Below, in pieces: positions 1 to 64,000 of a DNA stretch of 64,000 nt (the first letter of the stretch is position 1; each line of letters opens with the position of its first letter). The stretch lies in NCBI RefSeq assembly GCF_964275005.1, contig NC_092685.1, forward strand, positions 31,548,866-31,612,865, given 5' to 3'. The position numbers and the translations under genes are program-made. The notes under the pieces are model-generated. The model had not been told where the DNA came from, ran no database searches, and worked only from the letters and a program-made list of their open reading frames with translations. Source of the DNA: Diadema setosum. Taxonomy: Eukaryota > Echinodermata > Echinoidea > Diadematoida > Diadematidae.

Positions 1-234
1 AGACACCCTGCTCTTTGCGATGAATGAATGAAGCGGGATCTTTTACGTGCATGAGTTGTTACTCTCTCATACACGGGGCCTGCATTTTATGTCCTATCCA
101 AGGGACAGAGTGTTTTGCCTCTTGCTAGAGGGGACGGTATGCTTACACACAACATTGCTCAGTCCAGACTCGGGTTCAAACCCGGGCCGCATGATCATGA
201 GGCAGACGCGCTACCGACTGAGCCAACTCACCGC
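1..234 (-). mobile_element. tRNA-derived SINE, cut by the window edge
   Basis: On the minus strand, from about 234 downward, the sequence reads like a tRNA head. It has an A-box-like TGGCTCAGTCGG (plus 214-225) and a B-box-like GGGTTTGAACCC (plus 172-183). These are followed by about 165 bases of non-tRNA body containing a stretch like 'cacgtaaaagatcccgcttc'. Pol III box spacing plus an unrelated tail is the usual SINE layout. The 3' end lies outside the window. It sits in the last PPP4R3 intron, antisense to the gene. Confidence 0.7.
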
Positions 235-403
235 CCTAAATGGTAACAGCACATTATTTGCTGTTTTGTTATTCTTTGCAGTGTACCAGTACAGAAGTGC
301 TAGTTAGGACTATTAATCTCCTTCATGGATATTTCTAGTTTCCCTTACATTCTCAAGGGTATGCATGAAATCTGTAACACTCTTTGGAAAAGGGGATTAT
401 TGA

Positions 404-639
404 GTACTGTAAACACCCATAAATTCGTGGCATTAATTCTTTGTGCTGAGTGGCTCAAACACATATTTGTGGGTTCTTGAATTCAGGCTGCATGAATGTC
501 AATCCATTCAAAATATGCAGAAAAAATTGTGAAGATATTTTCGCAGGTTTTAGAATGCGCGTTAGCCAGAAGTAGCGCGAAATGCACGAAAATTAATGCA
601 CCGTGAAAATTTGTGCATTAACAGTACTCGGTTGATTTT
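404..639. mobile_element. MITE-like element with imperfect terminal inverted repeats
   Basis: The left end (gagtactgtaaacacccat) and the reverse complement of the right end (gagtactgttaatgcac) match imperfectly. The interior has gcgcgaaat and ttttcgcag motifs that recur in the 'ttttcgcg' MITE at 22835-23047. It lies in the last PPP4R3 intron. It is non-coding and probably an old non-autonomous DNA transposon. Confidence 0.5.
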
Positions 640-879
640 TCTGGCACGTGCTTGTACTGGATGTACTGGCTTGTTACAGGGATGTGACAGTTGATTTCAG
701 ACTTTTTAACTCTGCCCCAAACCCACTTACCAGACTTTTTGACAATTCACATGCATTGAAATGTTCACTGTTTAGTCCATTTAAGACCATTTTCCATATG
801 TTTCATATTTTTCAGGCTTTTCAGACTCTGTAAACACTAGAGTGTGTGTCTATCTCTTGTTTTTTTTTTCTCCTTGCAG

Positions 880-978
880 GGAGGATTAGTGGGATTAGTA
901 GATTACCCCGACGAGGATTCCGACGAGGACGATGATGCGGAGGACCACCCCCCACTGAAGAGGGCTCGTCTCTTATAG
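880..978 (+). CDS. PPP4R3: PPP4R3 (SMEK/falafel) last coding exon
   Basis: A polypyrimidine tract and tccttgcag acceptor precede an open frame of 32 codons plus TAG. It reads GGLVGLVDYPDEDSDEDDDA, then EDHPPLKRARLL. The GLVGLVDYP motif, the acidic run and the basic KRAR-type end are the recognisable C-terminus of protein phosphatase 4 regulatory subunit 3, which targets the PP4 catalytic subunit to its substrates. The basic KRAR stretch resembles a nuclear localisation signal, as in vertebrate SMEK proteins. The exon starts in phase 0. All upstream exons (EVH1-like and armadillo-type domains in the family) lie left of the window. CFAP36 converges on it from the right, as in vertebrates. Identification rests on the C-terminal signature only. 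Confidence 0.85.
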   Translation, partial: GGLVGLVDYPDEDSDEDDDAEDHPPLKRARLL

Positions 979-1092
979 CAGCATCCCATTCAGTCAACCC
1001 GTCCTTCAAAAAACCAGTCAACAATGCCTTGAGTCTCTGCGAACGGACCTGCCGGCCGGTCAGCCACGGGTGGATGCGCGCCCACATAGCAG

Positions 1093-1175
1093 AGGGAGCG
1101 AGAGAGAGAGAGAGAACGAGCGAAAGACGACACAGAGAGGGAGCGAGAGAGAGAGAGCGAGAGACTGACCACAAG
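1093..1175. repeat. (GA)n-rich microsatellite in the PPP4R3 3' UTR
   Basis: Two runs of gagagagagaga separated by a short mixed spacer, purine-only on the plus strand. Reading frames across it are artefacts of the simple repeat. Confidence 0.8.
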
Positions 1176-3390
1176 CCAACATCCATCTGTGCCAGTCTGC
1201 TGTTGTCAATCTCCTTTTTCCCTTTTAGTTGCTCTGAGTAGTGCATGTCAGCTGGGAGGGATTTGGTCCCGCCGGCTCGCCAAACGAACGATGTGTTAAG
1301 TTGTAGGTCCTTTTACCCTCTGAGAGAGGTGGAGCACCCGCTGGTGAAGCCCTGGGGGGTTCTGTAAACCTTTCGTGCCCAGTGCCAGATATTGTCCTAT
1401 CAACAAGATGAGGCCCAGTCTTGGGTAGTAAACAAAGGCTGGATCCATCAGAGGATGCATTGCTGGAGCCAACTGAGGGTAGCTAGAGGCCTGGTGTCAT
1501 CACTACCTCTCTCCTCCCCTCTTCCCCATCTCCCCGTCCGTCTCACTTCCCACTCTGTAAGCAGTAGTCGTCAGCATGGATTATGCAACTGTGTGTCGCG
1601 TGTGAAAATTGGCTGCTTGTGTTGCTGTATTTTACTCAAATTTTCTTTTTATTGACGGAGATGGCAAATCTTGTCTTTTTGTTTTGATTTTTAAATTGTA
1701 GCATCAGCATCGAGACTTTTTTTTATTTTGACGACATATCTTGTAAGACATGCTGTTTCCCGTCAGAACTGACACTGTGCTATTGGTACCCAGATGGCAT
1801 TGTTCGTTGTGGTGCGATTTACTGCCCGCTCCAGGGGAAGGAGATGGTTGGTTGAAGCGGCAACAACTTGTGTGCAAAGTCCTCTTGCCCTGTGTTGAGT
1901 GGACCGTCGGAGCAAACCAACCGAAGTGTGCAAGTATGTGTGGAAGCTAGGTCCGCTATGACTGGGTTGTCGTGTGACATGGTTCTTTCCCCCTCCTCCT
2001 CCTCAGACTCTATGCTGCACCGTATCTCAGGAAAACTTGGGGGTGATTTGATGACTCCAAACACCCCCCATCAATGCCCAAGCTCTGCAGTGCGAACGGA
2101 CACAAGTTGGCAGGATGTTTTCTTACTCTTTTCAGAGTGACGCACGTCTTTGTCCCCAGTATCAGATGCTCATCAGTTTTGGACATGGCTTTGCAATTGC
2201 AGGGTTCCCTCTGTGGATGCGAGATTGTATGTGTAGGGTGTGTGTGTGCGTGTGTGTCATTGTTTGTATGCCCATATGTCTGTATATGCAATGATAGTGA
2301 AATTGTTGAGGGATTTCATTTACTCATGCTTTTGTTCATAACAAAATCTGATTGTTTTAGTTTAGAGGCAGGCACATGTTTCCTTGCACCATTCTAGCAG
2401 ATGATATGCAATGTAGTTTGATCCAAGCTTTTCAAAACATTTGGTGCCATTTGTACTTGCATAGGTAACTATGGGGGATTGCACAGTCACATATTTGCTG
2501 TAAGCTATGTGAGTTGCGGTACAAAACGAGTCCAGCGCTACGTCCACACATGTTTCGCGCATGATAACCAGGTATTGAAAGGTCAGATGTGAAGCCAAAT
2601 GATAGCATGTCACCAAGATCTCATTCGGTGTTGCTCTGTACATCATGCTTGGCAGATGGTTTATACAAACGGAACTCGTGTTGTAAATTCAAGATCAGCT
2701 TCCATACACCGCGAAACTGATAGTTGTTTGACAGGTGTGTAATGCACATGAGCAATGTGTGGATTTCATTCTTGACATTCCTTGCATAAACTCCAGGTCA
2801 AGCCTGTAATCATACCTCCTGACAATCCTCGGCATCTTCCCCTATTTCTTCACCCATGCGTACACGCACACACGCACGTACTCACTCTTGCAGTTTGCAA
2901 AGTAAAGCAGTGGGTGAATACAGGGGCAGCACCAAAATTCATTGATATTCGAGATGATAGTTTTGGCCGTGAAATTGGCCATTTTTCAAACCGAGTCTTG
3001 GCATGATTGCTTCCCTTGTGTACACCGTGCTTGCATGTCCAAGTCAACCATTCGTTTTCACTGCATTTCACAGAGAGCTGGGCTTGTGTCATCATGAAAG
3101 TCACTAATAGTTGAGCTTGGGTGTTGTTGCTTGTATGTTTTATCATTGGCGCTGACTTGGTGTCTTGCCTCTAAAGATAGACAGGACTCTGATATGCACG
3201 TAGTTTATGAGTGTCATGTTTCCAGCTATTTTACCTGGCTCCTTGTCACCCGTTCTCCAGACAATATAGGTAGATGTAATACACAAAAATGCATTCCAGG
3301 TTTAAAGCACAAATGGAAGATGCGATTACCACTGATTTTTACCGTCTGTGCTCTGTGGCTTATTTAATACAAATTTTATTTTTACCCTAT

Positions 3391-3477
3391 CCCTTGTCTA
3401 TCTATCTGTCCTATCTCTATCTGCCTATCTTTCTATCTCTATCTATCTCTCTATCTATCTATCTGTCTGTCCTATTC
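3391..3477. repeat. Imperfect (TATC/TGTC)n microsatellite
   Basis: Degenerate tandem tetranucleotide run of tatctatctgtc-type units, downstream of PPP4R3. Confidence 0.8.
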
Positions 3478-5615
3478 TATCAATCTTTTCATTCTAACCT
3501 ATTTTTCTTTCTCTCTATGCTTTTGCTCAGTGAGTGCTTTACATTACATTTGTGTTTGATACCAGTGTATTGGTGTTATTGTAATGCGTGTTTTATTTCA
3601 AATTGTGAATGCCAGAGATGACTGGAGCTGTGTAATCATTGGATCTTACAGTCCTGTACTATCTGTACAAAACAAAATTAAAAGAAAAAAAAAAAGAGGA
3701 AAAAATATGAGAAGAAGCCAATGTGTTTTGTTATTATGCTGTGTGTAAAATATCAGAGTGTACCAAAACCTGTATAACTTTGTACAGCTAGTCTGCACTT
3801 TGTGGCAAAATATTTGAGCATTTGTTTTCCAGAGTAATACAAAACACAATGTAGTGGAATTATTTTGTATTTAAAGGTGCCTGTCCTGTAATATATTTCT
3901 GTGCCCCTTTTTTTCGAATTTTTGTTGTAATGTTTTCAGTACCCTTGTCTACCTATTGCCAATGATACAGAGAGTAATGAAATTGAAATCATTGTTGGAT
4001 TATATTATTGAGTTGAATATTTGCCAATCGTTTGAATTCACTCAATGGTCAATTCAGAAATTTTTACAGACGGTTTTTATTTTCATTCCTGATATTTCGA
4101 CTTGGCCATAGATATTGCTCTTTGAGCCTGTATTGCATCAGGATGCGTTTTTAATGATCAGTCCCATTAGAAATTTGATTCGTCTCGGCTGTAGGGCAAA
4201 CGAAATGGCCCGACGGCTGTACGATGTCTGCTGGGGGATGATGTGTAATTGCGCAGTCATTAGATATAGATGCCGAACGAAAGGTTCCATTGCACTTGGT
4301 GTGAATGGACCACCTCATCAATACAGTATTTGCACATCACGTCTATGTTCACTGTGAATCACAAAATTGTCATTTTTTTTTTTTTAAACAATTACAGTGT
4401 GAGGAGACTGCAGAATATATCCTGAGAGAGTGAGTCAAATGTAGAGATGGAACGATAAACCGACACATTTTTCTTGTCTTCGCATCATCAATTTCAAGAG
4501 GTTCTCATAATGTGACGTATGTCAAAAAACCCTCTGCCATTTACTTTCACAACAAAAAAAAATACTAACCAATGAACGGGATTGGTGCAAACATTCATGC
4601 ATCAATTGCCTTCAGGTTCTGTCCAGTGGTGTAACTCTTGTTGATTGTCACGTCTCTTGTCTGTTTAAAAAAGAAGAGGAAATGTTTTAATTTTAGACAA
4701 TGTTGTTGTTTTGTCGAGATTGTGAAACTAAATGGCAGTTGGCAGTACTGGGTCTTATATTTGTAGCAGACTTTTTTAATAAGAGAGAGAGAGAGATATG
4801 AAGTTAGAATGATATGAACTATATAATGGGTGCCTGGCTGTCGGAAAATGGACCGCAGACACACCTTTTTGTGAAATGTAAATAAATTCTTTGGAGCAGA
4901 ACAAATGAAACAAAAAAAGCAAACAGGAAATGGTTCCTTTGTACTCGATTTCATTATTACTGGAAGCTGTGTCTGTGTGTGTTTGTGTTTGCAGGAGTGC
5001 AGATGTGTTATTCAAGCTTGAAAATCTACCAATAGTCAACCGGAAAAACAACTGCTGTTTATGGAAACCTTAATACTGTACATAAGAACAGGTCTTGGTT
5101 GCTGCACAGAAAACTGCATTTTCCCAAAGTGCTTTAGTTTGTGGTTGCCAAGTAAAACGTGTCGACTATGAGATTGACATTAACTGAGATTAACGAGTGA
5201 ATGGGTTCTTATGAACTAGAATGTGGACATTATTTTTGAGTGGGCATGTTTTTAGTTGTTTGTGAATGCTGTCATGTGTGGACTAAGTCTCCACACTGGA
5301 GGCAAAGAATCATACATATACCTGGTTGTGGTGTTTGTGCAGTATTTGAATTGGCGGTGAAAGACCTTCTTTCTTGAAAGACCTTCTTTCTTGAAAGACC
5401 GTGGCAATCACCAAAGTGAACATAATCATGTTACAATAGCACTGGCCAAAATGCTCACAGGTCCTTCTTTTTCTTTGTGACTGGCTGCTGCCATTGTTAC
5501 TGAAGTTATAGTTCATTATAAACAGTGGTTGTCCACTAAGAAACCGAGCTCTAGTTCATGGTAGTGGCAGCAGGGAGCACTGTTTGTCCCCTCCGAAGCT
5601 AAGGTTTCATCCAGG

Positions 5616-5803
5616 TACAGTGCACTCCCGTTATAATGAACACGGTTATTACGAAATTCCGGTTACAACGAAGTAAAATTTAGGGCCGCAACGTTGACAA
5701 CTCTGTATTTTTATTGTTCATTCATTCGGTTATAACAAAATTTTGATAGAACAAAAGAAAATTGTAGGTCCCAAGGACTTTGTTATAATGGGAGTCCACT
5801 GTA
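5616..5803. mobile_element. Tc1/mariner-pogo (Tigger-like) MITE, copy 1
   Basis: The ends are cagtgcactcccgttataa and its inverted match ttataatgggagtccactg. They are flanked by TA on both sides, which is the target duplication expected for Tc1/mariner elements. A related copy lies at 54370-54562 with the same ends and the shared interior block ttccggttacaacgaagt. No transposase is present. Confidence 0.75.
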
Positions 5804-5887
5804 GTTTGCCCCTTCTTCAATGTAATGGCATGGGAGGTGGTGTGCTTGGAATGGCCGTTTACCAAAGACCCACTTATCCTCACGAAT

Positions 5888-6131
5888 TACTGTATGCGCC
5901 ATATATTTAGTGAGTCTAATTTTTTGCGAATTGGTACTTCCTGACAAATTCATGCGTGGTTAAAGTTGCAGTTGTGGTGTACAGTTAGGAGCGGAGAATT
6001 GTATGCATGCATGTCGCATTCATGTCAGGAAAAGAGTTAATATTTTTGCTTGTTTTTAAATTCGCGAATCGCACAGGACTTGCAAAATTCGTGAAAATAA
6101 AAAATTCAGGAAATATGTGGCGTATACAGTA
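5888..6131. mobile_element. MITE with TIR tactgtatgcgccatatattt-type ends
   Basis: The left end tactgtatgcgccatatat and the right end atatgtggcgtatacagta are inverted repeats differing at about two positions. The interior (about 200 bases) is non-coding and carries ttcgcgaatcg and aattcgtgaaa motifs. Confidence 0.65.
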
Positions 6132-6260
6132 TTTTTCTCTCTACGAATAGAACGTGAGGTCTTCATGTAGGACATTGTGGCTCGATGTTAATGCATGATA
6201 GTACAAAGATAACGTAATTGACACAACATTCAAGAAGCGTTCAGTGGAATTCTATCAATC

Positions 6261-6625
6261 TTAAAGGTATTGTTTACCCTTTGCATTTGAAACAAAAACC
6301 CAGCTTTAGTGCTTCAAAATGGTTCTGAAATGAGAGATAGAGATAGAAACCATTATAAAAAAAAAAGTTAATTGGTATAATCAATTTTAAGTATTGTTAG
6401 ATATACAAAATATGAACAATAGTTATAATAAAATCACTTCTAGACTAAGCTGTCTACAGTAATATGGTTTAGTGAGAAAAATAGTGACATCTCCTTATAT
6501 TTTAGGCTTTACTGCAAAATTCTTATATGGTAGGATGTTTTGTGATACAACTGACCTACACACATGCATCAAATGTGATAACATTTTTTAAATTACTGCT
6601 CCCAAAGGTAAAGAAGAACTTTAAA
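6261..6625. mobile_element. MITE family 'AAAGGTA', copy 1
   Basis: This copy is homologous along its length to the inverted copy at 37633-38059. Both contain aaacaaaaacccagctt followed by tagtgcttcaaaat, later gagaaaaatagtgat, and end with ctgctccca and a ctttaaa terminus. The ends (ttaaaggta and ctttaaa) are short inverted repeats. It is non-coding. Confidence 0.65.
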
Positions 6626-9600
6626 ACAGTCCAGGGTTACACTCTACATGGCATGTGGTCAATATGAGTGGGCAAAACTCCATTACATTTTAAATTTACT
6701 CTGCCTGAAAATATATATATTTTTTTAAAGAAACCTTAGAAGGAGCATGATAGATATGGGTGAGATGAACAACTGTTAATGAGCAAAGCCACAATAGATA
6801 TTAGGGCCATCCTCTCAGAGGTCAGGTGTCAAGGTTCAAGTAGAATGCATGACGGGGTTACTCAGTGAATCATGAACTACTGGCTGAAAGTAAAAGGTGA
6901 TTGTGTCACTTGTATGGAGTGGATTGAACACTCATTCACTGACTGGGTGGAGAAAATTCAAGCATAATTAGAAAAGATCACAGCTAATGAGTGGATTGAA
7001 GTGGAGGCTAGCAAAAACAGATATATCTGTTGTCATTGTGTGGTCAAATTCTTCTAGCTGATGACATGCAACAATTGCTCAGCAAAACTCGGGTCATTAT
7101 TTTGTACCGGGAACTGTGTCACACACAATCAGTCAATTATAAGGCCAAACATACAGACACTAAACACAACACAGACACAAACACACACACACTCAAAAAC
7201 GACAATAGCAATATCAGAATGTACCACATGATGTGACTGTCTAGAAGCATTTTTATTTCAAGAATTTTCTCCACACAGTCCAATACATACATATCTGACA
7301 CTAAATGTCTTAAAAAAAAAAAAAAAAAAAAAAACTGCAACGATTCCATATCGAATTCCACATCATTCCTGAGGATGCTATGAACCCACATAGCATGTAA
7401 TTTTGGTTTGTTCCATTCTTAGGTCATAGTCATACACATAGTTTACCACCATTGGTAGAGGGTAGTGTACCCACATAAACTTTGTCTTCTTTTTCTCGTC
7501 AGGCAGGGTGCAAAGAAACCATAAGGAAAAAAAAAAAAATCTTGGGTAGAAGTAGAAGTACATCCACAACAACAAAAAGAAAAAAAAAAAAGAAAAGAAA
7601 AGAAAATACTCTCCACATAGCAGCACCCCAGTGCTAGACTTAATTTGACCTGTCGTCTGTGCCACTGGCAGAAAAACAAACAAAACAAACAAACTAGTGC
7701 TATGGACATCAAATGAATCTGAATTTTCCTCTCTTTCTCACAGACAATGTGAATCTTCCCCATCACTTCAAACACGTTACAAATGTAGCTCTGTTCTCAT
7801 ATTTAAGAGTTTACTTTCAGAAAATGATAATACAACATTTTAAATGTTATCTGATCACTTAAAAAAGCTGTTACAATCAAGCTTGGCTTTGGGGGAAGAT
7901 CCTCCACCTCAACTGTTTGCACTGTCATATTTCTTTTTCTTCTTCTTTTTAATTGAGTCTGATCAAATGGTCAACTACTGACACTTTCACTAATTCCAGC
8001 CACAGAAAGAAAAGAATTGTTGCAATTTGAAAGTGCATAATCCACTAAAGGGGATAGAAAGAAGTCACTATTTCACATTTTCAACTTGTACCTTATCCTG
8101 ATAAAAATGAAAGAAGCGTTCGAATCACACAATTCTTTACTCGGCATTATTCTGGGGACGGAAAGATCCATGAACACAAAATAATACACAATAAGGTTGA
8201 TGTATAAAATGTAATATGATTTAAGAATCATGTGATAGATAATGCTTAAACAAAGGAATGATAAATAAAATCAAGTGCATTGCCCATTTTTATTGGCAAA
8301 TGCTGTTCACATTTAAATAGTGATGTTTGAGCATTCCATTCACGCTGACACACCCACAAAAAAAAAAAAAGTTGTGAGGTTACAGAAAAGCAATCATTTT
8401 TACTTTTTGCACACATGAGCAATGGGCTGGACCATCTGAGATTGTCATGTAACAATAGCCCAAACTGGATGTTCACTATCAAACTGCACAATAACTTGGA
8501 TTCACCCTTCATTTCTCTTCCTCTAGCGAACACAATAGGCACACAGTGTAGGCAGTAGTCACTAGCTAGCAATGTGAAAACAACAACAGCTTATACTGTG
8601 AATGACAAGAATAATATCAAATGCCCTAGAAATAATGTAGACATTAAACACAGATCTTCCAAGTTGGAAACTTTTACAAATAGCCTACGCTGTTGCTATG
8701 ACAGTGTTCAAGCTTAACCTATCTCTTAGCATTCCTTGACTGGCAGTAAAAAAAAAAAAAATAAAAAAATGCTGGCCTTCTTATCAGAATCATGGTGGCC
8801 ATGTAATTACCCTTCCAACTTAGATCCTGTATCACAGAAACACGCTATAACCCCACAATGTTGTTGTTCTTGTTGTTGTCGTCGTCGTAGAAGATATCTC
8901 TACATGCATTAGTACTATCATTCTTTTTTTCTTGATATGAGATGTGATGGTATTATACGCAGGAAACCAAAAATTGCCATGTCTTTGTTTTTGTTTTTGT
9001 TTTTCTAACAAAGGCTCGCTGCAGGGGTTTTGATACTCTCATACAAGTGAATAGACACACATTTGGTAATTTCAAAACAGATTTGATGCTTGTAGAAAAT
9101 ACAATTTATGTGCATGTCTGTAGGAAGAATAATAATGCACGCATGATTTCTTATTTCCCTCTTAATGATATATCTGATAAAGATAAATTTGTTCAAACAA
9201 CCAGCAATAAAAATTTGGTTGCTTTTCAAAATGGTACCACCCTTGTACAGTCAAAAGGATATCTTATACAGTTGTACAAGTCATTAATCTACTTCTATAT
9301 TTTTGTTTAGACATCTTTGCATATAAAATAGCAATTTTGTGAGTCTGCTGTTTTTACCCTTGCAAAATACATCAGTATGAATACACACAACATGCTCTTC
9401 TTTTCTTTTTTTTTTGGTAAAGACACATTGAACATTTGACAGCAAGCTTTAGCATATTGTAAGATGTGACTGTCACAGAGTGAAATAATACAATTTTCCA
9501 TGAATCTGGAAAAAAGAAAATGATAATGAAGATTAATACTGCTGTGTACAGGTTCAACTACCAGAGAAGAATCACCTCTGTATAAAATAAAGTAGTGCTT

Positions 9601-12600
9601 TGCATTGTCATCGTCAATATAGGTACCTAGTTTCACACACACATTGACAATTATTGGTATGTAATCTGATTAAGCGCATACTTCCTACACATGCTTAGCA
9701 TAAGGCCACTAGTATGATACTTGTGACACAACATGCAGACCTCCGTGTAGGTGTGTAATGACTTGCAATTCACTCAGTATAAAGTCTGCAAAGTTTAATT
9801 TAAAAAGCTGCAAACAGCGGCTGGAATCCATCGGTGAATACTCAACACGTATGCAATATTGCACATTATCTACAAAGCGACGTTCAATATGACATCTCTA
9901 CTGGTGCACAGCATTATGCTGATCCACAAACTACAAATGTATTCACAAATCAAGGCATGAGTAGTCATCATTTCCCAGCAAAATTTTACCCAAAGATGCT
10001 ACGTGGGATGCTATATAACAAGTCTCATCTATGGGCTGTTAAAAAAACAAAAAAACAAATATATATATATATATATATATAATAATAACAAAACTTAATA
10101 AAGATAAAATAAAAGGAAATACAAACTTCAAGGATCTTCTCATATATGTAAATATATATATAAATATATATATATATTTTTTTTTATTTAATTTAATTTA
10201 TTTTTTATTTTATTTTTTTTTGCATTGTGCAAATATTGATCCTTCCTCTGTTGGTTACAAATGATGGCCACTATTGTTTACAGCAATTGTGTGGCAGGAA
10301 CTGAAAAAAAAAAGAAAAGAAAAGAAAGTCCAGTACACAGCAGTCTATGGCGAACATATAATGGGTGAAAACGTGGAAAGTAGAATCTAAGAAAAAATAA
10401 AAATCTTAAACTTTGAAGCATTCCACTTGGTGTAGTCACGGAATGTATAATCATATGACAATTTGGTCCCTACATGATTGTCCATCAAGGCATTTGGAAT
10501 TACTCTTGTGTTTTATCTACATATCAGAAATGATGTAAGATACCCATGACCCTGGTTATGACTTGTAGAAAATTTGTTGCATTGCATTATTAAATGAAGT
10601 GTAAAGAGGCATGATTTTGGAGGCATTCATGAGCAACGGTACAACAATGACCTAAAGAAATAAAGGGGGGGGGGGGATCTTAATCTTTGAGCTTGAAATT
10701 TGAATTACATTCTAGTTTCATGATCATATCAATACATGGAAACATAGACAATTGGTGCTGGTGAGAAAGACCAAGAGTGAATGAGTATAAAATTAACATA
10801 AAATCAGAATAAAACTATTCTGTGCTGAGAGAAGGCTTTATGAAAACACTGCAATTTAATATACATGCACCATCACGTTTATTCATTTATTTTCATTCTC
10901 ACATTATCCTGCCTACTCAAAACACTACATCCTCCATCACATACTGCCATCACATACTGGGTATCATTTGTACCTAGAACTTTCATTCATCATTATGCCA
11001 TCATTTCTATTGTTCAATACAATTTCTACCACGAACAGACACAAACATGTCAATTCTTATACAGAACAGGGCTATTCATACCCAATATATCTCTAGAAAA
11101 TACTAAATATACATATATTCTCAAACTGGACTTAAAAAGCTCCCTCTAAATCATACTGTTGAATATGAATCTTGGTACATGGCACAACACAACTTGTGCA
11201 TTATGCTGGCTGAACCATGAATACTACTGATCACGCCCTGATAATGAAAGGTAAACATCTTGCTGAAATAAACAGTACGTGTCAGAATGATGGAATCCCC
11301 TTAAATATTAGAACTACCACGACTGTGAGTCTCAAGAGAATTTACGCACACAAATTTCGAATCTCTTTGCTAATCGAAATGTGACAAGCTCATCTTCTCA
11401 AAGTAACCAAAGCAGCCTGAAAACAGTTGTGGGTTTTTTTTTTTTTTCGGCCTTTTTTGATTCACATGAATTCTTTTGGAAACAACCAAAGAGCAGTAAT
11501 GGTAATTGTTTTGTAACTAGTACTGTTTCAAAGGGTCAAGGTGCTCAAAGTACTTTATGGCATATCCTTAGTCTTGGTCACTAGTTATCAAATCCAGAGG
11601 ACTCATTTTACTACCTCCTGCCACCACTTTTTGTAGCACACAGAGGATGCTGGACACTGCAAGACAAGTTTGATTTATTTTTGTGGTGATATCTCTTCTT
11701 ATTCACTCAACACCCTAAATCTGGGGCAAGTGTGTGCCCTTTGCTTTGTTTCATTTTCATTTCCCTAAAAGCATCTCTACTGTATCTGTAGAATAGCATA
11801 TTAGTTTTGCAATGTAAAGTTGTTCACGCTTAAGTTCCGGCCTATTTCACACAGGAAGGACTACTACTGGTACATGGTAGGAAATGTTACTGAAGACCCC
11901 GTGCGTGGGTTACACTAAAGATTTGATTAATGTTTGTTTGGTGTCTGTTTTTTAATTAAAACAAAAACAACAACAAAAGTATACATGTCGGTTGCCAAAA
12001 TCATAATAATAAAAAAAATGATTGTTTAATAAAGGCAAAGCTGTTAGCTATCTCTTTCTACAAGTTTCTGAAGTTTTGCACTGGCTTTGTTTGTTTGTGG
12101 TTTGTACTGTTTTGATGATGAGCGTGGTATTTTAGTTTGGAAATGATTTTAACTGTCTGAAAAGTCTACTTAAATTGTGACAAGTGTGTCAAAAGAAGTT
12201 CTAGAAGTGACTTGGCGATGTGCATTACATTCTTAGCTGTGTATGCCTCATGTCTGGAAAGAGCCACAATGCCATGGAACTAACTTTGTTCATGATTTGT
12301 CTGGAAACCTCTGACGCATCTTCGTGGCAGTGCATACTATTTCAAATGCTTTCATTTCAGAGTGTACACATACACAACAACAAAAGATCCACGCAAATCT
12401 GCTACGGTAGCACTGACATTTAAACTTGCAGTGTGAGATAGTTCTACTTTTAACAATACTCACATCTATGATCGTACAATGAACAAGACATAAGAATGAA
12501 TTTAAGACTTTTAATCTCAGTTTCAACAAGTCCTAGTAAGTGCTGGGGGATAATGGGTATGTATTTGTGAAATTGTAATGGAGGGGGGGGGGGGGTGGAG

Positions 12601-13200
12601 GGTGGAGGGGAGTAACAAATACAAGAATATCTGCACTAATCAAAATGCTCACATAGATTTCCCATATTCCTCTTCGGATGCAAAAGACAAATGCGAACTT
12701 CTTCAATTAAAGGAAAGCCATCTGCATATGTCAGTATTCGTGCATGCAGTATCCTCATCTACTTGTATTATCCGATAGAGCAAAAAAGGCATACCTTGGT
12801 CGAGCACTTCAGTTGTCCCTACTTCTCTATCTGACCACAGCTTGGTCAAAATCCACTTATCAGTCATTCTACAGTTATTGGCAGCACATCATTAGTGATT
12901 ACACTTCCCTTTGTTATCATAGAGTTTTAATTCACATGACAATTCACCTTCATGGGGGGAAAAATGGTTCAGACTACAATTTGCTTCATGATCTAGACAT
13001 GGTGACAAAGAACCCTGTCAGTTTACCAACATGTATTTTTTTTTTTTTTTCATTTAGGTAGAACCAACATAGTTGGTCCTTGCCATAAGATTACAGCACA
13101 ATACACTATCTACACACATTTCTTAGATAAGATACCACTTTGCACTTTTCTCATGGAGACTACGAGCCTGGCACCCAGTGGGGGAAAACGAGATCTCTCC
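6626..13200 (-). other. CFAP36 3' UTR and convergent intergenic DNA
   Basis: This stretch holds no recognisable coding exon on either strand. It contains long A/T homopolymers (for example near 7311, 8357 and 13028), AT-rich runs near 10060-10210, and a poly-G run at 10668. The CFAP36 3' UTR must start just below 13201. Minus-strand AATAAA candidates lie near 11670, 10880 and 7248, but which is used cannot be told. Confidence 0.45.
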
Positions 13201-13304
13201 CTACTTCTTGTCGATGACTTCGTTCTTCAGACACTGGGCAAGGGCTTTCCTCATCGCCATTTTCTTCTCGTCGACCTGAGCCTCCGGCTCCGGTTTGACA
13301 TCCC
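13201..13304 (-). CDS. CFAP36: CFAP36 exon 8 (stop)
   Basis: Residues 335-368 and TAG. DEKKMAMRKALAQCLKNEVI then DKK matches the human end ([20 protein letters not shown], then INK). Acceptor cttgcag. Confidence 0.93.
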
Positions 13305-16300
13305 CTGCAAGGGAGGAGAATGGAAGAGAACGTGTGGCAGACAAGGACACAGTCAACCTTTGTTCATCACACATATACACTTTATTTGTCTAGTTATCTT
13401 TTTTTTTTTTTTCCTTAAAGTACAATTCAATGCAGGGTGCATGCAGGAATTTTGAAAAAGGGGGGGCGCAACTAATATTTCTGGTGCCACTTCCGGGTTT
13501 CATTTCATTTTTTTTTCTTTTTATTTCTTTTGTTTTTAACGAAAAATAAAGGGGGGGGGCGTGCGCTGCTTGCACCCCCCTCTGGATCCATCACTGCAAT
13601 TACTACATAAAACGATTACACAATCCTGCATTAATATACCATATGTCCCCCAAAAAATTACAACGGTACCCTCCGCAATGATAACTTTAAAAATAGTGAA
13701 TCAATCCAAATACAATTTCAGGGCATGAAACTATATAACTCATTGCCCACATCTTACAGAAAACCCCATTCGATTTGCTTCAGTGGTCAAAGGGGAAATG
13801 AGGAATTTTGTAGAGCATGTCAGGAATCTCTTTCCTCCCAAGTTCTGTCTATTATGTTCACACATTAATATGCAGTTCCAAGAGCATCCAAGTGCTAAAC
13901 TTGGAGGAATCAGACTCATGACATGCTTTACAAAAATCCACATTTCTCTGTGACCACTTAACCAAATTGAATTGAGTTTTCTGCAAAATAGAGCTAAAAT
14001 GCTGTATTTCAAGACCCTGAAGTAGCATTAAAGGTAGGGAATCCCATTTGCATGGCTTAAATGAAGAGTTGTATAAACACAGTGGTATGTTGAAGAGAGT
14101 ATCATTTTAGAAACTCCCATAAAGTATTGAAAGTGGAAGGTAACATTTAGTACATTTTTATTGACCGTTAGATTTTGAATTGAATTTTTTTCGGGGCTCA
14201 CCGTAAATTCCAGTACATTACTAGGCTACCTTTGCAGACCCGTGCACTGCATGTGTGTCCATCATGTATATTTTGTGAAGAAAGTTCATCAAAACTTACA
14301 AACATTTCTATACATTTTTGCCACACACTCTATATGTTATTACATCAGCTCTTATACTTTTAGATTTGTGTTTATAGATAAACTAGAAATGTCGCTTTGG
14401 CGACTGGTATGCCTCCGCCATAATGCATGATTTTCCCAATAGGTCTAGATAGTACATGTGGACACTGTGTGATTACATTTTCACAAAATTGGTAAAATAT
14501 TGGAATGACAAGTTTGTCACAAATGTGTTGAATGTTCACCTTCCTTGACGTAGGTTTAATTGGATGAATAGGAGAGCATGTATCTAGGGATTTAAGGACT
14601 TTAACTTGACTTTGACCCATTCATACATTTAGGCATTGAGTAATTTTCAAGGTACAGGTGTGGAGAAAAAGTGCAATTTCTGAATTGAATAGTAAATTGT
14701 TACCATTTTCATCTGGCCCTTGACCCTAAAATTCATAAGATAATTACTTTCAGGTAGAACATGCATAATATGTACTAAGTTTCAAGGTAACTTGAGCCAC
14801 TTCCGAGATATGGAGGAAAAAGTTAGTTCAGCACTTTCACTTGATCTTTGACCTTTTGACCTTTGAGGCAAAAAGAGAAAAAAAAAAAAACTTTCCAGAG
14901 AATTTCTATTAGGTTACACACGCATACACCAAGTGTAAAAAAATAACCCTGCTGGCATTGCATAAATATGAGGGTAATAGTAAAATTTTGAAGTCTTGCA
15001 CTTGACCTTTGACCCCTGACCTTTGACCCCATGAACCCTACATTCTCTAGATAATCACTTCCAGTCAGTACATGTATATACTATGTTCCATGAAGATACC
15101 TTGAACAATTTTCCAAGGTACGGAGAAAAAAAAAGAAGTTTTAATATTTTTACTTTACCTTTTGACCTTTGACCTTTGACCTCATGACTCAAACTTTCAC
15201 CAGAGAATCTTAATTGGGTAATACATGTATACACTAAGTTTCAAGAAAATCTCTTCAGGCATTCAATAGATATGGTGGAAACAGTGAAATTTTATGTATT
15301 TGACCCTGACCTTTTGACCTTTGACCTTTGACCTCATGACCCAAACTTTCACCAGAGAATCTTAATTGGGTAATACATGTATACACTAAGTTTCAAGAAA
15401 ATCTCTTCAGGCATTCACTAGATATGGTGGAAATAGTGAAATTTTATATATTTGACCTTGACCTTTTTGACCTTTGACCTTGAGCATGTGCACCCAAAAG
15501 TTGATAGGCACAACTTCACCCCCTAATACACATACATGCCAAGTTTCATTAGGATACCTCAACAGGTTTCGATAGTTACCTTGTCCACAAAATTCATTAC
15601 GGACGGACGGAAGGACGGACGGACGGACAACCCGAAAACATAATGCCTCCAGCACCACTTCGTGGCGGAGGCATAAAAAAAATACAGAAGACTGCAACAA
15701 AAAGGCTTAAGTGTGGCTGACACACAAAACTACTGGGTAGTTGAGTTTTGTGCATTATTCAAATTGTAGATAACTGTTGACTTCCAAATTTCTAAGCAGT
15801 GGCCTAAACAAGTCCCCTGAGGTTCATATTTAATGTTTTGCTGCATTTTGGGAGTTCTGTAAAAGGTATCCCCTACCTTTAAGACGGTTTGATAATATTG
15901 GGTGTTATCAATGCGAAAATCTGATTGTAATTTTTGGGGGGACATACTGTACATACGCATGGAGGTCATTCATGTCGGGATCAGGATCATCCAGAGTAAA
16001 TATTTTTCGCATATTGTACTGGACTCATAAAAAAAATTGTGAATTAGTAACACATACAGTTAATTAGTATATATGTGGTTGCAACCAATACCCCTTTACA
16101 GGTGAAAACATATGAAACTTGTACAAAAAAAAAAGAAAAGAAAAAAAAAATCCATTACTTTCTTATCTCGTGTGATGTCCTAGCTTGAGATATCTCAAAT
16201 TTTGGACACATTTAATTCTCAACTCGAATGGAGGGTGGAATTGCAAAGGAAAGGCAACAAGTATGGATGAACCATGGATATAAACAAATGCACACACCTT

Positions 16301-19300
16301 GAATGGCTTGTCTGGCCACCCGAGACGACTTTGGTCTGGCGGTGGTCTGGCGCTTCTCGAACTCGTCCAAGCTGTTCTCCCGGGCACTCTTCTTACTGGC
16401 AATCAGCATGTCGCGCTGCTGCTTCAGATACTGCGCCCGCTTCTCAAGGTCGCTGGGATCCGCATTTGACAGATTCTGGTTGGAGGATGGGGGGGGGGGG
16501 GAGGGAGAAGGGTGGATAATAGGTAATAAGATGGATGAGATAGGAAAGTTTTGTAGTTTTCTTCATTTGTTTAGGTGTTGTTGTTTTTTTCTTTTCAAAA
16601 TTTTAAACATATCAGGAATATGGTAAGCCATGTGTGCTGTGACTGAATTTATCATCTAATTAATAAAGTGTAACACACGTGTACATGTTGATATCTTCTC
16701 AGATATGAACCCGCAGACAGCAGCTTGGGTAAAGCATTACACAGTCAACAATAACAGAAAATATCCTTGTTTAAGTAAATGAGATTGTTTGAGTTTTTTT
16801 CTTCATTAACAAGAAGTTAGAAATACGAAGTGAGAAGCAGGACATGTCTGTAATATCCTGTATTCGGCATGCATGACTTACGCTAATGCGGGAATCCGAT
16901 CGCCCGCTGCTCTCCGCTGCCTCTGCCTTGGCGCTAAGCAACCAGTTGGCTGCGGCCTCCTGGCCAGTGAGAGGTCTGGCAGACGAGGCACTGCTGGCGG
17001 TGCTGGTTGACGACGGTGTGGGGGACTTGGGTAGGCTGGCTAAAGATGATGACTTGCTGGCGGAAGCCTTCTTAATGGATGACAAGCATTAGGGGGACAA
17101 AACGGCCATTCAATGCTAGGACTTGTTAGCAGTTTGTTGGGCATCAAATATATCATACATGCACGGCTGCACACTAACTGTCTTTTCTACTGGCCCATCC
17201 TGTCCCTGTCAGACCAGTAGATACCAAGTTTTCCATTTTTACTGGTCTGAACCTTAAATTTACTGGTCCTTCACTTTCTGAAATTCTTGCATCATGTTAA
17301 CTATCACTGATTAATCTGGTGCTTATTTATGTTGATGTTGGGCAATTTGACAATCAGTTGCAATAAAATATTTACTGTCTGGTCCTGATCTTTTTTTCAA
17401 CTGGCCTTGACAATGTTAAATTTTATTTGCTGGTGATGTCTGACCAGTAAATTTGGAAATTCCCCAAAAGTTACTAGCCCGATAGTGATTTTTAACAGTC
17501 TGGGACCGTCGGACCAGTGCCAGTGTTAAGCACTAATATATGCCATGTAGCTGCCATGGCTACACCTATGCCATGATCAATCACGTTGAAGCATTGCACA
17601 GATTCTGCTTTTCACAGTACACTGCAAGTACATTGAGTCTTGGTGTCATGAAACTGACATTAAGGCTTCTTGGTTGCCTGACCTACATGTCTACTAAACT
17701 GTGCTTCTCAACTCATGGGCTGCAAAGCTCTCATACAAGATGGGTCAGGATATTGGCCAAAAATTATATAAAAAAGATTCTCATTGGATTGAACTGGGCA
17801 TAAAAAAAAAACAAAAAAATATAGGAGCCCAAGCAGACCTCAGATTAAACAAGAGACCCGCGGGTCTAGCGCTCACCTGAGGATCGCAAGTTCACCTTTC
17901 ACGCAGTCACTAATCTAAATTATTCACAGCTCTACCAAAATTTGATCGGGCATTCTCAAGTAGAAGATGAAACTGTACAATAAGGGCCCAAATTTTTTAA
18001 GATTCCTTAATTTGGGGGAATTGGGGGCCCCCTGGGGCCCTCTGAGTGGGGCATGGTGCCCATTTTTATAAATTGAGATCCTGACCCCCTAGGGATGCTA
18101 CCTGCCAAGTTTGACGAAAATACATCATGAGGTTTTCAGGAAGAAGATGAAAATGTACATTTCAGGTCCCCATTTGGACCTTCCCAACCAACCCCCCCCC
18201 CCCCTGCCCCCAAGAGGGGCACCCCTTGATCTCCTATGAACAAACTTGAAAATACAGTCATTAATGTACTCACTCATAGTATTATCTTACCTCTATAACT
18301 TCTGATTCTAGAGAAGATTTTTAAGATTCCTTCATTTTGGGGGTTTGGGCCCCCCTGGGGGCCCCCTGGGTGGGGTATGGTACCCATTTTAAAAAATTGA
18401 GATCCTAACCCCCTAGGGATGCTACCTGCCAAGTTTGGTGAAAATGGGTCATGAGGTTCTCAAGAAGAAGATAAAAATGAACAATTTAGGCCCCATTAGG
18501 ACCCCTCCTCACCCCCCCCCCCCCCCCCTGGGTCCCAAGGGGGGCACCCCTGATTCTGCCATGAACAAACTTGAAACTACAGTCATCAATGTACAAACTC
18601 ATAGTATTAAATTAGCTCTATCACTTCTGGTTCTGGAGAAGAAGATTTTTACAGATTCCTTAATTTTGGGGCATTTGGGCCCCCTGGGGGCCCCCTGGGT
18701 GGGGCATGGTGCCCATTTTAACAAATTGAGTTCCTAACCCCCTAGGGATGCTACCTGCCAAGTTTGATGAAAATGGGTCATGGGGTTCTCAAGAAGAAGA
18801 TGAGAATGTACAATTTAGGCCCCATTAGAACCCCTCCCCACCCCCCTCCCCTGGGTCCCAAGGGGGGCACCCCTGATTTTGCCATGAACAAATTTGAAAC
18901 TACAGTCATCAATGTACTAACTCATAGAACTAACTTAGCTCTATCACTTCTGGTTCTAGAGAAGAAGATTTTTACAGATTCCTTAATTTTGGGGCATTTG
19001 GGCCCCCTGGGGGCCCCCTGGGTGGGGCATGGTACCCATTTTAACAAATTGAGTTCCTAACCCCCTAGGGATGCTACCTGCCAAGTTTGATGAAAATCGG
19101 TCTTGGGGTTTTCAAGAAGAAGATGAAAATGTAAAAAGTTTACGCACGACGCACGCCGGACGAAGGGCGATCGCAATAGCTCACTTGAGCCTTTGGCTCA
19201 GGTGAGCTAAAAAGGTTGAGAAGCGCAGTACTAAAACATCCCTAGCATCATATTCATGCTTACTACTCACACAGACTGTAATTGAAGTATTAGAGCATTT

Positions 19301-22300
19301 GTTAGAATATGGATGACAAGAACGTCTGAGAAAATTACGCTCATAGTTGGTCTTATACTCAATTGGATTTTCAGTTCAAACCATTTATATCAACCCATCT
19401 TCTTTCAAAGATGGAATGGCTGTAAACAACTGTTTACATTGATTTATACAGATTTATCGAAATGCAAGACTATCTTACCTCAGGTTTTGAAGACTTTGAC
19501 TTTCCTGATGAACTGTCAGAAATGGCTAATTTCAGAGTCTGTGGATGAATAAAATTCAGCTACAACTAAACAAATTGTTGAGTATAATTCAGGCTACATT
19601 TTGCTTCCTTGATGAAGGCAGACTTCTCTTCTTTGAATTGTAGTATCTTTTATATATTCTTGTTTACATCATGAGCAGTTTGGAATGTGGCAAAAATGCA
19701 GACATACCCAAACTGATATCAGGATATGGTATCTGTGCCATTCAATATGCGGTGATTTTAGCAAATGTAAACTGCACATAATTCACAAATCTTGCAAAGA
19801 GTTAACACAATCATATCCCAACTTTACTTCGCTTTAATGACAGCTGTAAATAACCATAACAAAATTTGTAAATGTAAATGATTGAATCTCTTTCCATAGT
19901 GAGAATAGATAGAAGGTGTTCTTTTAAATGAATTGATGGTGCATGACTTTACTTCAAGACAGCAGGCTAACATGTGTTGCAAATTGGATCACTTTTACAA
20001 CTCCTTTAAGTTGTATAAGGTCCTTGCATCACTTTGAAAAGTGACTACATGGAGGGCTGCTAACATTCCCCAATCAAAATCAGGACGATCCCAAAATCAG
20101 GACAATTCCAGAAAGAGCAATCAAGAAGATATTGTGCATTACATGCAAATCAATAGACGGCCAAAATAATGTCTGGTAGCTAAGACACAGAGGCTTTTGT
20201 ATTTCATTGTCAGGACATGTTTTTGTTTTTAGATTCATAATTGGTTTGGATTAATATAAGCCAAGGAGAAATTAAGTAGATATGAGTTTTTTGTTTTTTC
20301 TATTGCAGTGCAATGAAGTATATGTATACAGCAGCTGCTATGATGTTATGTAAAGTGCTGTGAAACAACTTCTAGTTTGAAAGAGCACAATACAAACGAC
20401 ATTATTGTTTTGTACTGTATCCATTTCAGACTTGATAATAATGAAAACACAACAGGACTAGTATGTTTTAAAGTGAAAACATAGTTCTTGTATGGCTGCA
20501 GAACTGTTGATTCTGCATACCCTCTACTGAGCGGGGAGGGCACTTTCTGAATAAAAATGGGTAACCTGACTTTTATTATGTCACACATATGCGATGTCAA
20601 AATACTACAAGAAATATCTCAATATCTTGGCAAATTGTGTCTGCCAGACAAGTTTTTTGGTAGAGCTCTTTGATATATTGCTGGCAAATTTAAACTGGGG
20701 AAAGGTAAATTTATAGCCCGTAAGAGTACTATGTTTTACCATTAAAATGAATGTAAGTTAAACAACAGAAAACACACAAACACACACACACTTAGGTCCG
20801 AATTCACAAAGGTGGTACAAATTTAAACCATGGCTCATGCAAATTTCTTCCACTTAAATACGACTGACAGATTGCATACACCAACAGACGTCTAGTAACA
20901 AACGCACATCAATACGTACATGTCAAAGGTACGCCTATTTCACACCTATTTTGGACCATTGTCTAAATTTGTACCATGGTCTAAGTTAAAATCAGGTTTA
21001 AATAACCTTAGTGAATTTGGGCCTAGAGTGGAACTGATCCCTTGCCTTTTGTAAGACCTCTTCTTCCTTCTCTTTCTGCTTCTGAAGCTGCTGCACCTCC
21101 TTGCCCGTGGCCAGTGACTTGTCCATGGCAGGGTTCACATGACTGGTCTTCTTTTTGCTCTTTACCATCTGATCGTATTCTTCTTTGGATTTCCTTGAAA
21201 GGCGAGGGGGCAGGAGTGGAGCAATACCACAATAAAATCACAGAGAGATGAAGTCTTATGTGCATCGCTTGTCCACACCTGATTGCTTCGCTAGAACTTT
21301 TTTAGAGAGCAGTTGTTGCCCCATTTCACATTTTAAAATACACTTTTTGCATCACTGTACAAGATGCCATCACCACACTTAAAGGATAAGAAAACCTGGT
21401 ATTAAATACTTTCATTTCACCAAGAGTTGGCATTTTGATATAAATATACAGCCATATCTATCCATCTTTGGATCCATCTATCTTTAGGATTAACACTGTA
21501 CTGTTTTCCCCACCATGAGTATCCTACCACTATCATCACCCAAGTAGTTCCAGGCACCCATTTTTTTATAGTTCAGTCAAGAGACATAGCGGATAAAACT
21601 AGAAATATCACTTAAGGTGATTAATACCCCCGCCACGACAGTCTTACCCAAGGAATGATCTTTCCTTGATCTTCTGCCATTTAAATGCCGTTACCATGGC
21701 AACGCAGCTTCTGACACGTCTGAAAAATGTCTTGCACATCTTCCCACCAAGACTGTTGTGTGTGCCACATTTCATAAGCTTTTGTCAAAAACTGAGGAAG
21801 TAGTTCAATCCACAAGATCTTTCCTTGATCTTCCACCATTAATATGCCATTACCATGGCAACGCAGCTTCCGACATGTCCAAAAAATATGTCTTGCACAT
21901 CTTCCCACCAAGACCAATGTGTGTGCCACATTTCATGAGCTTCAGTCGAATACAGAGGAAGTAGTTCAATCCACAAGATCTTTCCTTGATCTTCTGCCAT
22001 TTATATGCCGTTACCATGGCAACGCAGCTTCCGACACGTCCGAAAAATATGTCTTCCACATCTTCCCACCAAGATCAACGTGTGTGCCACATTTCATAAG
22101 CTTTGGTCAAAAAACTGAGGAAGTAGTTAAATCCGCAAGATCTTTCCTTGATCTTCTGCCATTAATATGCCGTTACCATGGCAACGTACTTTCGGGTACT
22201 GTCAAAAAATGCGTCTTGCACATCTACAACCAAAGGCACACATCTGTACCAAGTTTCATGGAAATTGGGCAAAAACTGAGGAAGTAGTTTGCAACACAAA

Positions 22301-25300
22301 ATTTTCCATCATTTTGGCTCATAATATGTGAGCTGTTACCATGGCAACATACTTTTTGTCACTGTCAAGAAATGTGTCATGCTGACCTATATACTAACAC
22401 AAACATTCAATATGAATTCCATGAGAATTGGAAGAACACTGATGAAGCAGTTTTGCCATGAAGCATTTTGCCCTATATTTTACCAATAACATGCCGTTAC
22501 CATGGCAACGCACTTTTTGCCACTGCGGAAATATGTGTCTTGCACATTAACATATTCAGATGAACATCTGTACCTAATTTCATAAAAATTGATCAAAAAC
22601 TGTGGGAGGAATTCGCAACGCAAGATTTGTACCCATTTTTGCCCATAATATGCCGTTACCATGGCAACGTACTTTTGGGTACTGTCAAAAAATACGTCTT
22701 GCACATCTACAACCCAAGGCACACATCTGTGCCAAGTTTTATGGGAATCGGTTGAAAACTGAGGAAGTAGTTCGTGACGCAAGATTTGCAACGGACCGAC
22801 CGCCCGACCGCCCGACCGTCCACTGATTCCTATATACTGTAAAAGTGGAAATTTTCGCGGTGTTGAAATTTTCGCGCATTTCGCGCAACCAGAAACTAGC
22901 GCGAAAATAAAAACACGCGAATATTTTTGCTTGCCATACGTTCCTGTGCGTGATGTCTTGATTCCGCGGAATTAAAAACATGCGAAACTCTTCTGACCCG
23001 GCCTAGCGCGAAAAATTAGTCGCGCGAAAATATTCACTTTTACAGTACCCCCTTCAAACTTCGTTTTGCGGGGGTATAACAACTCTTTCAAAATGTAGAA
23101 TTCCCATCCAAGATATCATGCTGAAGGGTTCTGAGCTTTATCCCATAACCACAGGCTTTCACATGCATGTGAAAACAAAACAATTTAAAACTAGAAAAGC
23201 ACTTGTAGAGTGCAGACCTCTGCCAAGCAGCTCATTACCACCCATCCATACATGCGTGTTGAAAATCGCCCAATTTCAGAATATAGAAGCCTTTTGTTTA
23301 TGTCATCAGCTACCAGCTACGTGGCGCATCTCCCGAGCAGAGCACATGCTTTAGAGTGCGTGTGAAACCTCAAATACGTGCAGCTTCTACTCCCAAGTTC
23401 ATTGACCCTATTTGCAAAATGATCAAAAATCCTTCAAAAATTCATAAAAATTCTCGCATCACTACTAATATTGAATCATTTGTTCCTTGTGTCATTATCA
23501 ATTTTTCCTGCAAGTTTCTTTCAAAGCCATTTACATTTTTTTGAGTCATTTTGCAAACAGACAAACCAACACCAACGATCACTTAATCTCCTCCTTCCTC
23601 GGCAGAGGTAAAAAACAAAACAAAACAAAACAAAAATGAGAAGAAAAACCCACTGCATAACTTCCTGAAAGATGCGCTCCTCCTCATTGTCCACCATTGC
23701 CTTGGAGTGCTCTACCGGTGTCTCCTCCCCGGGCTTCAGGATGCTGGGGATCTGGCCACTCCTCTGCTGCAGCAGGGTCAGGGCCTGTAGCTCCAGCTCC
23801 ACATTCTTCTGGGTCATCATGACCTTGAAGGTCTCAAAGTCCTGGGCCGCATACACCTGCTCCAGCACAGTCTGTTAGGGGGAGGGAGGGGGAGTGGGGG
23901 TTGGGTAGGAAGGGGAGTGGGAAGGGATTGGGAGGGGAGCGGGTGGGGAGTGGAAGGGGAGTGGGAGGAGAGTTGGAGGTGAGGGGAGTGGGAGGGGAGG
24001 GGAGGGGAAGGGAGGGGAAGGGAGGGGAGTGGGAGGGGAGGGGGAGTGGGAGAGGAGTTGAGGGGAGTTGGAGGTGAGGGGAGTGAGAGGGGAGTGGGAG
24101 GGGAGGAGGAATTGGGAGGGGAGTGGGAGGGGAGTGGGAGAGGAGGAGGAGTTGGGAGGGGAGTGGGAAAGGAGTGGGAAAGGAGGGGAGGGGAGGGGAG
24201 GAGGGGAGGGGAGGGGGAATGTACACATTATGGCTTACCACATTGAAAAGCACTAACAGCTTTCAAACAGAAGAAGCAAATATTGGTAGCCTTGATAGTA
24301 TGCCACAAATTTGCAACCATTATACAAAAGCATAGTCATCGTCCTATCAAATGTAGTTCCTAAAAATTCTCTTCACACAGTGAGTCAGATATTTGCAAAT
24401 TTTATTACAAATGTCTAAATGACATTTCACAAATACTAGTACACACAGTTTGAAAAAAGACAAATTGTCTCAATTATACATGTGCACATTTTGTACACTT
24501 GATGATTGGAATATCTAAATCTTGAAAAGAGTGTAATTTACGTTGAAATTTTACAGAAGCAAATTTCATTCACATACCTTCACAGACACAAATGGTACTC
24601 ACATTTGAACCTAGAACTCATGTATCCCCAAATGTATGCTTCACCTCTTAGATCCTGTGAAGTCATGTTTATTATACATGAGAATTTCAGGCATATTGCA
24701 CTGTAAGTGTTCAAAAAATCTTGGGTAATCCTATCAATGGCTTGAAAGGCTTCAATACTGTAAAATCAGAAGCATTCACAGCATGAAACTTTTGTGAATT
24801 GGAGCTGGTGGACTTTGTCGCAGCATGAAATATTCACAAACTGGCACTGGCCTTCAATGCTTTGCGTAGAAAAGAGCTTTCATGTGCATTTTACTTTCGC
24901 GAATCTTATCTCTTCGTAGAATTTGGGAAAGTGTCCAACATGTAAAAATTTCTGTTTTTACAGTAAAATGACACTTACAATTGTCGCTTGAGAATTTTTA
25001 CTCTTGAATGCTTGGCAGACATCAAGGAATGCACGTTCGTTGATGCCAAGGTCCTCCAGAAAGCTCTCCAGTAGACTGTCCACCTGGTCCAAATTTAGTG
25101 GGGGAGGAAGAGCATGTTTAGTACCACGTACTTGCAGTTAGGGTTGCAAACAATCCTCAAAACAACATGGCAAAATTTCATCCAAATCAGATATGCAATA
25201 AGAAAATTATCATGACATTTGAAAGTTTCACATATCGTCATTAAATGGTGGTTGCAACGAATAAGGCATACCATTTGAGGTGATGATGTCATCAACTTGC

Positions 25301-27009
25301 AACTCTCCCATTGGTTTGTGTTTGATGACATCACAAAATTAGTGATTTCAGTCAAAATACTTGCAAGATTAGATGATCAACTAGGGTCTAACTCTTTGTA
25401 TCTTGAAATCAATATGATCCAAGCAGATTTGAGAAGATGGTCATGCTATATAATTTTGACATGTCCCTTAGCAGTTAAAGATATAATCTGTTCAACTGCA
25501 GCAAATAAAATGCAACATTTAGGGTAATTCTTCTCCATGAAAATGATTTTGACATTTAAACACAAAATAAAATGCAAACAGCAAATAATATAAACAAACA
25601 GAAAGAACTCCAACTTCAGCTCCCTTTCTGTATCATTATTTTATTAAACTATAAGTTGAACATTTGTCCAGCACTATGACATGCAACATGAGTCAAACAA
25701 ATTTTAATATCTTGGTTTGCATAAACTGGTTACACAAACACAAGTAGTACACGTCATGATGGAAGTCAGTGGTACATTAATGGCTTACCAGCATTTCATA
25801 TTTCTTGTGAATTTCTTTGTAGGCATCAGTATTATCCTCTCCTGGATTGAAGACTGTAACATAAAATAAACACGTACATTGACACAAATACTTCAAACAT
25901 GATTACATACATGATGTATGACACAGGCAATCTGGGGCAGCTTGTCAGCCGAAAACTCCTACCACATATCAGCAGAGAACCGTGGCATTTGTTTGTCTCT
26001 TGTTTGTTTTGTTTTTTGCTTTGTTTTCATGTGAATGGAAATACTGTATGTGGTATTGTGAATAAAGGCTCTTGATTAGAATTTAGAGAACAGAAGGTCT
26101 GGGCTGGGGTTTAAATCTTGCTTCGCCTTTTGACAATAATGACAATATGTTTAGCCCACAAAGGCCCCACTTGACACGGGTGTACACAAGTAAATTGGTT
26201 GACCAAAAGATTGGTCTAGCTGTATCTTGTCGTCGGGGATATGTTCCGCAGAGACTACGTCTGGCTTCACGGAATCCCCTCCTATTAATAGCTATGTAAA
26301 AATGATAAAAAACTCCTCCAGACAGACAGATTTTTCTGTCTGGTAAATGGGCATCTGGAAAAACAGTAGGGGAAAATAATGAAAGGGCCTATCATTATTT
26401 CATTTATCATAATTCAGAATTTATCTGAGTCTAAAAATACATTAAAGTTGTTAATGTTAAACAATGGTGCATCAACAACAATAAATCTGTTGGGGACGAG
26501 GCGAGGCCGAGGATAGGCATTTCTACTGTGACTGCAGGTAGTCTATGTACTAGTAGTTAGTGCCATGCCGAAAGTTATCCTTGTAATTTCACACCTACAT
26601 GTAAGCATGTTTTTGTTTTTGTTTTTTTATGAAGTTAAAAAATATATTATAAGAAGCATAAATCCCACTGAAGGCCGGTAAGCTAAGGCCCCCTAGCTAA
26701 AGGGTAGGGTAGGTGTGATGCAATATTTAATGCGGCTATAGGCTATGCACTTTACTTTGCACTGTCCATTCCAATTGCAATTGCACGCAGTACACAATAC
26801 AATGGCATACCAGCTACCGGTCTGTAAATGCAGACCTTATCACAGTGTTGCAATGTAACACCACCATGTCAATTCGAATGCAGAACTCTGTGAAATGTCG
26901 CATAATTACCGATGCAATTTTGTTCGATGTACGAGAGAATAGGCACCCTCCAAATTGGACTGTGCAAGAAACCGACAACGCCGTCCATTACCCATTCTTG
27001 GTCTGCCAT
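13201..27009 (-). CDS. CFAP36: CFAP36 (CCDC104), complete gene in eight coding exons
   Basis: Ciliary/flagellar protein with an N-terminal BART-like domain, the fold that binds ARL2/ARL3-type GTPases. Exons, 5' to 3': 27009-26910, 25853-25789, 25083-24979, 23871-23654, 21193-21046, 17070-16882, 16475-16298, 13304-13201. They sum to 1107 bases, 368 residues plus stop, with every phase consistent. Human CFAP36 is 342 residues. Recognisable blocks are MADQEWVMDGVVGFL at the start, AYKEIHKKYEML, SFLEDLGINERAF, QDFETFKVMMTQKNVELELQ, KSKEEYDQ, LEKRAQYLKQQRDML and LKNEVIDKK at the end. Residues 1-125 are the BART-like region and the rest is charged, coiled-coil-prone linker. Intron 5 has a GC donor; all others are GT-AG. 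The gene is convergent with PPP4R3 and divergent from CCDC88. Confidence 0.95.
14381..15676 (+). mobile_element. HINE/pearl-like element A (tandem-repeat core) in CFAP36 intron 7
   Basis: Starts AACTAGAAA, then a hairpin GTCGC-tttg-GCGAC, then tatgcctccgcca. The reverse complement of that last motif, tggcggaggcata, closes a hairpin at the 3' end (15647-15675), followed by an A run. The core is about six diverging units of about 150 bases. Each contains a block of 'tgacctttgacct' and a 'aagtttcaagaaaat' block; the last two units (near 15190 and 15342) are almost identical. Just before the end is a ggacggacggac run. No coding capacity. The architecture fits Helentron-associated non-autonomous elements. 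Confidence 0.65.
16298..16475 (-). CDS. CFAP36: CFAP36 exon 7
   Basis: Residues 276-334 plus one base. NLSNADPSDLEKRAQYLKQQ and RDMLIASKKSARENSLDEFE match human [20 protein letters not shown]. Donor CAAG|gtgtgt, phase 1. Confidence 0.93.
16882..17070 (-). CDS. CFAP36: CFAP36 exon 6 (Ser/Ala-rich linker)
   Basis: Residues 213-275. Low-complexity SSTSTASSASSARPLTGQEA linker followed by NWLLSAKAEAAESSGRSDSR. Acceptor attaag, donor AGC|gtaagt, phase 0 at both ends. No close human counterpart. Its length accounts for much of the excess over the human protein. Confidence 0.85.
17848..19210 (+). mobile_element. HINE/pearl-like element B in CFAP36 intron 5
   Basis: Starts AACAAGAGACCCGCGGGTCT, whose last 14 bases are a perfect palindrome, then agcgctcacctgagg. 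It ends in a hairpin ctcacttgagcc-ttt-ggctcaggtgag followed by ctaaaa. The core has units of about 325-329 bases, with the ctgccaagtttgatgaaaat block recurring near 18104, 18427, 18756 and 19079. G/C-rich blocks such as gggccccctggg occur in each unit. Two nearly identical open frames of about 100 codons in the core are just the repeat translated. Confidence 0.62.
20793..21025. mobile_element. MITE with TIR taggtccgaattcac beside the CFAP36 exon 5 donor
   Basis: The left end taggtccgaattcacaaagg and the reverse complement of the right end, taggcccaaattcactaagg, are imperfect inverted repeats. Non-coding interior. The right end lies 20 bases from the exon 5 boundary at 21046. Confidence 0.65.
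21046..21193 (-). CDS. CFAP36: CFAP36 exon 5, ending in a GC donor
   Basis: Residues 163-212, starting KSKEEYDQMVKSKKK and ending EKEEEVLQK. The only donor that joins in phase to exon 6 is AAAAG|gcaagg. This is a close match to the GC-AG class consensus AG|GCAAGT. A MITE ends 20 bases past the donor. Confidence 0.88.
21690..22668. promoter_or_regulatory. Seven X-box (RFX-site)-like palindromes at about 160-bp spacing
   Basis: GTTACCATGGCAAC occurs exactly at 21690, 22010, 22172, 22335, 22496 and 22655, with a one-base variant at 21849. It fits the known RFX X-box consensus (GTTNCCATGGNAAC type), which drives ciliary genes. The array is carried by element C, and the host gene CFAP36 is ciliary. 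That the sequences match is seen directly; that RFX binds here is inference. Confidence 0.35.
22835..23047. mobile_element. MITE 'tactgtaaaagtg' inserted in element C
   Basis: The ends tactgtaaaagtggaaattt and its inverted match aaatattcacttttacagta form clear TIRs. The interior is rich in ttttcgcgc and gcgcgaaaa motifs. It breaks the 3' end of element C, so it is younger than C. Confidence 0.72.
23189..23611 (+). mobile_element. HINE-like element D without tandem core, CFAP36 intron 4
   Basis: Starts AACTAGAAA, then the hairpin GCACT-tgtag-AGTGC, then agacctctgccaa. It ends ggcagaggtaaaa, the inverted copy of cctctgcc. It is about 420 bases long with a single-copy interior, including a cccaagttcattgacc block and a short gcaaacagacaaacc run near the 3' end. 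It shares its layout with elements A and C but not its sequence. Confidence 0.55.
23654..23871 (-). CDS. CFAP36: CFAP36 exon 4
   Basis: Residues 91-162 plus two bases. Contains VLEQVYAAQDFETFKVMMTQ and KNVELELQALTLLQQ, and ends IFQEVM with CA|gtgggt. The acceptor AG abuts an about 340-base C/T-only-like tract on the sense strand (plus 23875-24218). Confidence 0.94.
23875..24218. repeat. G-rich minisatellite next to the CFAP36 exon 4 acceptor
   Basis: About 340 bases of irregular ggggagtgggag and ggggaggggaag units on the plus strand, almost free of C. On the CFAP36 sense strand this is a giant polypyrimidine tract that ends at the exon 4 acceptor. Long open frames across it are simple-repeat artefacts. 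Confidence 0.85.
24756..24965. mobile_element. MITE 'tactgtaaaaNcaga', copy 1
   Basis: The left end tactgtaaaatcagaagcat and right end aatttctgtttttacagta are inverted repeats. It is clearly related to the copy at 56420-56630 (shared gaattggagctg and tgtgcattttactttc blocks). Located in CFAP36 intron 3, a few bases from exon 3. Confidence 0.68.
24979..25083 (-). CDS. CFAP36: CFAP36 exon 3
   Basis: Residues 56-90, VDSLLESFLEDLGINERAFL, then DVCQAFKSKNSQATI. Acceptor accag, donor ATT|gtaagt. The LLE-x-FLEDLGIN block is the most conserved helix pair of the domain. Confidence 0.93.
25789..25853 (-). CDS. CFAP36: CFAP36 exon 2
   Basis: Residues 34-55, reading FNPGEDNTDAYKEIHKKYEM and L. Acceptor ttacag, donor CTG|gtaagc in phase 0. 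Corresponds to the human [21 protein letters not shown] segment within the BART-like domain. Confidence 0.92.
26910..27009 (-). CDS. CFAP36: CFAP36 exon 1 (start codon)
   Basis: Residues 1-33 plus one base. The ATG reads MADQEWVMDGVVGFLHSPIW and is followed by VPILSYIEQNC, aligning with the human start (EWVVESIAGFL, then IPILDFVEQKC). The donor is ATCG|gtaatt, phase 1, joining exon 2 as Val34. An in-frame upstream ATG with family resemblance is not seen, so this start is preferred. Confidence 0.92.
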
Positions 27010-27275
27010 GGTGCTTCAAAGAAGATGTTCCGAAGCCAGATACCACGAAATATTTCAACCACCAGCCGAACTCTAAGGACGCTTTGTAGTTGCTGTGCTA
27101 ATGAATTGGTCATAGAAAGAGAGTATGGAATGCCATATGAGTAATCCTACTGCACAATAATGTACGGTGTATCAAGGAGGAAGCACTCTGGGAGAAATAG
27201 GAGGTGGAAAGAGAATCCCTGCTCTAATATACAACTCGTATTCAGAGCAGTAGCGGATCTACGGCCCCTTGAGCA

Positions 27276-27357
<82 letters not shown>

Positions 27358-29509
27358 ACAGGGGAAAACCCCTTTTGGTGTTTTGTTTGTTTTGTTCTGT
27401 TTTGTCTTGTTGTTTTTTTGCTTTGTTTTGTTTTTGTTTTTGTTCTTGTTTTTTTTTTTTTTTGGGGGGGGGGGAAGTGTTAAAATGCGCAAAATTAAAG
27501 TGAAGAATTAATTGAATGTACCAAATGAGATGCATTGCATGTGCTTTTGTAACAAGTAAAGTGCACACACACACACACACACACACACATTCACATCATT
27601 GCTTGAGATAATACCAAGACTTGTGTCAAAATATGGTTATAATATATTAAGTACAATTTTGAGATGGACAAATTTTCGAATATTCATCAAAAGTGTAAAC
27701 CAGATTTGTCATTTCACTAACAACAACAACAAAAAAAAAGCAAAAAAAAAAAACTCTCAGGGGGATATCCCTTTCCAATCAATTCCCCTTCCCCTTAATA
27801 AATACAAAAAAAAAAAAAAACACTTTTTTGATTGACTATTTCCCAAATATTAAATTGAAAATTCTAGGGTCTATGTGACATCATTTAGTTTCAGTTCTAA
27901 AAATGCAAATGCTTCCTCGTATGGGAGCTATAGGGGATGGGTATGATCCCTTCCCACACCCCCATGGAACTGTTGAAAATGTTCAGGTAAATGTATCGTT
28001 TTGCCTCCCCACAATAATTCCCAAGATTTTCTTTTCTATCGAAAATTTATCTCACCAAAATTGTGCACCAGAACGCTGAAATTCAACTTTCTGATAATGC
28101 AAAATTTCCCCAGTTTGGATACAATCACCCTCGGTCCCTTTCCATAGACTTACCCAAACTGACAAACTTCAAAAAAAAAAAAAAAAAAATGAGTAATACA
28201 ACCCTCGCGTGGGAAAAGGAGCCTAATGTGTATACTTTTATGGCAGTAAACAGAATTCAGGAGGGGGAGGAGGAACTCAGCGACAGAACGAGGGGAGGAT
28301 GTGGGACAGCCTCAGGGTATGATACTCCTGCCACAAGGGAGCTTAACATTTTAGAATTAGAATTCAACGATTTGGTGCCACCTTTTGTAGAAAATGTGCA
28401 CAATTTTCAATAAAAAAAAAATGTAAACGACTAAATCATGATTTGTCACTACTTGGTCTTTTCACTGTGTACTATACGTTCATGGAGGTGGACCGAAAGA
28501 GCTCCGGCACGATCGAAGAAGCTTTTGGATTTTTAGAATAAAAATTCAGCGATTTTGTTACACTATGGGTAAATATTCGCAAATATTACCATGAAAAAAA
28601 AAGTAAGAATACTATTAAAGTGACATTGTAAATGGCTATATCGTAGTATCTGTCAGATCTTGATCCGTGTGCGCGTCTTCACTGTCTAAGTTCAGTGGTC
28701 CGAAGGGGAGGGTCACGAGCGCGCTTTTGCATATTTTAATTTAGAATTAAGATTTGTTTTTTTTTTTTATTCATAATCTGTTTGGTACACACTTTTGATG
28801 GAATATTTGCAAATTTTCAATAAAAAATGTGTACTCTTGCAAGTTCGCAGATACAAAAAGAATGCTAACAAAATAGAAATATATAAGAACACTGAATGTT
28901 AAAAATCGATGGGGACGATCCACTCCCCCCCCCCCCCCCAAAAAAAAAAAAAAAAAAATCCGCGGATTTGCGATCTCCGCCCATGACCAGATTCGTTATT
29001 TCAATAATTAAAAAAAAAAATGCCTCAGTTCCCTCATGTTGGACGGGAATATTCCCTCCCAATAAACAGACTTCCCCTTCATAGATGGTTGGGGGGGGGG
29101 GGATACTCCCACACAATAATTCTTCCGAATGTTCCACTCAATAATGATCAGATGATATCATTTTGTTGGGTGGACAACTATACATGTGCATTGTGAAATA
29201 TAAAGTAATAAAGTATGAAAAACAAATTATCATAAATGCTTCAAGTTGAAGTCTTTCGAACAGAGAATAACGTGAATAACCAGCACAATGATGAAATTCT
29301 TCGTCGTCACAGCCTGTACTACACATAATAATAATGATTATGTCTTAGATAGCACATGATGTTAGTAAAGGGTGGAAATACGAGTACAGGCAGAACTTAC
29401 AGTTCTCTGGTAGAGAACATTCCACAATCGAGGCAGGTGATTCAGAGGTTAAGAAGAGTCTGGCTGCTCCTAGCGAGTGTGTGGCGTGGAGTGTCTGCTT
29501 AGGCGAGGG
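27010..29509. other. CFAP36 upstream region, no gene recognised
   Basis: The CFAP36 promoter and 5' UTR must lie just above 27009, but no clear core promoter motif can be fixed. The stretch contains a (TTTC)n run, a T/G-rich run (27400-27475), an (AC)n run (27562-27590), A-homopolymers near 28170 and 28940, and C-runs near 28925. A possible splice donor on the minus strand (CAGAGAACT|gtaagt near 29397) could mark a non-coding 5' exon, but nothing else supports it. Confidence 0.4.
27276..27357. repeat. (TTTC)n microsatellite
   Basis: About 20 uninterrupted ctttctttc units, so likely highly polymorphic, about 270 bases upstream of the CFAP36 start codon. Confidence 0.95.
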
Positions 29510-29850
29510 GTGCAAGCTCGTCTTTGTTTCACCTATCATGAGGGACCAGGCCTATAACGGCATAAAACATACAGGTCAGTGACCACTTCTAGATTAAGAA
29601 GATAAACCATTGTCTTAGTTTCGCTTATGACCATCAGGCCTATAATAATGCCCCAATACATACAGGTCAATGACCACTAAGTCTTTTTTTTTAAGGATAT
29701 AAACTAGTCTTAGTTTCGCTTATGACCATCAGGTCTATAATGTCATAAAACATACAGGTCAATGACCACTTTGGGATGAAGGAGGCAAGTCGGTCTTTGT
29801 TTCACTTAATATGTCCGTGAGAGACCAGGCCTAATGCAATAAAGTACAAA
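29510..29850. repeat. Tandem repeat, about 3.5 units of about 90-95 bases
   Basis: The blocks gaccaggcctataa, cataaaacatacaggtca and atgaccact recur near 29547, 29630 and 29725, with a partial unit near 29822. Each unit also has a cttagtttcgcttatgacc or ctttgtttcacttaat block. The units differ by several percent. No coding meaning. Confidence 0.7.
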
Positions 29851-29917
29851 TACATGTGAATCATGTGGGTCGGTACTGTTTTTGTGTATAAGCTTGATGA
29901 GTGCTGTAAAACCTTCC

Positions 29918-30400
29918 TTTTTGATTTGATTTGATTTGATTTTCATTCGATTTATTTCTGCTTTCTATCGAATACAAATTGAATACAAATTTCAAAAGCA
30001 CAAAGACAGAGAATAACAATTGCAGTGATATAAAACGATAGTATCAGTACACTAAAAGATACACATAAGCAATTGCATTGAGCAATACCATACACAGAAA
30101 CATAGAATGAAATATACTGTATTTTTCAGTAAATAACAGAGATAATTGAATGCAGGAGACCGCCATCGTGAGCGATGAAGCTTGAAATGGATGGGGCCTT
30201 ATACCTTTATACCTTTTATACATTTTCTCTCCTTCACTGTACTATGGTCAAATCAACGCGCTTGTACTTCACAGGATGAACCTGTGATGTTCTACCCAAT
30301 TTGACAGACTCTTGACTCCTCACTCTTTAATTGCTTCCTGCCTATGCTCCTATACATTGTATTGATAATAACAGTGACGTATAAAGGTCGAATATACATG
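29918..30400 (-). mobile_element. Possible LINE 3' end, minus strand
   Basis: A (GATTT)n run at 29918-29943 reads on the minus strand as (AAATC)n following an AATAAA-like block. This is the usual short-repeat tail of CR1/L2-like LINEs. The sequence above it (to about 30400) would be its 3' UTR, but no coding part is seen, so the left boundary and family are uncertain. Confidence 0.35.
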
Positions 30401-30518
30401 TACTAACTTATACAGCAAACTAGTATACTGAAATACGGGCAATATGTCAATTTAACATAGAGATATAAATGCACCGTGGCTTATCTGACAATCAAAATTA
30501 CCCAATATTATATGTGTG

Positions 30519-30523
<5 letters not shown>

Positions 30524-30556
<33 letters not shown>
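30524..30556. repeat. (AT)n microsatellite
   Basis: Uninterrupted tatata run of about 32 bases. Confidence 0.95.
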
Positions 30557-30560
<4 letters not shown>

Positions 30561-30586
30561 GTTCTGCGTCGGTGTGTAATGAATAG

Positions 30587-30696
30587 ATATCAAGAGTAAA
30601 AACAGTTGTATAGACACCACAGGAGCCAAAAAAAATTTAATTGTAATTTTTTTTGGGCTCCTGCGGTGTTTTAACGACTGTTTTTACTCTTGATAT
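30587..30696. repeat. Near-perfect fold-back inverted repeat (about 50-base arms)
   Basis: The left arm begins atatcaagagtaaaaacag and continues through cacaggagcc to an A run. The right arm is its inverted match, ending ctgtttttactcttgatat. Only a few mismatches and almost no loop. Probably a fold-back MITE. Confidence 0.75.
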
Positions 30697-30936
30697 GTGG
30701 TTGGCAAACTGATGAGAAATCGTTAGCAATAGTAATCACTGTCCTCCCGTAGTTATAAGCACCATTTTAATAGACAACAAAATTGCCCAAATATTACTCC
30801 TCTTGTAAGTTTGGAGCGGACATTTTGGTGCTCGTTATAACAGTCATCTCGGATTTTTAGGCTGCGATGATTTAAAACATAATTATTGTCGGTGATGTCC
30901 GTCAAGGAGACGTCACGCAGATTATATTGTATTTCG

Positions 30937-31235
30937 GACACGTTATATCGGACTGCAGTTCATATTCTCAGCTAGAATTTTCCCCATTTCCTAATAGGGA
31001 TATGAATATCTTGATTGCAAAGTAAGCTTGCCTGCGTTAACTTCAGGGGGGCATTTCATGAAGGAACTTGTCGGATGAAATATCTGACAAGTCAGTTATA
31101 TCCGACAAGTTCAGAGAAATTCTTTAGTCTGATTGGCTGATTTCTCTGAACTTGTCGGATATAACTGACTTGTCAGATATTTTATCCGACAGGTTCCTTC
31201 ATGAGAATATGAACTGCAGTCCGATATAACGTGTC
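30937..31235. repeat. Perfect 34-bp inverted repeat flanking a fold-back element
   Basis: 30937-30970 (containing cgttatatcggactgcag) is exactly inverted at 31202-31235. Between them, 31056-31204 is a second fold-back with arms starting tcatgaaggaacttgtcgg and ending with the inverse. Its loop contains tctgattggctga. Confidence 0.8.
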
Positions 31236-31478
31236 AGTTGACATTGGTTTCTTTGACTTTGTGTACGTATTTTTTGAGAGTCCCATACCCTACAAGCTTT
31301 GCTTTTTAAGTGGGACCCTCCATTTCCATATTAGGTATATACCTCAGAAACGAAATTCTGTTGTTACTCGTGACCACTTGTACGTTTTCCTTGAAATTGT
31401 TATAAATTTGTTCTGAAAATGTATTGTATATATATTTTTTCTGTTGATTCAATGGAAATGGAAATAAAATTGAATTGA
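31205..31478 (+). mobile_element. Truncated CR1-like LINE 3' UTR inside a MITE
   Basis: The block tacaagctttgctttttaag, then gggaccctccatttccat, then a 3' end gaaataaaattgaattgaat looks like the 3' UTR and short-repeat tail of CR1-type LINEs. It separates the fold-back arm (ending 31204) from a gaaatgcccccctg end (31480-31493). That end matches, inverted, the caggggggcatttc start at 31043, so the LINE piece appears to have landed inside that MITE. Confidence 0.5.
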
Positions 31479-32449
31479 ATGAAATGCCCCCCTGTACTAA
31501 TCTCCAGTATGATGTTTTAATTCTGAGATTACAACAGACCGCGCGTTTCTGGAAAAATATCTGAGCTATTCATAAGGCGAGCTAAGATTAGTGTTTTTAT
31601 GATCCAAGCATCCATGAGCAGAACCAGAATCGCCTAAAAGGCGTGACAAAAAAAAAAAATCATCCTACCGGAAATCATCTGCTTAAATGAATAGGTTTCA
31701 AGCCTAAGGAAGACATACCACGATCTACAAGTGATAATACTTATCATGAGTGATCTGTTTTCTTTATCGGTTCCCGTTACATATTTCACAATGTAGACTA
31801 TAAATGAAGGGCAGAAGTATACGTTTTTGGAAATTGCATTTTGTTTTGTCTTTATTGACATTAATGTATTCCTATAATTTCCTGTGTATGAGAATATGTG
31901 TCGATTCTTTCATTCATTCATTCTTATCAACTAATCCGTTCCTTCGTCTATACCTCCTTAAATCTACATATTCTTTGATATAATTATATGATTTATATAT
32001 AGAGAGTATCCCCAGTGCATGCATGTTATAACTATAGGTCTAACAATGACAATTTTATTTCATTTCCATATTTCTATATCCAAATAATACAAAATAATTC
32101 CATAGCATAATCGATTCGTGAAAACAGGTGAAAAGGTGAAATGTCATGAAGCACCGATACAAATGCAAACAATGTCTTTAACAATGCGATGATCTGTTAA
32201 CAAGAACCTATAGCTAACACAAAATATTCCGTCCATCCTTTCTGATGTGATTGTACAGTGCTGAAAGTACTTTCCGAGCTGCGTGCGTCAAGGGACTTAG
32301 AAAAGAAAGTAGCGCAAAAAATATTGTCATCCATTTTTACACTTGAAATAAGTTTATTATTATATAAATCATATAAATCCTTGTAATACCAGCTAAAGAA
32401 TTAATGTGTGATAATCACCCTGAGCGCTTGCAAATGCAGCAAAATATCA

Positions 32450-33925
32450 TCCACACATCTCTCTGCACTCTGTTCCTGATTATTTCAAGATTAATGGTAT
32501 CAATCTAAACCAGGTCGAAGTTGCTCGGACTTTATATTGATAGTGACATATCCTGGAAAACCCACATTAACTATTGTAGTATTTAAGTAAAATTTTGTCC
32601 AGAAACATAGGAAATTTAAACAAGCTGAAAGATTATTTTCCCACACACATATATATACTATAAATTATATACTCAACAATGATTTCGCCTTACCTCAACT
32701 ATGGAATTCCAGCATGGGGTAATTCGTCAAAATTTTTGCTTGATTCGCTTTTCCTTCTTCAATAACGCGCGCTAACAGAATAGTCAATAACTCCGGATAT
32801 TTATCTCATACAAATGAAATTTTTCATAAGAATAAAATCTTGAAATTGACTGATTTGTTCGATTATAATCTAGGCATTTTCGTGTATAAATATTCCATGA
32901 ATGGTCCTCCTGATATTTTTCTTCACATGTTCAAAAGAAACCACTCAGTTTACAATTATCCCACCCGCCCACGAGACGTTTATCACCTTCCGCGTACTCG
33001 CACAATTTTCGAGAAGAAACAATAATGTATAGTATATGCGGGGCGAAATACTGGCACGATCTCTCCCCCCCCCCCCCCCCCATAGCTCATAGGTTGTTTA
33101 TCACTATCATCCTTTAAATGCAAATTAAGACAGTACTAATTGAATAACTACATCAATTAAGCTCATTGAAATTCTTTTCTATATTGTTTAGGTCTATCCC
33201 GCTGTTCGGTACTGTATGGTTGTTGTCATGTTCAATCAGACTTGAGCCCAGCTGTTTGCGCTCTCAATTTCTGCCTCAATTTCTGTTCATAGTAATATTC
33301 CTTCTCTAAAGACATTGGGGGTTGGTAACAGCTGGTATTTTTATTCTCACTGCACTGCAACTGGTTGTTAAATTGATGATTTTTTTTTCTTGATTTGCAG
33401 GTGTACGTTTTCCCTTCTCAATACTTCCCTGTCTCTTCTGAAGACACGACATCTATAATTTTCTAACTATTGTCTATAACCTTACCGTTGTCATTATACA
33501 TTGACTCATATTGTTATTATTGCCAGAATGACAACGGTCCATCCGCTTGCAGCATGAGGCTTATCCGACCCCCAAACCTACATTAGAGTAGAATTTGCTA
33601 TATCCCTGAATATTTGTATTTTTTTTTTTTTTGGTATTTTCTTCTTCTTTTTTCTATGTTTCGGTCATTTGTTGTACCCGTGCTCCTCATCTCTACGCTC
33701 GATTTTAATTGGGACCTACGCTCGACAAGCTTGCTTCTAAGTAGGTTCCATCATAAATTATTTCTTCAATGTTCATTCTCAGATTCCAACTTTCATAGAT
33801 CGACCACTGTGTTCTATAATTATGTTTGCAATAATTAGCTGGATATCATGTATTATTTTTTAGTTTTGTTATATTTGATGTATGTTTTCATCTAGAAATA
33901 TGAAAATAAATTTAAATTGAATTTA
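32450..33925 (+). mobile_element. 5'-truncated, decayed LINE (CR1/L2-like reverse transcriptase end and 3' UTR)
   Basis: Translated pieces in more than one frame read LYIDSDISWKTHIN, NIGNLNKLKDYF, SPYLNYGIPAWGNSSK and then LTDLFDYNLGIFVYKYSMNG with a following YPTRPRDVYHLPRTRTIF. This is the typical C-terminal end of non-LTR reverse transcriptase proteins, in the expected order. Stops and frame breaks occur between them, so it is a dead copy. A 3' UTR follows and ends near 33925 in gaaaataaatttaaattg. Confidence 0.72.
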
Positions 33926-34425
33926 TTCGCTTTCTTTTTGTCTTTCATATACTGACCACAGAATATCATTATATCAATTAAAAAATGTATTAAAGAGAAG
34001 ACAATAGGAATTATCTGTTGTGAATAAAAAGATGAAGGGGAGTTGCATTTGTATATCACTAATAATAAGAAATATAATAAAGGCTGAAATTTGCAATAGA
34101 ATGGAGATATTTGTTTATTTTGTTGACTTATTCCTATTTTTCATCTCTATTCGATTCAATTCGTTTCGTTTTGTTTTATTTCATTTCCAACACAAGATTA
34201 CATTTGAACACACATATACAAATGATACAACAATGCAATGAAAAACAAACTATGAACAATCAATAGTAATTTTGTAATTTTAACAATGTTTAAGACAAGT
34301 ACAGAAAAATGGTTGGAAATGGAAAGGAATACTATATAGATAGCACAGCCTGTAGGTTGCAGTTCCCTCATAAAAAAAAACAACAAAAAAACAAACCAAA
34401 CAAACAAACTGTACACTGTAAAAAC

Positions 34426-34935
34426 ATCGGTGTTAGATTTAACACCATGGGTGTTAAATCTAACACCGATCAAACTTCAATCGAGGACCACACCCACAGG
34501 TGTAGAAAATGTATTGTGACGGTGTTAAAAAGTGTTCGCCTTCGTGGTGTTAATTTGACACTGTGGCTGGTGATATTTTTGACACTGCGCTGGAGTTAAT
34601 TCAATAATGACACCGCATGGTGTTGATTTGATATTGGTGGTGTTAATTTCAATGGCATAACACCCGTCCAGCTTCAGTAGGGGACCACACCAACTGGTGT
34701 TACTGTGGTGTAAATGTATTTACATATTTTTTTTTTAAAATCAAGTACTTTATCGGAAAATTCTTTATCGTCTTGTTGAAGTTCAAAATTAACAAGAAGT
34801 GCAGTAACTAAGAAACTATTCAAAAAACAAGTTTAAATTTTGAAATGACACCCGGAGGTGTTAATCTAACACCATGAATGAGCACCGGAAATTTAACACC
34901 AGCTCGGTGTTTCATATTTAACACCGGACTTTTTG
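34426..34935. mobile_element. Element built of ggtgttaaa palindromes
   Basis: It opens with a perfect 21-base inverted repeat (34426-34446 and 34450-34470; atcggtgttagatttaacac with a 3-base loop). It closes near 34855-34930 with several more ggtgttaa/ttaacacc pairs. In between, ggtgttaat-like boxes recur and the block 'gaccacaccca/aactggtgt' is present twice. No coding frame. Class unknown; probably a non-autonomous DNA element. Confidence 0.5.
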
Positions 34936-35171
34936 TATTGTAGTTGCAAAACGGATAAAACGAGACAAATAAAGTAAAGGGAAGACAGAGACGTAGTACA
35001 TACAAACACATTACAAACACGAGACACCTCTCGTGTAAAGAGGGAAAGAGGAAAGAAAGCGTGGAATGAATGACAGGAGACTATACTGCATGTCATAGTG
35101 GACAGAGTAAAACGAGGGAAAGAGGGAGATGATGGGTAAAAACTAGGGCACGTGAGCTCCTCAAAATAAAG

Positions 35172-35211
35172 CGAAACGCACCCTCACTTTGTCTTGTGAG
35201 GGTGCGTTTCG
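35172..35211. repeat. Perfect 16-bp hairpin, 8-base loop
   Basis: cgaaacgcaccctcac at 35172-35187 pairs exactly with gtgagggtgcgtttcg at 35196-35211. The loop is tttgtctt. It lies between the divergent CFAP36 and CCDC88 genes, with no matching repeat seen around it. Confidence 0.85.
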
Positions 35212-35559
35212 GAGGGGTTTGGTATGTCTCCCTCTTACGTCAGGTTTGTAAAGGGATCATAATCGGGAGCTCTATGTTTTATGTCGGGATTGAGGACACC
35301 CCTACTCAAAGGGCCAGACTGGACTAGTTCCGAGTCGGCCTGTACTCGTTTGTACCAGGGAGGCGGAAATTCTTTCCGCACCTGCATGTTTCAACTATCC
35401 TGGAACTATTTTGTTTATCATGAATTTTACACGTTTTCGTTTAGAAAAATAGCAAAATAAAATGAACTTCTTAACCTTAAGTCATATTCATGCAGAATGA
35501 CGTTCCATGAAGAAAACCATTCGGCCTACCATTAGTTCAATTCGTTTATTTTGAGTGAA

Positions 35560-37470
35560 TAATGTTGAGTGTACGTTGAGAGCATGTGCTCGTGTTTTGT
35601 TTTGTTTTTTTTTGGGGGGGGGGTGGGGTGACATTTACTATTTTTTACAAGCTCCCTTGATTAAAAATTGGCATATAAAAAAAGAGAACATGAGTTGCAC
35701 TAAAGATCGTAGTCAAAGTACTAGTATTCCTTCATGACTTGAAATCTTACATCAAAATACAACACCACAATGGCAATATAACAATGTGAATATAACAAGT
35801 TGTTTGTGCATGCATGTATGTATTGTGTCATGTGTGTGTGTGTGGGGGGGGGGAGGGGTATGATTTACCTTTATTAGTAAAAAAAAAAAGTGTTTGTATT
35901 TTCGGTTTCTTCTGTAATCATTCATCCCTGTGTTACTCATATCGATACGAATTAAAGAGTAATGCGATTGATGAGTTTAATATCAAGATAGGCTAGGCAT
36001 GCAGAGCCACTGAATTGAGCTTGTGCACTGCCTACATAAATCAATAAGCCTTCGTAGGCTCATTATTACCATTAAGGTAATGTCCAGAATATCCGGCACA
36101 TTCTAAGCTGTCTGGCTAACACAAGTACATGGTGATATGCTATTATGATATTCTACACTCAAACAATGACAAATGTGTTCATAATCACTGATTAAAGTCC
36201 AATATTTGAATGAATCGTTACCTGTCCTCTTCACTTACAACTTCAAGACAAAATCAATTTACCACAACGGTACGTTTAGTTGGCCATGGGCATTCTCAGT
36301 TTTGTTGTTATCGCTCGCTAAGGAAAGGTAGTGTAGGTACAAGGATATGTCTCTTTGTCAATTGCTTTCTGTCATTCAGAATATTGAGTATCAGTGATTT
36401 TGTTTGTGAGAAGGATCCGAGAGTTTTGTTGACTTTGATCGATCCGAAACAACCTGTTGCGCACAAAAATCATTGTTGGTGAACGATTGATGTTCGATGT
36501 CTTCACAACAATTTATGCAAATTTACCAGCTGTGATTGGCCAGTGCTTTGACTAATGCGTATGGAACTTTGAAAGACCCCTTGAAAGCCCCGTATTCCCT
36601 GTGTGTACGTCACTGTACGTTTTGTGTGTGTTCGAACAGTAGAGTCCCCCTCCTAGCTCGTGTGAGATGTGCCCATGGCCCTTCATTCGCAGTTCGGATT
36701 GTATACAAAATTTTGAATGTGTTCGCCGAATGGTGGCGAGCATGCTTGCGTCGCGACGGTGAGTCATCTTTGCCGGATATTTCTCTGACTTGCTCACCGT
36801 TCTGGGGGATTTCAGCGGTGACTTCTCGTTAAATTACAGCCAAGCCCTTCATCAGATCACCACCTCGCTCCTTACATGTGTGCTAGTAGCGACATATTTC
36901 GGAATTTAGAGGATTTACACTACCGTTTGTCGCACGCTACCAGACGTTTCTCCATCGGTCCGGCTCAGCTAAGTGTATTCTTCAGTCGTTTTCGGCCGTG
37001 TCTGGCCCGATCAAGACGGACGGAGGGAGCTAGCTAGCGATTGTGCATCAACTGGCAAGACATCCGTCCTACCGTCATGGCGATCTGATGCAGATGCTGA
37101 CAAGCCCTTCTTGATTATTAAGTGGGATAATTTTTCATATAAGCCAGGATATATTGGCTTATGGTTGCTGCACGCTGGACAACGGTCGGTCTTCGTCTTC
37201 TTCAGTTTTCCGTTCTCCTGCAGTAAAATACACGTGACGATGTACTGATTGTTATTTTCACACAAGTGAATCTCTCCAGAGCCCCACCACTGGCACCACT
37301 GCCACCAGACTGTAAAAGACCGAGTGTCAACTGAGCAACCAAAATATCAAATTACTTGGTCCTCACTTGCTGAAGATATATCTACACTTGTGACATGTGA
37401 CCCGCCATCAGCTGAGAGATAAGTCTTCAGTTATACATTCACTGAATGAGGAGGATACATTTTATTCAAA
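35560..37470 (+). other. CCDC88 upstream region, probable promoter and 5' UTR
   Basis: From about 36480 to 37260 the sequence is richer in G+C and CpG than its surroundings, as expected for a promoter or first non-coding exon. A possible acceptor, tgttattttcacacaag, precedes 37266, so 37266-37470 could be the 5' UTR part of the first coding exon. No core promoter motif is convincing. Confidence 0.4.
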
Positions 37471-37524
37471 ATGTCAACTATTGCAGCTTTGGAGGAGTTT
37501 ATGAGTCATCCATTAGTAGTTTGG
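37471..37524 (+). CDS. CCDC88: CCDC88 exon 1 (start codon)
   Basis: Eighteen codons, MSTIAALEEFMSHPLVVW, phase 0, donor TTTGG|gtaaga. The start matches the short N-terminus of the family ahead of the HOOK domain. Confidence 0.87.
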
Positions 37525-40500
37525 GTAAGAATCACTAACAAGATGCGTTTGGGGTTATTTAACATTATAACAAGTAACAAGACATGATTAGATGTTGTAG
37601 TTTGTGAAAGTATCTGTTAATGCCATTTTACTTTAAAGGTACTGTTTAGCATTGGGAGCAGTGATTTAAAAAACGTTTGAGATATCACATTTGATTCATA
37701 TAGATCTACGTGTAGCGCTAGATCAATTGTACTGCAAAACATCCCCCCACACACAAATGCAATGAAGCCTAAGATATAACTAGAAGATATCACTATTTTT
37801 CTCAATAAACCACAACTGTAACACTTGTTAGACAGTTTAGTCCAGAAATACTTTTGTTATGACATTTTAAGTAATAGGCCTTCTATAGGGCCTACCGTAC
37901 TAATTGTAACATTGAATAGCACTCTGATTCAAATTTTTACATTGGTAATTGTTTCTATCCCTAACTAACATTTTAGAAACCTGTTCTATTTTGAAGCACT
38001 ATTAAAAGCTGGGTTTTTGTTTCATCTGCAAATGATAAGTAATGCCTCCTGCCTTTAAGGATGTTGACTTTCAAGGTTTTTGAAAAAGTTCCTGTAATAG
38101 TACTATATTTTATAGATTTGTACAGTACAAATAAATATCCGCAATTATAGTTGTCGTGTGTGCATGAGTGAACATAGCCAGTAGGCTACGTAATGTAACT
38201 AACTTTTCTTTGTTCCGTCAGTCATTCATATTACAGTGAATATGAAAAGATTTGATATAAATGTGTGCAGCAATTATGATGTAAATTTTAAAGGGTCAAT
38301 GTTTTTCCCCCCTATGTGATGGGTGTGTTTTATGGAAACAGGTGCAGACTTTTAAGGATGGAGACCCTCTGGATTATATGGAATTGGTGGATGGGGTATT
38401 ACTCAATGATGCCATGGCACAAATGTGAGTATAATCAAGATAATGTCATCACATCCCATCTTAAACTGTATTATATTCTTTTTTTACATTACTGACTCTC
38501 AAAAGTTGTGTGTCATCATATTACATGTATGATGTCTATCTCTCCAGAGAACATATTTTACATATAAGCATGGAGAATTTCTTATGACTTAAAAACAAAA
38601 GAAGCAGTGGCAAGTCATTGCAGTTAAGTATTTTTTTTTCCATTTTTTGGGTGAAAGGTAAGTTTTTCATGTATAAATTTCGTGAAACCATGAATATGAT
38701 AAATGGTATCTGCACTAACAATAACATATGACACATTATGTAGGTACATGACATGAAGTCCCTCAAGATCCTTAACACACATAAATCCTAACAGAGAGGC
38801 CAATTTTGTGATGCCAAAGTTCTCTTAAAATCAGCCCAAGTGCAATGTCCCCCAATCATGTGGTGATGGTGAAGGCTTCCATAAAAAGTAAAAAGAAAAG
38901 AAAAGGAAAACAAGATTAATGAATCTGCTTGATTTAGTTAGGCCTGTTTAAAAAAAAAAAAGTGGAAACATTAGCCTAATTGGATTATGTCGGCATCTAT
39001 AGATGGGCAGAGACTTTGCGTGTTGGTTCTAGCTGACTGGCAGGGCATTGAGCCTCCCTCGCCAGCCCAATTTCCTGTTTACTCTTCAGAAAACTGTCCG
39101 CCAGGAGTCCATCCAGCTGCATGTGGGGACAGGATCCGTTTTGTCTTCTAACTTCTCGCATTTTATTTCAGTCCAGGCACATTTGGAAATCGACACAGCA
39201 CATTACTCTGTGTTATGAACAGACTTGCACACATTCTAGGGTCTCGTGATGTGATACTGGGGATGTGGTTTTAGAAACTTATTATCAATATATGGTGGTT
39301 TTGTGTCTATCATGAACTTTGCTGTGTGTACAATGTGTTGAAGTTCAGACCACACAGTACAGTGTATCTCTCGAAATCAGTCAGTCTAGTTAACTGGAAG
39401 GAAGTTGACAATCGTTCCCAAAGAGCTGTTCCTCAAAAAGTGAGTTGGTATTTAGTGAGTACAACAATAAGCCAGTTCACAACAACCTAAGCGTACAACA
39501 ACAATAAGCCAGTTCACAACAACCTAAGCGTACAATAATGTGCAGATAAAGTATTTAAGGTCATTGCAGACCTTTTGAAAATGACTTGTGACTGAGGTAT
39601 TTGAAAACTGGATAGGTCTTCATGAAATCTTGAATGGTACCATAAGCTATGAGTATGAAAGTTGTAGCTACAACGTGTGTACTATGCATACTGGGCCGTA
39701 CAGGGGAATCCGAATGTACCAATAACATTTTTTTTTTTTTCCCCAAGCAAATTTACAAAAGCCATATCATATGCAACACTACTGCATACATGTATAAATG
39801 TACAAATTTATCACTCTCTGTATTGTTGTTTTCTACTGCTCTCTGATTTAAAAAATAAACCCATGCTTAAAAAAGTCTGTGGTTCAGAGGTCATTGGAGA
39901 CCATTGCAAACTGTGAACTGGCTTATGAACGTTTTTAGTAGGTGTGGGTGTTCCATTGCATTAGAACATACAAATCAGTAATTGTCCAAGAAAACAACAA
40001 CATACAGTGTAAAACAACAACAATCAAACAAACCCCATATCCCAAAAAGCATCATTCTTCAATAGAAGGTGTTATTCAGAGGAGTGTTCTTGCTCGTTGA
40101 ATTAGCAGCTGGCTGTAAAGTTACAATAACTGTGAAATTATCAATATTCCATGCAATTTGAGTGGCGGTTTCAACACAATACCCTGTTTTCTGTGTCACC
40201 TACAGCTGTAGTATATTATGTCATCACTGCAGGAAGCCTTATGGAAAACCTTTGATAGAGAGCCTCTGGTTAAAAATAGTTAAAATCTGTGATCCTAAAT
40301 GATTTGATTTAACAGTGATATTGCCCACTGGAAACTGGTGGTTTCTCGACCAATCAAAATACAAACTACAATTGCTTGGCAAAACTAGGTGATATGGGTA
40401 ATAATACAAAATATAAATTGGATTGTGCAAACCTTTTCTCCTCTGCCCCTTTTGTGTGGTACATGATATAATGGTCTATATTGTATGATGTCAGTTCTGC

Positions 40501-43500
40501 ATAAAAACGTACATGCTTTGATACCAAGACAAGATGGAATGTAGGCCTACTAGTATGCTTTTATTTTTAATTCCAGTTGTATGCATGTACTCGCTCAGGC
40601 ATACAGTAATTGTGCATTTAAGTAATTAGTTTATGTGTAGCATGTATAACATTAAAAATTAGTATTTTGATAATACTCGATACATGTATTGTATGCATGC
40701 ATTCTATCAACACTTGCTGAAGAGGGATTTATCATTACCTAATAAAATGTCTTCATATTTTGTGTACATTGTAGGCCCTATTTATAAGGGCGTACATTGT
40801 ATTTTATGTGTGTTAGACAGAATGTAATGGCTGCATATCGCGATTTAATTCATAACAGTCCCAAGTTTTTTGTATATTATGCTTTGGTACAAAGTGTTCA
40901 GTGCTCTTGAAAACATACTTTGCCTCAACACAGAATTAGAGTCAACAGGTGTGTGTGAGTAACTCTGAATTTCAATGAACTCCTATTGCTTAGTTTCCTG
41001 TGAGGTGGAAGAAATTAATCAGCCACTGATGTCTAAGGGTTTTGCAATTCTGGGTTGATGAAGGGCTAGCCCCTCTCCAGGGGGCAGTTCGATTCTGTAG
41101 CCCACTGTAATCAGATCAATCTTCATCAGTATTTGTCAGTTTTCAGATTAACACAAATATATAGCTACAGTAATATGACAGGGCTTTTGCCTTTCACTAT
41201 CAGTCCAAAATTACTGTCAGTGGCTATTCTGCTCATTTCTAGCGCACAAACACATTTAACATGCCAGGTATCGTGTTTGCCTGACACTTTATGTCAGATC
41301 CATAAGATTTATGGCCTTTAAAACGATTCATAATCCCCCTCTCCCCACAGTATACCTGCCTTTCAATGAAGGAGTGCACTCACTGCACTGTTGAAAGTGT
41401 GTGCCCCACATCAGTAATACTGTACAACTGGCGTAGGCCTGTACAATGTGTGTGTTATATATTTTTTTTTTTGGTCTCTGAATGTGTGTGTGCGTTGTTG
41501 TTGTTTTTTTGGTATGTTTTGTGAACTTTGTGAGTCCACGGATATATTTGCAATATTAACAACTCGCAAGACTATTGCCTTTCGCACCACAAATATATGC
41601 TGTAGGGCCCACAAATATCTAAGGTTGGAAATAAATTAACTTTTCTTTTCTAAAGGGATACAATACTAATTTATCATATTATGCAGGTAATTTTACAAAC
41701 TTCCTTAGATGTGAAATACCTGTATAGTTAAGTTGTAGCACTCATATCTACACCTAACACAGTGCAATACATTGTTTATCATCGGTAGAAGGAGGCACTT
41801 TAAATGTGAGATCACAAAATCTGAGCATGCAGTCGGAAATGGTGTCAAAGCGTCACTGCTCCTTGAGTTTTTTCAATTCAATTTGTCATCCCTGGAAATG
41901 TCAGTAGGGCTGCAGGGAGCAAAGGCGGCTTTTAAGAGATGAATCCAGAGGGGAATTCCTTTACCCTGTTAATACACGGATAATTGAGCGTCACCCATGC
42001 GTAAAGCCCTCATACAGAGAATCTCTACCACTGATCATGGTATATGATGTACTGGTTTATGGGTGGGACACACAACGAATGACCTTGCTTACTGTACATT
42101 GTATGTTGAGTCAGAGAAAAAAACAAACTGGAGGCTTAGTGGAGCAGTAGTAGAAGCAGTGCGCTTTCAGTGAGTTTCATTCTCTAAATAAACTGATGTG
42201 TCATAAAAGTCAGCGTTGTGGGGAGGAAAAGGTGAAAGCAATGGTCAGTGCACAATTTAAGGTTAGATTCAATATTTACTCTGTTGGCAAGCACAAATGT
42301 GTCAGAGGACCGCATTTGTGTGTTTGGGCATGGGATTTACTAATCAATCACATATGACATAATTTGGCACAAATGAATGGGATACAGGGCTGCCAACCTT
42401 GAGTGATAGTTCGGAGTGAGACACTGCGAGGGAGCGGAGCGACCAAGCCCGAGGGAGCGAAGCGACCGAGGGGGGGATGGTGTGGAAGGGGGGTGTCCCC
42501 CCTTCGACGGTAGGGAGCTTTGACAATTTTACATTTTAAATGGTGCAATCTGATGCATACTTTAGTCATGATTTGGACATATACATACATACATACATGC
42601 AAGCAGCACCAATGTACTTGAACCGGATTTGTAAGATATTAATAATGCAGTTCACTGACCATGAACAATTGAAGTTCCTGACTTGTAACTGCAGTATTCT
42701 ACCTCAACTGACTTTATTAGCTTAGTGATGTACTATAGACCAATATAGGATGAATTCAATGTGCAACAAGATGACAAAAAAATCCCGAAACAACTACAGA
42801 GATAATGCAAATACATCAATGGGTATTCTTCTTTCTGTATCAAATACCATACTACATGCCAATATCAAATGCTATAGTCTCAGTCTTCAATTATATACTA
42901 ACTTGTTGACTGAAATAGGGGTTCATAATTTCAGACATGTATAAACTAAACATTTAATCGAATAATGAGTGCTTCATATAAATATACATATTGTTAACTG
43001 TAAAACTCATCTACTGTATTCTGAAGCTTGGCCCTAGCTTTCATCATAGAAGCTATAGAACCAAAACAAAGCCCTGGGAGAGACTAAAAAATACAGCAAG
43101 TGCAGCTCTTGATTCACAAGGAAACTCTGGAATAGTAGTTGAATGCCACAGGTTAAATACTTCACTTCATCACAGATGAACTGTCAACTCTAATAATTTT
43201 GTGAGCAGGAAACTTAAACTGACGCAATACCTACCAAAAGAAATACAAAAAAAAAATAGAATCTTGGTATATGATGTAGCCTGAGGGGATTCAGGTTCTC
43301 AGAGTACTGCTGTCCATCCAAACTGGGGGTCAATTAGCTCAGGCATTAGCTTACCTCTCATCCAGTTAATGCTCCTTATTATAGCTTGAGGTTGCGCTCC
43401 GGGAAGACTGTAGTACCTCTGCTGGTGGCTCATACCTGAAGCAGGGCTCTCCCTGTGCCATCTTGATGGTCATGATTGAGCTAAGTGTCCCATCCAAGCC

Positions 43501-46500
43501 AAGGGCATTCCTGGTCTCCGTCTTGTTGAGGCCAATGGACGAAAAAACCCTCTCAGCATCGGCATTGCTGTGGGGGAGGCAAAGTACCAGCTGGGCAACT
43601 TTCGCTAGCCGCTGGAACCTCAGCTGACCAGTTATAGGATTCTTCAGGGAAGAGAGATGGGCCCACAGCTTGTCTAAGCGAAGAAACTCTGCATCCTCTT
43701 CCTTAATGAAAAACTCTTTCCATTGCCTGGCAGAAATCTCCTTGTCCATTACCTGAAAATCCCTGAATTCCTCTTCTACTTTGTCTTGCTCTCTTGGGGA
43801 TGTGAACGGGAGCAGATGCTTGAACCTTAACAAAAGAAGAAAAAAAAAAACAGGAACATAATTGTAGCCCTTCATAAGTGTCTTAGTGCTATCACGTGAA
43901 ATAAATATGCATATAGTTCATTCAGATTTAAGAGAGTAAACTGATCACAATCAAGTAGGCCTACTAAATTTAATTACTGGGTACAACTGACAAGTTACAG
44001 TAACAGCAGCATACATTTGATAATCAAACAGTCCGATGTTACTGCCCTGGAAAGGACTTATACAATAGAGCACGAGATAGGAAGCAAATAATCACTGCTG
44101 GTGAAGGTGATGGGCAAACTTATCACTTCCGAGGCGAGCTGGATGTAGCTATCTTTCCGAAGCGAAGCTGAGGAAAGGTAGCGTGTACATCTAGGAAGTG
44201 ATAGTTTGTCTCATCACCTGCAACCAAAAGGTGATTATTGGCTTTATATTCCACATCTGAAACCATTTAACTATATAGAAAAAAACTTCTCTACAAGAAA
44301 GAATTTGGGTTTAGAAATCAAGTTTTGGTTTGGAAACAGGGAACTGCCAACACTGCAAGGTGGTGATTGATGGGGAAACTACACTTTATCACGTGATTCA
44401 CAATGGACCAATCCTACAGCAACAATCTTAGCATGTGGAATATAATATAAAATGTTTTTGTATTTGTTTCCATATCAATTACTTTTTGATGTGGATCCTT
44501 GTGACATCATGTAAGTTACGTACACACCTGTCAATGAAGAAGAACACATCATCAGGTGAGGCGTTCATCTTCTGGTGCCAGTCAACAAAGATGGCATGCT
44601 TGAGCACAGGCTCATCGAGGGGTAGTCTTGACATGGCATAGGATACCGCCTCGCAGAAGAAGCCCCTTACTGCAGTGAAGAACTTCTTCACCTGAGAAGC
44701 GCTTACGTCCCCACCTTCCAGCAAACGGTTCAGGGTTACTCGAGTGGTGAACCCGATAGACAGGCTGCCATCTATAAATAGATTAAGTGAGCAATAATTT
44801 TTTGTCACTACATGTATTTGCAATTGCATAATTCCACACACATTATGAGGAATATTAATTGTACTGGAGTAAATAATCATTTTATTTCAATATACCTCGT
44901 TAACATTTTTTTAATCTTCATGTGACAAAATAATGGTCATGTTGAGTTTAGGTGGTTGGCTATTTATTCATATTTGTAGCGTTTGTCCTGACAGAAAATA
45001 AGTTAACTGGATCATCTACATACCAGGCAGCTGGTTCTCCTCTGTTTTGTACTGGATGTCTGACACCTTGAGGTCCTTCATTTGTTCCGGTTTCACGAAC
45101 TTGCTCATGAGCTTCTTGATGTACAAATGCATCTGCAAATTAAAATGACAATTTATCTCATAATATACTATAATAATTATACATTAGTCTTCCTTCTTTA
45201 AATGTATAAATGTGCAAAGTTGGAAAAAAAAATGAGAGTATGAGGATGGAGGGTCTGGTTAGTCATGTGAGTACAGGTAAACTGGCAAATGGGAGTGCTC
45301 TGCTTCAGAAACATTCCTGGTCCTTCTTCAAAAGATAATTTGGGAACTACCATAGTATTTCAACTTAATGAACAGTATTATTTTCTTGTCTGCAACACCC
45401 AAATGATCATTTTATGTTCAGATTTATTTTCAGATAAAATTGCAGCCTACACACCTGCCCATGCAAATGATGCACAGATGGGTCTTGACGTTGTAGGAGA
45501 AGATTGAAGTCTGTGAATGCTGGTAAAGTTGCCTGGTAGAAGAGCAGATGGACCTCAGTCATAGGGTCGGAGAAGCGTTCATTCAGGCGCCTGAATCGAG
45601 CTTGGCTCTCATCTTAAAAAACAACATCAAACAATTAGTGTTTTTATCATGTTTATAATTTAAATACTAAGTGGTTCGATGAAATAATTACTGAAATATG
45701 TCTTGTAGCAATACTTAATTACTCAATAAATGACATTACCATGAAAAACATTTACATCGTGCACTGCTCCAATCAAGTGTGGAAAGTAAAATTTTTCATT
45801 TGATAAAAAGGTGGATTATGATAGGAGATACTAAACATTGATATATATATATATTTTTTTAATATGTACCATCATAAAACAATGAATTATATCCATTATC
45901 TTTTGATGAATAAAATGTACTTACTGCTTGATTTGAAGTAGCTTGCAAGTGAAGTGTACAGTTTCAGTGTGCGGTTGACTGCCTTTTCTAGACTCAGCCA
46001 TCTTGTCTGCACATAGTTCACCATTTCCATGTACTCAGTGTCACAAAACTGGCAAAACTCTGGTTGAGAAAACATATGAAATGGAAAATTACAGAGATTT
46101 GGCTTGCATTTATCACTCTTTTTTTAGAGGGCTCAGAAACTATTGTTATTCATCACTGAGTGTATTATTCAAACGCTTACAAACAGTTTTGTTGAATTCT
46201 GTTCCAAGCTTACCCTCAAGTCCTGCCTTCCTCTTCAAGCTTCCTTTAAACCAATAGGCCAGATCTACTGCCAGATCTTCCACATCAAAGTTTGTCAGCT
46301 GCAACAAGAGAATGAGAAGAAATTCATTTGTATTTCATAATTTTCATCTCATAATCTATGACTTGTCAAAGTTGATCATTGTCAGGTAACAGTCAAAGAA
46401 CAGTTCATGTTTTTATTCATTGCAATAAAATTATGATTGCTGACAGTGTAATGATTAAACTTATAAAAGAGCAGACCAAAATAAAAACAAAATTGTGAAA

Positions 46501-49500
46501 ATATCAGTTCATACATAATTTAGATATGGTACCTTACAAAGCAAATGATTTTAACTTACCTTTGCATAGGTATTTCCAGCAGCGTGTGCATTATTGTGAA
46601 CCATATGGGCTGGGCAGCCATGGACATATACTTGAGGATTGAAGTTCAAGACTCTTGACTTAATGGAATTCCTGACTCCCATGTTAACACTGGCATTGTC
46701 AAGGGATAAAGCAATGCAGTTTTGCCATGGAATTTCATTGTCTGCGAAAACCTGGTCCATCTTGTTGAAAATTGCGTCAGCGGTGGCAGCTGCTGTACCT
46801 TCTGTTGTGCACATATCCAGGAAGCGATACACAACCCCATGGTTTATGTCAAAGATTTTTACAGTCATGGGGTTCATTTTCTTCAAGCCTGAAATGAAGA
46901 CAGGAAGAAATAAAGTTTTATAAGTTTCAGGAATAAAACATCCCTAATATAATCTGGTTACTTGTTAGCTTTCTTCGAAGTACATGTACAATTCTCCTTA
47001 GTAGTTGGATTTAATTTTTTATTCTTCAACACTTTTCAGAAGAAAAATACAGCTGAACTATATTAGGCACCGTTCACATATCTGGTTATCAAAAGCATGT
47101 TTAATAAAAGGTTGACTTTAAGTGGTGAGAATGATTATGGTTTCAATGTTATAGATTGTTTTCTTCTTATCAAACATGTAAATGTTATTTATTTTCTTTT
47201 TTATGAAAGCTTACAGTTGAGTAATGACAGTGTGTTACATCACTTCAGAGCTGAAATAGACATAATCTGTACACTTACCAGTATCATTTGACCCATCCGT
47301 CGATAGGGAGAAAGGCTGCTGTTGCAACTGCTGCACTGTCTTTCGATGGTAGTATGGGGCTAAGGCTCGGTTCACGATGCATGACGTTTTTGTCCGTGCA
47401 GACCTGTATCCTGTAGCAACGGGCGAGTCACGGAAGCACTCCTTCATGAGGGGACTGAGGTGATCAGCAAATGCCAGGGGCACGTTGTGCTGCACCATTG
47501 TCATGGCCACTTTCACTTCTGCTCTGCGGATCTGAAAAAGATTAACCGATGGACATCTTGTCTTAATATCAGGGGGTATAGGCAGGCCAGGTTTAAAATT
47601 TGTATTATCACTGACAATTTCTTACAGCTGCATGGCAAATAATTTATATCAAGTGTTTGGGTTAACTACAATGAATCGGACGAAACTTGTCGACATTTCT
47701 GTGTCCTATTGAAGGATAATTACTGTAATAAAATCTTTAGAATACAGGTTGTATGTCTCACCCTTTATGCAAAACTTTTAGATTTTTTTTTATTTCTGTT
47801 ACTGTATAGCATACTTGTGTTATGTGACAAATCCACTTGAAACCAAATGCTCAAGACACACTTGTGCAATATTTTTGCTCACCATTATGAGGGTGTCAAA
47901 ATATGAATTCATATTTGTTTATTTTCATCAACAATTCCTGAAAGAACTGTAAACAAAATTATATAAAATGATTGTTATAATCAATGTTAATTGATACTTG
48001 CCTTGGTTTCTGTGTTAGACATTTCCCTGTTACCAGTTTGAACAGTGAAGTGGGTTATTCCCCACGTTGACTTTTGTAGCCTCTCCTTCTCCTTGTGGCC
48101 GCTGCTAGAGATGTGGCGCTTGATGTCAAATAGACCTTGGTGAGCACATGACATATCCTGGCTGCAAATATTGCATCGGAAGTGGGAAGCTGTGATCCCC
48201 ATTCTTATGAAGGGCCAAATTTCAGACCATTCTTTCTTAAAAGAAGACTTGTAGGTTGCTGCACCTCGTTTCCCCCTTGGTTTGACCTTTGGTTTGACCT
48301 TTGGTTTGGCGCCACTATAAACCTTGACTTGTTTAGCGACAATCTGAGTGTTGTCACTATCAGTGTCACTGCCTGTATCCATCCTGTCTGTTAGTGTCTC
48401 ATCTTCTTGCGACATCTAAAATGATAGAAATTATCGTTAAGTCCTTTGGCTTTATTAATATTGTCAATTCTACTTGCCCCTATCCTCCCCCGAATTGTTT
48501 TCTTTTCATACTGAACTTGCTTGTTTTTCAGGATAGGCATGGAATTCTGTAATATAATTTGAAATGGAAAAAAAAAAAGCTTTGACTTTTTTTATATAGG
48601 GTCATCAGTTCTTGTATTGGCGGACCCCCCAGCCTTTATCAATGTAGCATGGCATTTTTTTTTTTTTATCAGACCCTGCTCTAGTGCTACACAAACTAAA
48701 TTTGCATCGTGGGTCCTATCATAAGAGGGTGGGCACATCAAAGTGTACTAGATTGCATTTATTTTTGGGGGGGAGGGGGTGGTATTAGCTAAAAAGGGAT
48801 AAATATCCCTGTAATTTTTTAACCCATAGGCATAAGAAAAAAAATGAGGACACATAGATTTCTATTACAAAAACACATTTTTCTTCAGTGAGGGAACTTG
48901 ACTATGAAAACCAATGAGACATAGCATAGGCCTTTTAGTTTCATGAAAGGTTTGAAAAAATAATTGGGTAATTATTTGAAATTTCATAGCCCAAAGTTAT
49001 GCCAAAATAAGCTAAATTGTACAAAGTAGGCTACCACTAAATTGTCTGTATGTGGGACTGTATGCAGATCCTTGGACGTGGTAAACATATGGACCTAGCT
49101 GCCGTCTGAATCAATAACTAAGCAGTTGTGGTGAAACAATAAATACTAATAACTTAAACTAAATTCCAGTTTTAGCTTCATGTCATGATGCTCATCTACA
49201 AAATAGGGCCCTCCACAGATAAGCCACTGACTAATAAATGTTCAAAATTGGTGTTTTAATATCCACCATAGATGTCACTCACACACACACGTTAGCATTC
49301 ATTCAACCGCGCCGGATCGACCCGACCGACGCGACAGATTGAAAATTCTGTTGGTACCGTACGTACTCTCATAAAATAAAAAAATCAACAGGAAGGACAC
49401 ACTTTCTGGTCTCAATAAAGAAATAAAATACACATAACAAAGTTAAATTCATATAATTCTCTGTCTCACTCTCATATAAGAGATTAGAATTATATTGATA

Positions 49501-52500
49501 ATGATTTTGAATATGAATTTCAAGCGTTAAACTTACCATGATGAAGGAATGAAAGTCTCACTCTCATCTAAATGTGGTGAAAGAAAGATCCTCTGGGGGT
49601 ATGGCCGGGCCTCTGGCTATAGTATATGAGCGCCTGGGTACGGTACCGGGCGCGGGTTTCTGGTGTGGCGGCCTGCTGTGCGGCCGTACAATGTACGTAC
49701 GTACACAGCTGTACGTACGTATTCTCTCACAGTCAGTGTATTGTACGTAAAGCGATGTAAAGCACACGTCATAGCCATACATGTACTGTAATTTGCCAAA
49801 AGTACAAGCTACGTTCACGTAACTATAGGTAGAAACCAATCGTAATCCAATAGCTCGTCTTCGCGCGCGAACCAAAAACGATTATTATTGGTTAAACTTT
49901 ACACCCGCGCGGGAAAATCTCGAAACTTTGGGCTTGGGCATATCGATATTCGGAATATCAGAGAATTTAGAGATATATTTATTTTTGTACATTCCATTTT
50001 GGGGGTTTAGCGTGAGATTTCGTTTATCAGAGTGAGACAGTCAAAATTGGTTGAATTGCGTGAGTCTCACTCTGATTGCGTGAGAGTTGGCAGCACTGGG
50101 GATACCATAATGACTCATTGTATTTAAGGTGTGGTCACCATTTGACTTGTAATTTCCACAAAATTGGTACCTTCTACTGCTTGATGTGTTCTTAGCTCTG
50201 AAACCATTCAAATGCTATCCACTACAGTGCACTGGTTTGTTCAAGTATTTCTCAATACCTTTCTAATAGGTTTTTGTTTTGGCAAATCATGTTATTATTT
50301 GGTTGCTTGGAAACTGTAGGTGAATGGGAAAACAATTTGAAAAGTTTAAATGTACTAATAATGACATGTATACATTCATTCATCACAACTGAACAGTTTA
50401 ACCAACCAATTTGACTGATACCATGTCCATGTAGGTAAGAAATGGCAGAATTGACTAAAAGGTCAACAGGTGTCAGCAGCAGCAGATTAATCTTAATGAT
50501 GGTTACAGAACTGATACATTGATGTGCTTTTTACTGAAAGCGGCACAACTAGACCAGACATGTACATACCTCATTAAAAAGATGGTGACTGTCCCCTCAG
50601 TGTGGGGTCTTATGTGTACTGTCAACACATCTATTTATGAGATTGTAACAACTGCATTGATTTTAGCCTTAAAGAAGGCATTTAAAGCGCAATCCTGCAC
50701 CTACACGTACATGTACAATGTATGTAGAAGTAGCCATCAAAAGGAAGATGGATGATAGTGGTATCATTTGAGGAGATTTAGTGCACATGCCTGAGTTCAT
50801 AATGTGATGGTCAGGTTTCACCTGCCTCGTACCCTCAAAAGCTATTTAGCGCGGTGCCTAAATGTGAGGACAGCATGGCCATCTCGAGTCGCCAATTTGT
50901 GCCTCTTGGCTTCGATTGGCAGTAATGTACACAGAGCGCCCGGGCTCCTGGGTATCCCGATACCGGCAGCTGAGTGATGCGGTCCTTTTTGGGAGATTGG
51001 ATGACTCTGGCAGGGTTAACCTTTCCTATGACCTTGGCCATTGTTGAGTGGCAGAACGTCAGATGCTCTTGTTATTCTTTAAAGGTGCGCATGTTACCAG
51101 GAGATGATAGAGTGACTCACTCTTTCCTAATTATCCGGTGGTTGTAAACCAAACTTTTCTCAAAATTGTGGGAGTGCAAATAATGAAAATAATGAGATAA
51201 ATGTTGTATAATGATGACACTTGAAGGACTGGAGGTGCTGTACAGTGTAGTTTGCGTGGTGGAATGAATGTACAAAAGGTGTAGAGTTTACAGTTCACCA
51301 TGTGTCACTGTATACATTGTACTGTAGACCTGAAAAGGTCTGGGTGGAGTAAAGGAGATTGTTTGTATCACTGCAAGACATTGCAAGCAGCGATTTTGAC
51401 CACATTCTCAAAGACTACTCTATGCATTGATTGGGCCTGTTGAAATTATGAAGACAGTTCAGGTTTAACACCTTCATTTCTGTAATTCAATAGTAAAAAC
51501 ATCTTGGTGAGGTTGGGTAAGGAAAAAAACAGAGATGTCTGCATGATACATAAAGATAGGGAGTCATTTGCAGTCACACCAATCAGTCATAAGAAGACAA
51601 ATTACATACATGTACATTTACACCTCTTTGATCAGCAAATATTGAACTGATCAGAGAACAAATTAAATGTTGTTTTTCCTGTAATCCCCGATGTTTGAAA
51701 TACAATCATATTCCACAAAGTACACATACTTGTATGTAAACTGTGCTTTAATATTTACAGTACGTAGCAGGTACACTTATATATTTACAACATATAATGT
51801 AGGTACATTACATGTATTGTACCATGTATGTAAGTGATCAAATATTTTCACAGCTCATTTGGGCAAAGATGTATTAAAAAATAATTGCATAAAGAAACAA
51901 TTTAAGGGAAGCTTTTTACACCTACAAAATCAATGAACCATGATTTCATTAATTATTTTAGTCTATTATTTTGATTTAATGGACAGATCATTCTGGTCAT
52001 CTGGTCTATGCAAGTTCATTCTCTGTTTGAACAGGATTGATGAATGCCATAAATTGTTGTAAAGCTAAATGATTACAGTGTATGTCATTCTGAAGATGAG
52101 TGAAGTGCCCCTAAGGGACTGAGAAAAAAGAAAGGTCATTCGCACCAATGTGCCCATGAGATAACTCCGAACTGGCTTTTTTACCCTTAATGTGCTAATC
52201 CCACAAACTGTTCTAATACATACAAGACTATACCTGACAGTATGATTTCAAATTCATATACGCTGGCTAACACTGTCCAATTGTAGTCGTGTTGGATTTC
52301 ATAATGACACCTGTGATGTCATGCGATACCTGTATTGTGTGTTAATTTCACCATCCTGCGCAGGCTTGTATGTTTCATATTTCGTATTCCTAATTTTTAG
52401 GGAGAAAAAACCCCCCATAAATATCAACCCTATTCGCTGCTTTGTGTTTGTGCTTGAGCACTGCTTAAAGCGGTTGCTGATTTTAAATACCCTGGAATTC

Positions 52501-55500
52501 TAAGGTTACAGAAAGGTGTTGAATTTCATCGCAGTCTCTCAGTCTCATAATAACCTACACTATACTGAATGTGAGTGCCGCATACCGATACTTACAGTAC
52601 TTGTACAGAACGTTCTCAGCATGCAATTCTGTGAAGGAGTAGAAAATGCACCGGCTAAATGTACTTGGTGTACCAGCAAGTGTGGTATCATATTCAGTTG
52701 TATAATCACTTGTTGCCTAGCTTGTTGGACACCTACAATGTACTCTGTAGTTGCCAATATTGTATGTCTCTAGAAAAAGAATTCAGCCTTGTTTGTTATT
52801 CATGCATGATGTATCATGGCCAGTGGGATGTATCATGATACAAGCTCTTCATTAATAAAATGACACTTTGGGATATCTTCCTTTCTGTGCACTCTTCTGC
52901 TATCCTCATTGTCTACGATACGACGTTCCATCGTAGTGGAGGGTACTACACATTGTAATCTGCAAAGTAAAGATATTGAAGTCAATGTCATCCTGATGAC
53001 CAAAAACAAACAAACAAGCAAGCAAGCAAACAAACAAACAAACAAACAAACAATCAAAATTAAACACATTGCAAAAGTTTTGTGAAAAACAAGAAATTGT
53101 TGATAGTTTCTTTGTTTGTGTGCATCAAGCGATACTGTGTCTGTTGGTTTATACAGATACAGAGTCAGGCCTGTTTATGTATGTGTGTGTGTCTGTGATG
53201 TCACTGGTGTACTGCTTGTAGTTGTTCACATGATTTTAAATATACTTTTTGTTGCTGAGTAAGAACAGACAGACCTTGGACACTGTGTAAAGGAGTTCAA
53301 TGATATCGTTTGGAGACCGGAGTTGTGAAATTCCTTTTAGAAATATGCAAGTGCTGACATTTCTCATTTTTCAGAGCTGATAACTATGATGCACCAACCA
53401 ATATTTTTACTTGCCTACAGTACATGTGTATTGATGCAGCAATCAGTGTTTGCTGACATTTAAATGACCCATAAGTGTAACTGTCTATGTGTATTAAATT
53501 CATCCACATAATGCTTCCCTGTGACAGAAGTTATTGCATATGATTTGTATGAACAGTTTTGTAACCAACTGAATGTCAGTCTTTTATACGTATGTACTTG
53601 ATTCTTCCCTTTATGCACCGGCTGTAGAGATCCTATGTTCTAAATATTGTATGCTACTGTGGATATTGAAATGACAAAATAACAATTTCAGATAAAGATA
53701 CAAATGTACTATGTACATTGTACATGTCATTGATTTTGCCAACCATGCATATATTACAATATTCCATATTCCACACAGCATTTGCTGGCAGGGAATCAAT
53801 ATTGATATGACGATGACGATGCTGGAGTTTCATTATCTCCCAATGTGGCTGTTTGCAGGAGTGCCTTGTGTCAACAAATCAAGCTAGTTGCGGGAGACGG
53901 TGAAAATAGGATGTTTTTTAGTTCAGGTTGGGAGAGGAAGTCTTCCCTTTGCGTGTGTCTTTGAGCTCTTTCAGACTGACAAAGGAACTGGTTTGTGTCT
54001 GAGTTTGAAACATGTTTTGTGGCACTCAATTTACTCCTTAGATGCAAGTCTGAAAGCAAACTTCATCACGTTCAAATTGAGTTTGGTCAGACACGCTCAG
54101 AAACCATTTTCCTATTTCCTTGAATTTTGCACAACTCTGCGTTCTAGTTGATAATCTGAATGGATTAAACCTTACAAATTTGAGGTGCTGAGACTTTGCT
54201 TGGTCATTATTCATTTCCTCTATTACATGGTATGCTGTTTTGGATCAGGATGTTTACACTCCAATGAAGTGTGGACAATGTGTGTGTGTGTGCGTGTACA
54301 AGGAGCTTTAGGGTTTTTGACAAGGCTGTCGTAATTGCTCTACGTGTACTTGCCGTTAGCAGTTTGAGGTACAGTGCACTCCAGTTATGACGAACACAGT
54401 TACAACGAAATTCCGGTTACAACGAAGTAAAAATTCAGACCCCAACAGAATGTGCTCCATGTTTTTTATTGTTTATTTGTTCATGGATATTGAACGAAAT
54501 TTTGATATGACGAAAGAAAACCACCGGTCCCAAGGACTTCGTTAAAACGGGAGTCCACTGTACCTACAGTATGGTAGTTACGCGACTCATTTCAGAGTGT
54601 GAACATGCTGTAACTCTGAAAGTGATGAGGAAGACACAGTGTATTCCCGAATTTTAATTACAAACGAGAAAGTTGTGCAATCTGAAAGGGGACGGTGTCT
54701 GCTGTTCATTGCGGGACTAATTACGAGGCTGACTGGAGAGCCCAAATGGACAGTAGTAGACCTTGAGAGAGACTTGTGTTGTGCAGCTTCATGCAGCTGC
54801 CAGCTTATCACAATTTTTGTACAGCCTAGTGAATTTCTGACTACTGTATATCCCTTATGTAGGGTACATGGTGTACAGCTTTTCAAATGTTTGCCCCCTC
54901 CCCCCACTGTATTTGTTGTTCCAATGCTTATTGTATGCTATACACACTGTAGACTATTTCCTACAGGAATACTCACCAGTACAGTAGCTGCTGTTATGCT
55001 TTATTTAGGACCATCTTTTTTTTTTCCTCACATTTATCAGAAGAATGACTGTTGTAACAATGTTATTAAATTAAACAGTGATTATAAATTCAAAGGAAAA
55101 ATTTATTTAAGTAATATTTTAAAGTAAAAACAAACAAAAACAAAACAAAACATTCTAAAACATACTTTTATATTTGTGTGATGTGTAACAACACGACAAC
55201 TCCAGACATGAGGGTAACTCCAGGACAAATATTCAATCAAAGTGATTTTGGGGGCATATCTGAGCTGAGAGGATGTGATTCATGCCTGAACTGTGCTCAC
55301 ACAATTGATTCTTGATAGGGGAAATTTAATTACTACCCTTTTTTGAAAGGGATTATCAGAGACTGATAGTGCGAGGCTACATCATATGAGCCATCTATAC
55401 ATGTATGTTGGATTGGCAGCAGACATTCAAAGTACGTACAGTGTAGTGACATTGAATGTAACAGGAGTCAGACCGTGTTGACATGCAGCCCTCTCCTGCA

Positions 55501-56359
55501 CAACTCACATTCCGTGACTCATACTCTTTATTGCTGTTGCCATCATATCTAGATTACCGACATATACTGCCATTAATGTACTTTGATATGCTTGTCACGT
55601 ACAGTTATGGTTAAACTAACAGATCACGTTTGCAATAACTGTTGCTACTGTCATGGTTCTGTTTTCATATTTCTTGCACAGTCTCAAAATACAGAAGAAA
55701 ACAAATTGCCCCCACTCATCAAAACAAAATCATTTATCAGCAATGACAGTTGTAGTTTGCGCATGATATTACATCTGGAGTTCTAAATCGAGATCACCAG
55801 TGCAAGTATAGAAACTTCCAAATTTTAAAGCATTATACTAAATTCTTTTTAAACTTTGATATGAAGGAGGAAGAAGACTTGCAAATAATCTTGGTAGTGG
55901 GTCTTTTTTTTTTTTTTTTTTTTACTTTGTACTGACAGCTATATTTTCAAAGCAATTACAGAATGCTGGCCGAAATCACTTATAGAGAAATGCTCAGATT
56001 ATTTTTTTTTCTCCTGTGATAGTAATAGGTCCTACATACATGTAGTTGTGTTATTGCATAAGCTTCTGGTGATTATTCAAGTAATTTGACATTATCAAAG
56101 TATATCTATCTGCTTATTTGTGAATTTATAAATTTGTGTTTGCTTTGTAAATTTGCTGGATACGGTACCTGTTTACTTTCTCAACTTGTTTATGATAGAC
56201 ATCCTTGAATGTTGCCAAACTAATATCTGTGGTTTCCTTCCTCTGTGCAGAGATGCCAGGCCGTCTTCCTTGCGGGTCAACGGAGAGGTCAATGGTGAAA
56301 TCAATCTTCGCATCCAGAACCTGGATTCCCTGATGAAGAGGATCAAGTCCTTCTATCTG
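37471..56359 (+). CDS. CCDC88: CCDC88 (Girdin/Daple family), 5' part: three coding exons
   Basis: Large HOOK-domain, coiled-coil protein that links microtubule/actin functions with G-protein and Wnt/Akt signalling in vertebrates. Exons 37471-37524, 38342-38424 and 56251-56359 join in phase into 82 residues. These read MSTIAALEEFMSHPLVVW, then VQTFKDGDPLDYMELVDGVL, then RVNGEVNGEINLRIQNLDSL and MKRIKSFYL. They follow vertebrate CCDC88A (LLEQFMTSPLVTWVKTF, DEYVALVDGVFLNQ, RVNKKVNNDASLRMHNLS, IKFYYQ) step by step. The remaining gene lies right of the window. Intron 2 is 17.8 kb and hosts an antisense hAT transposon. Confidence 0.9.
37633..38059. mobile_element. MITE family 'AAAGGTA', copy 2 (inverted)
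   Basis: The reverse complement matches 6261-6625 over most of its length, including cccagcttttaatagtgctt and gagaaaaatagtgatat. Ends ctttaaaggtac and gcctttaag. In CCDC88 intron 1. Confidence 0.68.
38342..38424 (+). CDS. CCDC88: CCDC88 exon 2
   Basis: Residues 19-45 plus two bases: VQTFKDGDPLDYMELVDGVL then LNDAMAQ. Acceptor aaacag, donor CAAAT|gtgagt. The V-x-TF and ELVDGVxLN motifs are diagnostic for the HOOK calponin-like fold. Confidence 0.9.
39469..39930. mobile_element. MITE-like element with a duplicated left end
   Basis: ataagccagttcacaacaac occurs twice in tandem (39469 and 39502, unit about 33 bases). Its inverse, ctgtgaactggcttat, closes the element at 39915-39929. Inverse pairs of ggtcattgcagacc-like sequence lie just inside each end. 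Between 38425 and 42385 nothing else is recognisable: it is plain intron sequence. Confidence 0.5.
43366..49539 (-). CDS. hAT transposase with BED-type zinc finger, ten exons, intact
   Basis: Exons: the last bases of exon 1 (ATG at 49539-49537), 48415-48002, 47531-47279, 46888-46560, 46298-46214, 46059-45925, 45612-45455, 45132-45024, 44771-44528, 43825-43366. Coding total is 2190 bases, 729 residues, all junctions in phase. A C-x2-C...H-x5-H BED-like finger lies at residues 82-108. The first catalytic-type Asp is in LSTDGSND (Asp218), the second in LSLDNASVNMG (Asp287), then the hAT CPAH motif at 315-318. The C-terminal dimerisation block NADAERVFSSIGLNKTETRN begins near 664. Intron 2 has a GC donor (AAG|gcaagt). 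Exon 2 alone also begins with ATG, so the exon 1 Met is not essential. It could be an active transposase or a domesticated ZBED-like gene; the flanking TIRs and target duplication favour the transposon. Confidence 0.87.
44087..44239. repeat. Fold-back element in the last transposase intron
   Basis: The left arm aataatcac...ggtgatgggcaaacttatca and its inverted match at the right (gatagtttgtctcatcacc ... ggtgattatt) form an imperfect hairpin. The centre has gaggcgagctgg and gaagcgaagctg. It lies inside hAT intron 9 (43826-44527). Confidence 0.6.
50106..54369. other. CCDC88 intron 2, unremarkable part
   Basis: AT-rich intron sequence with no exon or family resemblance on either strand. The only clear structure is the (CAAA/CAAG)n run at 53001-53052. 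Confidence 0.6.
53001..53052. repeat. (CAAA/CAAG)n microsatellite
   Basis: About 12 units of caaa with a central block of caag units. Confidence 0.9.
54370..54562. mobile_element. Tc1/mariner-pogo (Tigger-like) MITE, copy 2
   Basis: Ends cagtgcactccagttatgac and acgggagtccactg, flanked by TA. It shares ttccggttacaacgaagta and ggtcccaaggactt with copy 1 at 5616-5803. Confidence 0.77.
56251..56359 (+). CDS. CCDC88: CCDC88 exon 3
   Basis: Residues 46-82: (I)DARPSSLRVNGEVNGEINL then RIQNLDSLMKRIKSFYL. Acceptor ctctgtgcag, donor CTG|gtaggt, phase 0 out. Confidence 0.92.
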
Positions 56360-56419
56360 GTAGGTTTGCCAATTATATCCATATAAATAAAATTGCATAA
56401 GATTTAGGATGTACAGTGG

Positions 56420-56630
56420 TAACTGTAAAACCAGAAACATTCGCGGCATTAAATTTTCATGAATTGGAGCTGACAGCCTCTTTCGTGGCATGATTTTTCA
56501 CTAATTAGTGACTGGAATGCAATTCATTGTGTAGACAGAAACCTTCACATGCATTTTACTTTCATTCATCTTGGCTCCTCGTGAGATTCGTGAATGTCTC
56601 ATGCACACAAAAATTTCTGGTTTTACAGTA
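56420..56630. mobile_element. MITE 'taactgtaaaaccagaa', copy 2
   Basis: The left end taactgtaaaaccagaaaca and right end tttctggttttacagta are inverted repeats. Related to 24756-24965 over its whole length. It begins 61 bases after CCDC88 exon 3. Confidence 0.72.
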
Positions 56631-57423
56631 AATCTGCCAACTGTTCCTATTTGATTGGAACATTACTAGGCTTCATGTAAACTTAATGTTTAGGCCCTAT
56701 TCTCTTGAAAATGTTCAAAGTGAAGAATGGGAGATTGATCAAAATCTCTGATTTTGCAGCTTTACTCCCATTTACTCTTGATGTCCTCAGCTTCAGGGTA
56801 AAGTGATAACGTACAATACTGTTACATACGGTGTGTGCTGTAAGAGGAACTGATAGAGGAGTCTTGTCAATAGAACCCCACCATATTGTTAGAATTTACT
56901 GAAGGTCTACCAGAGGTTAACTCAATATGGGAGTGAAAGTTCTGTGGTTTTCTGAGGAAATCAGGAATCCGGAGGTTTGTCTCATTCTTGGTAAAATGGA
57001 GAGACATTCCAGGTGATATCGGGCCGGTGTGTGTAATTTTTGAAACAGCAGGAGCTCACACATGTCTTCCAGTCGGCCACCCCAGGGCATCCGCCTGCTC
57101 ACTCGTTTCCTCCACAATAGACTGAGGCATAACGGAAGAGTGAGTGTGTTGAGGAAAGCCCAACCTTCGATCCCATCTACAAGTAGGTGACCCCTGGCTC
57201 CACCGGTTTAGTCATCAGACCCTGGGATCTTTAGGGCCAGTGGGAGATTAACCTTATTATAGTAGGGTCATGAGGGTCAAAGGGTCAAGGGCGTCCTGTT
57301 CCTGTCTGCAACCCTATAGTCTGGCTACACACTTGATAATAAATCCTTCATCCAGAATCTGATAACATATAGTCCTCAGGTGATCCCTGTCAGTATATCA
57401 ATCTATATCCTCTTCACTTTGAT

Positions 57424-57650
57424 ATGATGATGATGATGATGATGAAACAGCATTTGTATGGCGCCATTTATCTGTTAGAAACATTCAAAGGCGCCCAGCT
57501 CCTAAAAAGTGTCACACATCATTCACAATGATGCCGGAAAAGATGAGTCTTCAGTGCAGACTTGAATGTATTGAGGCTGCTGCAATTCCGAAGCTGAACT
57601 GGTAGCGAGTTCCACAGACGTGGTGCAACAGAAGAGAAGATGGAATTTGT
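57424..57650. repeat. Degenerate interspersed repeat with a (GAT)n start
   Basis: A short gatgatgat run leads into 'catttgtatggcgccattta', 'gatgagtcttcagtgcagac' and 'gttccacagacgtgg'. This order of phrases recalls a dispersed repeat of other invertebrate genomes, but I cannot name it. The following 57700-57780 has three near-copies of atgctgatatcatct. Confidence 0.35.
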
Positions 57651-57944
57651 GTGCGCGCCATATGAGGCGACCCGATTTTTTGCTCCTTCAAAGTGTCACA
57701 TTTTTTCACATTCTTGCTGGGAAATTTGGTATCATCTATGCTGATATCATCTATGCTGGTATCATCTATGAGATATGCTGATATTTGCAAGTTATCAAAA
57801 TGACAGTGCACCAGGTACATGTATTCATACTTCCTTTACATAGAAATGGCTTGATTACAGTATTTGTAGCAGTGCTATCCTAGTGACCTCTTTCATTATA
57901 AAGAATGAACATTTGCTGCTTTGGGAGATTAGGTGTGGAGTTTC

Positions 57945-58500
57945 ATGTTCCATTGTTCAGTTGAAATTTTAACCTGTTTGCCCATCCCTCTTTTTGTTTT
58001 CTCTACTACATGTAGGATGTTATTGGGGTGAAGGGTCAGGATTTAGGTATGTGGACATGCAGCCTGCACATGCTGAGTCATGGGAGTTCTAAAACATTCT
58101 TAGCCTGGCCTACAGAAAAAGAAAGCACAGAGGGGAAGTGGGGTACATGTAGAAAGATATCCCAATTGAATGTTCTCTCGTTCAGTTAATGTGGCATGAA
58201 ATGAATCATCCTGCACCTGCCTGATTTTTCCTCGTTCTCTTTCCCTCTCTCCTACCTATAAAAAAGTTTTGGGGTCAGGGTTAGGTACAAGTATGTAGGC
58301 ATGTACAAGCAGCACACATATCCCTAGTTCAAAAGTAGTATTATCCTGTGCTGCAGAAAGGAAGAGTGGGAGAATTGAGAATATGTGTGCCGGGTGTATT
58401 GGTTTCCCTTCTTGATCTCCATTGTTGCAGCAAGTGTGAATACCTGTAAAGTGTTGTATTTTTTGGTCATTATAATCTCAACAGACCCCCACCCCCTGCA
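57945..58500 (+). repeat. Degenerate tandem duplication, unit about 240 bases
   Basis: A block with 'gttcagtt', a T/C-rich run, 'ggggtcagg', 'ttaggtatgtaggcatg', a tctgcagaaagga-like A/G run and a gggtgtattg-type end seems present twice (near 57950-58170 and 58180-58400). Identity is low. No exon of CCDC88 is recognised in 56360-60270 apart from exon 3 upstream. Confidence 0.35.
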
Positions 58501-60274
58501 AAAATAAGAAAAGAGAGTCAATGCTATCTAAGTTTTGAATTGATTGTATGTTGTATTGGGTACTGGCACATACATGCATTGTCACCGTAGCCATGATATT
58601 TTGTAGTCTCCAACAAGAACCTTGAAAATAACATTACTTGGCTCTTTATAGATAGAAACAGATCTTGTGTAATTGTAACATTTAACGTTACAGAGAAAAT
58701 AGTTTCCAGGTAATAAGAGTTAATGTCATAAAGCAGAAGTGTACATATACAATGTAGGCCTTAATACAGTACAAGCTTGCACATGAATAGTGCATAGTGA
58801 CTGACCAGCCCTGAAAAACGAACAGATGTCCATACATTTAGGGCCTAGGCCTATACAGTTCGTGTGTTATCTTTGTATACAGGACCTGCAGAGTGGTACA
58901 TTGTGTATTACATTCCTTATCAGTTACGATTTCTTGGATACTGCATTAGGACTTTGTCCATATTACTCTTGGCGTAGCTGTGGGTGTAAACAAGCCATGC
59001 TCAGTCAATAATCAGCAGTCTAAACAATACATGTGTGCCATGCTTGTCAGATCCGGTATCCATTAGGCTTGATGAAGGATGGTTAATACGCAGGTCTCTA
59101 TTGACACTTCATATTACCTTAAGTCTCTCACAGGGTGGCTTTTTAAAGACTGCTCTCATTCAAGAGTCCAATGTGGGGGTAATAGAACCAGTTTGCACAA
59201 CTTATTGGACCGAGCCAGCCCTCACAAGAACTGGAGCAAATTGAGGCTAAATGGGCGGCAGGTCCAGATGCACAGGATACTGTGGAAGAAAACTGAGAGT
59301 TGTATTGAAACTATTGTAGCCCTCAAGAGGGTGACAAAGTGATACCAATCGTTTTGGAATGGCCATAAAATTGGATTTCCACAGTAAACATGCATGCTGT
59401 GTTGTAGCTTTCATCCTTCGAGGACCGACTATAGGGGTCTTGGACATTGTGTCATTTCATTGACTGTAGCATAAAAACGTCAGCTTTGTACATCAGTGAA
59501 TGCTCCAGTATTCGCCTCTCTCATTTGCATAAAACAAGAAATATTGTGCACTACAATCATTTACAGATCATGATTGTTACCTTATTCATCAGTGCTTGGA
59601 ATAGACTGAATGATTTACAAGCTGCCACTCATTATACTCAGTCAAGAAGTGCTAGTTCTTCTTTGTAAATGTGGGAAGTAATTTCATAGATCAGTATCAT
59701 CCTAAAAGGGACTTTCTTGCATCTTAAATGTGAATTTAACTGTAACCTTGAATACCAACATGATACAACATTCAAACATGTGAATAATGACACACATATA
59801 ACATACCAGTACATCTCAGTGTAATTACAGTGATTTCAAAATTCATGCTCGGGTGCATCATTCAATTTGTGGACTGTCAGTGATGTATCTACAAGCTGTT
59901 TAATACATCATACTGAGTACATGGCGAGAATCATTAGCTTGCGTAGAATGCTCTAAAACGTGGAGAATCTCCTAATGTATATTTCACTGCAGACAAGTCT
60001 GCTAACCCCGTGTGCGCAATCGCTGCCATTGCATGGATGCAGAATTGCGTTTGTGCGGTGATGGTTGAGCAGCACAGCAGATGACGAGGTATTGATTTGG
60101 AAACCGCAAATACCAGGTGAAGTCAGCAGATGTGTGCGTGGAAGTGTGAATCATAACAGGGGACAACACCCAATCCGATTGTGTGCAAAGTCATTGAGCA
60201 TGCCCAAGCACCAATGATTTAAGGATTATCAATGCCATATCAAAAAAAGTAGCTTACATACAAATTGTACATCT

Positions 60275-60383
60275 GGGCCCTGTTTTATCAAAAGACATAA
60301 TCTATTATAAATTTCCTTTCTACACAGGCTGTAATAGACTTATGATAGATATAATCAGTTCAACGCTTCATAAAACAGGGCCC
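60275..60383. mobile_element. Small MITE with exact TIR gggccctgttttat
   Basis: gggccctgttttat at the left is exactly inverted as ataaaacagggccc at the right. The 80-base interior has a second inverse pair (tctattataaa and atgatagata-like). In CCDC88 intron 3. Confidence 0.7.
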
Positions 60384-62059
60384 TGCAGTGTGTTTTCTAG
60401 CATCGCTGTAACTTGTTTTTTTTTTTGTCTTTTTTTTTTCATTCCTGATGCATTCCTTGCATGAAATCAGGGAGGTGGATGAAATCCTGACTTGTGCAGC
60501 ATTGTAACTTAGTTTTTAGATATCACATGCCAGTCTAAAGAATCATTCCTTAATGTTTTGTTTTCTATCAAAACAAATACAAATTATGTTCATTATTTGT
60601 AAACAAAAAGATCTTCAGATTTGAACAACCGATGCTGATGGAGGAAGATGTGTGATGTCACATTGTTAAAAAAAAAAAAAATCAGTACATGTATAAAACT
60701 GTACAATAGGCCTACACAATCCATTACAATGCCCAGTGTATGAGACCATGCTGAATGGCAAAGTGCAAGGGGTCAGTGTTTTGCAGAATATTGGCATTGT
60801 ACTCTACAGTGGTTTGGCTTTGCACTGTCCAGTCCTTGGGATTGTCTGTTTCTGTCCAGTGGAAATGCCAAGGTCATGAATTCATCTCGCTGCCAGCTGT
60901 CCAATGCAAACACCAGTCGCTGCTAACAAAGATCTTTCGCCTATTCAGCCCCACAGTACCATTTGTCTCCTTCTCACATGTGGCTTGCGAGTTGTCGCTG
61001 AGACGTACAGCTTCTTTCTGCCACATCTTGGTGTGGGAAATGCAAAAGCCACTCCGCATTTATGATCCATGCAGTCCCCCCTCAGCAGCAAGCGCATTCG
61101 AATTGATCCGCTTCGTTAGTCAGCCGGTCCAGCGCATAGTATTGATCTCTTTCCCAGATCACGCTCAAACAATGGCGTGCGAGAGCCAACAGAAGGCCCT
61201 GCCGAAAAGAGCCGATCCTTCCTTTGTAGGCTTGCTGTAAGCTGTCGGGGATAAGTTCCCCCGTCAGCTCCGTTTACTGAAGAATGCAACCATTTTGCCT
61301 GGGAGCATCATCGCCTCATTGTATGGAGTATATTGTAAAGGAGTTATTTTGCCAGGCACATACTGCTGTGGGGGGAACAGAGAATAGGGCTTAACATTCC
61401 TCAGAAAAAGAGGTTTGCACAGCACGTGTTCCAAAATGTAGTCAGTTGTAGGCTAATCGATGTAAATACAACACTTATCCCATGACATGATTTGTTTCAC
61501 TCATGTGTAGCTCTACAATATAATATCTGTGTGGGCAGCTTCATGTAATGAATAATTGTTGTGTTGTGGTGTTTATACTGGCACGTGGTTCATTGAGTAT
61601 AAAATGAGTGTTTTGTCTGATCACTTGAGTGATCATGAGAAAAGAGAATTGAAGGTACAATGTACTGTACACATGTAGGTTTTGCTTGGTTAGGCTCATT
61701 CTCTAAGTGTGCTGAGAGTTTAAATACAAACAAAAACAATTTGTTTTGTGAAGGGACAGTATCCATAGTGTTTCCATTGTCTTTGTATTGTTCTATCTGT
61801 TTGTGTACATACCAATGTACGTGTGGCAAGACGTTTTATGCCATAAGATTTTTCAAGTGTGTCGAGAGTGTAAACTGCATCTACAATGTACCGTATATGA
61901 ATTGAGGCACTTTGATGGTGATCTGTTGCATCCGAGTATATTTGTAAGGGTGAATTAAGTGATAATTGTTTCGACTGTCAAGGTTGCAGAATGAGTCAAA
62001 ATGCTGTGTGATTTTGATTGAATGTCTACACTTTGTACCTTAAAAATCAATTATTTTGT

Positions 62060-62252
62060 GCATAATCGTAAGGGAACTTACTTCACAAGGCCTTTTGGCT
62101 TTTCTCAAGTTCTCTTTTTTCATTTTCACTGTTATATGTAAATGATTGATTATCCTTTTGTGTATTGTAAAATCCAATACTGTTGTATTGTTCTATCCGA
62201 AAATGAGATGAATAAACGAATTGAATTGAATTGAATTGAATTGAATTGAATT
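62060..62252 (+). mobile_element. LINE 3' tail with (GAATT)n
   Basis: A 3' UTR-like stretch ends in gagatgaataaacgaattg followed by seven gaatt units. This is the short-repeat tail typical of CR1/L2-like LINEs. No reverse transcriptase frame is visible upstream, so it is a 5'-truncated copy. Confidence 0.5.
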
Positions 62253-64000
62253 ACACTGATTGTATTTTGTATTTACTGTATGAAGTTGTTCAGGAGCTGC
62301 ACATCAGGCACAGTCAATAACATCTTGTGTCTTGTGTTGCGTGTTCAAGTGATATACATATATTCATAGACAACAGTCTGACTTACAATTGTAAGTCAAC
62401 CTCCAGATTGCCCTTGAATGTCTGTCATATGACTGTTCAAACCAAGTCTCCACTCAGCCTAGTTTTAATTAGTAGTCTTACAGTGTACATGCATTTGATT
62501 AAAAGTGAACATCATGTTCATTGTTGCAGTAGTTCTAGTGGATTCAACTTTGGTACAAAGACTGTTTACAAAATCGTTTTAACTGCAGTTATTTGTCTCT
62601 GGCAGGAATCAGAATACTTCATACACGAGTCTTTACACAGTCACAATTTCTTATCGCCTTTGCTGATATCTCCCTTATCACAAGAATTTGAATACTTAGA
62701 CTGTGGAATACATTACTGGCCGTCGAAGAATAACATTGATCACTTCTGTCTCTGAGAAGTTCTTTGTGCTGGCACATACTTGGACTTTACCCTTTGGTTT
62801 CAGCCACAAGTCAGGCACAAGTCATGAAATATATCGCATTCGTCACGACACTGCGTTCCATTGCCTAGCAACAGGTTGTAGCATGTTTGCAAGCACAGAT
62901 GACAACAACACCAGGGATACTAAGCCGCATTTATTCCACAAAACTTATCCTAGCCATTGCGCACTGACGTTGCTTACGTTTTAGTGGTCTAGTGACCTTT
63001 CATGCTTTCAGAGATATCTCAGTATCTGAAGAAGTACAGGTGCTGCCATAAGTGTTCCATTTACAGTATGTCCTGTATCTAGCAGTATAGTTCTTCTCTG
63101 CCTGTTCTTGCACTTTGCTGATCTTTGTGTGAAAACTCCAAACTGACCCAACTGAATCATGAGATTCAATGAATTGAAAAAACTCTGTGGTCCTTTGTAA
63201 TTGTCAGTCAAAGCATTGGTAATGGTTTTGTATAGCATATTCCATATTTCAAACTTTAAAGTTTTGTTTGATGGGAATATATGCTGGTAGGAATGTTGCT
63301 TTCAACTTCAAAGATATTTCCACTTTTAATAGATTTGCAGTTTTTAATTCATAACATTTGAACTGTGCTGTAGTGTATTCTTAAGTTCTGTCGTCCATTC
63401 TGCAGTTAGTCTTGGTCCAAGTACACTGTTAAAAAGAAAAACAAAAACAATGATAACAACCTATAAAAGCTGTTGTCAGAGTCAGAATGAGACTTCAGCA
63501 TGCTTACAGGTTCCAAATATGTTGCAGTGATTTTCAAAGATACAGTGTAGTATTAAGTGTGTTAAAAATTAAAGTCAGCACAGATCTCCCCTAATATGAG
63601 CAACTACCCAGTTGACTTGCTTCAGATCCTTGATCTTTCCTTTAGTTACTCCGAGGCTATTGCAGCACAGGAAGTCTCATAAAGAATTACTCATGTTGCC
63701 CTGCAGCTTTACATCAGGACAAAGTTGCAGAAGGTACATGTACTTCGGCCCCTACTGCACATGGAAACACTGTTTATACACTGTAAGCCTTTCTTTATGT
63801 CAGCCTCGTTACTGTGTATTCTGCAGTTTGACCCGACAAAAACCTCATCTAATCAGTACTGTGACACTGGCAGTGTAGTCATGTTTAGTCACGTAACACA
63901 TGCGCCCCGTTAGCTTCAGTTCTAGTCACATGACGAAAAAATGCAGGAAACCCCTCATATCGTTTGAGACACGTGGCGAGGGCGCTCTTTAGGCACTTTT
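62253..64000. other. CCDC88 intron 3, no feature recognised
   Basis: Searched for the next HOOK-domain exon (family motif around TLQQLIMM and LLGCAVQC) without success. It should lie beyond the window. Several short open frames here have no family resemblance. Confidence 0.5.

Follow-up and report, generated by a model that had tools for sequence, protein, structure and literature searches.

Four elements in the window, the 64,000-nucleotide stretch of Diadema setosum contig NC_092685.1 that was analysed, are very probably non-autonomous rolling-circle elements of the Helentron type (HINE/DINE-1/pearl kind) on the minus strand. The initial annotation had described these elements, A to D, as one blueprint with a small 5' hairpin of variable stem, and had noted a likeness to Helentron-associated elements. 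This likeness agrees with the minus-strand anatomy. The orientation has to be turned around: 5' and 3' had been exchanged, the supposed 5' hairpin is the known 3' end signal seen from the opposite strand, and the find is essentially ordinary.

Along the minus strand, each element consists of a T-run, a subterminal inverted repeat (subTIR), a second subTIR, a short hairpin and a terminal CTAG (CTTG in B), followed by T. Elements A to C additionally have tandem repeats in their central part, as well as a repeat that folds onto the 5' subTIR; D is without tandem repeats and B without a GTCY microsatellite. The features are:

14383..15675, minus strand: element A, HINE-type, 1,293 bp, flanking T-run excluded
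14383..14386, minus strand: A 3' terminus CTAG; Ts come next on the element strand
14391..14404, minus strand: A 3' hairpin, perfect 5-bp stem, 4-nt loop
14408..14420 (3') and 15663..15675 (5'), minus strand: A subTIR pair, 13/13 matched, T-run preceding the 5' copy
14839..15498, minus strand: A central tandem repeats with a period of about 152
15599..15628, minus strand: A microsatellite, GTCC on the element strand
15643..15657, minus strand: A inverted repeat that folds onto the 5' subTIR (5' hairpin)
17850..19208, minus strand: element B, HINE-type, with its 3' CTTG terminus at 17850-17853
17854..17867, minus strand: B 3' hairpin, perfect 5-bp stem directly adjoining CTTG
17871..17881 (3') and 19197..19207 (5'), minus strand: B subTIR pair, 11/11 matched
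17994..19133, minus strand: B central tandem repeats, period 323
19178..19191, minus strand: B sub-feature between the tandem repeats and the 5' subTIR
21599..23077, minus strand: element C of the HINE type; CTAG occupies 21599-21602 and a palindromic repeat lies inside at 22835-23047
21607..21621, minus strand: C 3' hairpin, perfect 5-bp stem
21625..21633 (3') and 23068..23076 (5'), minus strand: C subTIR pair, 9 bp, 9/9 matched
21657..22787, minus strand: C central tandem repeats with a period of about 160
22794..22818, minus strand: C short GACC/GCCC repeat, seen by eye and absent from the tandem-repeat list
23046..23058, minus strand: C inverted repeat that folds onto the 5' subTIR
23191..23609, minus strand: element D, a short HINE-type element of 419 bp with CTAG at 23191-23194
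23199..23213, minus strand: D 3' hairpin, perfect 5-bp stem
23216..23227 (3') and 23598..23609 (5'), minus strand: D subTIR pair, 11/12 with one mismatch

The start motif of the initial annotation, AACTAGAAA, occurs exactly at 14381, 21597 and 23189 (A, C and D), and AACAAGAGA stands at 17848 (B). Reversed, AACTAGAAA reads TTTCTAG|TT, i.e. a Helitron-type 3' terminus, and its leading AA is taken as flank outside the element. A fourth exact AACTAGAAA is found at 332-340 on the minus strand, outside the A to D set. With up to one mismatch the motif was not enriched within the window (28 observed versus 27.45 expected), and it was rejected as a signal by itself.

The hairpin lies between the 3' subTIR and the 3' end in all four elements, 4 nt upstream of CTAG in A, C and D. 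Random sequence with the same composition as the window would show a perfect 5-bp stem (gap 0-5, loop 4-5) with a probability of about 0.015 at each site; these bounds were fixed after the four were known. Because of this low probability, perfect stems in four of four elements are not due to chance, though they had been selected by the initial annotation. The end motifs likewise return inverted as described, except that the trailing CA of the motif cccccgcca given for C is unmatched in its partner. The annotated A-run behind the inverted pair, as seen on the plus strand, is there in A, B and D and hardly in C. The 3' repeat is clearly subterminal and repeat placement is asymmetric between the two ends; subTIRs of about 11-15 bp are found in A, B and D, and C has only 9 bp. 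At the 5' end, the repeat beside or within the subTIR folds with -10.5 (A), -13.0 (B) and -8.4 kcal/mol (C). The corresponding fold of D is weak (-2.6 kcal/mol), with no clear partner repeat. The elements had also been called unrelated in sequence, and comparison of A to D with one another gave zero blastn matches at E<=1e-3.

That the proposed ends are the element boundaries was borne out for A: the window element and 10 further genomic copies, 8 of them picked by match to A's own end, are alike through CTAGTT and differ beyond it. An 11th, older copy (locus L005) carries CTAT in place of CTAG. Across the 912.7 Mb genome, 3'-end patterns with up to 3 mismatches were found at 3,842 places for A, 1,341 for B and 536 for C, and the reversed-pattern controls gave 0 for each; the 5' 33-mer of A occurs exactly at 2,986 places. 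For D a first look yielded 1,837 candidates, of which 40 were scored and all matched, the window's own D among them. An exon beside D matches ARL2_Bind_BART; its gene is presumably CFAP36-like.

A structural screen (CTNGTT, hairpin and inverted 9-mer) of the window and 20 grid-placed 10-kb stretches (264 kb) produced 7 matches versus 0-3, with a mean of 1.1, in 20 Markov controls. A, B and C were genuine matches. D was matched only via a chance 9-mer, since its real pair carries a mismatch. Beyond A to D, the 3 unexplained matches in the 264 kb were as many as in the largest of the 20 controls, and the screen failed to pick up known A and B copies in loci L014, L023 and L026.

All 15 elements compared (4 in the window, 11 elsewhere in the genome) are flanked on each side by two or more Ts. 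When the flanks of one B copy were joined, 40 of 40 scored places (541 candidates) matched across the junction. For one A copy, 32 of 34 matches did so, these being short, mostly 45-60 bases, and the other 2 were halves of the filled site. Within the fetched stretches, the B copy in L026 was the only one with a usable empty site; divergence made the sites for L005, L014 and L003 unreadable. T-rich insertion with intact unoccupied sites is thus established for two insertions, one A and one B. Neither shows target duplication beyond Ts; because T-runs flank the elements, a duplication of a few Ts is undecidable.

A new class of elements, whose transposase would read a family-specific 5' hairpin as a code, is very unlikely. 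The four stems do differ in sequence and all pair perfectly, as such a code would have it; however, published anatomy places the hairpin at the 3' end, and the same structure with a changing stem has already been described. According to PMC2374699, DINE-1 (2008) has a 3' hairpin with changing yet paired stems and ‘compensatory mutations’; a 3' palindrome is published for HINEs (PMC4067079), and the account of Helitron2 (2013) in PMC3627910 places a hairpin downstream of the 3' repeat, with compensatory changes in two related elements. Whether fold matters rather than stem sequence was put to the test in Helraiser (2016; PMC4778049): a stem swap with the loop kept left about 90% activity, and a loop change had the same effect as hairpin deletion. 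The compensated change between families that had been claimed was not demonstrated. Since A to D are mutually unalignable, their stems show recurring structure, not covariation. Within families, compensated change was not seen in the few copies examined: among divergent D relatives, the stems are imperfect in L009, L021 and L027 and the hairpin is missing in L024 (L021 was judged by eye; the other three also matched D by comparison). The A copies L001-L008 are uninformative here because they were selected by match to A's own end.

It is also highly improbable that A to D are non-autonomous elements of the canonical Helitron1 type (5' TC, 3' CTRR, insertion A|T) and have acquired subTIRs by convergence. 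A 3' CTRR with an upstream hairpin is present in A, C and D, and a lepidopteran Helitron joins subterminal repeats with CTAG (PMC4344730). Against this, the CTTG of B is not CTRR, the 5' ends read T-run plus ATGCC, AGCTC, ATACC or ACCTC instead of TC, and A to D carry inverted repeats and have T on both flanks rather than an A/T insertion site. The Rep motifs in the 20 fetched loci are of the Helentron type as well. MITEs of cut-and-paste transposons with a TT/TTT target duplication, which the inverted repeats near both ends and the T-runs that could hide a few duplicated Ts might suggest, are a negligible prospect given the asymmetric repeat positions, the 3' hairpin with CTAG and the two insertions lacking duplication beyond Ts.

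The PF14214 Rep profile matched the genome 49 times, 21 of these inside frames of 3,276-3,517 aa. The motif in the 20 fetched loci, IEFQQRGSPHTH (17) or IEFQMRGSPHVH (3), is the Helentron form, and the genome encodes Helentron-type Rep proteins. PIF1 matches lie about 2.1 kb from the Rep matches in frames of equal length. A C-terminal endonuclease is weakly suggested by a decayed downstream piece (PF03372, E=0.062, below the cut-off); a second piece gave nothing. A to D share no sequence with the fetched Helentron stretches, which do not include the element ends. After the stop of the frame, set by our own frame count, the similarity of two aligned Helentron copies extends over about 1.1 kb (83% identity) with no end reached. 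In one copy, 400 bases further contained no recognisable end, and no 60-aa open frame was present in 500 bases read 9.3 kb beyond the Rep start. Among the 100 listed of the 2,986 exact A 5' ends (C1, up to 19.6 Mb), none was less than 15 kb from the three Rep matches there. Because the Helentron ends lie beyond the stretches read, no partner is demonstrated for A to D.

For Helentron-type elements on the minus strand, the Helitron literature suggests a likely course of events. A Rep/Helicase made elsewhere would cut the T-rich 5' end beside the subTIR and unwind the element, pause at the 3' hairpin and nick after CTAG or CTTG; the released strand would then join a T-rich target, leaving no target duplication. 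The hairpin would act as terminator, its stem sequence being free to drift between families. We regard it as a speculative and improbable extension that several unrelated HINE families here end Helitron1-like (CTAG/CTTG) while keeping Helentron subTIRs, each matched set of subTIR and 3' hairpin serving as an address by which one Rep/Helicase lineage distinguishes its own elements from others; if true, this would bear on the choice of partner protein by non-autonomous Helentrons. The main gain lies in annotation: strand, ends and likely mechanism can be assigned to four element families, of which at least three are high-copy, and further elements of the genome can be sought with the CTAG/CTTG end as a simple anchor. 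Caution is due, as a Helitron-like element on the reverse strand mimics a new 5' hairpin class.

Among known systems, HINE/DINE-1 elements (PMC4067079, PMC2374699) share with A to D the subTIRs, a partner repeat at the 5' subTIR, central tandem repeats, a GTCY microsatellite (here A), a hairpin downstream of the 3' subTIR and T-rich insertion with no clear duplication. DINE-1 is reported without CTRR (PMC2374699), whereas A, C and D end with CTAG and B with CTTG, more Helitron1-like. PMC4067079 lists the sea urchin Tsp transposons (Cohen 1985) among DINE-1-like elements. Helitron2 (PMC3627910) has asymmetric terminal inverted repeats, a 5' hairpin formed from the 5' repeat and a hairpin after the 3' repeat; asymmetric inverted repeats with hairpins at both ends are likewise present in A, B and C, the 5' hairpin of D being weak. 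It differs in that the Chlamydomonas examples insert after TTTT and in a RepHel without endonuclease (per PMC4067079). The non-autonomous lepidopteran Hel-2 (PMC4344730) combines a 5' inverted repeat, a subterminal inverted repeat, a 3' stem-loop and CTAG, but begins with TC and has its insertion site between A and T. Finally, the oyster Cg_HINE and pearl elements, of which 11 were distinguished in one genome, resemble A to D in having two end modules with satellite-like tandem repeats between them, and in the GTCC-type microsatellite; they differ in sequence and species, the comparison being one of layout and repeat content as described in PMC7492417.

The four elements A-D are new members of the HINE kind (HINE/DINE-1, non-autonomous Helentron-associated elements), and the same genome also encodes Helentron-type Rep proteins. 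All four are read on the minus strand, with subterminal inverted repeats (subTIRs) near their ends:

14383..15675, minus strand: element A
A, 5' end, minus strand: T-run, then subTIR TATGCCTCCGCCA, then a partner folding back on it
A, middle, minus strand: GTCC microsatellite, then tandem repeats of ~152 bp
A, 3' end, minus strand: second subTIR TGGCGGAGGCATA, hairpin GTCGC-CAAA-GCGAC, terminus ATTTCTAG, TT after it
17850..19208, minus strand: element B, parts in the order of A; tandem repeats of 323 bp; CTTG replaces CTAG at the terminus
21599..23077, minus strand: element C, parts in the order of A; tandem repeats of ~160 bp
23191..23609, minus strand: element D, ends as in the others, 5' subTIR folding only weakly, without tandem repeats

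The motifs, hairpins and inverted pairs reported by the initial annotation are all present at their positions; its orientation was reversed, since the order of parts on the minus strand makes the claimed 5' end the 3' end and the trailing "A's" the 5' T-run. Perfect 5-bp stems occur in all four elements; in composition-matched random sequence the probability of such a stem at that position is ~0.015, with gap and loop bounds chosen after the four elements had been inspected. Bare AACTAGAAA with up to one mismatch was not enriched within the window (28 vs 27.45 expected). As had been noted, A-D are unrelated, lacking detectable mutual similarity (blastn, E<=1e-3). Because they are therefore unalignable, recurrence of the hairpin can be shown but compensated substitutions cannot, and the proposed compensated change between families is not established. 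Among four D relatives examined elsewhere in the genome, stems were imperfect in three (stretches L009, L021, L027) and the hairpin was missing in one (L024), as expected for old copies; CpG loss may contribute to this decay.

Element C also contains a 213-bp palindromic repeat (window 22835-23047; arms of 25 bp, 92% complementary, TACTGTAAAAGTG end) that looks MITE-like, the right part of which has related copies in stretches L010, L013, L021, L022, L026 and L027.

The A element of the window and 10 further copies, eight picked by match to A's own first 100 bases (L001-L008) and two from grid-placed stretches (L014, L023), share sequence through CTAGTT and diverge outside it. An 11th, older copy (L005, 76% identical) has CTAT at the terminus position, and the 5' ends of the A copies examined share the T-run and ATGCCTC. 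At least 2 Ts flanked each side (left 2-9, right 2-10) in 15 of 15 elements with paired termini, that is, every element supplied to the script. At L005 192-2270, an older A-family copy with ends 76-80% identical to A has a young A copy nested in it (413-1600), thus the A family was active more than once.

Counts in the whole assembly (912,680,840 bases) gave 2,986 exact A 5' 33-mers (1,487 + 1,499) and, with up to 3 mismatches, 3,842 (1,909 + 1,933), 1,341 (659 + 682) and 536 (263 + 273) 3'-end patterns of A, B and C, respectively; the reversed-pattern control of each 3'-end count was 0. For D, 40 of 1,837 first-look candidates were scored and all 40, including the window's D, matched, 28 of them starting at query base 7-11 (base 9 is the first A of AACTAG).

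Joined flanks were used to look for empty sites. With 6 Ts between them, the two flanks of L026's B copy gave 541 candidates; all 40 places scored matched through the junction with 92-95% identity, and 33 of these matches spanned the full 95 bases. The filled site carries 5+4 Ts against these 6, a net gain of ~3 Ts. For the A copy in L002, joining the flanks through 4 Ts yielded 34 matches, of which two were the halves of the filled site and 32 crossed the junction (79-89% identity, mostly 45-60 bases long). Neither insertion calls for a target duplication other than of Ts; the Ts themselves may be duplicated.

Helitron_like_N (PF14214) had 49 matches in the genome, of which 21 lie in frames 3,276-3,517 aa long. 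PIF1 (PF05970) had 61; in the large frames its match begins ~2.1 kb after the start of the Rep match. Such frames are unusually long (L030-L048, contig coordinate G000:C1:14829700 and others). The Rep motif reads IEFQQRGSPHTH in 17 of the 20 loci examined and IEFQMRGSPHVH in three; the form with S is Helentron-type according to PMC4067079. L031 has a DUF6570 domain upstream of Rep, where RYQNNALFRERLKKM-like repeats were also seen. Past the frame's stop, two aligned copies remain alike over ~1.1 kb that contains no long frames. In L050 the frame is followed by what seems to be the decayed remnant of an endonuclease-like sequence (GDFN, judged by eye; PF03372 at E=0.062, under cut-off); a second piece gave no match. 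The Helentron stretches examined stop short of the element ends and show no similarity to A-D, so any connection of A-D to these proteins is inferred from anatomy.

Further candidates were observed. Near the window edge, at 340 (minus strand), AACTAGAAATATCC...GGAGATTAATAG resembles, by eye, a decayed C-type 3' end. At window 59533, AACAAGAAAT precedes a perfect ATTGT/ACAAT stem as in A-D, but no inverted partner for it turned up in the structural screen. A 346-bp candidate element (L017, 8951) carries CCGCACCCC as inverted repeats, with a 9-bp hairpin ahead of CTGG.

Beside D, a minus-strand frame (window 23524-23874) matched ARL2_Bind_BART (E 2.6e-5), in a gene that is presumably CFAP36-like; a long GGGGA-type minisatellite (23879-24219) adjoins this exon. 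Frames at 20998-21237 and 16215-16562, without a profile match over the cut-off, are taken for further exons, which would make B, C and D intronic.

HINEs built on the same overall plan as A-D, and linked to Helentrons, are described in sections of PMC4067079, which also cite sea urchin DINE-1-like elements (Cohen 1985) and present a proto-Helentron with a CTAG terminus. Excerpts of other papers report the coexistence in one oyster genome of several HINE families that carry satellite-like repeats (PMC7492417), similar ends in fungi (PMC5148889), and Helitron2 with a hairpin at either end and compensatory changes in two related elements (PMC3627910). In Helraiser, PMC4778049 identifies the 3' hairpin as terminator: swapping the stem while retaining the loop preserved ~90% activity, which a loop change did not, and some insertions from vectors without the hairpin or right end finished in CTTG. 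A CTAG end and subterminal repeats occur together in one element in a portion of PMC4344730; the CTAG/CTTG end with Helentron-type subTIRs in A-D is a mild variation with precedents.
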